From NCBI GenBank assembly GCA_009746045.1, contig RPFO01000288.1, positions 233,758-297,757 on the forward strand: a stretch of DNA of 64,000 nucleotides. Reading direction: 5' to 3'. The notes beneath the pieces were generated by a model. The model ran no database searches and had not been told where the DNA came from. It worked only from the letters and a program-made list of their open reading frames with translations. Source of the stretch: Mesostigma viride. Taxonomy: Eukaryota; Streptophyta; Mesostigmatophyceae; Mesostigmatales; Mesostigmataceae. A program made the translations under genes and the position numbers. This document shows positions 1 through 64,000 of the stretch, one piece after another (the first letter of the stretch is position 1; each line of letters starts with the position of its first letter).

Positions 1-155
1 AAGGGGAAGGGAAGGGGAAGGGAAGGGGAAGGGGAAGGGAAGGGGAAGGGGAAGGGAAGGGGAAGGGGAAGGGAAGGGAAGGGGAAGGGGAAGGGGAAGG
101 GGAAGGGGAAGGGGAAGGGGAAGGGGAAGGGGAGGGGGAGGGGGGCAGGAGACCA
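1..155. repeat. AAGGGG/AAGGG purine tandem repeat
   Basis: Irregular array of AAGGGG and AAGGG units starting at the window edge, so its true length is unknown. The G-tracts could form quadruplexes. No coding content is seen. Confidence 0.9.
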
Positions 156-619
156 AAGAAAGCGACATTGGTTAGCTGATAGAGTTAGCTGGTAGTGCAA
201 AACCATGGAGGGCTGATTTAGGCAAAAATTGTGCAACAGCGCATGACCCAAGAGAGCCGGATTGAACGAATCCGGGTGAAGGAGCAGCATTGGTTAAGAT
301 CAACCTCCGCCCCACACACACACGTTTAAGATTCTCAGGTTTAAGATCATGAGACTCTGGATGAGACCTCTACTAGTAGTATAATTGTAGTAGAGTGTAG
401 TAGAATCACAGTAGTAAGATTTTTTAAGATCGTGAGCCCTGGATTGGTCGGACCCCAATCTTAAACGCCGGGGGGGGGGGGGGGGGTGTACTTAAATGCC
501 GTGTATTTAAAGCTAATTATGTGTGGTTCGTCAGCGGCTGTGTCCAGAGGGACGGTACAGCAAATCCTTTAATCGAAACACACACACACACACACACACA
601 CACCTATTTGCTTCTTTTC
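156..619. other. Non-coding flank with G-run and CA repeat
   Basis: No gene is seen. It contains a poly-G run near 470-486 and a (CA)n microsatellite at about 579-603. Confidence 0.6.
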
Positions 620-1050
620 TTCTAACCTGGCTCGCATGAAGTCCTCTAACTCCTCCACCGACAATGAATTTCTTCTCAACAAGCCTTCCCTATCTCTCAG
701 AGCGCTCTGGAAACTACTTTCTTGGCCACCTTCTTCTTCCTCCTCACCAGCCTCACACAAAGTCCTCCTCCTCCAACTCCGCCACCAGCAAGAAACATTT
801 CTCACCAGCTTTACTTCCTACAGTAGTTTGCACCAAGTTAGTCTCCTTTTTTGCTGTTGTCTCTGGCACCTGACTAAATAAACTCTATTTCCTCACCTGC
901 CTCAATGAAATCCTCCTCCAGCTCTACCAGGCACAACAAATCTTTCTCAACATGCCTTTCCTTTCCATCAGAGCATAAGTAGCTGCTAGCAAACTTCCTT
1001 CTTTCCCCTCCCGGTGGCTCTCATGTAGTCATCCTCCACCGCACACAGGA
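620..1050 (-). repeat. Degenerate copies of the CCDC25 last exon
   Basis: Downstream of the CCDC25 stop codon, the minus strand shows several partial, diverged copies of the 3' end of the last exon (true end at 1342). Examples are 628-660 (reads SVEELEDFM), 748-785 (VAELEEEDF), 899-985 (VELEEDF preceded by an SY-type segment) and, weaker, 1018-1045 (VEDDYM). The true exon ends VAELEEDFM. The copies are not joined by an open frame, so they look like repeated exon-edge duplications and not extra exons. Confidence 0.7.
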
Positions 1051-1341
1051 AACTAGGCCTCTAAATGTCTCCATTACGTCCTTATAGTGACCGTAGTTAT
1101 AGTGGACAACCAGCTGGTGCCACGGATGAAACACTTCGCGCACACGGAGCTCTCCTCCACCTCCTCCACACAACCATGAAACGTTAACTAGTGAATAGCA
1201 TCCCCCGCTCCACTCAGCTACTTCACACGCATGCTTGCCTCGAATAAGTTTCTCCTCACCTCTGGTACTTTACAGGCCTTCTTTACCTTGGCAAACGACG
1301 ATGAGTCTAATGTCAACAAGCCCTCTCCCTCCTCACCTTCC

Positions 1342-4300
1342 TCACATGAAGTCCTCCTCCAGCTCCGCCACCGATCTGCCGCTCTCGGCCAGGTCCCGGT
1401 TCGTCTTCATGTCGGCTGCCTCAAAGATGGTCTTGTAGCTGCGCAGCTCCGCCTCCTTCTGGCGCTCCTGCTGCTGCTGCAGCTCCTCTTTCTTCTGCTC
1501 GCACACGCGACACAGGCAACTTGTCATACACAAACACATCAGACAGAATCACAAAAAAAGGTCTTGCTCACTCGCACTCGCACTCGCACACGCACACGCA
1601 CACGCACACGCACACGCACACGCACACGCACACGCACACGCACACGCACACGCACACGCACACGCACACGCACACGCACACGCACACGCACACGCACACG
1701 CACACGCACACGCCCACGCCCACGCCCACGCCCACGCCCACGCCCACGCCCACGCCCACGCGCACGCGCACGCGCACGCGCACGCGCACGCACACGCACA
1801 CGCACACGCACACGCACACGCACACGCACACGCACACGCACACGCACACGCACACGCACACGCACACGCACACGCACACGCACACGCACACGCACACGCA
1901 CACGCACACGCACACGCACTCGCACATGCACTCGCACACGCACACGCAACAAAAACAAAAACAATGCATGCAAACGCATCAGACAGAGAGCGGTGTTCAA
2001 CACACAGAGCCTTCTCATTGCAACCTTGTAACAAACAGGGATGGAAAGCACTATAATTTTGTGTCATTGTGCTCCGCGACTCCCCAACAAGAGCGCGTGA
2101 CTACTTAACCACTTAACTCACTGAGAGGCACACCGAGCGGCATTCAAGACACACAGGACTTGTTGCTGCGCTAGGCGGCAGCCCCTTTTCCTTATCCTGC
2201 GGTCCACATCACACCCCTGCTTCTCACCTGCTGCCGGAAGGCGTCCCGCCGCTCCCGCTTGAGCATGTCGTTGAACGCCTCCCGCTCGGCTGGCAGTGGA
2301 CAATGTGTAAACCCCCACCCACCATCGGGCACATCCGCGGAAGATGCACAGGACAACTTAAAGGACGATGCACAGGACAACTCCAAGGTCAATGCACAGG
2401 ACAACTCAAAGGACGATGCACAGGACAACTCAAAGGACGATGCAAAGGAGAATTCAAAGGACCATGCACAGGACAACTCAAAGGACGATGCAAAGGAGAC
2501 TTCAAAGGACGATGCACAGGACAACTCAAAGGACGATGCAAAGGAGACTTCAAAGGTCCATGCACAGGACAACTTAAAGGACGATGCAAAGGAGAATTCA
2601 AAGGACGATGCACAGGACAACTTAAAGGACGATGCAAAGGAGAATTCAAAGGACGATGCACAGGACAACTTAAAGGACGATGCAAAGGAGAATTCAAAGG
2701 TCCATGCAAAGGAGAATTCAAAGGAGGATGCACAGGACAACTTAAAGGACGATGCAAAGGACAACTTAAAGGACGATGCAAAGGAGAGCTCAAACTCTCA
2801 AAGGAAACATCAAAGGACAGCTCACAGGACAAAACAAAGGACAGCTCACAGGACAACTCGAGGAATGATGCAAAGGAAAACTCCAACGAGGAATCAAAGG
2901 ACAAAGCGGCAGCCATTCCAAAAGTCCAAGGGAGTAGGTAACATTGGCGGCCATTGCAGGGCGCAGAGCGGTGATTCCATCCTCATGGGCAAAGAAAAAT
3001 CCAGGGAAGGATGGGTGTGTCAGGATGGAAGGTTGGTGTTGTAGCCACCCGTGCCATTCTACATTACTTTAAATGATCGGCGCTGCGTGGGGGGGAGGGG
3101 GGGGGGTTCGATTGGGGTGGGTGGGTTGTCCAAATACATAGGGATAAACTACGAGCAGTATGCATGCAGATACTACTACGTATTGGGAGGGGTGGGTTGT
3201 CCAAATACATAGGGATAAACTACGAGCAGTATGTTTGCAGATACTACTACGTATTGGGAGGGGTGGGCATCGGTTGGGGTTGTCCCTGCTTGTGGTTGCA
3301 TTCCAGGGGCGGGGTGGGGACGTCCAAATACATAGGGATAGATGTATTAGGATATGTACTAGGGATACTAGTATGTCTTTTATAACGTTGGGGTGTACTA
3401 TCATTCCCTATATTGTCGTCAGAAAGCAACAAACGTGAAACGCTAGCTGCCCAAATCTGAGATTCCGCAGAACACAGAAAATAAGAAAGCCCAGAGACTA
3501 CCAGCAAGGAATCGAACATAGGACCTTTGGCATGATTTCGCCCCCCGATCCGAAGGCATCTCACTTAACGTTTGGAAACAGCCCAACTGCAAAAAAAACT
3601 CTTTACCGGAGAGGGGTGCCAATATGTCCGATACTGCTGAATCTATAGAAGATGACTCACCGCTAGAGCTATGTGCGCAGGAGATCATTCCCTGTATGAA
3701 CAGAAGGTAAATAGTATGTATTTTATTCCGTTGGGGTGTACTATCATTCCCTATATGAACAGAAGGTAATAGAGATCTGGAGTCTAGCCGTGGTGGCTGA
3801 CTGGTGAATGCAGTACAGGGATTATAAAACAGCACTCGTTATCATCCCAAATAACAACACAGCAGATGCTACCAGTTTTCTCACCTTTCAGGTCCGGCAT
3901 TGGCGTGCACTCCTCCTTGGTCGTGTTACAGCCTAGACAAACTTACATATCCGTAATCAAAATCACGGCAAAGGGCACGGTTCTCTACTCACCCTTGAGG
4001 TCGGGCATGCGCTCCTCCTTGGTCTTGTTGAGGCGGTTGACGATCTCGTTGATGCGCTTCTCCACACGCACGGTCTTGACCTGGGGTTGAGCAAGGGGCA
4101 GAATAGGGGCAGAATAGGGGCAGAATAGGGGCAGAATAGGGGCAGAATAGGGGCCAAAAAGGTTTGGTGGTATCGCAAGCAAGCTTAAAAGGCTTTGGCA
4201 AGGCTGATGATCTAATTGATCTGCTTCGAGATGGGCCCTGTCTTGACCTTGGAGTTCTGAAAGGGGCAGGACTAAAGAGGTAAAGGGCACATAGGTTTAG

Positions 4301-6811
4301 CCAAATTATTCACATAAACTATTGCTATAAAGGGGCAGGACAAAAGAGGTAAAGGGCACAGACGTTTTGCAAAATTATTCAGATAAAATAATAAATACAA
4401 TAGGGCAGGACCAAAGAGGTAAAGGGCACAGATGTTTCACAAAATTACTCATATAAAAACATTGATATACAGGGGCAGGACCAAAGAGGTAAAGGGCACA
4501 GATGTTTAGCAAAATTATTCATTAGAATTCTTCGTAGGGCAGGACGAAAGAGGTCAGGGCATATATATTTAGCATAATTATTCATATAAAATTTTTACTA
4601 CTAAAAAGGGAGCAGGACCAACGAGGCAAAGGGCACAGATTTTTAGCAAAATTACGCATTTACTACTACGATTATTATTTTAAATTACTACAATGAACAA
4701 GCATAAAAAGACTGTGCTCAAGCAGCACATGCTTCTCCACACGCACGGCCTGGACCTGAGACAAGATCACAAGAAAAGGGGGGGGGCAGCCAGGTTTGAA
4801 AGCAGTTGACAGCAGTCGTAAAGTATGTGACGGCTCAGTGACACGCTAGGTGCTTCCCCACGCGGACCGTCTTCACCTGGGGGTGGGGGGGGGGGGTATT
4901 AAGCAGGTTTACAAAGGATCGGGTGCTTGCTGCTGCCGCTGTGTGAGGACTTGAGTAGAAGAGTACGCGCATCTTGACGCCCGACGCACATGGCCATGAC
5001 CTGGGGGGCATATTTCTACTCATATCAGAACGCTAATGAGAATGGTGGGCTATTTCACGACTTCACGGCACGCTCATACGGAGCGCCCAGCACTATGCAC
5101 TGAGTCATCGTACACATAGACACACCGCATACATGATACCAGCCAGCACGCTTGTTTTGGCAGCCTCTGCTTGACCACGCCACGGCACGGGCCTACCCAC
5201 CAGCTTGTTGTTGTGGAAGCCGACCTTCCCCCCCTCCATCGAGGGGGTCTCCTTCACCACAACACGCATGCCTTCACACCATCACACATGCCCTCACACC
5301 ATCACACATGCCCTCACACCATCACCAACCGGCAACATCCTGACTCACCAGCTTGTTGTTGTGGAAGCCGACCTGCCCCACCTCCATCGAGGGGGTTTTC
5401 TTCAAGTTGGCCCAGGGAGTGTACACGACGTTTACGCGGTCCACCTTGTTGCCTGCACAAGGGGAACCGCAAAGGGTTTACGTGCCGGGTGGTCATGGCA
5501 GTTACGTGCAAAGTGCCATCAAACAGCACATGGACTCAGCGACCGGCAAGAATACAGGTCGGTGGGGAATCAGAAGGAGTAATGCTTATGATGGGTGGCA
5601 GATTTACCCCAATAATAATAAACATTACGCTGGTGCACAACTGATCAATGCCATCTCTACCTCGCCCCCCATCCCTATATCCTCCTCCCTCGATGATTGG
5701 TTTCATTTATTTATTTCCTAATGCCACACCACAACCACCACTGCCCTCACCCCCCCTGTGAACCCTGCCACACCACCCCACACCCCACACCCCACACCCC
5801 ACACCCCACACCCCACACCCCACACCCCACACCCCACACCCCACACCCCACACCCCACACCCCACACCCCACACCCCACACCCCACACCCCACACCCCAC
5901 ACCCCACACCCCACACCCCACACCCCACACCCCACACCCCACACCCCACACCCCACACTCCCACACACCCCACACACACCCCACCCCACCCTGGATGGAA
6001 TTGGCCTTGGTCAGCTGCTCGCTATCCTCGATCCCCTCCAACCAATTGGTTGACTTGTTAGCTAAGTAATTAGACACGTAATGTTCACCACCAGCACCCA
6101 CCCTGGATGGAGTCGACACCCACCCTGGATGGAGTTGGCCTTGACCAGCTGCGCACAGTCCTCGATCACCTCCGCGGGAATGCTGTCGATCTCCTCCCCC
6201 ACATTCATGCGCACGTAGACGTGGGCCGACGACATGTCGTCCACGTGGAACCTGGCGCGCGCCACCCACGAGCAGGCACCAGTATTACACAGACAGACGA
6301 GGCAGGACAAAGTTGAATATAGGCTATGATCTCGAAGGACGGGTCGTCCACGTGGAACCTGGCGTGATGCAGCGCAACGGTAGGTGTGCAGTATATACCT
6401 GTACACTGGCAATAACACAAAAGACATAACGTCGGATTGCTTGTCAAGCGGTGTTAAAGCTGGTGTGCGTTCCCAGACTACTTGTCACAAGGTATACAAA
6501 ATGGCTGCCGCCGCCCAAGCTACCTAGGGAGGCCATGTCAATAATCGTACCATGCGCCTACAACATCTCCCACTATTTTACGGCTTAATGGACACAAGCT
6601 ACCGCGATTTTCGTTTCGTTCAATTCTAGCCTCACGGGACTGCGAGAAGTAGCATTCACGAGGCACGAATGCAGACGGCGGTGGCACCGCTCACTCACCA
6701 AACGTCATGTGGCAGCCCATACTTGATCAAATCCTCATTTTCGAACTTGTCAAGCCCCATATAAATAATATAACCTTTTTCTGCCAGCCTAGGCTTGAAG
6801 TAGAAAACCAT
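1342..6811 (-). CDS. CCDC25: CCDC25 homologue (NFACT-R/DUF814 family), six exons
   Basis: Exons by splice phase on the minus strand: 6699-6811, 6124-6251, 5349-5452, 3993-4080, 2228-2289 and 1342-1494 (113+128+104+88+62+153 nt). Every junction is GT-AG and the phases agree, giving 215 aa, close to the roughly 208 aa of animal CCDC25. Seen in sequence: N-terminus [19 protein letters not shown], then [76 protein letters not shown], a charged Arg/Lys/Gln-rich helical tail and a final EEDFM. These match the family's NFACT-R domain followed by a coiled-coil tail. Family knowledge: animal CCDC25 is a membrane-associated DNA sensor and the fungal relative is Jlp2; the role here is unknown. The last acceptor could be 3 nt further upstream (1497). 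Each intron from 2 to 5 carries its own tandem repeat, and the introns contain partial copies of adjacent exon edges. Confidence 0.93.
1565..1950. repeat. CGCACA hexamer array in CCDC25 intron 5
   Basis: About 380 bp of CGCACA units with an internal block of CGCCCA (about 1711-1758), then CGCGCA, then CGCACA again. Long Thr-His, Arg-Thr or Val-Arg readings in all frames are artefacts of the repeat. It lies wholly in intron 5 (1495-2227) of CCDC25. Confidence 0.95.
2340..2930. repeat. 24-bp minisatellite in CCDC25 intron 4
   Basis: Tandem array built from 12-bp half-units such as AAGGACGATGCA and CAGGACAACTCA, arranged as 24-bp units and decaying towards 2930. All plus-strand and several minus-strand frames stay open because the period is a multiple of three. 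The open frames are therefore not evidence of a gene, although one would read as an Asp/Lys/Asn/Ala-rich hydrophilic repeat. It lies within intron 4 (2290-3992). Confidence 0.9.
3112..3340. repeat. Roughly 73-bp tandem repeat, CCDC25 intron 4
   Basis: Three copies, the last partial, of a unit containing TCCAAATACATAGGGATA and ending in ACTACTACGTATTGGGAGGG. Nearby (about 3380-3405 and 3735-3760) a second motif, GGGGTGTACTATCATTCCCT, occurs twice. Confidence 0.8.
3435..3600 (-). repeat. Diverged tRNA-like SINE copy
   Basis: On the minus strand it reads GATGCCTTCGGATCGGGG, followed downstream by a B-box-like GTTCGATTCC. The same order of motifs occurs in the better-preserved copies at 33290-33560 and 49735-49985. 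Interpreted as a tRNA-derived SINE relic inside CCDC25 intron 4. No intact tRNA cloverleaf is present. Confidence 0.5.
4090..4157. repeat. GGGGCAGAATA tandem repeat
   Basis: About six 11-bp units directly inside intron 3 of CCDC25, adjacent to the exon 4 acceptor at 4081. Such closeness to the acceptor could affect the polypyrimidine tract; on the minus strand the array reads TATTCTGCCCC. Confidence 0.9.
4258..4665. repeat. Roughly 70-bp tandem repeat, CCDC25 intron 3
   Basis: Six diverged copies, beginning near 4259, 4330, 4402, 4471, 4536 and 4607, each with GGGGCAGGACCAAAGAGG and AGCAAAATTATTCAT. No open frame of note. Confidence 0.85.
5764..5990. repeat. CCCCACA heptamer array, CCDC25 intron 2
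   Basis: About 200 bp of CCCCACA units, with a degenerate right end next to a partial copy of exon 2's 3' edge at 5989-6046. Resembles no standard telomere repeat. Confidence 0.95.
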
Positions 6812-7340
6812 TTTTACTCCCAGTGTAAAATGTTACTCGTGCCAACGGGTGAGCACGTCCTGGCGGCGATTCCTGCTTCTGTGAGTTTTGTCTCCGTCTG
6901 CTGGGAGCGAAGCTTAGGAGGACATGTAGATATAGCAGTGACAGGGCATTACAGCAGCCTTCATGTGAAGATAAAGATTTACGAAGGCTGTCAACGGACA
7001 CGCAATGCCTTGTCAAGCAGGGAAGCCCTAGCCATCGCCACGTAAAATAACAAAACAATTACCTGCTAGGCTTGTGCTAGGTACAGTCATTACTGCCTGC
7101 CTGCCTGCCCCGTTAAGTTGCGTTTTTTAAGGTTGCGTTACCGCTTTAAGTTGCGACGCCGAAGTTTGGGCGGCGACCGCAACTTAAGCATCGGTGCCAT
7201 CGGTAATTTTTTTTCGGGGAAATGGGTATATTTTATTAGCCAAATAAGCCGATTATGGACCAAAGAGGTGAGAGGGGAAATGAGTATCAGCGAATCCTTA
7301 ATGAAGGTGGTCACACACAGGTGCCATCGGTAATGACTCA
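6812..7340. other. Upstream flank of CCDC25, no gene seen
   Basis: Sequence 5' of the CCDC25 start codon. It probably holds the promoter and 5' UTR, but I see no recognisable core promoter motif or other gene. A short CTGC repeat lies at 7096-7107. Confidence 0.4.
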
Positions 7341-7347
7341 ATTCTAG

Positions 7348-7476
7348 ATAGATTCTCTGTTGCCCTTGGGCGGCGTGGGACACAACAACAACAACAACAA
7401 TGACTGAAATACTGTTGTTGTAGTAGTTGTTGTTGTTGTTGTGTCCCACGCCGCACATGGGCAGCAGAGAATCTAT
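7348..7476. repeat. 129-bp near-perfect inverted repeat (foldback)
   Basis: Arms of about 50 bp run ATAGATTCTCTG...GGCGTGGGACACAACAAC and are mirrored at the right end, with only a few mismatches and a loop of about 25 bp. Size and symmetry suggest a small foldback/MITE-type element. No convincing target duplication was seen. Confidence 0.7.
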
Positions 7477-7499
7477 AGTGGCCGAGGGCCGGATATATC

Positions 7500-7792
7500 T
7501 AAACATATGAAAGACCATCTGGCGTTTGCTACACAGGGCAATCGGGGTAAACGCGACCCTCAGCAGTCGGTTTCACCACGATGCGACATGCCTGTGCACC
7601 TTCCCCTCGGAAACAATTGAGCACCGCTTTCTCTACTGCCAAGTGAGCGGGGTGTGGCAATGGTTGTTTAACGTATGGTCCGCATGGACCGCGCTACCAC
7701 ATTCCACATTAACGCTATCCGTGCGTTGTATCATATTCGGTATGGCGGGGACCCCGGGGGATGAGTTAACTACCAAAGTCCATACAAACTAG
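7500..7792 (+). pseudogene. LINE reverse transcriptase C-terminal fragment (zf-RVT-like)
   Basis: An 88-codon open stretch (7526-7792) contains an ETIEHRFLYC segment followed by VWQWLFNVW. This is the pattern of the zinc-binding region that ends many plant-type non-LTR reverse transcriptases (Cys residues, then E-T-x-E-H-x-F-x-x-C and a Trp-rich helix). The rest of the LINE is missing, so it is a relic. It abuts the old inverted LTR at about 7750-7833. Confidence 0.55.
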
Positions 7793-7833
7793 AACAACAG
7801 GCCGAACGGCCTTAGTAATTTATTCCACTGTTG
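7755..7833 (-). mobile_element. Remnant of an older inverted LTR, left part
   Basis: The minus strand reads GTGGAATAAATTACTAAGGC followed by sequence alignable with the start of the Ty3 LTR at 7834, but with many substitutions. Its first 34 bp are found on the other side of the Ty3 insertion, at 34735-34768. The young Ty3 element therefore integrated into the LTR of an older, related element lying in the opposite orientation. Confidence 0.7.
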
Positions 7834-8417
7834 TGTTACGTCCCTGCCCTTTTGGCCGGACGTAACAATGGAATAAATTACTAAGGCCGTTTGGTCTATT
7901 GGACTTGGGTTTTATGGACCTTGGCTATTGTGTGAATTGGACTAGTTATTTTGGTCCTAGGTTGTCCTTTTAGGGGCCGGCGCTGTGGCGCCGCGCCAGT
8001 ACTGAGTCCGTCAGTAGTTCTAGGCGTGGATCCTATAGTTGAGGGTCGATGTCGGCCCGGATCCTATGTGGATTGAGTGACTCGGATTATTCTAGGGAAA
8101 TTGGCGTGTATCTGCGCCGCAACCAACCTAGGTTAAATCGGTCCGAGGACGAGAGTCTCGTCCTCTTGGTTTAATGAATGATAAGTGCGAATACGCCTAC
8201 ACATTGAGCCCGGGGCATTATCCATTTGTAATTGGTATTGCTAGCCAATATAAGTGTGAATTAATTAGCTTGGCATTAAGCCGTGATGCCAGATATCTCA
8301 CGACTCACGTCGTGAAGCGCAACCTACTTTAGGCTATCTTGAATTATTCCTAATTCCGGCAAGAAGGGTCTTTCGCTACGTAGCTCAGGCTAGGTGTGTC
8401 TGGGCAGGGACGTAACA
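7834..8417 (+). repeat. 5' LTR of Ty3 element
   Basis: 584 bp. It begins TGTTACGTCCCTGCCC and ends with the exact reverse complement GGGCAGGGACGTAACA, an unusually long 16-bp terminal inverted repeat. The first 34 bp also form a hairpin: TGTTACGTCC at 7834-7843 pairs with GGACGTAACA at 7858-7867. Contains the empty TTAA site (GTGAATTAATTAGC) that is occupied in the 3' LTR. Confidence 0.95.
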
Positions 8418-8418
8418 C

Positions 8419-8432
8419 TGGTTATCGGAGGA
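8419..8432 (+). promoter_or_regulatory. Probable primer binding site
   Basis: TGGTTATCGGAGG begins two bases after the 5' LTR. It resembles the initiator-Met tRNA complement (TGGTATCAGAGC) with an extra T and changes, so the tRNA assignment is tentative. Confidence 0.5.
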
Positions 8433-9163
8433 AATGTGCTGGAAAGGTTAGCTAACTCTCGCGGAGAGGGTTAGTGAGCCAATTAGGATACCAAGACGAA
8501 GCTTGGCGTAGGTAGAGGTTCCGGAATTCAACGATTGCTGTCAGGCCGGCGGCCAGCCCGTAAAGGGATTCAACGACGACCTAGGCAGCAAGCGGCCAGT
8601 CTGGGATACTCGGCGGGGCTAGCAATAGTCCTGTGGTGAGGTGCTGTCAACGATAGCGTTCAGCTCTCCTGTTTTCAACGACACCTAGTGGCGGCCAGGG
8701 CTTGCCTTCAACGACACCGGGTGGCGGCCAGCTCAGGAGGGTTTAACGTCATCGAAGATGGTACGTCCCCTAGTTAGAATTCTTTCTTTACAAAGCTATG
8801 CCTGCTGAAGGCTAGCTGGCGAGCTTGCTCTCTTTCCGGGAACGCGCGCGTAGGGGGTTTATGTTATATGTTGTGCCCTCTATAGGTTGTAAATGTTGTT
8901 GGTGCCCATGGACGTCGCGGAGACGGCCATTCGTTGTTTGACCTGCAAGGGGTCGTGGGGGTGGATACCGTCTGGCTGTTGCCGACTGTGTTGACGGTGT
9001 TTACCTCCGTGTGTGCGTATAGCCCGTTCCTGCGGAAGGCTCGGGCGTGTGCTGTGCTATACTCCGTGCTCTCTCCTCGTTTGTTTAAGGTCACTGCATT
9101 AGAGGTAGCCTGGGTTTCCCCTTTCTCTCCTGCTTGCAAGCCGCTGCCAGACTATGATGTAAC
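8433..9163 (+). other. Ty3 leader with degenerate TTCAACGA repeats
   Basis: Untranslated leader. Between about 8525 and 8750 the motif TTCAACGA(C), often followed by a GGCGGCCAG segment, recurs about six times, suggesting a packaging or structural leader made by local duplication. No supported ORF. Confidence 0.5.
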
Positions 9164-9502
9164 ATGCCACGACGTAAAATAAACAAGGGTGGACAGTCTG
9201 GATTTCCTTACTACGCAGTAGCTCACGACGGGGATAAGGGTAGACCTGCTATATTCTACAGCTGGAAGACTTGTGAGGAGCATATTAAAGATAAGATATT
9301 GTCCCAAGGCTCTAGTGCTAAGTGGAAAGGGTTTGATAACATTACAGATGCAGATAGGTTTGTTAGGGAACACATGCCATTGCCTGAGGGGATGCACATC
9401 ACACGTGAATGCTCCAAGCCACCCACACTCAGCAGTCAGGGGGAGGGGACAGCAGTTACAGTGACTTTCTCTCAGTTGACCATTGGCCCTAGCAAGCAGT
9501 AG
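9164..9502 (+). CDS. Viroplasmin/RNase H1 N-terminal-domain ORF of Ty3 element
   Basis: 112 aa, intact. MPRRK start, then YYAVAHDGDKGRPAIFYSW, a central KWKGF, and DADRFVREH. This is the fold signature of the short hybrid-binding domain shared by caulimovirus viroplasmin and the N-terminus of eukaryotic RNase H1: YAV-x-x-G, a W-x-x-C/E segment, K-x-x-K-G-F, then A-x-x-F/Y-v. The domain binds RNA/DNA hybrids, so a role in reverse transcription is plausible. It precedes gag as a separate ORF, which is not standard Ty3 layout. The tail after about residue 75 is Ser/Thr-rich and not recognised. Confidence 0.8.
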   Translation: MPRRKINKGGQSGFPYYAVAHDGDKGRPAIFYSWKTCEEHIKDKILSQGSSAKWKGFDNITDADRFVREHMPLPEGMHITRECSKPPTLSSQGEGTAVTVTFSQLTIGPSKQ

Positions 9503-9637
9503 AGGAGACCATTACTAGGGAGTAGTATTAGGCTCTATAGTTATAGCTCTATAGCACGTGGTTGCTCTCTCTCCCTTGCTCTCTCTTCCTTCCTGGGGAG
9601 GTGTTGCCTGCAGTGTAAGGTACCGGTACGAGCACCA
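9503..9637 (+). other. Spacer between viroplasmin ORF and gag
   Basis: Pyrimidine-rich spacer (CTCTCTCTCCCTTGCTCTCTC at about 9564-9586). No ORF. Confidence 0.4.
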
Positions 9638-9681
9638 TGCCCACACGGTCCCAAACAAGGAACGCCAGAGATACAGAGGAA
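9638..9681 (+). pseudogene. gag: First codons of Ty3 gag, split by CACTA insertion
   Basis: Reads MPTRSQTRNARDTEE and then enters the CACTA terminus at 9682. After the insertion the same frame resumes at 22999 as ETRERDLENTEVE with no stop codon. This continuity across the 13.3-kb insertion supports both the gag start and the exact insertion ends. Confidence 0.75.
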
Positions 9682-9703
9682 CACTAGGAGTTAATTTTAC
9701 GGG

Positions 9704-10205
9704 GCGTAAACGCCCCGGTTGAGGTTACCGGGGCGGTTACTGGCCAGTAACCATGTACGTTTCAGGTTACCGGCCAGGTTACCGGCCGGTAACCTTAAAC
9801 GCGACAGACTAAATACCGGCCGGTAATGGTTACCGGGCGGTAATAGTTACCGGAACGTTTACTGGGCGGTAACTTTTACCGGAGCCGTAACCATGCCCGT
9901 AACCTATCTGGGTTACGGTCATGGTTACGGCCCAAGTAGAAGTTACCGGGCGGTAAACTGGCATGGTTACGGGACCAGTTCTGAGAACCGGGATGGGTTA
10001 CCGGCATGGTTACGGGACCAGTTCTGATAACCGGGCCTGGCTACTGGCCTGGTTACGGGTCCGTCAACCGTCCCGTAACCTGCAGTAGTTACGGCCCAGT
10101 AGTTGACCCTGGCTACTGCGGTGGTTACGGGGCCGGTTATGCCCCAGTAATATTAGTAACCCATGCCTACAACGCAGCCTGTCCGGGTTATGGCCCCGAA
10201 TTCTA
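9704..10205. repeat. Left subterminal repeat array of CACTA element
   Basis: Dense, degenerate copies of GGTTACCGG/CCGGTAACC and GTTACGG in both orientations. The matching array lies at the other end (22660-22980). In CACTA elements such arrays bind the transposase. Confidence 0.8.
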
Positions 10206-10931
10206 AAATGCATTGACCCCGGCTATGGTGAGTGGCTTGCATGATATGTGCTTTTCAAGATGCATTTTTGAATTAGGCATTTCATTAAAATGTTTAAGAA
10301 GTCATTAATAATCAATTGCACGAATCACTTCCATCCGATGTTGTCAACGTGGGCTTCATGATGAAATCGTGGAGATGACGCACATGAAGTTCACGGAACA
10401 TCTTAGGTAATAAATAAGCCGTTACGGCAGTAGAACCTTGGCCGATGAGGGTGGCGTCTTGAAGCTGTTGTCACCCTCAAGTCCGCTCGGCCAGGGGTAA
10501 TCGCCCATGTTGATTTGAAAGGTACCGCCGTCCATATGGCGGCTCCGCTTTTGGTGCGAGTTGACCAACTTCCCGTCTTAATCATTCCGGATTGCCTGCA
10601 GTTCATTCCGCCTTTGTCCAAGTAAGACAGCAACTGTCACGCACTCATAGAAAACGCAAAATGCCCCGAATGCAGTTACGGCCATACGGTAGCGAGGAAT
10701 AGCAGTTGAAATTTCTAGTACACAGGCAACTAGTAAGAAAAGGGACGATGCGTGCACCACCACCAATACGTACGTGCATCCCTCTCTTGAAAATGACAGC
10801 ATCTTCCATGCCGTCCAAGAAAAACGCAACGTATTTAACATGAACCCGAATGCAGTTACGGTCGTAGACTAGTGAGGACTGGCAGCTGAAAGTTCTAGTT
10901 GATGGGCTGAGAATAAGGAAAAAAATGATGC
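10206..10931. other. CACTA interior, no supported gene
   Basis: Minus-strand readings near 10403-10600 are open (one frame shows a run with HMDGGTFQINMGDYPWPSG) but they are interrupted and match nothing I recognise. They may be a captured gene fragment. Confidence 0.3.
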
Positions 10932-12190
10932 GTGCACCACCTAACCTATTACGTCCCTCCCATGGCAAGGAACCAGCAAAACCACCCACATACCCTGTTG
11001 TGTCCCTCCCTTGACAAGGAACAAGCACGTGCACATGCCCCACCCCACATGCATGCCTCCCTTGACAAGAATCGAACGGGCACGTGCACCCACCTACCCT
11101 ATGTGCAGCCCTCCTTTGACAAGGAACAAGCACGTGCACATGCCTACCCCACATGCATGCCTCCCTTGACAAGAATCGAACGAGCACGTGCACCCACCCA
11201 CCCTGTGTGCACCCCTCCTTTGACAAGGAACAAGCACATGAACTCACCTACACTACGCGCGTCCCTCCCTTGACAAGGAATAGGCACGTGCACATGCCTA
11301 CCCCACATCCATGCCTCCCCTGACCAGTAACAAGCACGTGCACCCACCTACCCTACGTGCATCCCTCCTGTGACATGGAACAAGCACGTGCACCCACCAA
11401 CCCTATGTACGTGCCTCTTGACAAGCAACAAGCACGTGCACCCACCTACCCTAAGTGCCCCCCTCCTTCGACAAGGAACACGCATGTGCACTCACCTACC
11501 GTACGTGAATCCCTCCCTTGGCAAGGACCAAGCACGTGCACCCACCTACCCGATGTCCGCCCCTCCCTTGATAAGGTACAAGCATGCCCACCCACCTACC
11601 CTACCTGCATCCCTCCCTTGACATGGAACAACCATGTGCACATTCCTACTCCACATGCCCCCCTCCTTTGACAAGGAACAAGCATGTGCACTCATCTACC
11701 GTACGTGCATCCCTCCCTTGACAAGGAACAAGCAAGCCCACCCACCTACCCTACCTGCATCCCTCCCTTGACATGAAACAAGCACGTGCACATGCCTACC
11801 CCACATGCATGCCTCCCTTGACAAGGAACGAGCACGTGCACCCACCCACCCTGTGTGCACCCCTCCTTTGACAAGGAACAAGCACATGAACTCACCTACA
11901 CTACGTGCGTCCCTCCCTTGACAAGGAATAAGCACGTGCACATGCCTACCCCACATCCATGCCTCCCCTGACCAGTAACAAGCACGTGCACTCACCTACC
12001 CTACGTATGTGCCTCTTGACAAGGACCAAGCTCGTGCACCCACCTACCATACGTGAATCCCTCCCTTGACAAGGTACACGCATGCCCACCACCTACCCTA
12101 CGTGGGCCCCTCCCTTGATAAGGTACAAGCATGACCAGCCACCTACCCCGCGAGCCTCCCTACTTTGACAAGGAACAAGCACGTGGGCCC
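10932..12190. repeat. Roughly 50-bp minisatellite
   Basis: About 25 diverged units of the type CCCTCCCTTGACAAGGAACA followed by AGCACGTGCACCCACCTACC. Open frames rich in His/Pro/Thr come from the repeat. Lies inside the CACTA element. Confidence 0.9.
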
Positions 12191-13150
12191 GCTAGCATGG
12201 CAGCAAGGAAGACATTACCCTAACATGGCATGGCCAAAGCAAAAGAGACAGAGAAGTCAATGGAGAGAGAGCTCCTAAGAACTCCTAGTAAAATTGGAAA
12301 CCATGGAGGGCAAAAAACGTTCAACAACTTACGATGGGCATCGGCACATACAGAGAAGCCCAGGTGTGCCAGGTGTAAAATAAGCGAGATTGAAGTGTCG
12401 CCTACCTCGTGGGAGACTTTTGGTATCTGGTAAACAATGAAAGCGAGTGGAAAGATGGACAACGTGAAAATAACATACAATCCACTGCAATGCATGCAAA
12501 GAGGACAGAATCAGTAATAAAGCGCGCTGCATTCAGGCAGCGCTGAGCAATTGAACGGTGAACAATTTAATCCGGAACGCATTGTCTACGCGACTCGATG
12601 CGACTAAACGTGGCATGCATACGCGGTCGCTGACTGAAGACATTGTGTACCTGGCTCAGCAAGGTGCGCTTGCAGCCGCTTTCTTAAATATGCCGCAGGC
12701 GCACGATGTAACGAATTGAAGTTTGCATGTAGTAACAAAGGCAAGAAAAGCGGTGTAGCTGGCTACCGACTACGCCATAGTAAGCTGTATCGGAGTTGGC
12801 GTTGCCGATGGCTGGAAACGGATGACCGAATCATGCTAAACTGGGGCTCCAAAAGGGCTTGTCATGCATCCTAGTGCGCCTTTTGCTTTTTTTTCTTCAA
12901 GCATCGTGAGCATGCGGGTTTAGGGGGGCGCTTATTCTTGCACCACTATCAGTCGGCTGGACTGCAATCGGCATAGCCAGCGCAAGGTGATGCAAGGGCA
13001 GGCAAACTTTACCAGCTCGTTCAAGGCTCGTTGATGAAATTCAAACATCTAGGCGGCGCGTCTGCAACGGCTCATCGCAATTCGAATTCGCAAGCAGAAC
13101 CCTCGTTACACGTGGCGCATGCAGAGATCTGCTTCGGGCGGCTTGGCGTA
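12191..13150. other. CACTA interior, no gene seen
   Basis: Low coding potential. Only short open stretches with no recognisable motifs. Confidence 0.4.
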
Positions 13151-13212
13151 TCTCACTGCGTCGTGACTCGAGTACATAGTCAGCCTAGTTAGTACTCTGG
13201 GGGCCTCGAGTT

Positions 13213-13652
13213 CGGCAGTCCCCTATTCGGAAATCCCGGATCATATGTACTCCACACTATGTACTCTTGGAGTACATAGTGTGCCACCCTATGTACTCTT
13301 GGAGTACATAGTGTGGATTACATAGGTAGTCACTCCTTCCTATGTAATACGGGCGTGTCTCACCGCGTCGGCAGTCCCCTATTCGGAAATCCCGGATCAT
13401 ATGTACTCCACACTATGTACTCTTGGAGTACATAGTGTGCCACCCTATGTACTCTTGGAGTACATAGTGTGGAGTACATAGTCACTCCTTCCTATGTAAT
13501 ACGGGCGTGTCTCACCGCGTCGGCAGTCCCCTATTCGGAAATCCCGGATCATATGTACTCCACACTATGTACTCTTGGAGTACATAGTGTGCCACCCTAT
13601 GTACTCTTGGAGTACATAGGGTGGAGTACATAGTCACTCCTTCCTATGTAAT
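13213..13652. repeat. Tandem array of double palindromes, about 152-156 bp unit
   Basis: Three units starting at 13213, 13369 and 13521, each beginning CGGCAGTCCCCTATTCGGAA. Each carries two adjacent perfect hairpins, CACTATGTACTCTTGGAGTA continuing to CATAGTG and CCCTATGTACTCTTGGAGTA continuing to CATAG. A degenerate earlier unit is visible at about 13150-13212. Confidence 0.9.
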
Positions 13653-13655
13653 ACC

Positions 13656-13766
13656 GGTGTAATCATGCGTAATCATGCGTAATCATGCGTAATCATGCGT
13701 AATCATGCGTAATCATGCGTAATCATCAGAGTAATCATCAGAGTAATCATCAGAGTAATCATCGTC
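13656..13766. repeat. GTAATCATGC / GTAATCATCAGA array
   Basis: Six GTAATCATGC 10-mers followed by about four GTAATCATCAGA 12-mers, immediately after the palindrome array. Confidence 0.9.
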
Positions 13767-13785
13767 CAGACAAGCTGCACTGCCC

Positions 13786-14268
13786 CTAAGACCCTAACTT
13801 ACACAAGATGGCGATGGTCGTCGCCGGCAGCTCGACAAGTTCAGGGCAGCACGAAATAAGACAGGCAAGCCGACGCTGGCGCTCATCCCAATGAGGCCAT
13901 TCATCCGAAGCAGCCTCCATAACCTGGCCGCTCTTAGGGTGGCGAATCGGGGCGTCGTTGTCGTTGCGGAGCTTCAGCACGCTTGTCACAGCGGCGTCAT
14001 TGTAGGCGAGGAAGGTATCGATGTCTGCCAGGCTCAAACGCTGGCCTGGCATGTAGAATGAGGAAGAAATGGCGTCCGGCAAGGAGGTTTCAGCAGCTAT
14101 CGGAGTTGCTTCCGAAGTTGCTTCCGAAGTCTTGGATCGCTTGTTAGCGGCGTTCTTGGCGACGACAATGTCGTGGGCGATTTTGTTTGCAGCAATCTGG
14201 GCATCAATAGAATCGGCGGCAAGAGCTGAAGACGATGCGGGGACCTCCATAGCTACGTTTAATAGCAC
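13786..14268 (-). CDS. Hypothetical 150-160-aa protein, mobile-element associated
   Basis: 160 codons from 14268, or 155 from the internal ATG at 14253 (MEVPASSSALAADSIDAQ). Ala/Ser-rich N-terminus, a Lys/Arg patch AANKRSK, then a more ordered C-terminal half with LSLADIDTFLAYNDA, IRHPKSGQVME and a helical RRLACLISCCPELVELP. I do not recognise the family. A shared segment of about 85 bp lies upstream of it (14378-14466) and recurs upstream of the ORF at 61405. There the start-codon context is also similar (CCAT-A/G-GCTA), so the two are related element genes. The protein may be a DNA-binding or regulatory accessory product; this is inference. Confidence 0.5.
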   Translation of the reverse strand: MLLNVAMEVPASSSALAADSIDAQIAANKIAHDIVVAKNAANKRSKTSEATSEATPIAAETSLPDAISSSFYMPGQRLSLADIDTFLAYNDAAVTSVLKLRNDNDAPIRHPKSGQVMEAASDEWPHWDERQRRLACLISCCPELVELPATTIAILCKLGS

Positions 14269-14377
14269 CTAGACGAGGGCAGGGGGCGCAGGCACACTGA
14301 TCACGTGCGTGGTGCCGCCATAATGTGCAGAAAAATAGCGAGATCTGCTGGGCAGGCCGCTGGCGATAACTTAAGAA

Positions 14378-14466
14378 ACCCTGGGCGATGGCTGCCAAAA
14401 ATTAGATCGGCGTGTTCGTCATCAAAAGGCGAGTCTATTGCAATTTACCCGACCAAATTTCATCAT
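14378..14466 (+). repeat. Conserved leader shared with 61241-61345
   Basis: About 85 bp, including CGTGTTCGTCATCAAAAGGC and TTTACCCGACCAAATTTCAT, nearly identical to the complement of 61241-61345. It encodes the start [17 protein letters not shown] in both places. In both places it runs straight into a long microsatellite, (GGGA)n here and (CATGCC)n there. Confidence 0.8.
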
Positions 14467-14883
14467 GGAGGGAGGGAGGGAGGGAGGGAGGGAGGGAGGG
14501 AGGGAGGGAGGGAGGGAGGGAGGGAGGGAGGGAGGGAGGGAGGGAGGGAGGGAGGGAGGGAGGGAGGGAGGGAGGGAGGGAGGGAGGGAGAGGGAGGGAG
14601 GGAGGGAGGGAGGGAGGAGGGAGGGAGGGAGGGAGGAGGGAGGGAGGGAGGGAGGGAGGGAGGGAGGGAGGGAGGGAGGGAGGGAGGGAGGGAGGGAGGG
14701 AGGGAGGGAGGGAGGGAGGGAGGAGGGAGGGAGGGAGGGAGGGAGGGAGGGAGGGAGGGAGGGAGGGAGGGAGGGAGGGGAGGGAGGGAGGGAGGGAGGG
14801 AGGGAGGGATGGATGGATGGATGGATGTTCTTAATTAATTAATTAATTAATTAATTAATTAATAAATTAATTAATTAATGGTC
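14466..14883. repeat. (GGGA)n then (GGAT)n then (TTAA)n microsatellites
   Basis: About 345 bp of GGGA with a few indels, a short GGAT run (14808-14827) and TTAATTAA to 14880. Poly-Arg-Glu-Gly open frames are artefacts of the repeat. Confidence 0.97.
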
Positions 14884-15120
14884 AAATTAAAGGCAATCAT
14901 GGTACATGAAGCAAGACAAATCATGCCTGGACGCATGGCGATGTAAGAGCCCCCCCTCCCCCACGCCAGGAGGAAGGGGTGCGTGACTGAGTAGAGTAGT
15001 TAGGATTTTGTATTAGAGAGACAACTTTGTATATTATCAAGGAGACAACTTTGTATATAAGATTAGAGTGAGATCAGCTAGTCTTCGCGGCTCAGTTCTA
15101 ATGCACCCACCCCCATCAGT

Positions 15121-17460
15121 CCATGGAATACGTGCTCCTGCTCCAGGTCCTTAATTAAGGCCAAAATGAGTCCCTTCCAAACAACGTTTGCACTTAGATA
15201 GTTAGACGAATTATGCCCGACGAAGCTGGAACTTAACAGCCACAATGAATTACGGTTGTTCAGACCTTGTACAACGCCTCAGGGCATTTGGAGCCCTGAA
15301 TGGTAACAAATGCTAACAAGGTAGTGTTGCTATCAATAATGATTTTAAAAATTAATATGATGTCATTAATTAATTAATTAATTATCAACATCACTCCGTT
15401 GGGAGTAAATGTAGCACATATCCCTGAGAAGGGGCATATGGCTTTTAATACATTCTAGGCTACTTCATGCAAGGGTGGGAATGTAAGCTACCACTGCTCT
15501 AGGTGCACCAGGGCACCTGCACCACCATGTCATATTACAACCAAAACTGGTCGTCATCATGCAAGCATCTGAAGCATGGTCGCAAAACTTCGTGTGCAAA
15601 ATCTCATGTCATAAGGAGCCCAACATTATGACAATTGCCAGGCTTTGTAAAGATTTTTGATTTAACGATGACTACAGCACAAACAGTGAGCGAAACCCTG
15701 GTGCATGTGAATGCCTGAGTGGCGACTGTTCCTAACAGAATGCAAGATGTAAGGTAGACATTGCGAGTATGCCACAAATGTGTGATGTGCAGTGCACATG
15801 CATGTGAGCTACCATGGTCCGGATTCTCCCGATTTCTGGCCTGCGCTGGTTGTCTCCTTGATGTATACCCCATGACACCATACTTCTAAACTACTTAAGA
15901 ACCTTGGCACATTGCAAAATGGGAAAGAAAGCTGAACAATACATGCAACATCACTCACTAACACAGCCATGTGATTGCTACCAACACGTACCATGTACAT
16001 CCTGTGTGAAATTATTGGCAACGACACGCCAAGCAAACGCCAAGGTATAGTATCAAAGAGACAACCAGCGCAGGCCAGAAATCGGGAGAATCCGGACCAT
16101 GGTAGCTCGAGCCTGCCGTTATCTTTTCCGCGTTTTCGAGTCGTTCAGGATGATGAAGATGAATGGTGATGGAAATGTGTATCCTTGTGCATTGAAATTA
16201 TGGCTGGCTTACGTGTGGAGCGACTAGATGACCTAGACGGTGGGGCCGGAAACAGCATGCTTGATCAGGGCGTGTGTTTCTAGCCTAACTGGCCGGGAGT
16301 GTCTAGTGGTGAGCACCATTGCTGCGATCGCTCTCCCACCATTTACGAGGAAATACCCGCAAATGGAAAACCACTGAAAAGATCTAGCTAGTCAGTCATC
16401 ACGTTAGCCATGCCATGATTCCAAACGTCCAAGAACTGCACACGGTGCAAAGGCAAAAAGCCGGAGGACAGCACTTTCAAATGTGCGGCGGGAACCAAAA
16501 GCCCGCGGATGCCAGAAAACATCGTGTTGCGGCAGCGACGCGACGATGTGGACAACGAATCCAGTGCCAAGCTCGGAACGGCCGCAAAGGAGATCTGGCA
16601 TCACAGGGTTCAGATGTGCGGAGATACTATGCCAAGGTATAGTATAACTGCGACAGGCTGGCACATGTCACCTGGCATCCACGTATGCTCACCCCAAGGC
16701 ATTGGCATATCCCCATGTCTATATCCGTTGCCCTTTGTGCGTACCGAGTCACCCATGCAGTCACCCACCCATGCATCCACCTGGCCCACCCACACAAGTA
16801 CTCATACACTTGCGCACCTGAGTACCCAGCCACCCACTGGTCCACCCACCCGGTGACCCAGCCAGCCAGCCACGCACCTACTAAACCAACCTATCTAACC
16901 ACTCGTGCACCCAGGCACCCAGCCACATACCCACCCACTGGGACATCCACCCACCCAGCTAGCCACATATGCAATCTACCCACCTAGGCAATAAGGAGGC
17001 ATTCACCCATCCTTTTATCCAGGCACCCATTACTAAAACCACGCAGCCACCTAACCACCCAGCCAGCTGGCCCCATGTGTGCCCACCAGGCCGCCCACCC
17101 CTGACCCACCCACGCCCCTTCCCACTCGACCACTCTTTCCCCCCATACCCTTATACCCACCGACCTGCACCCACTCACCCTCACACATCCACATCCTCTC
17201 AGCCAGTCACCCACCCATCTCACCCCTAACATGCACAGCCCTCCACCCGCGATAGGTGAGTCGATCCCAACTACAAAACCACCCACCCACCCATATCCGT
17301 GCACCCACCCACCCATCTACCTTCCCCATCGCTCACCCCACCCACTTCTAATCACAGCTACACATCCACCCGCCACAAACCAACGGTGCAAATCCTCCAG
17401 CCCATGCAACAGTTTCACTCAGGCATCCAACAATGCACCCACCTAGGAGTTCCCAAACCC
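15121..17460. repeat. Large direct duplication, copy A
   Basis: Matches 19700-21480 in the same order and orientation. Anchors include GACCTTGTACAA...TTTGGAGCCCT (15265 vs 19837), GGTGCATGTGAATGCCTGAG (15700 vs 20200), ACCCCATGACACC, ACATTGCAAAATGGGAA and TGTCACCTGGCATCCACGTA (16666 vs 20514). Copy A has an extra insert near 15805-15865. The right part (16740-17460) is a degenerate CACCCA-rich satellite. No gene is seen. Confidence 0.8.
15805..16115. repeat. Inverted pair of a dispersed repeat
   Basis: GCTACCATGGTCCGGATTCT (about 15810) and its complement (about 16085-16105) bracket about 230 bp. Both arms run on through GGCCTGCGCTGGTTGTCTC. A further copy lies at 50935-51010. The left arm is missing from the paralogous copy near 20300, so it arrived after the duplication. 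Possibly a small SINE or MITE. Confidence 0.6.
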
Positions 17461-17540
17461 CGTCGATCCCCCAGCCACCTGGCGATTCACTTATAAGCAA
17501 CCACCCTTGCACCCATCCACCCACCATAACCACCCACCCA

Positions 17541-17645
17541 CCCGCCCTCCCTCCCTCCCTCCCTCCCTCCTCCCTCCCTCCCTCCCTCCCTCCCTCCCTC
17601 CCTCCCTCCCTCCCTCCCTCCCTCCCTCCCTCCCTCCCTCCCGCC
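17541..17645. repeat. (CCCT)n microsatellite
   Basis: About 100 bp of CCCT, flanked by CACC-rich sequence of the satellite. Confidence 0.95.
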
Positions 17646-18980
17646 ACCCCACCCACCCACCCTCTCCAACTGCATGTGGACTGCCTCTCCCAGCGACTCG
17701 GCCAGCCGTTTGAGTGTGTTTGGGACCATATGCTGATGCCCATGGATATTACGCGCGCCATCAACCAGGCAACACCAGTGACACTTGAGCTCCTTGTTAT
17801 CCTTCTCATCGGATGTACTGACGACACCCTGCACAATTACAGCTCACAAGGCAACTAACATGCTGGAGGAACGCATCCGCCGCAGTGGACGTCAGTAACG
17901 GATGTTGCAATGTTGCTGGAGGGAGGTCAATCGACCGCACCCGTACATACAAGGGGCAATTATTGATGCGTCATACCCAAAACAGGAAGAAAATGTGGCA
18001 CAACTAACCTTGCCATCAACATGGATGGACGGAGTTGGAGACCAACTGCAGCGCGGCATTCGCAAGGGCACAGGCTGTGTTGTTCAGCAGGTCCACCGCT
18101 GGACTGCCCGATGCCGAGTCCAGGTTCTTCCTTACACAAACTCTCCACAAGCGTGATTGTCGTGTCCTTGGCTGCCAACTGCGGAAAGGAGGCCAGTGCT
18201 CGCTTCAGCAGGAACTCGGCAATTGCAATCACGGTGGGCCCTGGCACGATTTGCAGGCCTACACATGCTTGCCCCGCATGTGCCTCCCCCACGTGTGCAT
18301 CCACCGCAGTTGACGTGCTCGCTCGCAGCTCCCACTACCGCTGGCTTCGTTGCCATGTTCCTCCACCCGTTGCCTCTTGCATCTTAGCTGTTCCTCGCGC
18401 TTCTCCGCAGCCTCTCTTTCCCTCTCTTCCTCTCTCTTTTCTGCTGCCGTTCATGCCTTGCTCCAGATATAGATGTGGCTGCTTAGGCGTTCAATCTGCA
18501 TCACAGAATTGGACGATATGCACGTCAAAGGAAAGCCAACCAAGCAGCAACATTACCAACAATGTAGCGGGAGGGTCAGTGCAGAGGCCAGCAACATAAC
18601 TGCCTTAGTCTTGTACTCCTACCATACACATTAGGGAAGACTGCTGGCATGGCAGCCTGCATCACAGCAATGAATTGCCGCCAACTAAAATAAGAGAGTG
18701 ACTCACCGCTACTCTTCCCTGAAGCCGACTGGTCACACCTCCATTGTGGCGTTGTTTTACCACTTTAAGGCTCTTCCACAGCGTGCGATTTTGTTGATGC
18801 CATTTTCTCAATTCCTGTAGCATATATTTTGCCCCCGCCGCACGCTTCCATGGGTTGCCATGTACATCATACTTTGCTGATGCTGCAGAGAAGTCAAGCG
18901 GTTCTTTGCATTCCCTCACCTGTATTCAACGGCAACGCCAAAACGGAATGCCAACGAATGCGGAGCGGGGGAACAAGGCA
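17646..18980. other. CACTA interior with only weak ORFs
   Basis: Open stretches such as 18662-18919 (minus, 85 codons, ending in a Lys/Arg-rich segment) and 18021-18599 (plus) show no family motifs. I do not call a gene. Confidence 0.3.
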
Positions 18981-19556
18981 TAAATCAACGCATGGTGAAC
19001 CGGCAGATGCTGAGGCAGACACGACAATGCACTGGGTGCATGGCAACCATGTGAACACTGATGGTAGCACTCACATGCCTAACAAGCATTTTCTTTGTTT
19101 CCCCTGGGTTAGAGTGTAAGGCCTATGCCAACCAAGGTAAACAACAAAACAACACATCCTAAACTGCCCTAACTGACATGGGCAACAAACATGGCCAATG
19201 GAGGACAAGGAACCAAGTAGGATCATCCAACAGGATCATGGTATTATGGCAGCTTGCATGCAGTAAATTACATCAAGCATGGTTGGCTCAGCACATTGAA
19301 GTATTGTCACATCATTAGAACAAGGGAAAGTCAGAAATCAACGCATGGTGAACCAGCAGATGATGAGGCAGACACGACAATGCACTTGGTGCATGGCAAC
19401 TATGTGAACACTGATGGTAGCATTCACATGCCTAACAAGCATTTTCTCTGTTTCCCCTGGGTTAGAGTGTAAGGCCTATGCCAACCCAGCTAAACAACAA
19501 AACAACACATCCTAAACTGCGCTAACTGACATGGGCAACAAACATGGCCAATGGAC
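18981..19556. repeat. Direct repeat pair of about 218 bp
   Basis: 18981-19201 and 19337-19556 are about 95 percent alike, starting AAATCAACGCATGGTGAACC and ending AAACATGGCCAATGGA. Each contains the same 45-codon open stretch ending in a FPWVRV peptide, which gives weak support for a former coding segment. Confidence 0.85.
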
Positions 19557-19699
19557 ACAACACCTTGAAATGGCCTTTTTTTTACATAAATTATGGCCCA
19601 TGGCAAGTTTATTGTCCGATTGACCTAGGATTGGATCCCACCACTCCCCGGGATGTGTCTGGCTAGTGGTGGAGTAGTTGAGTCAAAATGTTAAGTTTA

Positions 19700-21550
19700 C
19701 ATGGTACTCCCTGCTTAAGTTAACTCCAGATCCAAGGCCAAAACTGGCCACCTAAACCACTTGCACTTGCATAGAAACAATAGTTGATCTCAGATTATGC
19801 TGTAACTTTGCAGTGGTGATGAATAATAGTTGTTCTGACCTTGTACAAAGTTCTACGCCATTTGGAGCCCTAGTTGGTGACAAATGCTAGCAAAATTTTG
19901 CTAGCATTTGTCATTAATGGCCATTTAAAATCAATATTTAACCCAAATAATGTCAGAATGCCACCAAAACTTATTGCCATCATGCCAGCACCTGAAGCAA
20001 GGTCTCAACAAGTCATGAGCAGAAATTCAGATCATGCAGAGCCCAAAATGGTGACATTTGCCAGCAATTGTCACCATTTTTGCTTTTTTACCCACAATTT
20101 TAACAACATTACCCACCAAAACATTCTCCAAGCTGGGGCGCATCATTTAAATCTTTGCAGGCAACTCAAGAATGACTAGTACAAACAGTGTGCAAAACCT
20201 TGGTGCATGTGAATGCCTGAGTGGTGACCATTGCTAGCAGAATCCATCATGTAAGGTAGGCATTGCCAGTATGCCACAAAGCTGTGATGTGCAGTGCATG
20301 TCCATATGTATACCCCATGACACCGTGCCTCTAAACTACTTGGCACATTGCAAAATGGGAAGGAAAGGTGAATAATACATGCCACATCACTAACACAGCC
20401 ATTTGAATGCTACCAACACGCACCATGCATGATATACACTGCGTGTACAGTAATACATGTCGAGAATATGCCGAGCGAGCATATCAAGGTGCAGTGACCC
20501 CAACGCTGGCACATGTCACCTGGCATCCACGTATGCTCACATGATATGGCATTGGCATATCCCATGTCTCCATCTCTTGCACTTTGTGCGCACCAAGCCA
20601 CCCATGCAGTCGCCCACCCATGCAGCCACCTGGCCACCCACCCACACAACTGCTCACACACTCGCGCGCCCGTGCACCCAGACAGCCACCTGTCCTCCCA
20701 CCCAGTGACCCACCCACCAAGCCAGCCGCGCACGTGCTTACCCAACTTATACAACCATGCGTGCACCTAGGCACCCAACCACCTACCAACCCACTTGGAC
20801 ATCCACCCACCCACCAAGGCACCTGCGCAACCCACACACCAACTAGGTAATAAGCAGGCATTCCCCCATCCAATGAGCCAACCACCCAACCACCCAACCA
20901 CCTAAACACCCAGCCAGCTGGCCCCATATGCACCCGTCCGGCCACCCACAGTTGACCCACCCACGCACCTACCCACTCAACCATTCACTGCCCCCACACC
21001 CTTATACCCACTGACCCACCCACTGACCCACCCACACATGCATTTTCTCAGCCAGCACCCCGGCACTTACCTCACCCCAAACCTGCACAGCCCTTCACCC
21101 GTGATAGGTGAGTCGGTCCCAACCATAAACCCATCCACGCATCCATATCTGTGCGCCCACCCGTCCATCTACCCGTCCCTTCGCCCACCCACCCACATCT
21201 AGTCATCTACACATCCACCAGCCACCAGCCACCAATGGCCCACCCACCAACCCACACACACACATACATCCCTAACCAACCAACCACCAACACACCACCC
21301 TCAAAAACGTGCAGTTGTTTCACTCATGCATCCAACAACCCACCCACTTCAAAGTCCCCAAAGCCTATCATCACCCAGCCACCTGGGCATCTGCCAATAA
21401 CCGACCGCCCTTGCACTCATCCACCCACCATGACCAGCCAGCCAGCCACCCACCCTCTCCAACTGCCTGTGCTCCCACCTACGCAGCCAGCCATTTACCA
21501 AAGCATCCACCTATCAGCCACCCACCTGCCATTGAACCCACCCACGCCTA
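19700..21550. repeat. Large direct duplication, copy B
   Basis: Partner of 15121-17460. The part from about 20595 on is the CACCCA-rich satellite. Lacks the small dispersed repeat present in copy A. Confidence 0.8.
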
Positions 21551-22659
21551 GGCATCCCTTGAAGCATCTATAGCCCAAGCCTCCCACCCAAGGCTCTCTG
21601 GGCAATCAAACAACCAAACAACCAATCACCCAGCTATACAACCACCTAACCACCTAACCACTCAACAACACAATCACCGAACCACCTAACTACCCAACAC
21701 CCAAACCAGCCAGGCATGTGCCCGCCTCGCATGCCCTCACCATTGCAACACCCCATACACGCCCCGCTCACCTAGCCAGCCACACACCCAGCCAGTCTCC
21801 TGCTCAACTCACGCATGAAGGCAATATCAGCCATGCATGGCCTCACCTTGCATCACTTGCATTGCCTGGTTAATTTGCATGAGACAGTTTCCATCTCATT
21901 GTCAGCAACTGAAAAGGCTCTTTCTTCACAGTAATGAATAAGCTACAACGTTGGAAACGTTCTCCCATCCCTCTTTAAAACAGTCTTTAAATCAGAAAGA
22001 CAAGGGCAAATCTCTGGACAAGGTGGCAATAACCACTGCACCATGCTCTTGAGAAAGTCTTAACAACCCAGCTTTCTACCCTTTTAGAAGCTGCCTTGCG
22101 TTAGCAACGATTCTGGGCCCTCTGGCTCGCTCACCTGGCTTAATCTGCGCTTCTTTATGGCTGCCGGGATATGCGAAGCTTGGGCCGAGGGTGTCGTGGC
22201 GAGGTCGTCTGCCCGACTCATCACTTCTCGAAACCGCACTGCCGACTAATAAAAACGATGCCCCCCTTTGCCTTTTGTATCTGGCGTCAAAAGAACAATG
22301 AACTCGCTTGGAAACACTGTCGCAAAGAGCTTCCTACAGGCATTATAAGCAATTTTCGCAGCTTTTACCGCACTTACTGCACATCCGGAAGACCATTAGC
22401 GGCCTTCGCGCGGAATCTTGGGCACGCCATATCTTCTGCTGGCTCATTGCCGCAGGCTGGCAGTATAGGAAGGTCGGGCATAGCCTAAAGAGCTGATTAT
22501 CTGACGACAAAGATATGCATTGCATGAAGCAAGAAACAGACGGATTTCGCACCCCCATATTTATTCACGTCAATGCCGGACAATTAAAAGCGAAACTCAA
22601 AAAACGAAAACACTAACGTTTTCGGGAATATTATAACGAACAAGCTGAGCTGCCAGCTA
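21551..22659. other. CACTA interior, no gene seen
   Basis: ACCACC-rich satellite to about 21830, then unique AT-balanced sequence with short ORFs only. Confidence 0.4.
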
Positions 22660-22982
22660 TGTCGCGGTTTACGATCCAGTTAACGATAACGGCTCCGTAA
22701 CCACCCCAGTACCTAATATTGGGGCAGCTATGGCGCCGTAACCACTACCTGACCCGTCCCGTATACCCCAACGTAACCTGAACCGAAGCCGTTCACGCCC
22801 CCGTAAACATAACCGGCCCAGTTACTGGGCCGTACCGAATCTCGGGGCCAATATTCCGAATGGTACCGTAACCCGTCCGGTAACCCAAACCGCCAACGAA
22901 TACGGACCCGTAACCTGGCCCGTCGAAGTTACCGGGCAGGTTACGGGGGCGTCGAAGTTACCGGACAGGTTACGGGGGCTTC
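22660..22982. repeat. Right subterminal repeat array of CACTA element
   Basis: Copies of CCGTAACC, GTTACCGGGCAGGTTACGGG and related words, matching the composition of the left array at 9704-10205. Confidence 0.8.
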
Positions 22983-22998
22983 AAATTAACTCCTAGTG

Positions 22999-23267
22999 AA
23001 GAGACTAGAGAACGAGATCTAGAGAATACAGAGGTAGAACCGGTAGACAACCACGAGCACGGTACAGAGGGTATAGAGGTTCCACTGCACGTCCAAGCAG
23101 GGACAGATACAGGTGAGGTCATGGAGAGACCTGCGGAAGGCTCCCCACGATCCAGAGACCAGAACCCTAGGTTCCCAGCGGATGGGGACAATATAGACGC
23201 CTTACCCAGGCAGGGAGATGACAGGAACGACCGAGAGAGGCTCCAAGAGCAACAGCAGCAGCAGCAA

Positions 23268-23299
<32 letters not shown>

Positions 23300-24566
23300 G
23301 CAGCAGCAACCGCAGCAGCAGCAACAGCAGCAGCAGCATCAGCAGCAGCAACGGTCACCACAGCAGCAATGGCAACAGCAGCAACCCCGGATGCAGCAGC
23401 AACAACCCCAGACGAGACCACAATGGCTACCACCGGATCCAGAGCAGCAGGGAGACGATAATGGAGATACCCTGCACTACCGCCAGCAGCAGCCAGTCAC
23501 CGGGCGGCCAACGCATCCTTGGGCAGGTCGGGGGCGGCCCCAGAGACCTCCACCGGGTCCCCCACACCGGGGCAGACGCAGAGTGTCCTTCGGCAGCACG
23601 TCCCTGTTACCCACGGCGCTATGGTATTCGGACGAGGAAGGGGAGGCCCCAGGGGCAGATGGCGAGTTCGATGACCTGGAAGGGACTAACGAGGCGGACG
23701 AGGGATCTGTCACGCAGGGCCCGCCCGTTGGTTCTTATAGACCACGGACCAGCCCAGGGGAGACCCGGAGCAGTGTCACCACCCGCGACGAGGAGACTCA
23801 CCCGCCAGCCCAGCGCCCGGCACCTCAACCGCAGCGTCTACGGGCGCTTGACAGTAGCGTGGTCCCTTCGCCCGCGGCCGTCGGTAACCTGAATTTCAGC
23901 AGGGTGGCACTGGATGACCCGGGGTACGAACACCCCTCGTCGGTACAGGTGCGCCGGACACACGGCACACCGGACAGATCCGGATCTCTCCCGCGGTCGC
24001 AGCCTCCAGCATTCGGCTCCATCTCCTACAGAGAGGTCGGTGGGCCTAAGCTTAACACGATAAAGGCCCCACCGATGCCTACCTTCAAGAATGTACCCAA
24101 GCTGCACGCGGATATGAAACCGCGAGAGGTCGACGAATGGGGACGCATGTGGCAACAGCAGTATACCGTTTGGTGCAATCACAACAGCTGGGAACTGGCC
24201 ACCTGTGATTTGATCCCACATGTGGTCAACACCTGCATGGACCCCTCGGTGGTGAGCATCCTGAACTGTGAGAGCATCGCATCCCAGTCATACCCGCAAA
24301 CCGTGGAGGAGCTGATGGACCGGGTGCGCCGCAAGCTGATACCCCCAGACGCGGAGCTCCACGAGCGGATCGCTTTCGGCAAGCTGCGCCAGGGGACCAC
24401 CCCATATCGCGAGTTTCTGTCCAAGTTTGAGTCCAGCGCCGCTTATCTAACCGACATGACCTGGTACGAGTACAAGATCAGATTCATCGAGGCGCTCAGC
24501 CCCGAGCTGCAGGACGAGGTATTCAAACACTACGCTGAGGTCCCTGGAAGGAGTGGGACATCCTGA
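22999..24566 (+). CDS. gag: Ty3 gag, main part (polyQ and capsid)
   Basis: Continues the frame begun at 9638. An acidic N-terminal region is followed by a Gln-rich tract (CAG repeats, about 23250-23410), a Pro-rich disordered segment and then the retrotransposon capsid domain (from about 24050: PMPTFKNVPKLHADMKPREV, WGRMWQQQY, LMDRVRRKL, ELHERIAFGKLRQG, YREFLSKFE, ALSPELQDEVF). It forms the particle shell in Ty3 elements. The frame shifts at about 24545; the product continues in another frame with the zinc knuckle. Confidence 0.85.
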
Positions 24567-25400
24567 ATATCCAGAGATACCTTCTGCAGGTGGCCGACGT
24601 GGTGTCTCGCGGGCGCGCACCCTCGGTGCGCCGTTTCTTCAGACCTGCTCCCCCGCGACGGGTGAACCAGATGTACTCCACTGATTTCGCCGGCGAGGAG
24701 GAGGACGAGTACCTCGACGACCCTGACGAGGGCTACACTGACCTGGCGTCAACGCGATCGACGCTAGCAAGGCGCGCTGCTTCATGTGCAGCGAGGTGGG
24801 GCACCTCAAGCGCGACTGCCCCAAGCTCCGGGGCAAGAACGCCAGTCGTGGGACAGGAGAGGGACACCCAGTGTTCGTTTCTCCGGCCCGGCCTTCGGCA
24901 GCCGCCCCGACTCCTCCGGTCCTCGGGACCGACCCCGCAACGCGGGTGAGCGTGCGGCTCGCCTGCAGCACGCCAGACAGGTCCCGACGCAGTACCAGCA
25001 GCCGCGACCACCCGCGACCAGCTCTACCAAGGGTGTGTTGCGTGCGGTCAACGAGATGGAGGCGCGGCGACAGTCCTCCTCTTCCGGCCAAACGCAGGCA
25101 GTGGCTGGCTACGAGTATGACGACGAGGAGGGGGCTGACGAAGAGGAGGAGGGGGGGAAGAGGGCGGGTGGTCGGGCGAGGCGGCCTCCCGTCCCACCGC
25201 TCCTCGGGAGTAGTAGCCCTGCCCATGGGCTTGGGTCCCGGGGTAGGGGATAGGATAGAAAAATCAGATGGTAGCCCAGACGCGGAGTCAACTAGAGTAG
25301 AGGTAGACGTCAATAACGTGGCCGCAGACGCGTCCTCCCAACCGGCGGCGCGTGCATCTCAGGAGATTCGCGGCATCTGTTTCTTTTCAGCGGAGGGTTA
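24545..25400 (+). pseudogene. gag: Ty3 gag C-terminus with CCHC zinc knuckle (frameshifted)
   Basis: After the first shift the second frame reads NIQRYLLQVADVVSRGRAPS and an acidic EEEDEYLDD. After another shift the knuckle CFMCSEVGHLKRDC (C-x2-C-x4-H-x4-C) is at 24778-24819. An Arg/Pro-rich linker follows. Zinc knuckles bind the element's RNA for packaging. At least two 1-nt shifts break this part. Confidence 0.75.
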
Positions 25401-26060
25401 TTGGTCCCTCCCACCGTCCTTGATCCGTATTTGAAGGAGAAAACGATCATGGACGTGAAGTTCCTGGTCGACACCGGCGCCTCCACGTCCTTCATCAACG
25501 AGGCCCTGGTGCGTCGGCTGGGCCTGGTACCCCGGCCTCACACCACGGCAGTCTATGTCACCTACTCAGACGGTCGGCGACACCAATCGCCGGGCCTAGC
25601 AGACATCAAGGGTGTGCTGCAGGGCACGCCGGTGGACCTGGTGGCGACTATTGCGCCGCTGGGCGCTGCCGACATCATCATTGGAGTGGACTGGCTGGAC
25701 AAGCAGGATGTGGACATCAGTGTGCGCCGGCGGGTAGTTTGGTTTCCGGATGGTTCATTCTGGTGCCCTGACAGCGAGTATAGGGCACAGGCCGCGGAGG
25801 TCCATAACATTACACACGAGCGCTCGGCGGACGGGCCTCGACCAGCGTCCCAGATCCTGATGAGTAGCAAGACGCTGGCGCGCCAGCTTCGGAAGGGCAA
25901 GGAGTACGCGATGTATCGCATAGACCTGGATAGCACTCAGGCTCTGCTTAACGAGATTGGTGCCGGATTCACACCGGATGAGCTGGCGCGGTTCAATGCC
26001 GTCCTGGAGAAGCGCACTACCCTTTTTGCGGATCGCACCCCCAGTTCCCTCCCAATCGAT
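25401..26060 (+). CDS. pol: Ty3 pol: aspartic protease
   Basis: Open segment with the retropepsin core FLVDTGASTSFI (Asp codon 25470-25472), followed by VRRLGLV and the second-strand motif ADIIIGVDWLDKQDVDI. Cleaves the Gag-Pol polyprotein in Ty3 elements. The frame is lost at about 26050 in the linker to RT. Confidence 0.85.
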
Positions 26061-26790
26061 CGGTGTTGCACCGTGTCCAGCTCCAGGAGGGTTCCGGCCT
26101 ACCGTGTCTCCCATGTACCGCATGGGCCCAGTCGAGCTGGTGGAGCTCAAGAAGATCCTCATTTCACTGCTCGACGCTGGGCTCATTGAACCCAGCAACA
26201 GCCCCTTCTCAGCGGGCGTGCTGCTCGTTCCCAAGCCAGGAGGCAAGTGGCGTCTGGTGACGGATTACCGGAAGCTGAACGCCATCACCGTCAAGTCCCG
26301 GTATCCTCTACCGCGGATCGACGACATCTTCAACCGTGTCCAGGGGGCCACGTGTTTCACCGTCATCGACTGTGCGGACGGGTTTTGGCAGCTGCGCATC
26401 GCGCCAGAAGACTGCCACAAGACCGCGTTCGCTACGCCCTTCGGTCACTATCAGTTTCGGGTGGCGGCAATGGGGCTGTGCAATTCGCCGGCGTCCTTCC
26501 AGATGCTGATGAATGATATCCTCCGTCCGGTGATGGGCACAGCCCACTTGCCGCAGGTCTCCCAGGACCTGGCGGACCCGCAGAAGGGGGCGCGCCCGCC
26601 CTGGACCTACAAGCGCACGTGCGCGCTGGCGTATCTGGACGACATCCTGGTGTACTCCAAGACGTTCGAGGAGCACCTAGAGGATGTGGACGCCGTGCTG
26701 CAGATCATGGAGGATGAGCACCTTTCGGCGCGGAAAGCCAAGGTGCGCGCCGGCCGCTGCGTGCCGTTTCTGGGCCATACCTTGTCCGCG
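26060..26790 (+). CDS. pol: Ty3 pol: reverse transcriptase
   Basis: Contains PVELVELKKILISLLDAGLI, KWRLVTDYRKLNAIT, YPLPRIDDIF, FTVIDCADGFWQLRI (first catalytic Asp), MGLCNSPASFQ and the YLDD box at 26632-26643, all in the order of Ty3/gypsy RT. Two closely spaced frame changes precede it (about 26050-26095) and another follows FLGHTL at about 26785. Confidence 0.9.
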
Positions 26791-28460
26791 ACGGCATCGC
26801 GACCGACCCGGAGAAGATCGAGTCCGTCCAGCAATGGCCTGTCCCTACGGACGTGAAGGGGGTGCGCAGCTTCCTGGGATTGGCATCTTACTACCGACGG
26901 TTCATCCCGCGGTTTGCCACCATCGCCGCCCCGATCAACGCTCTTCTCAAGAAGGGTACCCCGTTCCTCTGGGCTGAGCAGTGCCAACAGGCTTTTGAGG
27001 CGCTTAAGCGCCACCTCACCACAGCACCAGTCCTTATCCTGCCGGACCCGGCCCTTCCTTTCGTCGTGGCTACGGACGCCAGCAAGGTGGCCATCGGGGG
27101 TGTCCTCCTGCAGGACCAAGGCAAGGGTCTTCAGCCCATCGAGTATATCTCACGCACAATGATTCCGGCGGAGCGGAATTACCCAGTGCATCAGCAGGAG
27201 CTTCTGGCAGTAGTCTACAGCTGCCACACGTGGCGTCACCATCTTCTGGGGGCCCAGTTTTCGGTGGCCATTAGTGAGCAGGGGGATCTCGACCCCCACC
27301 GCCTGGTGATCCACACCGACCACCGGCCGCTCACCCACCTCCTGGTGCAGCCCAACCTGACGCCCCGCCAAGCGCGGTGGATGGAGTACTTGTCACAGTT
27401 TGCGCCATTCAAGATCCAATACGTCAAGGGCGCGGACAACGTGGTGCCAGACGCCCTTTCGCGACGGGCGGACTATTGGTTCTACGAGGACATGGATGTG
27501 CTTCATACCACTTGCGTACCAGTGGCCGCCCCGGGGACCGCCTACGGCGCGGAGCCACGGTCTCCCCGGGCCCGCCACCTGTTTCATCTGGGACACACCA
27601 CCAGCGATGACTTGTCACCTCTCTTGGAGGAGACGAGTGCCCACGAGGACGTGGACGCCCCCGGGGAGGGGGAGGGATCGCATATGCGCATGCCCCTTAG
27701 CCATGTGGTGCCGCCCCAGGGAATTTTTCAGCTTCAGCCGATCGGCCCGCCCACAGTCTTCTCCGAATTCGTCAACCAGGCGAGTGCGGAGACAGACCCG
27801 GCCGCGGACGCGTTCACAGTCACGTCGGACCTGGAGACGATGATCAGTCGTTTCACGGTCACGGAGGAAGCGGCGCTTGAAGCCATCCGGGCGCATCCCC
27901 AGCAGATGGGTGCCTACCCTTGCAAGTTCCAGGATGGACGCCTGTTCGTGAGTGTCCAGCCGGAGGAATGGCGGCTGTATGTCCCGGAGCTTTGTAGGGC
28001 CGCCTTGCTTCACGAGCTCCACGATTCGCTTCTAGGCGGACATCAAGGAAGCCACCGTCTTTATCCTCGGGCCCGCAAACATTTCTACTGGCCAGGGATG
28101 AAGGAGTATATTGAGACATATGTGCGCCAGTGCCCCTCGTGCCAGATCATGAAGTCCAGGAACACGGGCTCGCAAGCCGTCCCCAAGACGTTACCTGATC
28201 CGATGGGTCCTTGGGATTCTATCATGATGGACTTCATCGGCCCGTTCAAGAAGGCGAAGAGCGGCAACAGCATGGTCCTGGTGTTCGTGGACCGCCTGAC
28301 GCGCATGTGTCACTTGGCCCCGTGTCCGGCCGACCTCACTGCGGAGGAGTGCGCCAAGATATACCTGACGCACGTGTTCCGGTTCCACGGGCTCAGCCGA
28401 CAGTTCATCTCCGACCGCGACAAGCTCTTCACGGCCAAATTCTGGCAGGAGTTTTCGAAC
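26790..28460 (+). CDS. pol: Ty3 pol: RT thumb, RNase H and integrase N-terminus
   Basis: 558-codon open frame (26853-28529), with homologous sequence from about 26785. It has GVRSFLGLASYYRRFIP (RT connection), the RNase H start FVVATDASKVAIGG and IHTDHRPL, and integrase HHCC zinc finger residues in HDSLLGGHQGSHRL and CPSCQIMK. The catalytic-core start is DFIGPFKKAKSGNSMVLVFV, then FISDRDKLFTAKFW (second Asp). The catalytic Glu lies past the next shift at about 28460. Confidence 0.9.
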
Positions 28461-28745
28461 GGCTGGGCACCAAGGTGTCGCTGGGCACGGCCTACCACAG
28501 TTCGTCGTCACATCTGGTGGAGCGGTTGAACCGCACAGTGCAAGAGACCATGCGACACTACACCGACGCGGTGGGCAGCAATTGGGAGGAACTTCTGGGC
28601 TTGGTGGAGTTCTCCCTGAACAATGCTCCCCAGGCCGCCCACGGATTTACCCCCTTTTTCCTCAACTCTGGCAGGCACCCTCTCACGCCTCCCGACCTGC
28701 TTATGAGCCCCGGACGGGGAGGATCAGGTCAAGCTGGACACACGC
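28445..28745 (+). CDS. pol: Ty3 pol: integrase core, Glu-containing part
   Basis: Frame-shifted continuation: LGTKVSLGTAYHSSSSHLVE then RLNRTVQETMRHY, giving the D,D-35-E Glu, and a conserved NNAPQAAHGFTPFFLN. The frame changes again near 28725. Confidence 0.85.
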
Positions 28746-29342
28746 CAGGGGGTTGATCGCTTGCTGCAGCGGATGCACCAGGCTCATAACAGTGCAGTCC
28801 AGGGCTACCGCGCCGCGACCGAGCGGTATCTGGAGAGGACAGCCGGCAAGCGGGATAACCGGGCGCCGTCCATTGAGGTGGGCGATTGGGTCCTGGTGGA
28901 GGGCCCACAGATCGGACGATTCTCACACAAGGTGGAGAAGGAGCTGAAGACTAAGCTTCGTCCCATGTTCCTGGGCCCCTACAAGGTTCTCACCAAGTTT
29001 GACGACGTCATGTTCCAGGTGGACGTCCCGGTGTCATGGAACCTCACGTCCAACCGTTTCCATCGTGACCAGCTCAAGTTGTACCACCAGAACACCATTC
29101 AGGGTAGGGTCAATCCCCCGGCCCCGTTGGAGTTCAATCCGGACACAGGGGAACAGGAGGATGAGGTGGCTGCGATCGTGGGACACCGAGATGTCAAACG
29201 AGGTCGGGGGACCCAGCGACAGTACCGTGTGCGATGGCGATTCGCGCAGCATGAGTCGGAGGACTCCTGGCGCACCCCTACTGAGTTAGCGGGTTGCGCC
29301 CGCTTATTGGAAGCATACAAGAAGACACACCAATTGCATTAA
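28725..29342 (+). CDS. pol: Ty3 pol: integrase C-terminus with chromodomain
   Basis: Open to a TAA at 29340-29342. Includes the GPY/F-type segment LRPMFLGPYKVL and, at about 29150-29330, a chromodomain-like module (AAIVGHRDVKRGRGTQRQYR, then VRWRF, ESEDSWRTPTEL, LLEAYKK). A C-terminal chromodomain defines chromoviruses and steers integration to particular chromatin marks. Confidence 0.85.
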   Translation, partial: QVKLDTRQGVDRLLQRMHQAHNSAVQGYRAATERYLERTAGKRDNRAPSIEVGDWVLVEGPQIGRFSHKVEKELKTKLRPMFLGPYKVLTKFDDVMFQVDVPVSWNLTSNRFHRDQLKLYHQNTIQGRVNPPAPLEFNPDTGEQEDEVAAIVGHRDVKRGRGTQRQYRVRWRFAQHESEDSWRTPTELAGCARLLEAYKKTHQLH

Positions 29343-29559
29343 TAGGCCACAGGCGGTATAACGGTGTACGGTGTAGGGTGAGAGTGAGGTGTGAGCCGGG
29401 TACTAGGTACACGCCGACTAACGCCTTGGCTTGTGGTGTGTGGGCCGTGCAGGGGGACGCCGCGGAGGCGCTTCCCAGGGCCAGACTTCGCCAGCGCCGC
29501 GGAGGCCGTAGAGGCAGGGAATCCGGGTAGTAGACGGGGAGTCGAGTGAGGAAGATCTG

Positions 29560-31925
29560 GTGGATATGGACACGACAGATTACCCGGAGGCCCCTCTACC
29601 AGAACAGGTTGACAGGATGCAGACAGCTCGCGGAGAGCCTGCAGTCCGAAGGGGTGCTTCAAGGGCCGGGGGCTCGGGGGTGGTGGCCGGCACGAGACGT
29701 CGTCCAGACCCGGAGCCCGGACGCGCGCACGAGCAGCTAGTGAAGGAGCTGAATGAGGAGACATTTAACCCCCGAGTGTTCGTGCGCGACTATGGTCGGG
29801 AGGGTGACTTGGTGGAGCGGCGTCGTCGGCGCCGTAACCAGATGCCGTCAGATCTCCGCGCTGATTCCATTCTGGCGCATGTCGGCCCCGCTAAGCTGGA
29901 GGATTTTCGATGGTTCGTGCGAAGAAATGTGGGGTTCAAGATCGAGACCCGCACTGCCGAGCGCGACGGCGTGGTGGTCGGTATCGACTGGGAAACCCAT
30001 GAGCGGGAGTGCCTGTGTCATGCGTGCGTGAACACGCTGGATGCAGGTCTGGTATTTCCACGGCTGTTGCTCCTCCTGATTCCACCCGAGGTGCGGAAGC
30101 ATCTGGAGAACTACTTTCCTCGATACCTCCCGTTGGAAGGGGCGTTGCGGGGCGAGAAGTGTATGCGCGCGGGTCAGTACTCGTTACGGCAGGCCCTGGA
30201 TCGCATCGTGGCGATGGACGACGAGGACCAGGATGATGGGAGCGAGGGTGACGACTCCGATTCTGATGACTACCCTCCCCGTCCTCTTCCTCGTCCTCCT
30301 CAAGGGATCCACCTTCTGGGGGCTCCTTGGAGGGCGGCGCAGGACATCGTCCTGTGACGCGTTTCGAGGCGCCACCGCCGGCGATGGGCTGGGGGCGCCC
30401 CTCGGGGCGAGGGTCTCGCCCGCGGTCCATGGGTTGGGGCGGAGGCAGCCAACCAGACTCTCGGCGTGCTCCAGACCGGCCTGCGCGTCGGCGCTCGCCC
30501 TCACCGTCATCGCGCTCGCGACTCGCGTTCCCGTTCGGACTCGGGAACGGAGGTACGCCCTGCTCGCCGAGCGTCACCACCACCCCGGCGCCCGGCTGAT
30601 CGGCACTGGGAGCGCACGTGGGGGTCGGCGGTGGAATTGGAGCGAGAGTCTCGGCGACCGCGGTCGGATACGACGGGAGCTGCTCCGGCTAGGACAGAAC
30701 AGCCGGCCGGGGGCGAGCCCCCGGTTGTGGCCCCCTTTCCTCCGACGGATGCGGGCCAAGAGGAGCCTACCTTCCTTGTCTCCTTGGAACCACCGGAGCC
30801 TACCTTCCTAGTCTCCCTGGAACCACGTCCCCGGCCTGCACCAGCCGGCTCATCAATGCCACGTCCTGCGGAGGGACACATCCGGCCCACTTCGTCGGGT
30901 CGACCCTCGCACCCTTCCGCGGAGGAACCGTGCCTACCCACCATGGCAGAGACGCGACCTCGGGCCGCAGAGGGCCCAGCGGAACGGACATTCTGGTACC
31001 AGCGGAGCCCGTGATGCGCTTGGAAGCGCTCGTAGCTGCGGTACAATCAGGACAGGACCTGATACAGCGCCTGATGGTCCAGCACGGTCGTCAAGGCGAT
31101 CATTCTGCGGCCACCTCAGTGGGCTATGATGCGGCTTCCAGAGCTCCTGGGTCATCTCACGAGGAGTGGTCATTGGGGACTTCATACGGCCGGTACCGGG
31201 CAGAGTGGTGAGACATGGTGGGCCAGGACCGCGCACGGAGAAGCTTTGTGTGACATTCGAGGGACCTCCGGCTTTTCAGGTTCCCCCGGGTACGCACCTA
31301 CCTGCTCCTCTGGTGTTTCGAGCGGGTCCTTGGTTCGCTGTGGATCGCGGGGCTTACTGGGAACAGGTAGAGATCACCTTTCTGCCCCAGGTTCCCCTGC
31401 CCCTGCCGCAACCCGACGACCCTCGTTTCCCCGCTGCGGTGGGGCATACTGTGCGGTTCGGGTCCGAAGACTGGTGGGATTGGCGTATCAGGTCGACGGG
31501 GTGGGGCACGTGGTGACGCCTCCCAAGGTGGCTCCAGCGGAGGGGAGTGTCTTTCTTAATCTGGTGGCGCCCGATATTGTAGGGCCCGGACGGTGTCGAT
31601 CAACGATGATCACGTGCGTATGGAGGTTTTCCTGATGGGGGTGCACTTTGTTCGCGAGCACCGTTGTGGGGTGGTGGATCGGTCGGCGCTGACACTCCTA
31701 TTCACCCATCCCCAGTACCTCGCTGGGTTCCTGTCTCTGTGGCCCAGAGGGTCGTGGGTGGAGCTGTCCCGGCTGGGTCGGCAGAAGGTGTCCCCCTACC
31801 AAGTGGCTTTTGAGATTGACCTGTGTTCGCACCCTGGGGTGATGACTTCACAGATGACCCACGCGGGGCGTAGGGCCTTCACTGAAGTCCTGTCGCAGCG
31901 ACGTGCCACTAGCGGCGGACGCTAG
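29560..31925 (+). pseudogene. Long unknown ORF 3' of integrase in Ty3 element (frameshifted)
   Basis: A coherent coding stretch of about 790 codons, broken by about five 1-nt shifts (open pieces 29560-30357, 30466-31014, 30930-31211, 31166-31516 and 31593-31925). Order: an N-terminal acidic/basic region; a conserved-looking block DLRADSILAHVGPAKLEDF, then WETHERECLCHACVN and LIPPEVRKHLENYFPRYLPL; an Arg/Ser/Pro-rich middle; and a C-terminal ordered region (SALTLLFTHPQYLAGFLSLW, ending SQRRATSGGR). It occupies the position where some elements carry env, but I see no signal peptide or clear transmembrane segments. The family is unrecognised. Confidence 0.6.
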
Positions 31926-32130
31926 AGTGGTTAGAATAGTTTTCGTGACGGATAGCGGATTGATCCAGTCACCATCAGAGTCTTACTACTACGTCAGAGT
32001 TGGTCCTGTGTATCAACTTCTAGAGGAACTGGCATTACTAACCTGCGGGTGAACCGAGGTTGGGACATAGTACTCTTATAGTAGCGTTGTTTTTCCAATC
32101 TAACTTGTACGGTAGGGACTACCGACCCCC

Positions 32131-32145
32131 ATGGGGGGGGAGGAG
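32131..32145 (+). promoter_or_regulatory. Polypurine tract of Ty3 element
   Basis: ATGGGGGGGGAGGAG directly abuts the 3' LTR, as expected for the plus-strand DNA primer. Confidence 0.85.
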
Positions 32146-32576
32146 TGTTACGTCCCTGCCCTTTTGGCCGGACGTAACAATGGAATAAATTACTAAGGCC
32201 GTTTGGTCTATTGGACTTGGGTTTTATGGACCTTGGCTATTGTGTGAATTGGACTAGTTATTTTGGTCCTAGGTTGTCCTTTTAGGGGCCGGCGCTGTGG
32301 CGCCGCGCCAGTCCTGAGTCCGTCAGTAGTTCTAGGCGTGGATCCTATAGTTGAGGGTCGATGTCGGCCCCGATCCTACGTGGATTGAGTGACTCGGATT
32401 ATTCTAGGGAAATTGGCGTGTATCTGCGCCGCAACCAACCTAGGTTAAATCGGTCCGAGGACGAGAGTCTCGTCCTCTTGGTTTAATGAATGATAAGTGC
32501 GAATACGCCTACACATTGAGCCCGGGGCATTATCCATTTGTAATTGGTATTGCTAGCCAATATAAGTGTGAATTAA

Positions 32577-34577
32577 CTCGTCGTCTGTCCCAACTCAGTC
32601 CTCACAGGAGGACTGAGTTGACAACTTTCAACCGCGTGTAGCGACTAGGTGGGGGGTCCATCCCACATGTTTTGATGTGGATCGGGGGTGTACTAGATGT
32701 CATTTTGTTGGCAAAAATACTGCATATGTGAAAACTTGACCCGAACACCTGAAAATTACACCGACGTTGGGCACCCTTCGCGATTTTGCATTTTTCGGGA
32801 AAAGAACGAGTGGGAAAAATTCAATCAAATCCTGGTGCATGAAGAAAAAATATAGGCATGAAAACAATATAGTTCTTGAAACGTGGCAAAAAACTGGGCT
32901 CGATTTGGCCACTGCAACTGCCTGAAACAATTAAAAAACTCTCAGTCCTCAGGAGAGGAATGGGGCTTTTGCTAACTTTGCTAGCATGTAAGTGCGGTCA
33001 TACTACACACCACCGTGGCCACCAACCATCCCAATCAACTCATTTCCCTTCAAGCATTACAGGACAACACACTTGCATCATCATACTTCAGGTATATCAT
33101 ACCTTATCATGTAGTGAGAGCCTATGCATGCACGTAGGGAATGGGCTTGGATACCTACCAACAAAGGGTTATGTCATAAGTGTCAACCACCAATATAATG
33201 GGTAGGTTAATCATATTTCCATTGTTTCTAACAACAATAGATATGGCTATAACTAGTACTCCTACACACAGATCTCGAGTGATTTATCTAGTACCAAATC
33301 CGAAAGGCTTGCATCACTCCCCGGACAGGAGAAATTTTGCGGATGACTGTAGGTGTAAGTTGGCGATGCCATGGTAACCGGAGACGTCCGTCCTATTGTC
33401 AGCAAAATTTGGTGCGAGAGGTCCCCAGTTCGATTCAGGTCGGATTCATTTGTAGATCGCGTTTTCCGCGTTCTCCGCGGCCCGGCACTGAACGCAAAGG
33501 TTTTCACCTTTGCGGAGTGTCTGATCAGAATAACTGTTTTGCCTTGCCATGATGTGGCCAACATAGTTGCTGGCACATGATGGCAGTGGTTTGTCACCAA
33601 GACTTTTCACTCACCCGTAAAAGCTTGAATGCACCCTTGACGCAGCCCTTGGCCACACAATCATGCAGTATGAACGTAGCAAAAGAATAACTAACATCTA
33701 TGAAGGAGTTTAAACCTGCACAGCTCCTAAAACCCTGCACAACTACACTGGGGTAAGGCAAATGCCTGCTAACATCATCTGAAAAGGGGGTTTTAGAGAG
33801 GGGCAGGCAACGGTCAAGAAAGAGCATCAAGACTTGAACCTGACAACGCCTCGCAAGCTTAAACTCATGTACGAACATCAAGAAACGAAGAGGCAACGAT
33901 TATCCGGCTTTACCTGGCACGGCTGGCGTTACCTTGGCCCAGGCGGTGCCCGCAAAAGTGGCACTTTGCGGCACATAGACCATGACGTGACAGAATGGTC
34001 GAAATCATCAAATCTATACTGTCACTCGATTTATTCTAATACAATGCATGTTACAATGTAGAAAGAAACCTATCAGCCATTGAAATTGCGCCGGAAAGCA
34101 AGCGCAGTCATCAATTCCGTCGACCTGCCTTATCGCAGTTTTTTCCAGCAAGAACAGTGCCGACACCGGGTAAATCGCATCCCCGCGAGCTAAAAATTGA
34201 TTTTTATCATCTTCAGGGCATGTGAAATCTATTTCCTGAGTTTGGACAGCTAACTCGTCCGCAAACCTAAACTGCATGCATGGGCGCGAGCCGCCATGGC
34301 TAGGTGGTGCATTTCCGGAACTTGCGTTTCATGTGGAAAAGTACCCTTACCACCTGTACTTTGACCGTACATTTAGCCGCTCATACCAAATCCAAAAAAA
34401 TCCCAAAAATATGTCCAAGAAAGATCTTTTCACGTAGTATTTGAATAAATTTTGAGAGATTTTTATTGTCAAAAATTCTGACCGGGGCGAATTTTCTACG
34501 AAACCCAAAAACTCGGTCCTCGAGAGAGGACTGAGTTCAACTCAGTCCTCCGTAGAGGACCAGGGACAGACGACGAG
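32577..34577. mobile_element. 2001-bp TTAA-flanked non-autonomous (piggyBac-like) element
   Basis: Flanked by TTAA at 32573-32576 and 34578-34581. The empty site GTGAATTAATTAGC is preserved in the 5' LTR, so the borders are exact. The termini are inverted: CTCGTCGTCTGTCCC at the left and its complement at the right. Just inside both ends are subterminal hairpins made of AACTCAGTCCTC and GAGGACTGAGTT. The TTAA target is the signature of the piggyBac superfamily, though the ends do not begin with the usual CCC. No transposase ORF is seen. It carries a SINE copy at 33290-33560. Confidence 0.85.
33290..33560 (+). repeat. tRNA-derived SINE copy
   Basis: About 255 bp, nearly identical to the complement of 49735-49985. 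Contains a TGTAAGTTGGCGATGCC A-box-like part, the B-box-like GTTCGATTC and a GCAAAGGTTTTCACCTTTGC hairpin near the end. Inferred Pol III SINE. It lies inside the 2-kb TTAA element. Confidence 0.7.
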
Positions 34578-34734
34578 TTAATTAGCTTGGCATTAAGCCG
34601 TGATGCCAGATATCTCACGACTCACGTCGTGAAGCGCAACCTACTTTAGGCTATCTTGAATTATTCCTAATTCCGGCAAGAAGGGTCTTTCGCTACGTAG
34701 CTCAGGCTAGGTGTGTCTGGGCAGGGACGTAACA

Positions 34735-34768
34735 TGTTGCGTCCATTCAAAAGGGCCGGCACGCAACA
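34735..34768 (-). mobile_element. Remnant of older inverted LTR, right part (5' tip)
   Basis: TGTTGCGT...ACGCAACA. On the minus strand it is the first 34 bp of an LTR related to the Ty3 LTR. It continues across the Ty3 insertion at 7833-7755. Confidence 0.7.
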
Positions 34769-34950
34769 CTCTGTCTGCTGTGCTGTCCTCACCACGATCC
34801 CCGTCGGGTGATCCGTGTAGGTATGGAAGATGTCGTCTGGCGACCTCTCAGCACCCGCCTCGATCGACGTTATACCGAAAGGCCGGGCGCCGACACCGCT
34901 CTCGTACGTCGAGGAGTATGAGGTGTTGCGCTGGATTAGGACAAATTGCG

Positions 34951-36391
34951 GAAGGCATCAGAAGTGTCCTAAATGAAATGTTGAAAAACGTGTTTGGCCG
35001 AACCGGAGGCCTTGGGAAATATGGTTTAGAATGGGTTTCACCAAACAATTCTATTGGCAGCGGGAATTTACAGTAAAAGTGCCATGTTTCGGTACCAAAT
35101 GCTGTCAACGGCGTCACCACAAGAGCATTGTCGACGATGATGCGATATTACCAAGGTATTCGAAAACAAGAATGCATCTACAGTGTATCCTTGTGTCATC
35201 GAGCACTTACTCATGCGTGTGGTGTCGTCAATTCCGTTGCAGCGACCCTTACCGGCATCAAATTGTGCAATATAATCTGCAGGGCCTGGAATCCATGCAT
35301 CTCTGAATGATTCTCGACTAGATAATAAACATCCACCTGCAAAAGCAATGTTCTAAAATCACGCAGAGCATGCAGCGGCCCCTCAACGCGGCCTGCACCA
35401 TGCATAGGGCTGCGGATTCCTCGAAAGAAACAAGCAGCATAGAAGCGCCACAACCGGAACCTTCGTAAAATTGCCAGCTAGCCTTAGCCTTACATACCCA
35501 CGTGTTTCTTCGTCCTGTACCCACCGCCAGCGTTGAACTAAGTGTAAAGCATGCGATGTTCACCGCCAAATGCTTGCCTAGCTGCACCATGAATCGGCCA
35601 TTCACAAATGTATACGTACATATGGAACCTGCCATGGCAACGTGCTCATTTCATGCACAACCCGGCCAGATCTGGAAAATATTTTCCATAGCTCTTTGTA
35701 TCAAATTAACTTCTCGAAATATCACCTCTGGATATATCTGTAACATATTAATCCCCCGACAATAAGCTGGCCAGCCATAGCTCGTAGCTTGGCTTTTCTG
35801 AGCGTATCCGTAGGTAATTAACTTCGGGCGTGGCTGGCATGGCACCCCGGGCAGTGACGTGCACCAAGATACGCTGCTTACAGGGCGATTCCGCCGACCG
35901 CCAGGCGATTCCTAGCATTCAGCACTAATTTTCTTCCGGTGCCAAGATACGATGCTGAAATAAGATATGATGATGGGCTGAGATGTACCCACTAGTAGTT
36001 TACTTTGGTACCAATGGATTTACTACAAACTGTAACCGTAGAAGAATTTGTCTAGTATCGGCGAACGAAAATCTGGTGCCAGATACTCAGGCCATACCTT
36101 GTTTGGAATCGTCTAGCATCGCCTGGAATCGTCTAGCATCGCCTTCGGATGCCAAGATACGATGCCTAATCAGTCGAGCCAGTCCGTCAAACCTGGCCGG
36201 ATGCCAGAAGCGAAGACTTTGCATTGACTTCGGAATTTTGTTTATGCCAAGCGAAGCAACATTCCCGCCAGTACCCGCTTGAATTTAATTTGCAAGATGC
36301 CAGCGGATGTTGGCACCGCAATGCCGGCTCTGCGCGAGAGCTGACGATGGCGGATGGCAATGCCGGATTCTAGCGGCTGGATGCATGAGAA
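34951..36391. other. 5' non-coding part of the 4.2-kb element
   Basis: No gene seen. Near 35850-36170 the words CCAAGATACG(A/C)TGC and GGAATCGTCTAGCATCGCC recur three or two times. Confidence 0.4.
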
Positions 36392-38542
36392 ATGTCGGAA
36401 GTATCAACATTGTGTTATGCAGGAGATTCCTGTCGAAAGTGGGCGTTGGAAAAAGTTAAGGATGATGCCAAGAGAAACGACCTTTTGGGCGGTGCTAACC
36501 ACCCATGCCTCAAAAATTGCGGCAAGCAGGTGCATGGTCTCTGCACCGGAATGTTTCAAGAGCCGGATGCGGAAGAGGGAACGGTATGGACCTGCCCGGA
36601 TTGTGGTGGGCCAGGGCGCCGTTCGGCAGGACCAAACGATGAGGCCATGGCGGTAGACAACGAGCCCAACGGCCCCGACCCCGTAACCAACAAATTTTCA
36701 CCGCTTCCTCCCGACTTCTGGAAATACAAGCCGGTGACCGAGGCCGATTTGAACGGCTTGGCAGATCTTCATGACCTCAATGCCACCAAGCACGATGACG
36801 ATGACGACGATGACGAGGAGCTACCAAGCCCCGAATCCGCCGAGGACAAAGATCCAGATCCGCCAGGTGCAGAAGACGGCGGTGGTTCATCGGATCCAAA
36901 AGGCAGCATCCCACAAGAGGAAAGCCCGCCTCCACCCATCACGGATGGCCCTGCATCGCAAAAAACTTCATCCGAGGTCGACGAATGTTCACGGCAATTG
37001 TTCACGTCACCGGACAGCTCCAGCAAGGGCCCACACACGCCCTCGGCGGCACCATCGGCCAAACCCTCAATCCTCCCATCGCCAGAAGCATCGCCGCCAG
37101 CAAACCTGTCAGCATCAGCAGGTAAACGGGGGGATTTTGATGTCACTGGGCCGCTGCAGGGCGCAGTGTTCAAGGTGCCCGGCTGGAATGCCTTTGGGGT
37201 GGCAGTTGGTGAGGTCAAGACCCAGGAGGCGAAAGTGATGCTGGTGCTGCAAAGCGAGTACAGCTATGTAAAGACTCTCCAAAGTGCCTGCAGGAAGGGA
37301 GCACAGGCTGTCCATTTCCGGAATAGCGTCATCCTTGTGGTGACCGAGAACGGAGGGCCTGCACCATGGCCGATAGCGGGCATCGAGATGCAGCGGGGCT
37401 CTGTGCGCGGCATGTTGGACATGGCCTGCAACTCCAGCACAAAGCGGGCAGCCACATGGTTTGCACAATTCCAAGCAGAATTGCAGGACTTTATTCTTGG
37501 CAATTGTGCAGCAAAGCCTTGCATCCTTTCGGCAAATGATTTCCCACACAGCGGCTCAGTTGAAATCATCCACTCTGCAACGCCTGTGATGGCTGAGCGC
37601 TCGCGGGAGCTCCGGCCTCGGGCTGCATCGGCCTCAGATGGAGTCGCCTTGATGGAGGTGACAAACACCCACCAAGAACGGGGAGCAAAGCCAACCAAGA
37701 AAGCAGATCCCCCACCTGTGAAGCGGCCACGCAAGCAAGAGTGCGACCGCACACCGTCGCGACCACCGCTGCCACAACCACCACTGCCACAGCAGCAAGA
37801 TGTATCCTCAAAGCTACTGCAGCAAGTTGTGGACATGATGCAAAAACAGGCAGCGGACCATCAACAGCAGCTGCAGCAGATGCAACGGCAGATGCATCAG
37901 CTTGCATCAGCAAGAACAACGCAGATGGAACCAACACAAGCGCTGCCTGCATCAGCACCATCAGCACCAATGCCACCAGCATCCGTACCACTGGCACCGA
38001 CCGCACCGACCGCAGCGGCGCCACCGGGTTGGCAGGTGACATCAACAGGGTGGCAGCAGGCACCAGCACCGCCGGCACCGACCGCACCGCCCGCAGCGGC
38101 GCCACCGGGTTGGCAGCTGACATCAACAGGGTGGCAGCAGGCACCAGCACCGCCGGCACCGACTGCACTGCCCGCAGTGGCGCCACCGGGTTGGCAGGTG
38201 ACATCAACAGGGTGGCAGCAGGCACCAGCACCGCCGGCACCGACCGCACTGCCCGCAGTGGCGCCACCGGGTTGGCAGGTGACATCAACAGGGTGGCAGC
38301 AGGCACCAGCACCGCCGGCACCGACCGCACCGCCCGCAGCGGCGCCACCGGGTTGGCAGCTGACATCAACAGGGTGGCAGCAGGCAGTAGCCCCACCGGC
38401 ACCAACCGGGCCACCTGGTTGGCAGTGGACAGCTAGTGCGGGATGGCAGCAGGTTCCAACGCCGCCGGCACCGACCGCGCCACCGGGTTGGCAGCTGACA
38501 TCCGCTGGGTGGCAATGGATGTCAGGAAGGGCGGCGTGGTAG
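36392..38542 (+). CDS. PHD-like zinc-finger protein with Pro/Gln repeat tail
   Basis: 716 aa, intact. The N-terminus has cysteine/histidine pairs in PHD order: CYAGDSC, CLKNC, HGLC and CPDCGG (residues about 8-75). A linker with an Asp run and a Ser/Pro-rich region follow. A compact block at about 250-390 has no recognised family (FKVPGWNAFGVAVGEVK, SACRKGAQAVHFRNSVILVV, WFAQFQAELQDFIL). After a basic KRPRKQ patch comes a Gln/Met-rich helix and then about six 27-aa repeats of the type APPGWQVTSTGWQQAPAPPA. PHD fingers usually read histone H3 tails. Inference: a chromatin-targeting or accessory protein of the transposon; a domesticated transposase is possible but unsupported. The zinc finger resembles that at 61749-62132. 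Confidence 0.7.
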   Translation: MSEVSTLCYAGDSCRKWALEKVKDDAKRNDLLGGANHPCLKNCGKQVHGLCTGMFQEPDAEEGTVWTCPDCGGPGRRSAGPNDEAMAVDNEPNGPDPVTNKFSPLPPDFWKYKPVTEADLNGLADLHDLNATKHDDDDDDDEELPSPESAEDKDPDPPGAEDGGGSSDPKGSIPQEESPPPPITDGPASQKTSSEVDECSRQLFTSPDSSSKGPHTPSAAPSAKPSILPSPEASPPANLSASAGKRGDFDVTGPLQGAVFKVPGWNAFGVAVGEVKTQEAKVMLVLQSEYSYVKTLQSACRKGAQAVHFRNSVILVVTENGGPAPWPIAGIEMQRGSVRGMLDMACNSSTKRAATWFAQFQAELQDFILGNCAAKPCILSANDFPHSGSVEIIHSATPVMAERSRELRPRAASASDGVALMEVTNTHQERGAKPTKKADPPPVKRPRKQECDRTPSRPPLPQPPLPQQQDVSSKLLQQVVDMMQKQAADHQQQLQQMQRQMHQLASARTTQMEPTQALPASAPSAPMPPASVPLAPTAPTAAAPPGWQVTSTGWQQAPAPPAPTAPPAAAPPGWQLTSTGWQQAPAPPAPTALPAVAPPGWQVTSTGWQQAPAPPAPTALPAVAPPGWQVTSTGWQQAPAPPAPTAPPAAAPPGWQLTSTGWQQAVAPPAPTGPPGWQWTASAGWQQVPTPPAPTAPPGWQLTSAGWQWMSGRAAW
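38000..38500 (+). repeat. 81-bp tandem repeat in PHD-protein gene
   Basis: About six units of 81 bp (27 codons), some identical, encoding the Pro/Trp/Gln repeat. The high identity indicates recent expansion or homogenisation. Confidence 0.9.
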
Positions 38543-39124
38543 TATGAACCCCTATATTGGCACTGGCACCATCAATTCAGTGTGAATTAGGCAGCACATC
38601 AGCCCAGCATGCCGCAATTCCGTATCTCCACCCATCGCTGATGGCCTACGCCATTCAAGGAACCAGGCATCAGTCAAGTTTATAACTACCCTTGGCGTGC
38701 ACTATGCAAGCTAGCGATGATTGCCTTTGTGATGACAATGTGATGCCTTGTAACGACTTGGAGTAACATGTAGATCATGATAATTGTGTTAATGAATTGA
38801 AAATGGCAGAATCAGTTGCGAGACATTATGAGTATAATTGCCAATATAAAATCTGCATTTGATTATGGTCACTGTGTGCAGTCATGATGAGTCAGTGACA
38901 TGACGTATTGCCCATGGTGACTTAGAACTGTGGAAGAATCTCTCATGCAATATATGCACCATGCCACAAAGAGCTGGAATCACGTACGTCCATGTTCGTT
39001 TTCCAGTTAGACAAGTGTGAGATCGAGAAAAATAGCAAGAATCAATGTCAGCCACATATAATCCCATAAAAGGGACCCAAATTAACTTATTTTCTTGAGT
39101 TGGCATCAAAAGTGTCCTAAATTT
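38543..39124. other. 3' non-coding part of the 4.2-kb element
   Basis: AT-richer sequence with no gene; leads into the right TIR. Confidence 0.5.
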
Positions 39125-39408
39125 CGCAATTTGTCCTAATCCAGCGCAACACCTCTATCCAAGAACGTGTAGATTCCAGGTGGGTTGGCATGGTGATTAC
39201 GAACCTATCTGCCTGCCCCCTTGCTTCCTGTAGCATGCAGCACGGCAACTAAGTTCTCAACAGTTCGCCAAAACGCCTCAGCCGATGCCCATGGATTGAT
39301 CTCCTCACGTCTCCTCGCTTCCCGGATTTCGTCAGTCTCTGGAATTCCCTCGCCCAAGTTACACCGCCGTAGCCACCCAGTGGTTGAAAAGGCGCGTGCT
39401 CCCCAGCG

Positions 39409-40404
39409 CTATAGCCATGATGATCTGGCTACCTCCCTAGCAAGGTCAAGGCTTGCTGGCGTAATGTGACCACCCTGATACGCCACCTCAACGCCGTTGG
39501 CTGTGTTAGCAAACGCGTCGCATAGCCGCACCAGTTCTTCAATTGATGGCCACCCGCCCAGCTTCCCCTGGCAAGCTGGTGACGCGAGCCCTTTGTACCA
39601 CACATAGGCAGCGTTTCCGGCCATGAACACACCGCCGGCGTCGGACTTGGTGTTGTCTGTGGCCCCGTTGCCGAGGGTGATGGCCTTGTCCTCGACGCGG
39701 AGGTTGGTCTCGGTGGTGGTGATGCTGTTGAGCGGGCCATCCACCTGCAGCTCGCCGGCGATCTTGACGATGCCGGACGTGGAGGTTACTAAGCTGCAGG
39801 TCGCCGGCCGAGGTGGTGATCTTGCCACTGCAACCGGCGGTGGAGGTGAGCACGAGGTCCTTCTTGAGGTCCGGTCGACGGACGGAGACGGCGGCGTCCA
39901 GGGAGATGACATTGTTTACGGTGGAGAGGGCGCTGTCCATGAAGGTGACATCCTCGACGGACACGGTCCCGGCGGTGAACGTGAGCGACAGGCTGTTGGC
40001 CGGACGTGCTGACGGTGTTGTCGGTGACCTTGACGTTCTCCAGGATGACCAACTTGGTGGCGCCGGCGGTGAGCGAGAGGTCGGTGTCCGCGGACACGGT
40101 GAGGGCGGAATCGGTGAAGATGGCGTTCTCTATACCTGCACGGTTCCGGCGGTAGATGCCAGCGTGAGGGCACCAGAAGAGGTGCTGATGGCATTATCGG
40201 TGATCGTGACGTTCTCGAGGACGACAGATGAGGTGGCACCGGCGGTGAGGGAGATGTTGGCCAGCATCCGAGGAGGCGGTGAGAGCGGTCCGCCGTCGGT
40301 GAAGATGACGTTCTCCACTTGCACGGTGCCGTCGGCGGACGCCAGCGTAAGGGCCCCGGAGGAGGTGTTGACCGGGCGCCGTCGGTGAAGGTGACATTCT
40401 CGAC
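39409..40404 (-). pseudogene. Beta-helix-repeat surface-type gene, 3' part, frameshifted
   Basis: Minus-strand repeats of about 40 residues with the pattern SLTAGATSSVVLENVTITDN and ALTLASTAGTVQVENVIFTD, typical of right-handed beta-helix/adhesin-like proteins. They are spread over three frames by at least four shifts (near 40370, 40130, 40010 and 39790). The C-terminal part (39409-39790) reads SGIVKIAGELQVDGPLNSIT, then LRVEDKAITLGNGATD. This style is seen in tail-fibre or capsid-associated proteins of some viruses and in surface proteins. The remaining tail, to the stop at 39409, is unrecognised. The 8.1-kb LTR element interrupts the gene at 40404/48508. Confidence 0.6.
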
Positions 40405-41183
40405 TGTAACAAGCAAAAATGACTTTGTTGTTACATCCTTTGTTTTGTGAATGTTTGGCTTTTATTTGAGGACTTTTGGATCAGTATTGAGAAAGTTATG
40501 AGGTTTCTAAGACGACGGTACTTGGAGCTGATACTTTGTCAACCAACTGATAGGAACCCTCATTGGTCGTGGCCTGATCCACGTAGGGTTGTAGTTTGTT
40601 GGCTGATACTACTGATAGGAGCCCTCATTGGTCGTGGCCTGATCCACGTGGGGTTGTAGTTTGTTAGTTGGTACTATTGAGTCTTAAATGCTCCTTTGGG
40701 ACTTCAGTGCTTACGACAGATTTAGGATCTCATGGAAAGATTCTGCCAGGCTGTGTGTGGTGTTGTTCTGTTCTGTGTGACTAGGATGGATACGAAGATC
40801 TTGTATAGAATCCCATGGTTCTGATTGGTTCTCTTCAGGCTAAGGTTGGAGCAAGTTCGACAAGCACGTCGATATCAAGGACGTGGGGTCGCCATTGTTG
40901 CTACGTTGGTTTTGATTCACCATGGTATAATAAAGCTTGTCTTTGTTGTCCATCCATAAGAGCCCCTTGGCTATAGACGTCCTTCAGTTCCACAGAGGTC
41001 GTCTATACACGAGCTTGTCTTTGTGTCTACAAGGGGTTGTGATTCCCTAAATCACGTGCTGTGGAATTTCCATCTCAACGTTGCTCGGATACTTGAAGTT
41101 CTGCGACTCAGGAAAGCAACCCAGGTAAAAGATCTTTCATATTGGACTGTGGATGATGTTGATGATCATTTTTAGTCGTTACA
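40405..41183 (+). repeat. 5' LTR of 8.1-kb element
   Basis: Starts TGTAACAAGC and ends GTCGTTACA. The first 31 bp form a hairpin (TGTAACAA pairs with TTGTTACA), the same design as the Ty3 LTR. It contains an internal tandem copy of a GTCGTGGCCTGATCCACGT segment (about 40567 and 40630). Confidence 0.95.
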
Positions 41184-41410
41184 TTGGTATCGGGGATCTC
41201 TACTTTGGTGTTTCTCTTGAAGTCGCAACCTTCCGGGTAGTACAACGTTGATCAGATGTCTGTCATCCGAGAAGATTCATAGAGTTGCGGAAAACTTACG
41301 GTGTTACAGACTGAGACACATCCTGATGTGACTGTCTTGCTCTGTAACACTAGAAGTCAGCCGTAACCGTTGTCTCTACTAGGCAGACGATCGCGACTCC
41401 ATGTGGAAGT

Positions 41411-41641
41411 ATGAGTAGTTCGAAGACACAATCACCTTTACCCCCTACTAATCAAGGTTTGGGAGATCCGTCATCATCTCTGGAACCCATTGCTAGGGAA
41501 GGTGCTGAGACAACTACTCATACTCCACGGCGTCAACTTAATTTCAATCGTACTTCTATGACTGAAGTGAGGCGGGTTACACAATCACCTTCATCCCTAC
41601 GGAACCAGGTGTGGGCGACCTTCTCCTTCACCTCTCCCTAG
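41411..41641 (+). CDS. Short gag-like N-terminal ORF
   Basis: 76 codons, MSSSKTQSPLPPTNQGL, Ser/Thr/Pro-rich, positioned like the start of gag. No capsid domain follows in frame. Tentative. Confidence 0.35.
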   Translation: MSSSKTQSPLPPTNQGLGDPSSSLEPIAREGAETTTHTPRRQLNFNRTSMTEVRRVTQSPSSLRNQVWATFSFTSP

Positions 41642-44600
41642 AAAAGGGTGTTGCATAAGCCATTATTAACGCACCACTAAGTCACCGTCCCTTTCTTTAA
41701 ATTCGTGCAATATTTCATTGACAAGCGTCCTTACTTACGGGCTTTCGGCTGGCTGGCCGCATCGTGCTGAAGTCCGACCACCGCCCTGTCTGTCGTGGCT
41801 GCTGACGCCGCAGTCTCTGCCTAGCTCCAAACATCTTTATATATCGGCATTACGCAAGTGTTGCTACGTTTCGAGCAGGGCATGCGGAGTGTTGGGCCAG
41901 TAGCTCAGCAGGTCCGGCTCCAGAATCCTGCTAGGAGCTGTCTTTTTTCCCTGCAGGCTCTGTTTTCGGCCAGGCTGACATGGCGCTACGGGTTATGGCT
42001 GAGCCGACGCACTGTTGCTGCCGACGGCACCTATCACCCGGTTTCCGGGTTGCGGCTGCACGCACGACCACCACCGCGACCGCCTGACGACGTCGCCGTC
42101 TAAGGTTGTTTTTTTTCCCGGTGCTGCTTTTCTTTGACGACATTTTTACGGTGTGGCTCAGGTTACACCTCGTGTCTTTTGAGGGTGGCTCCGGATGAGC
42201 GGACAGTAGGGATTCATGGCTGCCTTTTTACGCAAGGTTCCTTTTGCACTCACTTGACAATCTTTCAGGATCCTTTTCTTCGGTGCATGGGCAGCCTACC
42301 CTTGCTGTTTAAGGACTGTGGCACGTCCTTAATTCACGCGTCGCCAAACATTTGTTTCAGTTGTGGGGGAAACTCTTCCTTTTCTTGTTGAGCATCATGA
42401 CAGTGGAGGCGTTCTAGGTTGAGCTTTGGTTCCTCCCACGTGTATGGTGGTTTGGTTTTGGTGGGGAGGAGAACAACGGCATTTGTGTTGTTCCCACTAT
42501 CATCATGGTACTATGGGTAGGGCGAGCTCCCTAGGAGTTGTCCAGATTGGTGGCAGCTACGTCTGGTTACCCTGAGCAATTTTTTGCGGGGGAGTGGACA
42601 TCCTGGATGTCTGCAATGTAATTTCCAGACGGCATCACACATGCCAGGGCAGAACAACAGCATTTACGGGGTTTCCACTATCATACTTGGACAGCTGTGT
42701 CTAGTTACCCTGAGAAAATTTCTGCGGGGGAGTGGATATCCCAGGTCTGCCAAAGGGTGCCAGATGCTATCATGGAGGCATATGGCATGGTAGATGCCAC
42801 CACATCAGGGGACATCGGGATACCTGCAGTGGGTTGTCCCCTAGAGGGTATCACACGTGCACCCATGAGTTGCCAGGTGTCTCTTGCATGGGTTGCCCAC
42901 TTGCTAGACGGTGTCCTTTGACACATGTTCCCAGAGGGGGTGGACCACTTGCTTGACAATGTCCCTTTACAAGTGGGGTGTGGGTCACTTGCCAGTTGGG
43001 GCCCTTACCTGCGCCAGACCATTGTGACCACGCATTTACTTCTCCCAGGACAGGATGGTTACCACTGCTTGTTGGCAGATGGTCCCTGTTGGGCCTAGGA
43101 GGTGCACTAGGACAGCAAGTATGGACACCAGGGCTGCTGTCATAGTTCTTATCTGTGAATATATCTGATATAGTTCTCAGATCAGAATTTTTGACACTGG
43201 TCAAGGCGTTTTTAGGCCCATTTTTTCGATTTTTGGGCAATTCTGCTGGCTGTTGGACAACCTCAGGCCCTTGTGTTCCTCCGGCTTAGGAGTTCTGGCT
43301 ACCTGGCACTTGGTAGTAGCCCTGTTCGAGTCTGCTATCTTAATAGGTTGGCAGTCTGTGGCTTGCCTACTAGGCAGTTTTCTGAGTGCCATAGTGAAGA
43401 GTGCTGGCTCCTTCCTGCAGCCTGATTGACGTTTAGTCCGGGCAGTTGACAGCATGTGGTCCTTCTTCCAAGCAGCTTCTGGAGCCAGGCTCATTGGTGT
43501 CCGTCCCAGGCCTCCATAAAGCAGCTTAGTCACTTCCCCATAGCGTGATCGGCGCAAGCAGCTAGTCTTGGTTGTACAGTCAGGCAACAGCTGTGTTGGA
43601 TACCCACATGTGGGGGTGGTCCAACGCTGATTGGGCGTGGTGGCAGTAGCCTCTTGGGGGCTTGAGGCCAGTGGGGGATTGGAAACATGTCTATGGCGGG
43701 CATGGTGCATGGAGGCTACGTTGGAGAGTACCCTGGTAGTGGACTAGTGCTGTTGGTGGCAACTGCAAGCACTCATGGTGACGAGTGCCAGCACTCCTGG
43801 TGGCGACTACCAGCACTCATGGTGGGGCCTGAGAGCACTCGTGGTGGCGACTGCAAGCACTGCATGGTGGCCGCTGGCGACTCTGGTGACTTGGGGACGC
43901 CCAAGTGACGAGTATCTGTAATGCTGGTGCCTGCTCCTGACGCAGTGCTGGGTCCTGCCTGCTGGTGGACATCAAGCCAGCCTTGTGCAGATGAGTAACC
44001 TCCTACCCTTGCTTTGCCCTGCTATGGACTTATTCTTGCTTGCATGGTGCCAGGATGGCTTGTTGTCTTGATAGTACACCATCCGCCCTTGAGCTGATTG
44101 CTTGCACAGCATGATGGTTGTATGAATGGGACTGCTTGCACGGGGGGTCTGGCATCATGTTTGCGTGGGTAGGATGTCCTTGTTGGTTGGATGATGGGCG
44201 GGATCAACGGAGCTACAACTGTGGGGCAGGCTGGAATCTTTGGCATGACAGTGATGACAATGATGCCCACTCCGTTGACTCTTAATTGAGGAGTTGGACT
44301 ACTTGGTGCTGGGCGGGGGCTCACATGAGCTTAGAGGTGTGGGTTAGTTGGGGGACCCATTCAGCCCTCTACCACCCTTACAACCTGCCTCATGTGCATC
44401 AGTATCCGTGGTACACTGACATTAATACCATTTGGCAGTCTACGTGGTCCACGGACATGGATACTACTTTCCATGCTTTGACTAGGGGGACATGGTTCAG
44501 TCTACTTGCTAGGGCCCTGCCAAGCTGAGGGTGTATCTGTTTGATGACTGATGGCCTCATCCAGCATACCCTTACGCTGCCCTACTTGTGCAACCTTGTC

Positions 44601-46555
44601 TTGGGCTCCTTCGATCCTAATGCCCACATTACCTTGCATGGTAGTGCCACCTGGATGGATGCGGGGAGTGATTTTTGTTGCTGGGGCCCTGCCAAGCTTG
44701 GGCACATCAGTTGGCTGATTGGTGATTGCTTTCAGTCTGCTCTCAAGCTGCCTTGTATGCAACTCTGTCTTGGATGCTGTAGTTCCCACCCCATCTTTAG
44801 TCATGAGGTGCATAGGACGTCTTAATAGAGCGACCCTGCAGGCCACCAGTGGTTTAGTGGGCTGAGAGACTTGCCTCCCCCACCCTTCTCTGGTTGGCTG
44901 GGCCTCTGTCTTCATGCGTATCCCATGGCGTTTGTTCCTGCTAGGTCATGCTGTCAATCTTGGGAAGCTGATACCAGGATTATTACAGCTTATTCTACGC
45001 AGAGGGGTGGAATTATTAGGCATGCTGGTAGTCTCCAGTTTACCAGTTATGCTGAGGGGGATTTGTGTGGGGAGCAGGGCGTGCAGGGGATTGGGCTGCA
45101 CCTAGCCCTTGCATGGGGGTAGCGTGTGCTACGATTTACAAGTTGGGGCATACCGTTCATAATGCTGGTGAGGCATTACTGATCTTCTGCTATCCCTCTC
45201 AAGGCTGTGGATGGTTTTCCCAGGCATCTTATGGAGAAATAGTGTGCCTTGTGATTATCATAGGCCACTGGCTATGGGTTTGAGTGTACTAGCTACTAAG
45301 GAGATGTGGCTTTACCTCACTCTCACTCCTTTGGTGCGACTGGAGGGGGGGAATTTTGTTCTGGTGGGGAGGAGATCTGTGAGGATCATAGCGTGGATTC
45401 ACCCTGGGATTTCAGTTCATCCTGTCGGGCTCACCTCATAGATCCCTGACTATGTGGTATCCTGGTTTCGCTGGCCATCGGTGGGCTATTTTGGCTGTGC
45501 TTTGTGGCACCTCCCCAACCTGCTGGCGGGTACCCACTGGTGACAACCCTGTCCACGGCCTCTCTTCATCATGGGTGTACTTCTGAGATACCCTTGATCT
45601 TCCTGAGGCGACCCTGTTGGCGACGTCTTCCTGCTGGATTGCTCCTGCCTCTTGGTGACTGCACTTCCACCTGGGGCGCTGTTGACGTTTCCTCGTTCCA
45701 GTTTGCGTGGACTGACGGGTGTCAGCAGGCCTTGGACTTGCTGCAGCAGAAGCTCACGCCAGCCCCTGTGTTAGGATTGAGCATTCTTGGAATCCACCCA
45801 GCCTGCTATGACCTGTTGGTGATCTGAGGGAGGTCCCCAGTTGGGATGGATTGGGGATTTATTATGGCTCGGTTACCTGCCACTCTGTTGTGGTGATACA
45901 GCATCTGTCCCTGACTACCTCTTCCCTTGAGAAGGGCTGGAATCTTTGGGTGTGCTGTGGTGACTAGCTTTGATGAGCCTTGGACCCTGGCAGCCCAGTT
46001 AGTTTTGTGGGGTTCGCTGTATAGAGGGTTAGCCTTGCTACATGACACTCTGCTTCCTGCCCTGATCAAGCAGTGAGAGTTGTCAGTATTTCGTGGCATG
46101 GATCCCTGTGGATGACCCGTTATCCCTGGGAATGTCAGGCTTGTCTTTCACCCGTGGACTCTAGCTGAGGGAGGGTGGTGTCCCAGAACATGGAGTGGCC
46201 TCGCCTTGTTTGGCTTAGGTGCCTTGATCCTGTTTACTCCTTCTTGGATTCATGTGGACTCATTGAATCCGACGGGGATCTGAGTTGAGTGGGATGGACT
46301 CTGGTGGGAGTTTGGTTGGACTAAGCTGAGATGACATCCAGATTTTGGTGACCAGTTTCTGAGGATGGTTGAGGGGATCTGAGCTTGGATGGCACATGGA
46401 GAGTGACTTCTGTGTTGTACCCTCGACATATGGAGTGGTTCACCTAGGGCTTGATTCCTGGTATGATTAAGACACGTGGGTCATGTTCTGCATGCACGTC
46501 TTCGTGTACCAGACCAATAGTATATACCTGGAGGTTTCTACCTTGGTGCTGCTGA
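41642..46555. other. Degraded interior of 8.1-kb element
   Basis: Long TG-rich stretch with scattered short ORFs. A duplicated word, GGTTACCCTGAGCAATTTTT vs AGTTACCCTGAGAAAATTTC, occurs at 42568 and 42702. At about 45695-45815 (plus) the reading FAWTDGCQQALDLLQQKLTP, then APVLGL, matches the RT-RNase H junction of Ty3/gypsy pol, showing the element's gypsy ancestry. No other pol motif is seen. Confidence 0.55.
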
Positions 46556-47369
46556 GTGGCCTATGTGGATCATAGGAACTGCACGGGCCCCTGTGACCAC
46601 TATGAGACTTTGGCCAAGGCGTTGGCTGCACTCAACAGAGAGGAGGGGGAGGTGAGCTCTGAAGGCTATGTGGAGGAGGTCCTATCTCAGCTGCACACAA
46701 GCCTGTATGAGAGTGGCTCCCCTTTTTGTGGCTCATCTGCTGCGTAGGATGTATGCATTGTCACCAGGACCTGAGATTGACATGAGGCCTGCTGAGGGGC
46801 CGGTCATGCTGGCAGCCTTACCTGAGGCCTTGAAGGAGGCATTTACTCAGTTGCAGCCAGTGAGTATGGGAGAGGCTTCCTACATGGAGCTGTTGGAGTT
46901 TTCAGTTCAGAAGGGTGCCTTTGATTTGGTTCCTTCTTCCTCCAGCTCTGCCAGAAGGTGTTTTCCTTTGGAGACTTCTAACCTCTTTTGCCATCCAGGG
47001 TTGCCCAAGTACACTGTGGAACTTAAGATCCGTCAGACGCCACTAAGGGTGCTGGTGCCTCTGATAGGTGCTAAGTGGTCGGTGGTCAAGACCTTTCTGC
47101 AGTTCTGGTGGGCGTACAGATCATGGGTGAGCAGGCACAAGACGTCCTCTACTTGGGTGATGGACCCTGAGAGTCAGTCTGTGGTGCTCTTCTCCTATCC
47201 AGGGGCATGCCTTCGCTATGCTGCCCAGATGGTGGCAGGAGCTGCTGAGACTTGCGTGGTGTTGCAGGTCAGCAGGGACTGGCCAGAGTTGGCCCACATG
47301 GTGGAGCAGTTTCCCATGGGTGGACTCAAGGGCAAGGATGGCCTGAATGGGGATTGGTATAGCCTGTGA
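46556..47369 (+). pseudogene. Unknown 3' ORF of 8.1-kb element, one frameshift
   Basis: Two overlapping open pieces (46556-46747 and 46668-47369) join near 46720 into about 265 codons. Visible: EALKEAFTQLQPVSMGEASY, a Ser run, KYTVELKIRQTPLRVLVPL, KTFLQFWWAYRSWVSRH and SRDWPELAHMVEQFPMGGL. No family recognised. It sits in the same post-pol position as the unknown ORF in the chromovirus at 29560-31925. Confidence 0.5.
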
Positions 47370-47728
47370 GGAACAGGGCTGAGAAGGAAAGGGGGCTTTG
47401 GATTGTGGTGTGAGGGGGGGATTCCAGGATGGATGATGGGGGGGCTCCAGTCCAGTTCTGATGTTCCAGTCCAGAGTTCCAGGTTCCAGGATGCTGAATG
47501 GAAGACCTTGTATTATGAGATGTGTTTATCTGGATTTATAGTAGATAAGGTAGTGACTTGTCTGCTGTAGAAACCTGTGACTAGATGTTTATGAGATAGG
47601 AGGCCCTGTTTCCAGGGATGTAAAAACCCATCTGCTTTTCCCAAGAGATGGTGGATTTCTGTTCAATGTTCCTCTGCCTTCAAGAGTTGGCTATTGGACC
47701 TGGGAGGTCCAGTTTTGAGGGGGAGATA

Positions 47729-48507
47729 TGTAACAAGCAAAAATGACTTTGTTGTTACATCCTTTGTTTTGTGAATGTTTGGCTTTTATTTGAGGACTTT
47801 TGGATCAGTATTGAGAAAGTTATGAGGTTTCTAAGACGACGGTACTTGGAGCTGATACTTTGTCAACCAACTGATAGGAACCCTCATTGGTCGTGGCCTG
47901 ATCCACGTAGGGTTGTAGTTTGTTGGCTGATACTACTGATAGGAGCCCTCATTGGTCGTGGCCTGATCCACGTGGGGTTGTAGTTTGTTAGTTGGTACTA
48001 TTGAGTCTTAAATGCTCCTTTGGGACTTCAGTGCTTACGACAGATTTAGGATCTCATGGAAAGATTCTGCCAGGCTGTGTGTGGTGTTGTTCTGTTCTGT
48101 GTGACTAGGATGGATACGAAGATCTTGTATAGAATCCCATGGTTCTGATTGGTTCTCTTCAGGCTAAGGTTGGAGCAAGTTCGACAAGCACGTCGATATC
48201 AAGGACGTGGGGTCGCCATTGTTGCTACGTTGGTTTTGATTCACCATGGTATAATAAAGCTTGTCTTTGTTGTCCATCCATAAGAGCCCCTTGGCTATAG
48301 ACGTCCTTCAGTTCCACAGAGGTCGTCTATACACGAGCTTGTCTTTGTGTCTACAAGGGGTTGTGATTCCCTAAATCACGTGCTGTGGAATTCCCATCTC
48401 AACGTTGCTCGGATACTTGAAGTTCTGCGACTCAGGAAAGCAACCCAGGTAAAAGATCTTTCATATTGGACTGTGGATGATGTTGATGATCATTTTTAGT
48501 CGTTACA
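47729..48507 (+). repeat. 3' LTR of 8.1-kb element
   Basis: Almost identical to 40405-41183. Followed by the TCGAC duplication and the rest of the interrupted beta-helix gene. Confidence 0.95.
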
Positions 48508-48851
48508 TCGACCTGCACCGTCCCAGATTGGGCGGAGAGGGTGAGGGCCCCGGAGGAGGTGCTGACGGCGTTGTCGGTGACGGTGACCCCCTCCAGGACG
48601 ACGGACGAGGTGGCGCCTCCGGCCAGCACGAGGTTGAGGTCGGTGGCCGGCGCCATCTGGTTGTTGGTGAATACCACATCCTCCACGCGCACGCTCTGGA
48701 CAGCGGAGAGGGACATCACCTTATTGGCAGTGGAGATGTCACTGTTGTTGATGACGATGTCCTCGAGCTGGGCCGCGCTGGGTAAGTTGAGGGCGCCGAC
48801 GGTCACGGTTCCGGAGATGTCCCTGTTGCCGATGACGGTGACCAGCTTCAA
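48508..48851 (-). pseudogene. Beta-helix-repeat gene, 5' part
   Basis: Open on the minus strand: LKLVTVIGNRDISGTVTVG, LEDIVINNSDISTANKVMSL, VRVEDVVFTNNQMAP, VLEGVTVTDNAVSTSSGALT. At the LTR junction it reads GTVQV and continues in frame at 40404 as ENVTFTD once the LTR element and one TCGAC are discounted. No start codon or signal peptide is seen. The frame fades beyond 48870, where an acceptor-like CAG suggests an upstream exon or truncation. Confidence 0.65.
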
Positions 48852-49099
48852 CGCGCTCCACCTCTGGTCGGCAATTTATCTAGTTCCTATAGTTACAGGG
48901 TTGTGGTCAACACGGCCCGAATCGCTATGAATGCCATATAGGCGCGGTCACAAGCGGAGCCCGGCCCACAGACTTGAGGGTGGTCTCCTTCATCACTACT
49001 TGCCATCTATCCTTGCGAACCATCTGCCTCCATTTAATGAATTATGAAATAGACATGTGACTGCGGCATCTGCCTTAAGCTCCATATTACAGTCGGCCT

Positions 49100-49630
49100 C
49101 TATATTACAGTCAAACCAGGAGGCTGCCCGGGTGTGAGCCCGTCACGTCTAGGGTAGCACATGTCCATGCCTAGTCTATCACGGAAACTCCACGGGTGGC
49201 GGCCCTGCCGCGCGCGGCCTGGGGCGTACGCTGGCCAGGTGAGGACATAACGCCCAGGCTGGGCGGGCTTGGTGCCAGCTAGTCTATTATCTGATGTGCC
49301 TACCTGATCTGTGCGGGCCAGGTGCCCGGCTAGGCCCAGGCGCCTGTGCCTAAGAATGTGGGAAACATAGGGCAAATCAGCGTACAAATCCTCATTACTA
49401 ATGTGCAAACCAAAGGGGATGTTAAGGGCCTTGCGCAGCATCTTGGTGACGTTGCCGTCGAGTCGTTGCTCCAGCTCCTGCGTCAGAGTCCAGGTCTCGG
49501 CGCCGTACGTCAGGATCGTCAGAATGACGACCTTGAAGAGTTCACGCTTGACAATCCGGGGTAGGGCGGGGTTACTCCACCAGCGGCGGTGGTCATGGAG
49601 TCGCATCCACGCCATGCCGATCCGTGTCAT
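49100..49630 (-). pseudogene. Non-LTR retrotransposon (LINE) 3'-end fragment
   Basis: 176 codons open. Typical post-RT region of Jockey/CR1-like LINEs: ILTYGAETWTLTQELEQRLD, MLRKALNI, NEDLYADLPYVSHILRHRRL, GLAGHLAR. The RT domain itself is missing, so this is a 5'-truncated copy, the usual LINE fate. Confidence 0.8.
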
Positions 49631-49734
49631 GGTAGTATCCGAGGGATATTCAAACTTACTAACATACGTATATATACGTTCTCATTGGTTGGTTGTCTCC
49701 TTGGTATCTACATTCGAATGGAGGTATTCTGATT

Positions 49735-49985
49735 TTCTGATTTGGCACGCCGCAAAGGTGAAAACCATTTGCGTTCAGTGCCGGTCCGCGGAAAACGCGA
49801 TCTGCAAATGAATCCAGGCCGGAATCGAACTGGGGACCTCTCGCACCAACTTTTGCTGACTATAGGACGGCCGCGTCTCCTGATCCTAAGGCATCACCAA
49901 CTGACACCTACAGTCATCCGCAAAAGTTCTCCTTTCCGGGGAGTGATGCAAGCCTTTCGGATTTGGTACTATAGATAAGTCATTT
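49735..49985 (-). repeat. tRNA-derived SINE copy
   Basis: Complement of the repeat at 33290-33560. Minus strand reads TGTCAGTTGGTGATGCC, later GTTCGATTCC, and ends with CCATTTGC/GCAAAGG complementarity. Both boxes fit a Pol III promoter. Confidence 0.7.
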
Positions 49986-49989
49986 AAAT

Positions 49990-50205
49990 CATTCATTGGA
50001 GGTATATTAGGTACGCACTCACGTTCGCGTACTACTCGGTAAGGGGTTCGGTCAGACCGTACCAACCCGAACATACTCGGTATCCGGTACCGGCGCCCTT
50101 GGCGGGACCCGACCATGTCCGGGGTTCGGTACCGGGTGACCTGAACAGTACTCAGTATAGGGTTCGGTCGTCCCGGGAACCGAGTAGCCCAACCCGAATT
50201 CCATC
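49990..50205. repeat. GGTTCGGTAC-type short-motif array
   Basis: Repeated GGGTTCGGT, GGTACCG and CGGTACC words in both orientations, resembling a subterminal array of a DNA element. No matching partner found in the window. Confidence 0.5.
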
Positions 50206-50237
50206 CCACATGTTCCCCTCCCGCTCAGGACTTCTGC

Positions 50238-50500
50238 TCACGTGACGCAGTCACGTGTAAATTAATTAACTAATAAATTTTATTAAATGAGACAACTATT
50301 TTTAAAGGTTGTATTGCACCCACAGTGTTGCACCCTGCTGTGGAGAGAGCGCTCTGTGGCCTGCCCACTTATTTGTGGCAGTTAGAGAAGCTCCGGCGCC
50401 CCCCCATCGGGCGCCCATCTCATTGTGTGTAGGGGTTGAGTGTTCCTTTACTCTGTATTGGCACCCACGTGACGCAGTCACGTGTAAATTAATGAATTGT
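50238..50500. repeat. Direct repeats of a TCACGTGACGCAGTCACGTG palindrome-like word
   Basis: CACGTGACGCAGTCACGTGT plus AAATTAAT occurs at 50238 and 50467, bracketing about 230 bp. Each word is itself nearly palindromic. Confidence 0.6.
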
Positions 50501-51590
50501 CTCATTGATTATTACAATTAGGTAGAGTATGTGAAATATTTTACCAAACTCCATATGCGGCGGTGCTCACGACATAGCAAGATCACACGTGCCTCATTGA
50601 CAAGAATCTGGTTTGCCTTGTCGATAATGAGACCACGCCCCCTTATTCTGATCCCCCTTATGAACATGCTGCTCGCCCAGGGTACTATAACCATGCCATG
50701 TCATCAGTGCTACTAATTAAATCTCGGCCCACTTGCTGCAAACGCAGCTCCACGGGCTCCAGCCATGCGCCACGCGTCCAGAAATAGTCGACTCATTGAA
50801 TAATCGGTATTTAGTCTCCTTGGTAACACTACACGGCTCCCACCCAGGCTGATGACATGTCCTGGCACCCACCTACACTCCCTACAGCTCACAAGCGTAT
50901 CCAGGAGAAAGCATATCTTTACAAGGTCGCCCAAGCTACTATTAAGGAGACAACAAAGCGCAGGCCAGAAATATGAAGAGCCCCGGACCATGGTAGCTTG
51001 AGCCTGCTGAGATCTTAGGATTGTCCCTGTTATGTAGCCCGGTATTATTGACCGAGTCCAAGGAGCTCCAGATATAAAGTACCGATGACGTGACATGCTA
51101 TACGAGCCGCACATCGATCACCAGCGCAGAGGCCACACTTGACCGTATCGAGTATCTGCTACGCAAATACTCGAAAGGTGCCCAGTCCCCCAGGCAAGCG
51201 GGTACATCCCACAAGGACGCCTTGTCCCTGAGACAACTCCCAGCACGCCCTTCCCTCTTCCGGTCACGACCCCTGGACAGCAGCCAGGGACCTACGGTCG
51301 CTGGGGGCTCACTTCAGTCGGGCCATGCTATCGAGCACGGTAGTGACTGGTCAGCCGCTGCCAGCGCGATCTCCAAGTCCAACTAGCAGGAGCTGCGACG
51401 CCAGTTTGCCGCGACTAGCGCTTCTGCTGGACAAAGTACGTGCTGGACAAAGGTATGTGAAAAGCATGGTGACAGCTGCAAGGCTGAACCGAACAGAATG
51501 GAACTGAAAAGTACTCTCCCCTTGGCCAAGGGGCTGTGAGGCATGGACAAGAACAGCCATGATCTGCATGGACATGAATGGTTGCCGCGC
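50501..51590. other. Intergenic, includes dispersed repeat at 50935-51010
   Basis: No gene supported. 50935-51010 matches the dispersed repeat pair at 15805-16115 (GACAACAAAGCGCAGGCCAG, ACCATGGTAGCTTGAGCCTG). Confidence 0.4.
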
Positions 51591-52283
51591 TCAAGCCAAC
51601 GCCATCTCCTTTTCCAACGCTTCCAACTCCTCCTCCTCGGCCGTCTTTTTCGGCTTGGCGGCCACCGGCTTGGCCGGTACGGATGGCAGTGCCTGGGCCG
51701 GCTGGGCAGGGACCTTGGCTGGCCGGCTGGGCAGGACCTCAGCAGGCGATAGCAGCCTCTCGTCCAGATCCTGCGCCTCCAACTCCTGCAGCTCTGCCTC
51801 GAGCTCGTCCTCGTCGATGTCGTTGGCCAGGGGCTGACCCAGCGCGTCCTGCATCTGTTTGAGGTTGTCGGTCTGCTCTTGGATGTCGTCCATCGTTTTG
51901 TCCAAGTCCTCGATGTTGGTCTGCTTCTGGATGTTTTTCATCTCCGTAGCCCCCGTCCGCAGCGCGTCCACTGTCTCCACCGTGGTACGCGCGCCTTCCA
52001 GCAGCACCACTTGTTCGTGGACGCGAAGGATGTTGTTCTCCAGCTGGGCCGACTGCTGCTCGTAGGCTTTCTTACGCTTTAAGCACATGAGCGCCGCTCG
52101 TTTGTTTTTAGCTTTGGTATATTCCAACGCCTTGTTCTTTTCCTCATCCATCTTTTTCTCAAGAAGCTTCTGCCGCTTCTCCAGCAGCTCGATCTGCGCA
52201 TTTAATTTCCCAATTGCATCCACAGTGGATGCGGACGACGGCTTAGCCGGCTCCTTTGGCTTCCCAAACAATTTGCTAAACAT
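51591..52283 (-). CDS. SNF7: SNF7/CHMP4 (VPS32) ESCRT-III subunit
   Basis: 230 aa, intronless, intact. N-terminal MFSKLFGKPKE (membrane-inserting, basic), then long charged helices (LNAQIELLEKRQKLLEKKMD, ALMCLKRKKAYEQQSAQLEN, LRTGATEMKNIQKQTNIEDL), a short helix region DKTMDDIQEQTDN, an acidic autoinhibitory segment (DIDEDELEAELQELEAQDLD), a Pro/Ala linker and a C-terminal EEEELEALEKEMALA that fits a MIT-interacting motif. Family role: polymerises on membranes to drive budding and scission in multivesicular-body formation, cytokinesis and membrane repair, and is disassembled by VPS4. Length is typical (about 220-230 aa). It is divergent from the M50 gene, with starts 825 bp apart. Confidence 0.96.
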   Translation of the reverse strand: MFSKLFGKPKEPAKPSSASTVDAIGKLNAQIELLEKRQKLLEKKMDEEKNKALEYTKAKNKRAALMCLKRKKAYEQQSAQLENNILRVHEQVVLLEGARTTVETVDALRTGATEMKNIQKQTNIEDLDKTMDDIQEQTDNLKQMQDALGQPLANDIDEDELEAELQELEAQDLDERLLSPAEVLPSRPAKVPAQPAQALPSVPAKPVAAKPKKTAEEEELEALEKEMALA

Positions 52284-53107
52284 CCTTTTCGAGTTATTAA
52301 GTGTATACTATTTAAGAAATGAGGTATGCCGATCGCTTAACCAGCAGCACCTGAACAAGTACCAACAGGCCCACCGCGATCAACACGGGTATTCCTCCCT
52401 GCTCTTGAAATAAACTCATACAATTACTGCCATCGACCAGAGACGATGCGCCCGACCGTCGACAGAAATGGCACAGATGAGTCACAAGGACGACTTAATC
52501 GATCATCGATCTCCCCAGCCCTAATGTGGACTGACACCGCGGGCTCCCGTGACTGATGGGCATGGCAGAACCCGAGAGAACTACCATGCCTCGATCGCCT
52601 TGACGTCTTCGGGTACAAAGGCGCCTGTGATGCGCGGGGATTCGGCGCAGCCTGGACGCAACCCCTGGGTTTTCCTGTAGAAGTTACGGAATCAATCTGG
52701 TTGCTTCCTAGTAGATCATTCTTGAGAGGCAGTCGACGCGACACGTAATAACTAGTTTAGGGTTAAAGACTGTACGGCCATGCTCTGTTGCTGAAATATC
52801 CGCGTGGGAATCGACCGGGTGGCGACGCGTGGCTTCGATTCAGGAAAATTTCATGGAGGCACGTCTTGTGCTCGAGACATGCCTTGACAGACCTTGCAAT
52901 TTGCAGTAGTAATGCATCGCAGTCGCGTCCGACATGACATGACAATCCTGTTCGGATTGGTTCGGGATATCGCAGTCATGAATTCGCGGACGTTGCTGGA
53001 GGGTTGGTGAATTAGCATGCAATCTGCTGTTAATTAGGTAGCACAGACGCATATTAGCACTTGACCACTTAACGACTAATAATCGCGTGCGGGGCTGAAG
53101 TAGTCCG
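52284..53107. promoter_or_regulatory. Divergent intergenic region SNF7/M50 protease
   Basis: 824 bp between two opposite start codons; must contain both promoters. No clear TATA box or known motif identified. Confidence 0.45.
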
Positions 53108-56100
53108 ATGCCGGCTCAGGGGGTTACTTCGCCTTCCGGCAGGAGTGATTTTTCTGCTTTATATAGGCAATCTTTCAAGGTGTTATCCATATTCGGAATT
53201 CCCATTAGGCTTCACCTTCTGTTGCCGATCGTCTTCGTCGTCCATGGCGTGTGGGGTTACCTTGACGGAGGATGGTACGTATTTTGTCACGCGCGTGCAC
53301 TTGCTTTAGAGATCTCGGTTTGAATGGAATGGGCTATACTGTACCTGGGGACGAAATCGGTTCCTTGAACTCGCGAGATGGTATTTTCCTTTCCCGATGT
53401 TTTGCCATCGCCGCCCGAGATTACTGGCGCCCATCAGCAGCTTCCTCACGGATTCACTACTCCTACAAAAGCAGTACCTAATTCATCAGCATTTCATCTG
53501 CTGTAACTTAGTGTTACTTCGGTATGCTTCGTACCAACGGGCGGATGACCAATTTCCCCTGTCCGTGGAAGATTTGCTGGGGCCGGCATGTTGTTGTCCT
53601 TCACACCCAGCAATCACGTAGACAAAGTCATGGCACCTTGTCCCTGGCTGATCCCTGGCAGCTACGTGGCCCCGCTTGCATCCACCTGTCCGATGGGCGC
53701 GCCCCAGCTCTAGCTGTTCAAGTCACACTGTACCCTATTAATTCTATTTGCAGGTCACTTTCTAGTATTCCCTGTGCCCAGTTTGGTCTTGTTCTCTGCT
53801 AAGTGGTTAGGACTCACGGCCCGCCCCTATCAGCCTTCATAAGCCCAAATCTCCTTTTTTTCTCACCATCAGCCTACTACATCCTAGAAGTATTCAGATA
53901 TAATTTATTTTTATTTCTTTAAACAACGTGGCTCGCAGAGGAGCTCGCTGGAATTAAGATTCTCATGTCTGAATTGTTCGGTCTCAATAAACGCCGCTGC
54001 TGCTTTGCATTACTGCTATAGAAATGGTCTCATCAAATTTAGGAATAATATCTGGACAATCGGTACACACTTCCTGTCATTCGTCCACCAATTGACTAAG
54101 TAGTCCTATTTCTTAGTACACACTTCCACTACACACTTCTTAGTCCACCCACTGGCGAACTGATCCTGTATCAGATGCAACATGACAGGGGAATTGCCTT
54201 GCGAGGCCGTAGTGATCCATCAGACCTCTCACATTCCTCGTCTCATGATAGCTGTACTTCTGAGCAATAAACATTTTTAAGGCCCGTCACCACCCGACCC
54301 CCAGCCCCCGTACTGGCCCCTCTCCCTGCGTACGGCTTCGGCATGCAACCCCCTTTAATGCTGGATAGGCGTATTTAAATAGGTGATCCCGTCTCCTCCC
54401 CACGCGTGCATGTATATCGTGTCGTTGTCAAACAGCCAATAGCAAACATATAGCCAAGAGTAAATGTGTATACCCTAGTTTCGCAGGAATTTGATGGCGT
54501 ATTTCAAACCTCATAGGGTCCCCCCTCCCCCCCCATTCTTTCCTCCTTTCGCGTGCACACCCAATCCCCGTTGTGCGCGAGGCATAAACATGATGTCCTG
54601 CCCCAAATTTAACTGTGTCTCCATGCCCCTCCCCTATAACCATGTCTCCATGCCCCTCCCCTATAACCATGTCTCCATGCCCCTCCCCTATAACCATGTC
54701 TCCATGCCTACTCCCCTCTCTAACCATGTCCCCATGCTCGTCTCCTTCTTAACTTTGCCTCTCCCTCTTTGACTATGTCTCCATGTGCCTCCCCCTTTCC
54801 CCCTGTGGCTACCCACCAGGAACTTGATGGCGTGGGAGCTGATGCTGTTCGGCCCCATCCTCTTGGTCACCGTGCTGGTGCATGAGCTGGGCCACTGCCT
54901 CGCCACGCGCGCGGTGAGCAGGTGTGCCTGTTCTTGTGCCGCCTCGTGTGTCTGTTCATCGCCTGCCGCCGCATGCATCTGCCCCTCAAACTCCACATTG
55001 TGAACCTCTTTACGCCACCTTTACCCACCCATTCTCGGAATCCCTGCAACGTGTACATGCGCCCTATCGGTGGCCATGTCGATCGTTGCTTCCCACCTTT
55101 GTCCCCTTGTCCCTTCGCCCCTTCCCCCCCCCCCCCCTCCCCCTCACGCCCTCGCCCCCACGCCCCCTCACCCCCCCACCCCCTCACCCCCTTGCCCCCT
55201 CAACCCCTCACCCCTCACCCCTCACCCCCTCACCCCCTCACCCCCTCACCCTCTCACCCCTCACCCTCTCACCCCTCACCCCTTACCCCCTCACCCCCTC
55301 ACCCCTCACCCCTCACCCCCTCACCCCTCACCCCCTCACCCCTCACCCCTCACCCCCTCACCCCTCACCCCTCACCCCTCACCCCCTCACCCCCTCACCC
55401 CCTTGCCCCTCTCCCCCTCTCCCCCTTGGCCCCTCCCCCCTCCCCCCTCCCCCCTTGCCCCGCACCCCCTCACCCCTCACCCCTCACCCCTCACCCCTCA
55501 CCCCTCAACCCTCACCCCCTCACCCCTCACCCCCTCACCCCTCACCCCTCAACCCCTCACCCCTCACCCCTCACCCCCTCACCCCCTCACCCCCTCACCC
55601 CCTCACCCCTCACCCCCTCACCCCTCACCCCTCACCCCTCACCCCCTCACCCTCTCACCCCTCACCCCCTCACCCCTCACCCCCTCACCCCTCACCCTCA
55701 CCCCCTCACCCCTCACCCCCTCACCCCCTCACCCCTCACCCTCTCACCCCTCACCCCTCACCCCCTCACCCCTCACCCCTCACCCCTCACCCCTCACCCC
55801 TCACCCCCTCACCCTCTCACCCCCTCACCCCTTACCCCCTCACCCCCTCACCCCCTCACCCCCTCACCCCCTCACCCCTCACCCCTCACCCCCTCACCCC
55901 CTCACCCCCTCACCCCTCACCCCCTCACCCCCTCATCCCTCACCCCCTCACCCCTCACCCCCTCACCCCTCACCCCTCACCCCTCACCCCTCTCCCCTCA
56001 CCCCCTCACCCCCTCGTCCCCTCGCCCCCTCAACCCCTTTACCCCTTCTAACAACCCACAACATCTACACACCAGATCGGGGGCCATGTCGACCACATCC

Positions 56101-58370
56101 TCCTCTGGCCCCTGGGAGGGCTCGCCTTTGTCGGCCACGGGGGCGGCCCCTGCAAGGACATCCTTGTGGCACTGGCGGGGCCGCTGACGCACATCCCCCT
56201 GGCCGCCATCTGCCTCGTCGTCATGGCGGCAACCGACGGGGGTGACGTCGACTGGCACCTGCGCAGCCCGAACGAGGACTATTTTTGGGAGAACATGGTT
56301 GCTGCGGCGCTCGTCATGCAGGTCGCGCTCTTCTGCTTCAACCTACTCATACCGGCATACCCGCTGGACGGCGGTGCGTGTGGCAGCATGCACCTTGCAC
56401 GTAGCGAGTGTCAAGCACACTAGACCAGATGTTATGGTTCCGCTGTAAGCTTCACGCTCACATGTCCGCTCGACGGCGGTAGGTGTGTCGGGTAAAGCCA
56501 AGCATGTGCGTGACGGATGGCGGTGCATGTGTGCATGCGTGACGCGAGTGCATGTGACATATGCTAGCAGTGATAGCCCCCGTCCACCTGCTGGGGCCAG
56601 CAGTGAGCAGTGTTACCTGGTGGATGGCAGTTTGTGTGCTGTGGCTTGCCATGCGGCCGATTCCCTGTGCTGAACATCGATGATGGTACGTGTGCTAGTG
56701 TTATTTACTCGGTCTAAGCCTGTTTTACTCATTTCTTTTCTGGCTGATTCTGCTCTTTTTCTACCAACTCTTTTACCCTCTTCGAACTTTTTCCTATCGT
56801 TTCACTACTTCTAGTATTTTTTCTTTGCTGATCGATTCTAAATTTTTCACAGAGTCTTGTACTTTTATTTTTCTACTTTTTGCTCTTTTATTGTTGCCGG
56901 GCTGATTCTACTTGCACCACAATGTCGATCTCAATATCGAGTTACTACCAGCACACGAATCATGCAGACCTGTCGCATCCTGGGATCCCTGTGCTCCCCG
57001 GCGTACTGCCGTCGCTCGACCTATCGCTTGTTTGCTTGCCTAATACCTTGACTACCATCAAGCGATGCCGGCCTGGTGTATGCCGGCTGCGCCTTCTCAC
57101 TCGTTGATGGCCGTTTCCCGGATTCGTTGCCTCTTGGTTCCACAAAAACGTGCTAAGGCCCCCTGGTGCAGGGCGCAACCTGCTGTGCACCACGCGGTGC
57201 CTGCGCCGCCACTCACTCTCTACTGGATCCCCCGCTCCCTGGCCTCACCATTCCACCACCCGGTGCAAGCTGCACCCTAAGTAATTTATTTGGCACCATG
57301 TGAACCATGTCAGTCCCTAGTCAACCGCACCCTATGCGTATTCAGCCGCATCGACTATCCCTAGTCCACCGCACCCTATCCCTAGTCAACGTGCTGTACC
57401 GCCCTAATCATCCGCACCCTATGCGTATTCAGCCGCATCGACTATCCCTAGTCCACCGCACCCTATCCCTAGTCAACGTGCTGTACCGTCCCTAGTCAAC
57501 CGCAGCCTATGCGTATTCAGCCGCATCGACTATCCCTAGTCCACCGCACCCTATCCCTAGTCAACGTGCTGTACCGCCCTAATCAACCGCAGCCTATGCG
57601 TATTCAGCCGCATCGACTATCCCTAGTCCACCGCACCCTATCCCTAGTCAACGTGCTGTACCGCCCTAATCAACCGCACCCTATGCGTATTCAGCCGCAT
57701 CGACTATCCCTAGTCCACCGCACCCTATCCCTAGTCAACGTGCTGTACCTCCTCAGTTGCTCATGCGTATTCCCTTGATTACCATCTCCTGGCATGGGCC
57801 GCACTATCGTCAGCACGCTGTCCCCCCTTGGTCGCTCATGGCCGCTTGAAGCTCAGTCTTTTTGCTGAACATTTGTTTGCTACATGCGCCCCATGATATG
57901 CCACAACAGGCCGCATCTTGGTGGACGTGCTTTTCCTGTGTGGCGCATCAGAGCGCATGGCTGCCATCATCTCCTGCGCCGTCTCCTTCCCGCTTGCCCT
58001 CGGCCTGATCGCGTGGGGCATACTGACGCACCAGATCACGATGATGCTGATCGCCGCGTGGATCATCATCCAGGGACTCCAAATCGTTGTCATGATTCGC
58101 AACGGGACGGTCGGATACCACCCGATGTTCCAAAAAGATGGTGCGGAAGCGGCGAGCGGCGGCGGCGCCGCGTATGCTGTGGATACGACCAGTAGTAGTT
58201 ATAACGCAAACGCGGGGTATAGCGCAGGCACGGGGTATATTGGGAGCGCGGGAGCTCCGGCGGGTAGCGGTAGTGGCAATGTCGCGTTGCCCACGTTCTC
58301 TAGTAGCTCGGGCGTGCCCCCCATCGTTGGGCGCGGCAAGCCGCTCTCGTATCAAGAAAACAGCGTGTGA
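53108..58370 (+). CDS. M50 membrane metalloprotease (site-2-protease type), four exons
   Basis: Exons by phase: 53108-53274, 54820-54913, 56076-56373 and 57910-58370 (167+94+298+461 nt), all GT-AG, giving 339 aa. The zinc motif HELGH is at residues 77-81 in a hydrophobic helix. GPLTH follows in exon 3, and the second metal-ligand motif NLLIPAYPLDGGR spans the exon 3/4 junction (Asp about 185). Exon 1 has a hydrophobic IPIRLHLLLPIVFVVHGVW segment; exon 4 adds a hydrophobic pair and a Gly/Ser-rich tail. The family cleaves transmembrane substrates within the bilayer. It lacks visible PDZ or CBS domains, so it resembles the compact SpoIVFB/Rip-like subgroup. Substrate and compartment are unknown. 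The introns are full of tandem repeats and exon-edge copies. Confidence 0.9.
54480..54500 (+). repeat. Echo of M50 exon 2 acceptor edge
   Basis: CGCAGGAATTTGATGGCGT here versus CCAGGAACTTGATGGCGT at the true acceptor (54816-54833), 334 bp upstream in intron 1. Includes the AG of the splice site. Confidence 0.7.
54615..54730. repeat. 27-bp tandem repeat in M50 intron 1
   Basis: Four units built on TCTCCATGCCCCTCCCC and TATAACCATG, just upstream of exon 2. Confidence 0.9.
55120..56045. repeat. CCCCTCA/CCCCCTCA array in M50 intron 2
   Basis: About 900 bp of alternating CACCCCT and CACCCCCT units, filling most of intron 2 (54914-56075). Long Pro/His/Ser/Thr open frames are repeat artefacts. Confidence 0.95.
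56456..56645 (+). repeat. Echoes of M50 exon 3 donor edge
   Basis: Three partial copies of the exon 3 end plus donor (true: CTGGACGGCGGTGCGTGTGG at 56364-56383). They are at about 56463 (GCTCGACGGCGGTAGGTGTG), 56514 (GTGACGGATGGCGGTGCATG) and 56620 (GTGGATGGCAGTTTGTGTGC), decreasing in similarity. Confidence 0.65.
57308..57755. repeat. Roughly 90-bp minisatellite in M50 intron 3
   Basis: Five units with ATGCGTATTCAGCCGCATCG, ACTATCCCTAGTCCACCGCA and CCTAGTCAACGTGCTGTACC. Each unit has TTCAGCCGCATC, close to the exon 4 acceptor context AACAGGCCGCATC (57905-57917). Confidence 0.9.
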
Positions 58371-59320
58371 TAATGGACATCTGGGTTATTCTTTCGAACT
58401 ATGTATATAGTTGTCTCACTTAATTTAAACTCACTCTCATCAAGCATATAGCATATGACTGTCTTCGGTGTGGCCGTGTGGATGTTTATGGGCCTGTTTA
58501 AGCATTCGTCGAAAGGAAGACATTGAATTGGTTTATTGGGTTATAAGTTTATTGTTGGTGCATAGAAATCTCTTGAATGGGCGGGGTATCTCATCGCTTC
58601 GTGGAGAACGAAAACTTCAAATGGGAAAGCGATAGCAATTTATGACAGGAAGACATATGGGACTTCTTGTGCGTGTAGCAGTGTATATGTTAACAATCTT
58701 GCATATTATACTTAAGCCTCCTTTCACTGTCCGTTGGGAGGTCACAGAGTCGGAATCTCACAAGGCTTGGAAAAAAAGGCAAGCTGTCGAACACGCTAAC
58801 TGACGAGAGAAATGGCCGATCGCTTAGGTGTGCCCTGGGTCAGCAAATCAGGAGTCGCTGGGCCCATGACTGGCTGCTTGTGTTCACCGACCGTCGGTAG
58901 CGCGCGGCTGGCGACCAAGCCCCACATTGGTAGCCATCTGATTGACAGTCTACCACGATCCTGGGGCCAGGTCTTGTCCTGCATGTTCTCCTAGTTGAGG
59001 TAAAGGGGCTGGTTATGAAGGCTATACGATTGGCATCCTTATTGACAACATGTCGACTTGACGCTGTCAACCTTGGGACCTATCAGCGACATTCACCAAC
59101 TTCACTGGCATCAGACGGATACTAGCTGAGAACTGGCCTGCATTCGCTTGCTAACTCATGAGCTACTGACTGTGACTGATCATTATGAGTTGCTGGGATC
59201 AGTAATTGTTTTATCGCACGGTGGCCCATGAGGAAGTCACCTACACCACGCTTTCAAAACCAACTCCGCCAGGAGACAATAAATTGAATAAAATAGCTCC
59301 CGCCTTGACTCAACCTTGTT
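58371..59320. other. Downstream flank of M50 gene, nothing recognised
   Basis: No gene, repeat array or element end identified. Confidence 0.4.
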
Positions 59321-59439
59321 GAATGGCTATAGTGCAAGTGCGCTCGCCAAGCCAGTCAGTTCACAGTTGCATGGTGATCGTCACGTGTCGTCATCATGAT
59401 GAGAGCCGGCCGCCAAATAAAGCGACTGATTGGCTTTAT

Positions 59440-59800
59440 ACCCTCAATCAATATGATCTCGTGGCCACCTTCAATTCGGTGGAGGGCCACTCGACCTACG
59501 CCCTGACGGTGGGCGTCGGTTACGCACCACACTGCGGCCACCCTGAACAAGATCGCAAGGCTTCTTTGCTGCGCTGGAGAACCTGGTGAACGGCACCCCT
59601 GGTCGCAACTACCTCGCTCTGCTACTGGACGCCAACGCAACGCTGCCACCGGGTACTGGGGGATGTCAGCACGCCCCAAACGGTATGGTCTCCAATGCCA
59701 ACGCTGAACTTTTTGCCGATCTGCTTACGACATGCGATTTGGTAACTGCCAACACCCGCTTTCCACATCGTCCAGATGCGAGTTGGTGGCCTAGAGCTTG
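59440..59800 (+). pseudogene. LINE endonuclease-domain fragment
   Basis: In two frames, joined near 59560: a FFAALENLVNGTPGRNYLAL segment, then LLLDANATLPPG, PNGMVSNANAELFADLLTTC and VTANTRFPHR. This follows the apurinic-type endonuclease pattern of LINEs (D-x-N-A, then N-x-N-A/G-x-x-L-x-x-x-x, then N-T-x-F-x-H). Both flanks lack coding sequence, so it is a relic. Confidence 0.6.
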
Positions 59801-59910
59801 CTCAGTTGGCCAAGAGTTTGCTCAATTGACAGCCAGTATTCCAACTTTGTGTGAAATCAATGGAATAATATCACGTACCTCCCCGCAAGTGTTCCCCAAA
59901 GTAAACTGTC

Positions 59911-59941
59911 GCCCCCCCCCCCCCCCCCCCCCCCCCCCTCC
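59911..59941. repeat. Poly-C tract
   Basis: A near-uninterrupted C run of about 29 nt; assembled length may be unreliable. Confidence 0.9.
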
Positions 59942-60169
59942 CTCCTGCCCCCCACGCTGCCTCACCCTAGCCAGGTATGGTTTCTAGCCACTTGTGCACG
60001 AAGCTTTGACATGTAGTTTCCACAGAAAAACGATGCAAATTGTAGTCATGACATGCACCATAATAATTATAAATCGTTAAGAAGTCAGTTCCACTAAAAA
60101 TCATGAAAGTTCATTAAGACCGCAGCTCCACTACGTTACTTTTAGTCGTTACAATACCAATGTCACAAT

Positions 60170-61312
<1,143 letters not shown>

Positions 61313-61404
61313 GATGATATAATTTGCGGCCGCCGTCGCCCAAGATTTAGCGCAATATCATAAAACGCGGCACAGGCAGGGTTCGAATTTTCCGGAAACT
61401 AGCC

Positions 61405-61599
61405 ATGGCGGAATCACCGTCACCCGCCTCCCATTCCCCCGCCGATGGGGAGGACTCAGCGCCTCACACCATTACGCAACTAGTCGACGCTGTGGACACC
61501 ATTGCGACACAGCCACCGGCCAACGCGGCAGCCATTACCGCCTCCTCCAAGCGGCCTAAAGAATGCATGACCGCTAAAGACGGCTTAAAGAATGCATGA
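61405..61599 (+). pseudogene. Truncated relative of the ORF at 13786-14268
   Basis: 64 codons, MAESPSPASHSPADGEDSA, with an Ala-rich stretch and SSKRPKECMTAKDG. Same position relative to the shared leader as the 13786-14268 gene (divergent, similar start context) and similar composition (Ser/Ala start, then a basic patch). It ends at a tandem duplication of AAGAATGCATGACCGCTA (about 61558-61605). Confidence 0.4.
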
Positions 61600-61748
61600 C
61601 CGCTATATACCGCAAAACGAAAGTCCGCAGCAGGCAGCCTGTCATGATTTCAAAAATACTTCGCCCTGTACCTGCTTTCTGGTGCCCTTGAATACATTGG
61701 TCGCCGTCCCGGCTTGCTGCTTAGCTGTCATGGCCTTCATTTGCCCAC

Positions 61749-62132
61749 TTACAATAAAACGGCATGGTCCACTTCGTCAAGGTCAACTTCCAATCTGGCC
61801 ATGTCGCGTGCTAGAAGGGCCCTGTCCTCAGCATCCCGCTGTTCATCTTCTTCCCCATCAGAGTGGGCTTCTTGGTCATTAGCAGCCCTCTGGTCAATGC
61901 CTTTCGCGCTATCAAGCTGATTGCCCAGGTCATCCGGAGCGACTTTCGGCTCCTTCGTATCGCCGCAGCATTCCTTGCACAGAATTTTCTGTCCAAAATC
62001 TTCTTCTCCCACGCCGACGCCACAAAAAACATGCATCCACTTGCCGCATGTGCACTTGTGGACTGAGCCAGTCATGTTTCCGCAACCACCCCCGCATAAT
62101 TGCATGGTTTCGGTGCCCATTGTGGCAGCCAT
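61749..62132 (-). CDS. Small PHD/RING-like zinc-finger protein
   Basis: 127 aa. N-terminal metal ligands CGGGCGN, KCTC, WMHVFC and ILCKECC form a C4HC3-like pattern, followed by an acidic region (SDGEEDEQRDAEDRA) and a C-terminal helix. Resembles the finger of the 716-aa protein at 36392, suggesting a family of mobile-element zinc-finger proteins. No introns and no TIRs found around it. It may be a fragment of a longer protein. Confidence 0.55.
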   Translation of the reverse strand: MAATMGTETMQLCGGGCGNMTGSVHKCTCGKWMHVFCGVGVGEEDFGQKILCKECCGDTKEPKVAPDDLGNQLDSAKGIDQRAANDQEAHSDGEEDEQRDAEDRALLARDMARLEVDLDEVDHAVLL

Positions 62133-62285
62133 TTCCGCTTGTTCTCACCCACTTAGCTCTAAACGCGGTGTTCAACAGTTGCTTTCACCTGCTTGAATTC
62201 GAAGTGCAGTGCAGTCCGTTAAACCCAAAATGCCGAGCAGTCGAGCACGCATAAAATGCCTCGCTACTACGGTAGTTGCGACCGA

Positions 62286-62416
62286 CTAGATCTGACAGAA
62301 AAATGCCTAGGCATTTTTTTTTTCAAGACTAGATCTGACAGAAAAATGCCTAGGCATTTTTTTTTCAAGACTAGATCTGACAGAAAAATGCCTAGGCATT
62401 TTTCTGTCAGATCTAG
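62286..62416. repeat. Triple repeat ending in a perfect 46-bp palindrome
   Basis: Units starting at 62286, 62329 and 62371, each CTAGATCTGACAGAAAAATG followed by CCTAGGCATTTTT. The third continues to its full mirror CTGTCAGATCTAG, making 62371-62416 a perfect palindrome. The first two are cut short by a T-run and CAAGA. Confidence 0.9.
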
Positions 62417-63473
62417 TGTTAAAATCGAGTTCGAATTTTATTAAATGATAATTTTACGGTAATCAGGTTACAAACTCAGAGCCAAGCCCCCAGCTTAATT
62501 TACCAGCGCAACCATAGCCATTGCCAGCATAGCAGCAACAACCGTTGGACCGCCGCAACACAATGCTGGCTTTTGGATCATCATCGTCTGTCAGGCGGCT
62601 AGGCTAGCCTGCAGCGCTAGGCACCGACGCAAGCCTGGGAACGCATCTCCGTTACACATCTCCGTTACAACACACCAGCCGAGTACCGACCAATCGACAC
62701 ACACCAGTATCTCGCCACTTGTCACGCCAGCCGGCAGTACCCAGAATCCTAGTCCGCACCTCAGTACCGGACCAGTGCCGCACAGCCAAAGTCTAGGGCG
62801 TAACTCACGAGGCATAACGCACACAGCGTAACTTAAATCGTTGTGGATCACACAAGCCAAAATTCAGCCGAACCTCAAAACGGCTAAGTCCCAATGCGCC
62901 GAATTAACCCGAACGCCTCGAACCACAAAATGGCTAAGTACCGGCACACAATCATTAATTATTTCCATGTGACTGCGAGCTGAAACCTATAATATAACAC
63001 CAGCCGCTTTTTCCCGAGCAGTCACACATCCCACCAATCATTATCTCACTCAGCTCGAGAGTAACCGACAGACACCTCACCAGGAAGCACTAACACAGGA
63101 CGCTATGTACTAGGGGAGTCCGCACCCCTCACTTGGCGCCCATTCACGCCCTGGTAGTACAACCAGCATCTGTCAGTAAGTCAAGTAAGCAAGCGAGAAT
63201 ACAAGACTGATCAAAAGACCACCCTCGGCTCCAACACCAACCACACCCTGAACCCACGGACTTTCACACATCACCAACCACAGTCCCCGCCTCCGATCAG
63301 GTCCTCAACCCAGGACCATCCCATCAGGTACATCCCCACCAAGATAGAGTTATCCAACCGTACTGGGTCATCCTGAGATGGGCTCGATCCAGGGGTCATT
63401 CCCAGCCCACATGTAATGCGTCCCAACGCCTGCCAGCCTGAAATTCTCATGCCACATGGTCCATTGCCCAGAT
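62417..63473. other. No gene seen; possible copia 3' region
   Basis: No coding region recognised. It follows (on the minus strand) the copia RNase H and so may contain its 3' UTR and LTR. A TGTTGGAGCCGAGGG-type start at about 63235 on the minus strand is a candidate LTR edge, unproven. CATCTCCGTTACA is duplicated at 62644 and 62657. Confidence 0.3.
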
Positions 63474-64000
63474 CTACATCAAACCCTCCAGCAGTCCTTG
63501 CAGATCCCCGAGAGAGCCCCCCATGACCATCCGCAGGAGGCGATACTGGTCGCGCGCCCCAGCGAACAGCTTGGTCAGCGCATCAGCCGGGTTGAGCTTC
63601 CCAGGTAGATGAAGCACGCTCACTGCGTATGACAGTTCCTTGAGTAGTAGGAAATCCAGGTCGCGCGTCCTGGACAGGCTGTTGAGAATGAAACTCACAA
63701 GCGGCTGACTGTCGGTATGCACAGTCGTGGTCAGTACCAAACGAGCATCCAGCCACTTGCCCATCCAGCGCAGAAATTGCTCTAGATACAGGGACGCCTT
63801 GATGCACTCACACACCCCGCGACACTCATTGGTATCCGATCCAACTGCCACCCTGCGGCACAACCTAGAGTACCACCCACAGAGCGAACCATTGCCCTTG
63901 GGGTTGGAGAGCACAAACAAGCCGCCCATGCGAGCTCTCGTCTTGGTGAGCTCCCTGCCCTCGCCAGACGTGTCAGCAAAGCAATGCAACACAATCGGCT
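63474..64000 (-). pseudogene. pol: Ty1/copia RNase H fragment, runs off the window
   Basis: At least 172 codons open to the right edge. Shows the copia-type RNase H layout at the end of pol: CFADTSGEGRELTKTRARMG, GSLCGWYSRLCRRVAVGSDT (the S-K-R-Q-x-x-V-A-x-S-S-x-E region with changes), HTDSQPLVSFI, and the terminal LPGKLNPADALTKLF. The rest of pol would lie outside the window to the right. Function and intactness cannot be judged. Confidence 0.75.

What the first reader, a model, noticed from the sequence alone, without database searches (positions are those of the whole stretch)
1342..6811. Exon-edge echoes in CCDC25 introns
Beside almost every exon there are partial copies of that exon's edge. 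5'-edge copies sit upstream of the true acceptor: exon 2 at 6345-6366 (GTCGTCCACGTGGAACCTGG identical to 6237-6256); exon 4 at 4850-4880, 4726-4756, 4225-4257 and possibly 4975-5005. 3'-edge copies sit downstream of the true donor: exon 2 at 5989-6046 and 6095-6117, exon 3 at 5197-5258, exon 4 at 3889-3935, and a weak exon 5 copy at 2150-2185. Several keep the AG or GT of the splice site. Similarity falls with distance, as if produced by repeated tandem duplication across exon/intron boundaries. This could be a mechanism of intron growth, or a source of cryptic splice sites.
Basis: partly seen in the sequence, partly recalled or inferred. Interest (0 to 1): 0.88.

Follow-up and report, generated by a model that had tools for sequence, protein, structure and literature searches.

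The report
Decayed exon-end copies inside introns
In this green alga's genes, many introns carry worn copies of the end of the neighbouring exon together with its splice signal, apparently left by repeated small tandem duplications across the exon border, so that introns grow while the protein stays the same.

Summary
The genome is taken as Mesostigma viride (inferred). Among 123 predicted exons of other genes, 28/122 donor and 13/122 acceptor edges have a copy on the correct side; reverse-complement, wrong-side and exon-interior controls give 0/614. Best explanation: small tandem duplications straddling the exon-intron border; the exon-side copy stays in use (inferred), the inner copy decays neutrally. 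Contiguous arrays exist: 48 nt x ~10, 76 nt x 4, 70 nt x 3. Two near-identical contigs differ by a 43-nt tandem duplication. Two paralogous kinesin genes share a boundary array evolving in concert. Unresolved: only 11 of 42 testable echoes also share their intron part, against 66-89% simulated; paralogous introns lose much, not all, of their similarity. A boundary-crossing tandem duplication is known singly (potato RdRp); the frequency here is new. Splicing use is untested.

The parts
6699..6811 (-). CCDC25 exon 1 (coding start at 6811)
   Evidence: spliced translation aligned with P0001/P0002
6124..6251 (-). CCDC25 exon 2
5349..5452 (-). CCDC25 exon 3
3993..4080 (-). CCDC25 exon 4
2228..2289 (-). 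CCDC25 exon 5
1342..1494 (-). CCDC25 exon 6 (acceptor uncertain by a few codons)
6343..6364 (-). echo of exon 2 5' edge with its CAG (22/22, -6 to +16)
6095..6113 (-). contiguous tandem copy of exon 2 3' edge with GTGGGTG (unit 22 nt)
   Evidence: sequence
5985..6039 (-). echo of exon 2 3' edge with GTGGG (85%, 55 nt)
5195..5256 (-). echo of exon 3 3' edge with GTGGGT (92%, 62 nt)
4202..4269 (-). diverged echo of exon 4 5' edge (72%, 68 nt)
4731..4758 (-). echo of exon 4 5' edge with CAG (93%, 28 nt)
4852..4885 (-). echo of exon 4 5' edge with CCCCCAG (82%, 34 nt)
4984..5006 (-). borderline echo of exon 4 5' edge
   Evidence: score 23, 0.3% of local shuffles
3880..3927 (-). echo of exon 4 3' edge with GGTGAG (77%, 48 columns, one 6-nt gap)
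4260..4654 (.). 70-bp tandem array (5.7 copies) in intron 3, lying among the exon 4 echoes
5774..5984 (.). 7-bp CACCCCA array in intron 2, immediately beyond the exon 2 3' echo

Best explanation
The echoes are the intronic halves of small tandem duplications (units mostly about 25-175 nt) whose copied segment straddled an exon-intron border. After such a duplication one copy of the exon edge with its splice site remains joined to the exon and stays in use; the other lies inside the intron, is spliced out and decays neutrally. Only border-straddling events with the used site on the exon side leave this trace, because copies wholly inside an exon, or ones that shift splicing, damage the protein. 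Repetition gives arrays of exon edges, and introns lengthen stepwise. Units can also exchange sequence with the exon edge (concerted evolution), while intron sequence outside the arrays turns over fast, so that older echoes keep mainly exon edge plus splice motif. SHOWN: existence, side-specificity and frequency in the sample, neutral pattern of changes, contiguous arrays, a 43-nt tandem duplication that differs between two near-identical contigs, gene-specific homogenisation in one paralog pair. INFERRED: that all echoes arose by tandem duplication; that intron turnover explains the missing intron parts; the DNA-level cause (slippage, unequal exchange or repair of staggered breaks); that the exon-side site is the one spliced.
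For: Predicted exons: donors 28/122, acceptors 13/122 with an echo within 600 nt on the correct side; reverse complement 0/244, wrong side 0/242, exon interior 0/128. Exons not matched by Pfam alone: 13/96 against 0/220. Earlier Pfam-exon run: 17/68 and 10/82, other genes' flanks 2/340 and 0/410. Contiguous arrays with exon and intron parts: L064 donor 48 nt x about 10, C1468 76 nt x 4, C1579 70 nt x 3. Mismatches exon versus echo by codon position: 52/440, 36/447, 67/441; 60 synonymous, 90 nonsynonymous, 5 stops, as expected if the echo drifts and the exon changes mostly at silent sites. GT kept 18/26, AG 8/11 at mean identity about 0.89. C1641 and C887 differ by a 43-nt tandem duplication between two exon matches (98% to its neighbour). 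Paralogs C2189/C1579 share a three-unit 70-nt array; intron units 1 and 2 differ 0/48 and 3/48 within a gene, 8/48 and 9/48 between genes; 8 diagnostic columns, 0 ancestral unit differences. Splice-adjacent segments of these paralogs outside the array: 0/8 reach p<=0.02 in the same test that most echoes fail, although exon edge and motif stay alike. Intron 50-mers also find local copies (15/117) and about 11% of the sampled sequence is in tandem arrays of period >=10, so no border-specific process is required.
Against: Only 11 of 42 testable nearest echoes have a spacer homologous (p<=0.02) to the sequence beyond the echo, with 3 more contiguous; 5 of 15 at exon identity >=0.9; 9 of 28 in the earlier set. 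My simulations of plain tandem duplication with neutral decay predict 66-89%; P at most 2.3e-7 for the four runs. The paralog comparison only partly repairs this: two of three whole introns are still detectably alike (p 0.0099, the floor for 100 shuffles), blastn aligns 62 intronic nt upstream of one acceptor and one 47-nt island, and the pair (4-fold divergence 0.23-0.64 by exon) is more diverged than most echoes. In 5 of 28 spacer cases examined the similarity stops 13-35 nt short of the junction, so not every echo holds the very edge. Exon 4 echoes are not in order of age. Gene models outside CCDC25 come from Pfam matches or my own splice/codon scoring, not transcripts.
Confidence: 0.74

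Rival explanations
1. Split insertion: breaks with staggered ends at the border are filled in and joined with unrelated filler DNA, leaving the exon edge duplicated on both sides of a new insert (patch-mediated break repair) rather than a contiguous tandem copy.
For: 31 of 42 testable echoes have no detectable spacer homology at p<=0.02, including close copies (C1702 94%/33 nt, CCDC25 exon 3 93%/56 nt, CCDC25 exon 2 5' edge 22/22).
Against: In 26 of 28 spacer cases the ungapped similarity ends within 12 nt past the junction (the other two are contiguous arrays); random stagger would give a broad range. Splice-adjacent paralogous introns lose similarity without any insertion being needed (0/8 at p<=0.02), though whole introns partly keep it.
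Confidence: 0.28
2. The echoes are functional decoy or backup splice sites kept by selection.
For: Many echoes retain the splice motif and are 85-95% identical to the exon edge.
Against: Codon-position pattern is neutral, 5 stop changes, GT 18/26 and AG 8/11 retention no higher than neutral decay would leave.
Confidence: 0.06
3. Introner-like mobile elements inserted at splice sites with target-site duplications.
For: Direct repeats flank a spacer of similar size at many genes.
Against: A 401-base query holding the CCDC25 exon 2 spacers matches only itself in the genome (that search skips very common words). 28 spacers find no other locus in the fetched DNA and window except the paralog pair (a sample, not the genome). 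Exon parts of the repeats vary from about 13 to 60 nt, whereas reported introner TSDs are 3-9 bp (PMC9860276, passage read).
Confidence: 0.03
4. Assembly artefact or chance similarity.
For: None found here; raw reads were not available.
Against: 0/614 controls; copies carry their own substitutions; two genes share one array with gene-specific changes. The published assembly is long-read with short-read polishing (PMC6947507, passages read).
Confidence: 0.02

Closest known systems
Boundary-crossing tandem duplication in potato RdRp (Ma, Lan and Niu 2016, PMC4974935, abstract read)
   Same: Tandem duplication crosses an intron-exon border and copies splice signals.
   Different: There it created a new intron in one gene; here existing introns grow, at about one edge in six of those sampled, with multi-copy arrays.
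Intron gain by tandem duplication of an AGGT exonic segment (proto-splice-site model; PMC2891723, passages read)
   Same: Tandem duplication of exon sequence with splice motifs.
   Different: By my inference the model puts a copy of the upstream exon end just before the acceptor; here copies of the upstream exon end lie near the donor and copies of the downstream exon start near the acceptor.
Minisatellites / small tandem duplications from break repair (PMC8355091, abstract read)
   Same: Unit size, contiguous arrays, homogenised units.
   Different: The array includes the live exon edge, which is held by selection while other units drift.
Introners (PMC9860276, passages read)
   Same: Direct repeats around intronic DNA at splice sites.
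   Different: No repeated element family found, long variable repeats, no new intron shown.
Direct repeats near splice sites (Rogers and Bendich 2025, PMC11782384, abstract read)
   Same: Reports direct repeats near intron borders.
   Different: It compares the 5' and 3' borders of an intron (4-30 bp, mean 11.4); here one border is compared with its own adjoining intron.

Membership tests
Border-straddling tandem duplication | Copied segment includes exon edge, splice motif and intron sequence in contiguous head-to-tail units | tested here: inconclusive
   Met for 3 contiguous plus 11 of 42 testable nearest echoes and for arrays; intron part not detectable in 31 of 42
Border-straddling tandem duplication | Copies lie only on the side where the exon-adjacent site restores the mRNA | tested here: met
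   41/244 correct side, 0/242 wrong side
Intron gain by AGGT tandem duplication | New intron bounded by the two copies of an exonic AGGT | tested here: not met
   Echoes lie within a longer intron, at the opposite ends from the prediction; age of the intron positions was not tested
Introner element | Family of similar sequences at many loci | tested here: not met
   CCDC25 exon 2 region, genome; 28 spacers, fetched DNA only
Introner element | Short target-site duplication (3-9 bp reported) | tested here: not met
   Exon parts of echoes range from about 13 to 60 nt
Minisatellite array | Head-to-tail units of about 10-100 nt with homogenised units | tested here: met
   Met for the 48, 70 and 76 nt arrays and gene-specific homogenisation; only a minority of echoes are in such arrays
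Functional alternative splice sites | Use of the echo site in transcripts | not testable with these tools
   No RNA reads available

The most novel reading that the evidence does not exclude
The exon edge with its splice motif behaves as a module: exon borders are preferred sites of duplication, and the exon copy, held by selection, repeatedly rewrites its intronic echoes by conversion. Introns would then be partly built from, and refreshed by, the exons that they separate, perhaps with the process anchored at splice sites.
Probability: 0.15. Interest if true: 0.88.

Novelty: new variant of a known kind. Interest (0 to 1): 0.58.

Why it matters
Intron lengthening is usually put down to transposons. 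Here a second route is visible and countable: about one in four donor edges and one in nine acceptor edges in the sample carry a relic of a duplication that left the protein unchanged. It also supplies natural loci where near-identical splice sites stand in tandem some 50-150 nt apart in the same exon context (about ten at one donor), so the rule by which the spliceosome picks the outermost site could be tested directly with transcript data.

Tried and rejected
Exon 5 echo: at shuffle level. Maintained decoys: neutral pattern. Introners: spacers not repeated where tested. Splice-anchored copying was seriously considered because similarity stops just past the splice motif and simulations of plain decay failed; it lost ground, without being excluded, when splice-adjacent segments of true paralogous introns also failed the same test (0/8), but two of three whole introns of that pair still pass it. 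Near-identical contigs C622/C2 were uninformative (99.95% identical). Unit length modulo 3: no obvious bias, no formal test. Donor/acceptor difference in the intronic part of the unit (below 60 nt: 11/32 donors, 0/15 acceptors, p 0.009) would fit a need to copy branch point and pyrimidine tract at acceptors, but the cut-off was chosen afterwards and searches show acceptor cases at about 38, 53 and 59 nt, so it is only suggestive. HSP70 and dynein family coordinates were not used in any count.

Rows dropped before counts: of the 187 matches listed for the two families (58 + 129), 103 had fetched flanks of at least 250 nt and were used; L002 and L032-L035 (one long open frame each) and the copies on C1641 (near-duplicate of C887) were left out. 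Of the 103, 8 with a stop in the match were dropped, and 68 donors / 82 acceptors of the 95 passed my hand-set splice limits. In one search, 122 donor and 122 acceptor edges of 123 predicted exons had enough flank. GT/AG retention counts only echoes aligned to within 3 nt of the junction (26 of 32 donors, 11 of 15 acceptors). In the paralog test the array itself is left out of the 0/8; one of those 8 is the segment just beyond the array, and one (exon B acceptor, p 0.77) is C-rich and is aligned by blastn over 62 nt.

Full report
WHAT AND WHERE. The window lies at C1835:233758-297757 of a 440-Mb, 2243-contig genome. A CCDC25 protein identical over its aligned length is named jgi/Mesvir1 in the database. 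I take this as Mesostigma viride: the reading of 'Mesvir1' is recalled, but size and contig count are close to the published assembly (442 Mb, 2363 scaffolds, PacBio plus Illumina polishing, intron length 1141.9 bp; PMC6947507, passages read). CCDC25 runs on the minus strand in six exons with GT-AG introns of 447, 671, 1268, 1703 and 733 nt.

OBSERVATION. In CCDC25, blastn of each exon with 40-nt flanks finds the copies listed in parts; the 22-nt adjacent copy at 6095-6113 is read from the sequence. By exon-only scores, 5 of 10 splice-adjacent edges exceed all 300 dinucleotide shuffles of their intron. Every supported copy of a 3' edge is downstream and every one of a 5' edge is upstream. The exon 5 echo fails, the 4975-5005 echo is borderline, and a weak hit beyond the last exon (1141-1169, E 0.014) is not counted.

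WIDER SAMPLE. Exons of the Cpn60/TCP1 and kinesin families were located in the genome and read with flanks. With Pfam-located exons, 17/68 donor edges and 10/82 acceptor edges score >=26 against 600 nt of the correct flank. Reverse complement and wrong-side controls are 0/68, 0/68, 0/82, 0/82; exon interiors 0/76; other genes' flanks 2/340 and 0/410. A codon-and-splice scorer trained on those exons predicts 123 exons on the gene strand against 5 on the opposite strand, and recovers CCDC25 exons 2-5 exactly. With these, 28/122 donors and 13/122 acceptors have echoes against 0/614 controls (Fisher 3e-24); 19 of 33 contigs have at least one; donors exceed acceptors (p 0.016). The exons not matched by Pfam alone give 13/96 against 0/220. 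The splice weights were set by hand, and the sample is two gene families with their neighbouring exons, not all genes.

ANATOMY. Spacing from true edge to best echo has median 115 nt, 36 of 47 within 200 nt; identity falls with spacing (Spearman -0.38, p 0.009). Some echoes are plain contiguous arrays: a donor in L064 begins a 48-nt unit (31 exon + 17 intron) repeated about ten times; C1468 has 76 nt x 4 and C1579 70 nt x 3. In most of the others the similarity covers exon edge and splice motif and then stops, though in 5 of 28 cases examined it stops 13-35 nt short of the junction. Mismatches are spread over codon positions as expected if the echo drifts and the exon changes mostly at silent sites, and splice dinucleotides are kept at about or slightly below the neutral level.

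THE HARD PART. If every echo were a plain tandem copy, the spacer before the echo should resemble the sequence after it. It does at p<=0.02 in 11 of 42 testable cases, plus 3 contiguous ones; simulations with small and large indels predict 66-89%. This rejects plain duplication with the decay that I simulated. Two observations on real DNA bear on it. First, contigs C1641 and C887 (aligned blocks 97.0%, 96.1% and, with the 43-nt gap counted, 91.4% identical) differ by a 43-nt tandem duplication, several smaller indels and a 3.1-kb LTR element with identical 730-bp ends, so such duplications do arise. Second, paralogous kinesin genes C2189 and C1579 (4-fold divergence 0.23-0.64 by exon) have splice-adjacent intron segments of which 0 of 8 outside the shared array reach p<=0.02, although exon edge and motif remain alike. 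Many old echoes look the same. Against this, two of three whole introns of the pair are still detectably alike (p 0.0099, the floor for 100 shuffles), and blastn aligns 62 intronic nt before one acceptor and one 47-nt island. I therefore prefer fast intron turnover, and keep split insertion as the main rival; the matter is not settled.

CONCERTED EVOLUTION. Those paralogs share a three-unit 70-nt array across one donor: 146 intronic nt, 82% identical, no gaps, then similarity stops. Intron units 1 and 2 differ at 0/48 and 3/48 positions within each gene, but at 8/48 and 9/48 between genes; 8 columns are fixed within and different between genes (one in the exon edge) and none shows an ancestral difference between units. 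Either the units exchange sequence, exon edge included, or both genes duplicated the same unit in the same register independently.

MECHANISM. A local duplication that straddles a border leaves two exon edges. If the exon-adjacent site is used the mRNA is unchanged, so the event is nearly neutral and the intron is longer by one unit. Events inside exons are removed by selection, and events inside introns are common too (15/117 intron 50-mers score >=26 against following sequence; about 11% of sampled DNA in arrays of period >=10). A border-specific process is therefore not required, though it is not excluded. The DNA cause is not resolved; break repair, slippage and unequal exchange all fit.

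KNOWN AND NEW. A single case of a tandem duplication crossing an intron-exon border, making a new intron, is reported in potato (PMC4974935, abstract read). In ten searches of the open library the titles and abstract starts that were listed, in some searches only the top rows of many, named no genome in which exon-edge echoes are common; most subscription journals are not held. I call it a new variant of a known kind.

Noticed in passing
L088:1334-4458 against L089 (C1641 / C887): A 3.1-kb LTR element with two identical 730-bp ends is present in one of two near-identical contigs, between two exon matches of a Cpn60/TCP1 gene: apparently a very young insertion. Described only.
   Followed up: partly
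C2189:669885-672654 and C1579:5601116-5610912: Paralogous kinesin genes share a three-unit boundary array whose units are homogenised within each gene.
   Followed up: yes
window 26132-26742 and 28770-29103 (+): Predicted coding stretches whose translations look like a reverse transcriptase and the end of a retroelement polyprotein (label recalled, not searched).
   Followed up: no
window 7348-7476 and 7795-7901: Two long inverted repeats (51-nt arms 94% complementary; 38-nt arms 89%) just upstream of CCDC25, possible small inverted-repeat elements.
   Followed up: no
P0001: The database CCDC25 model lacks 17 N-terminal residues and 21 residues of exon 6 that the genome and plant relatives support.
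   Followed up: partly
C224:6082539-6082745: A weak dynein AAA match lies in a reported open frame of 5789 residues, unusually long for this intron-rich genome.
   Followed up: no
window 1-150, 1569-1948, 2339-2904, 3111-3267: Dense simple and minisatellite arrays (6, 24/96 and 71 bp) in and beside CCDC25 introns.
   Followed up: partly
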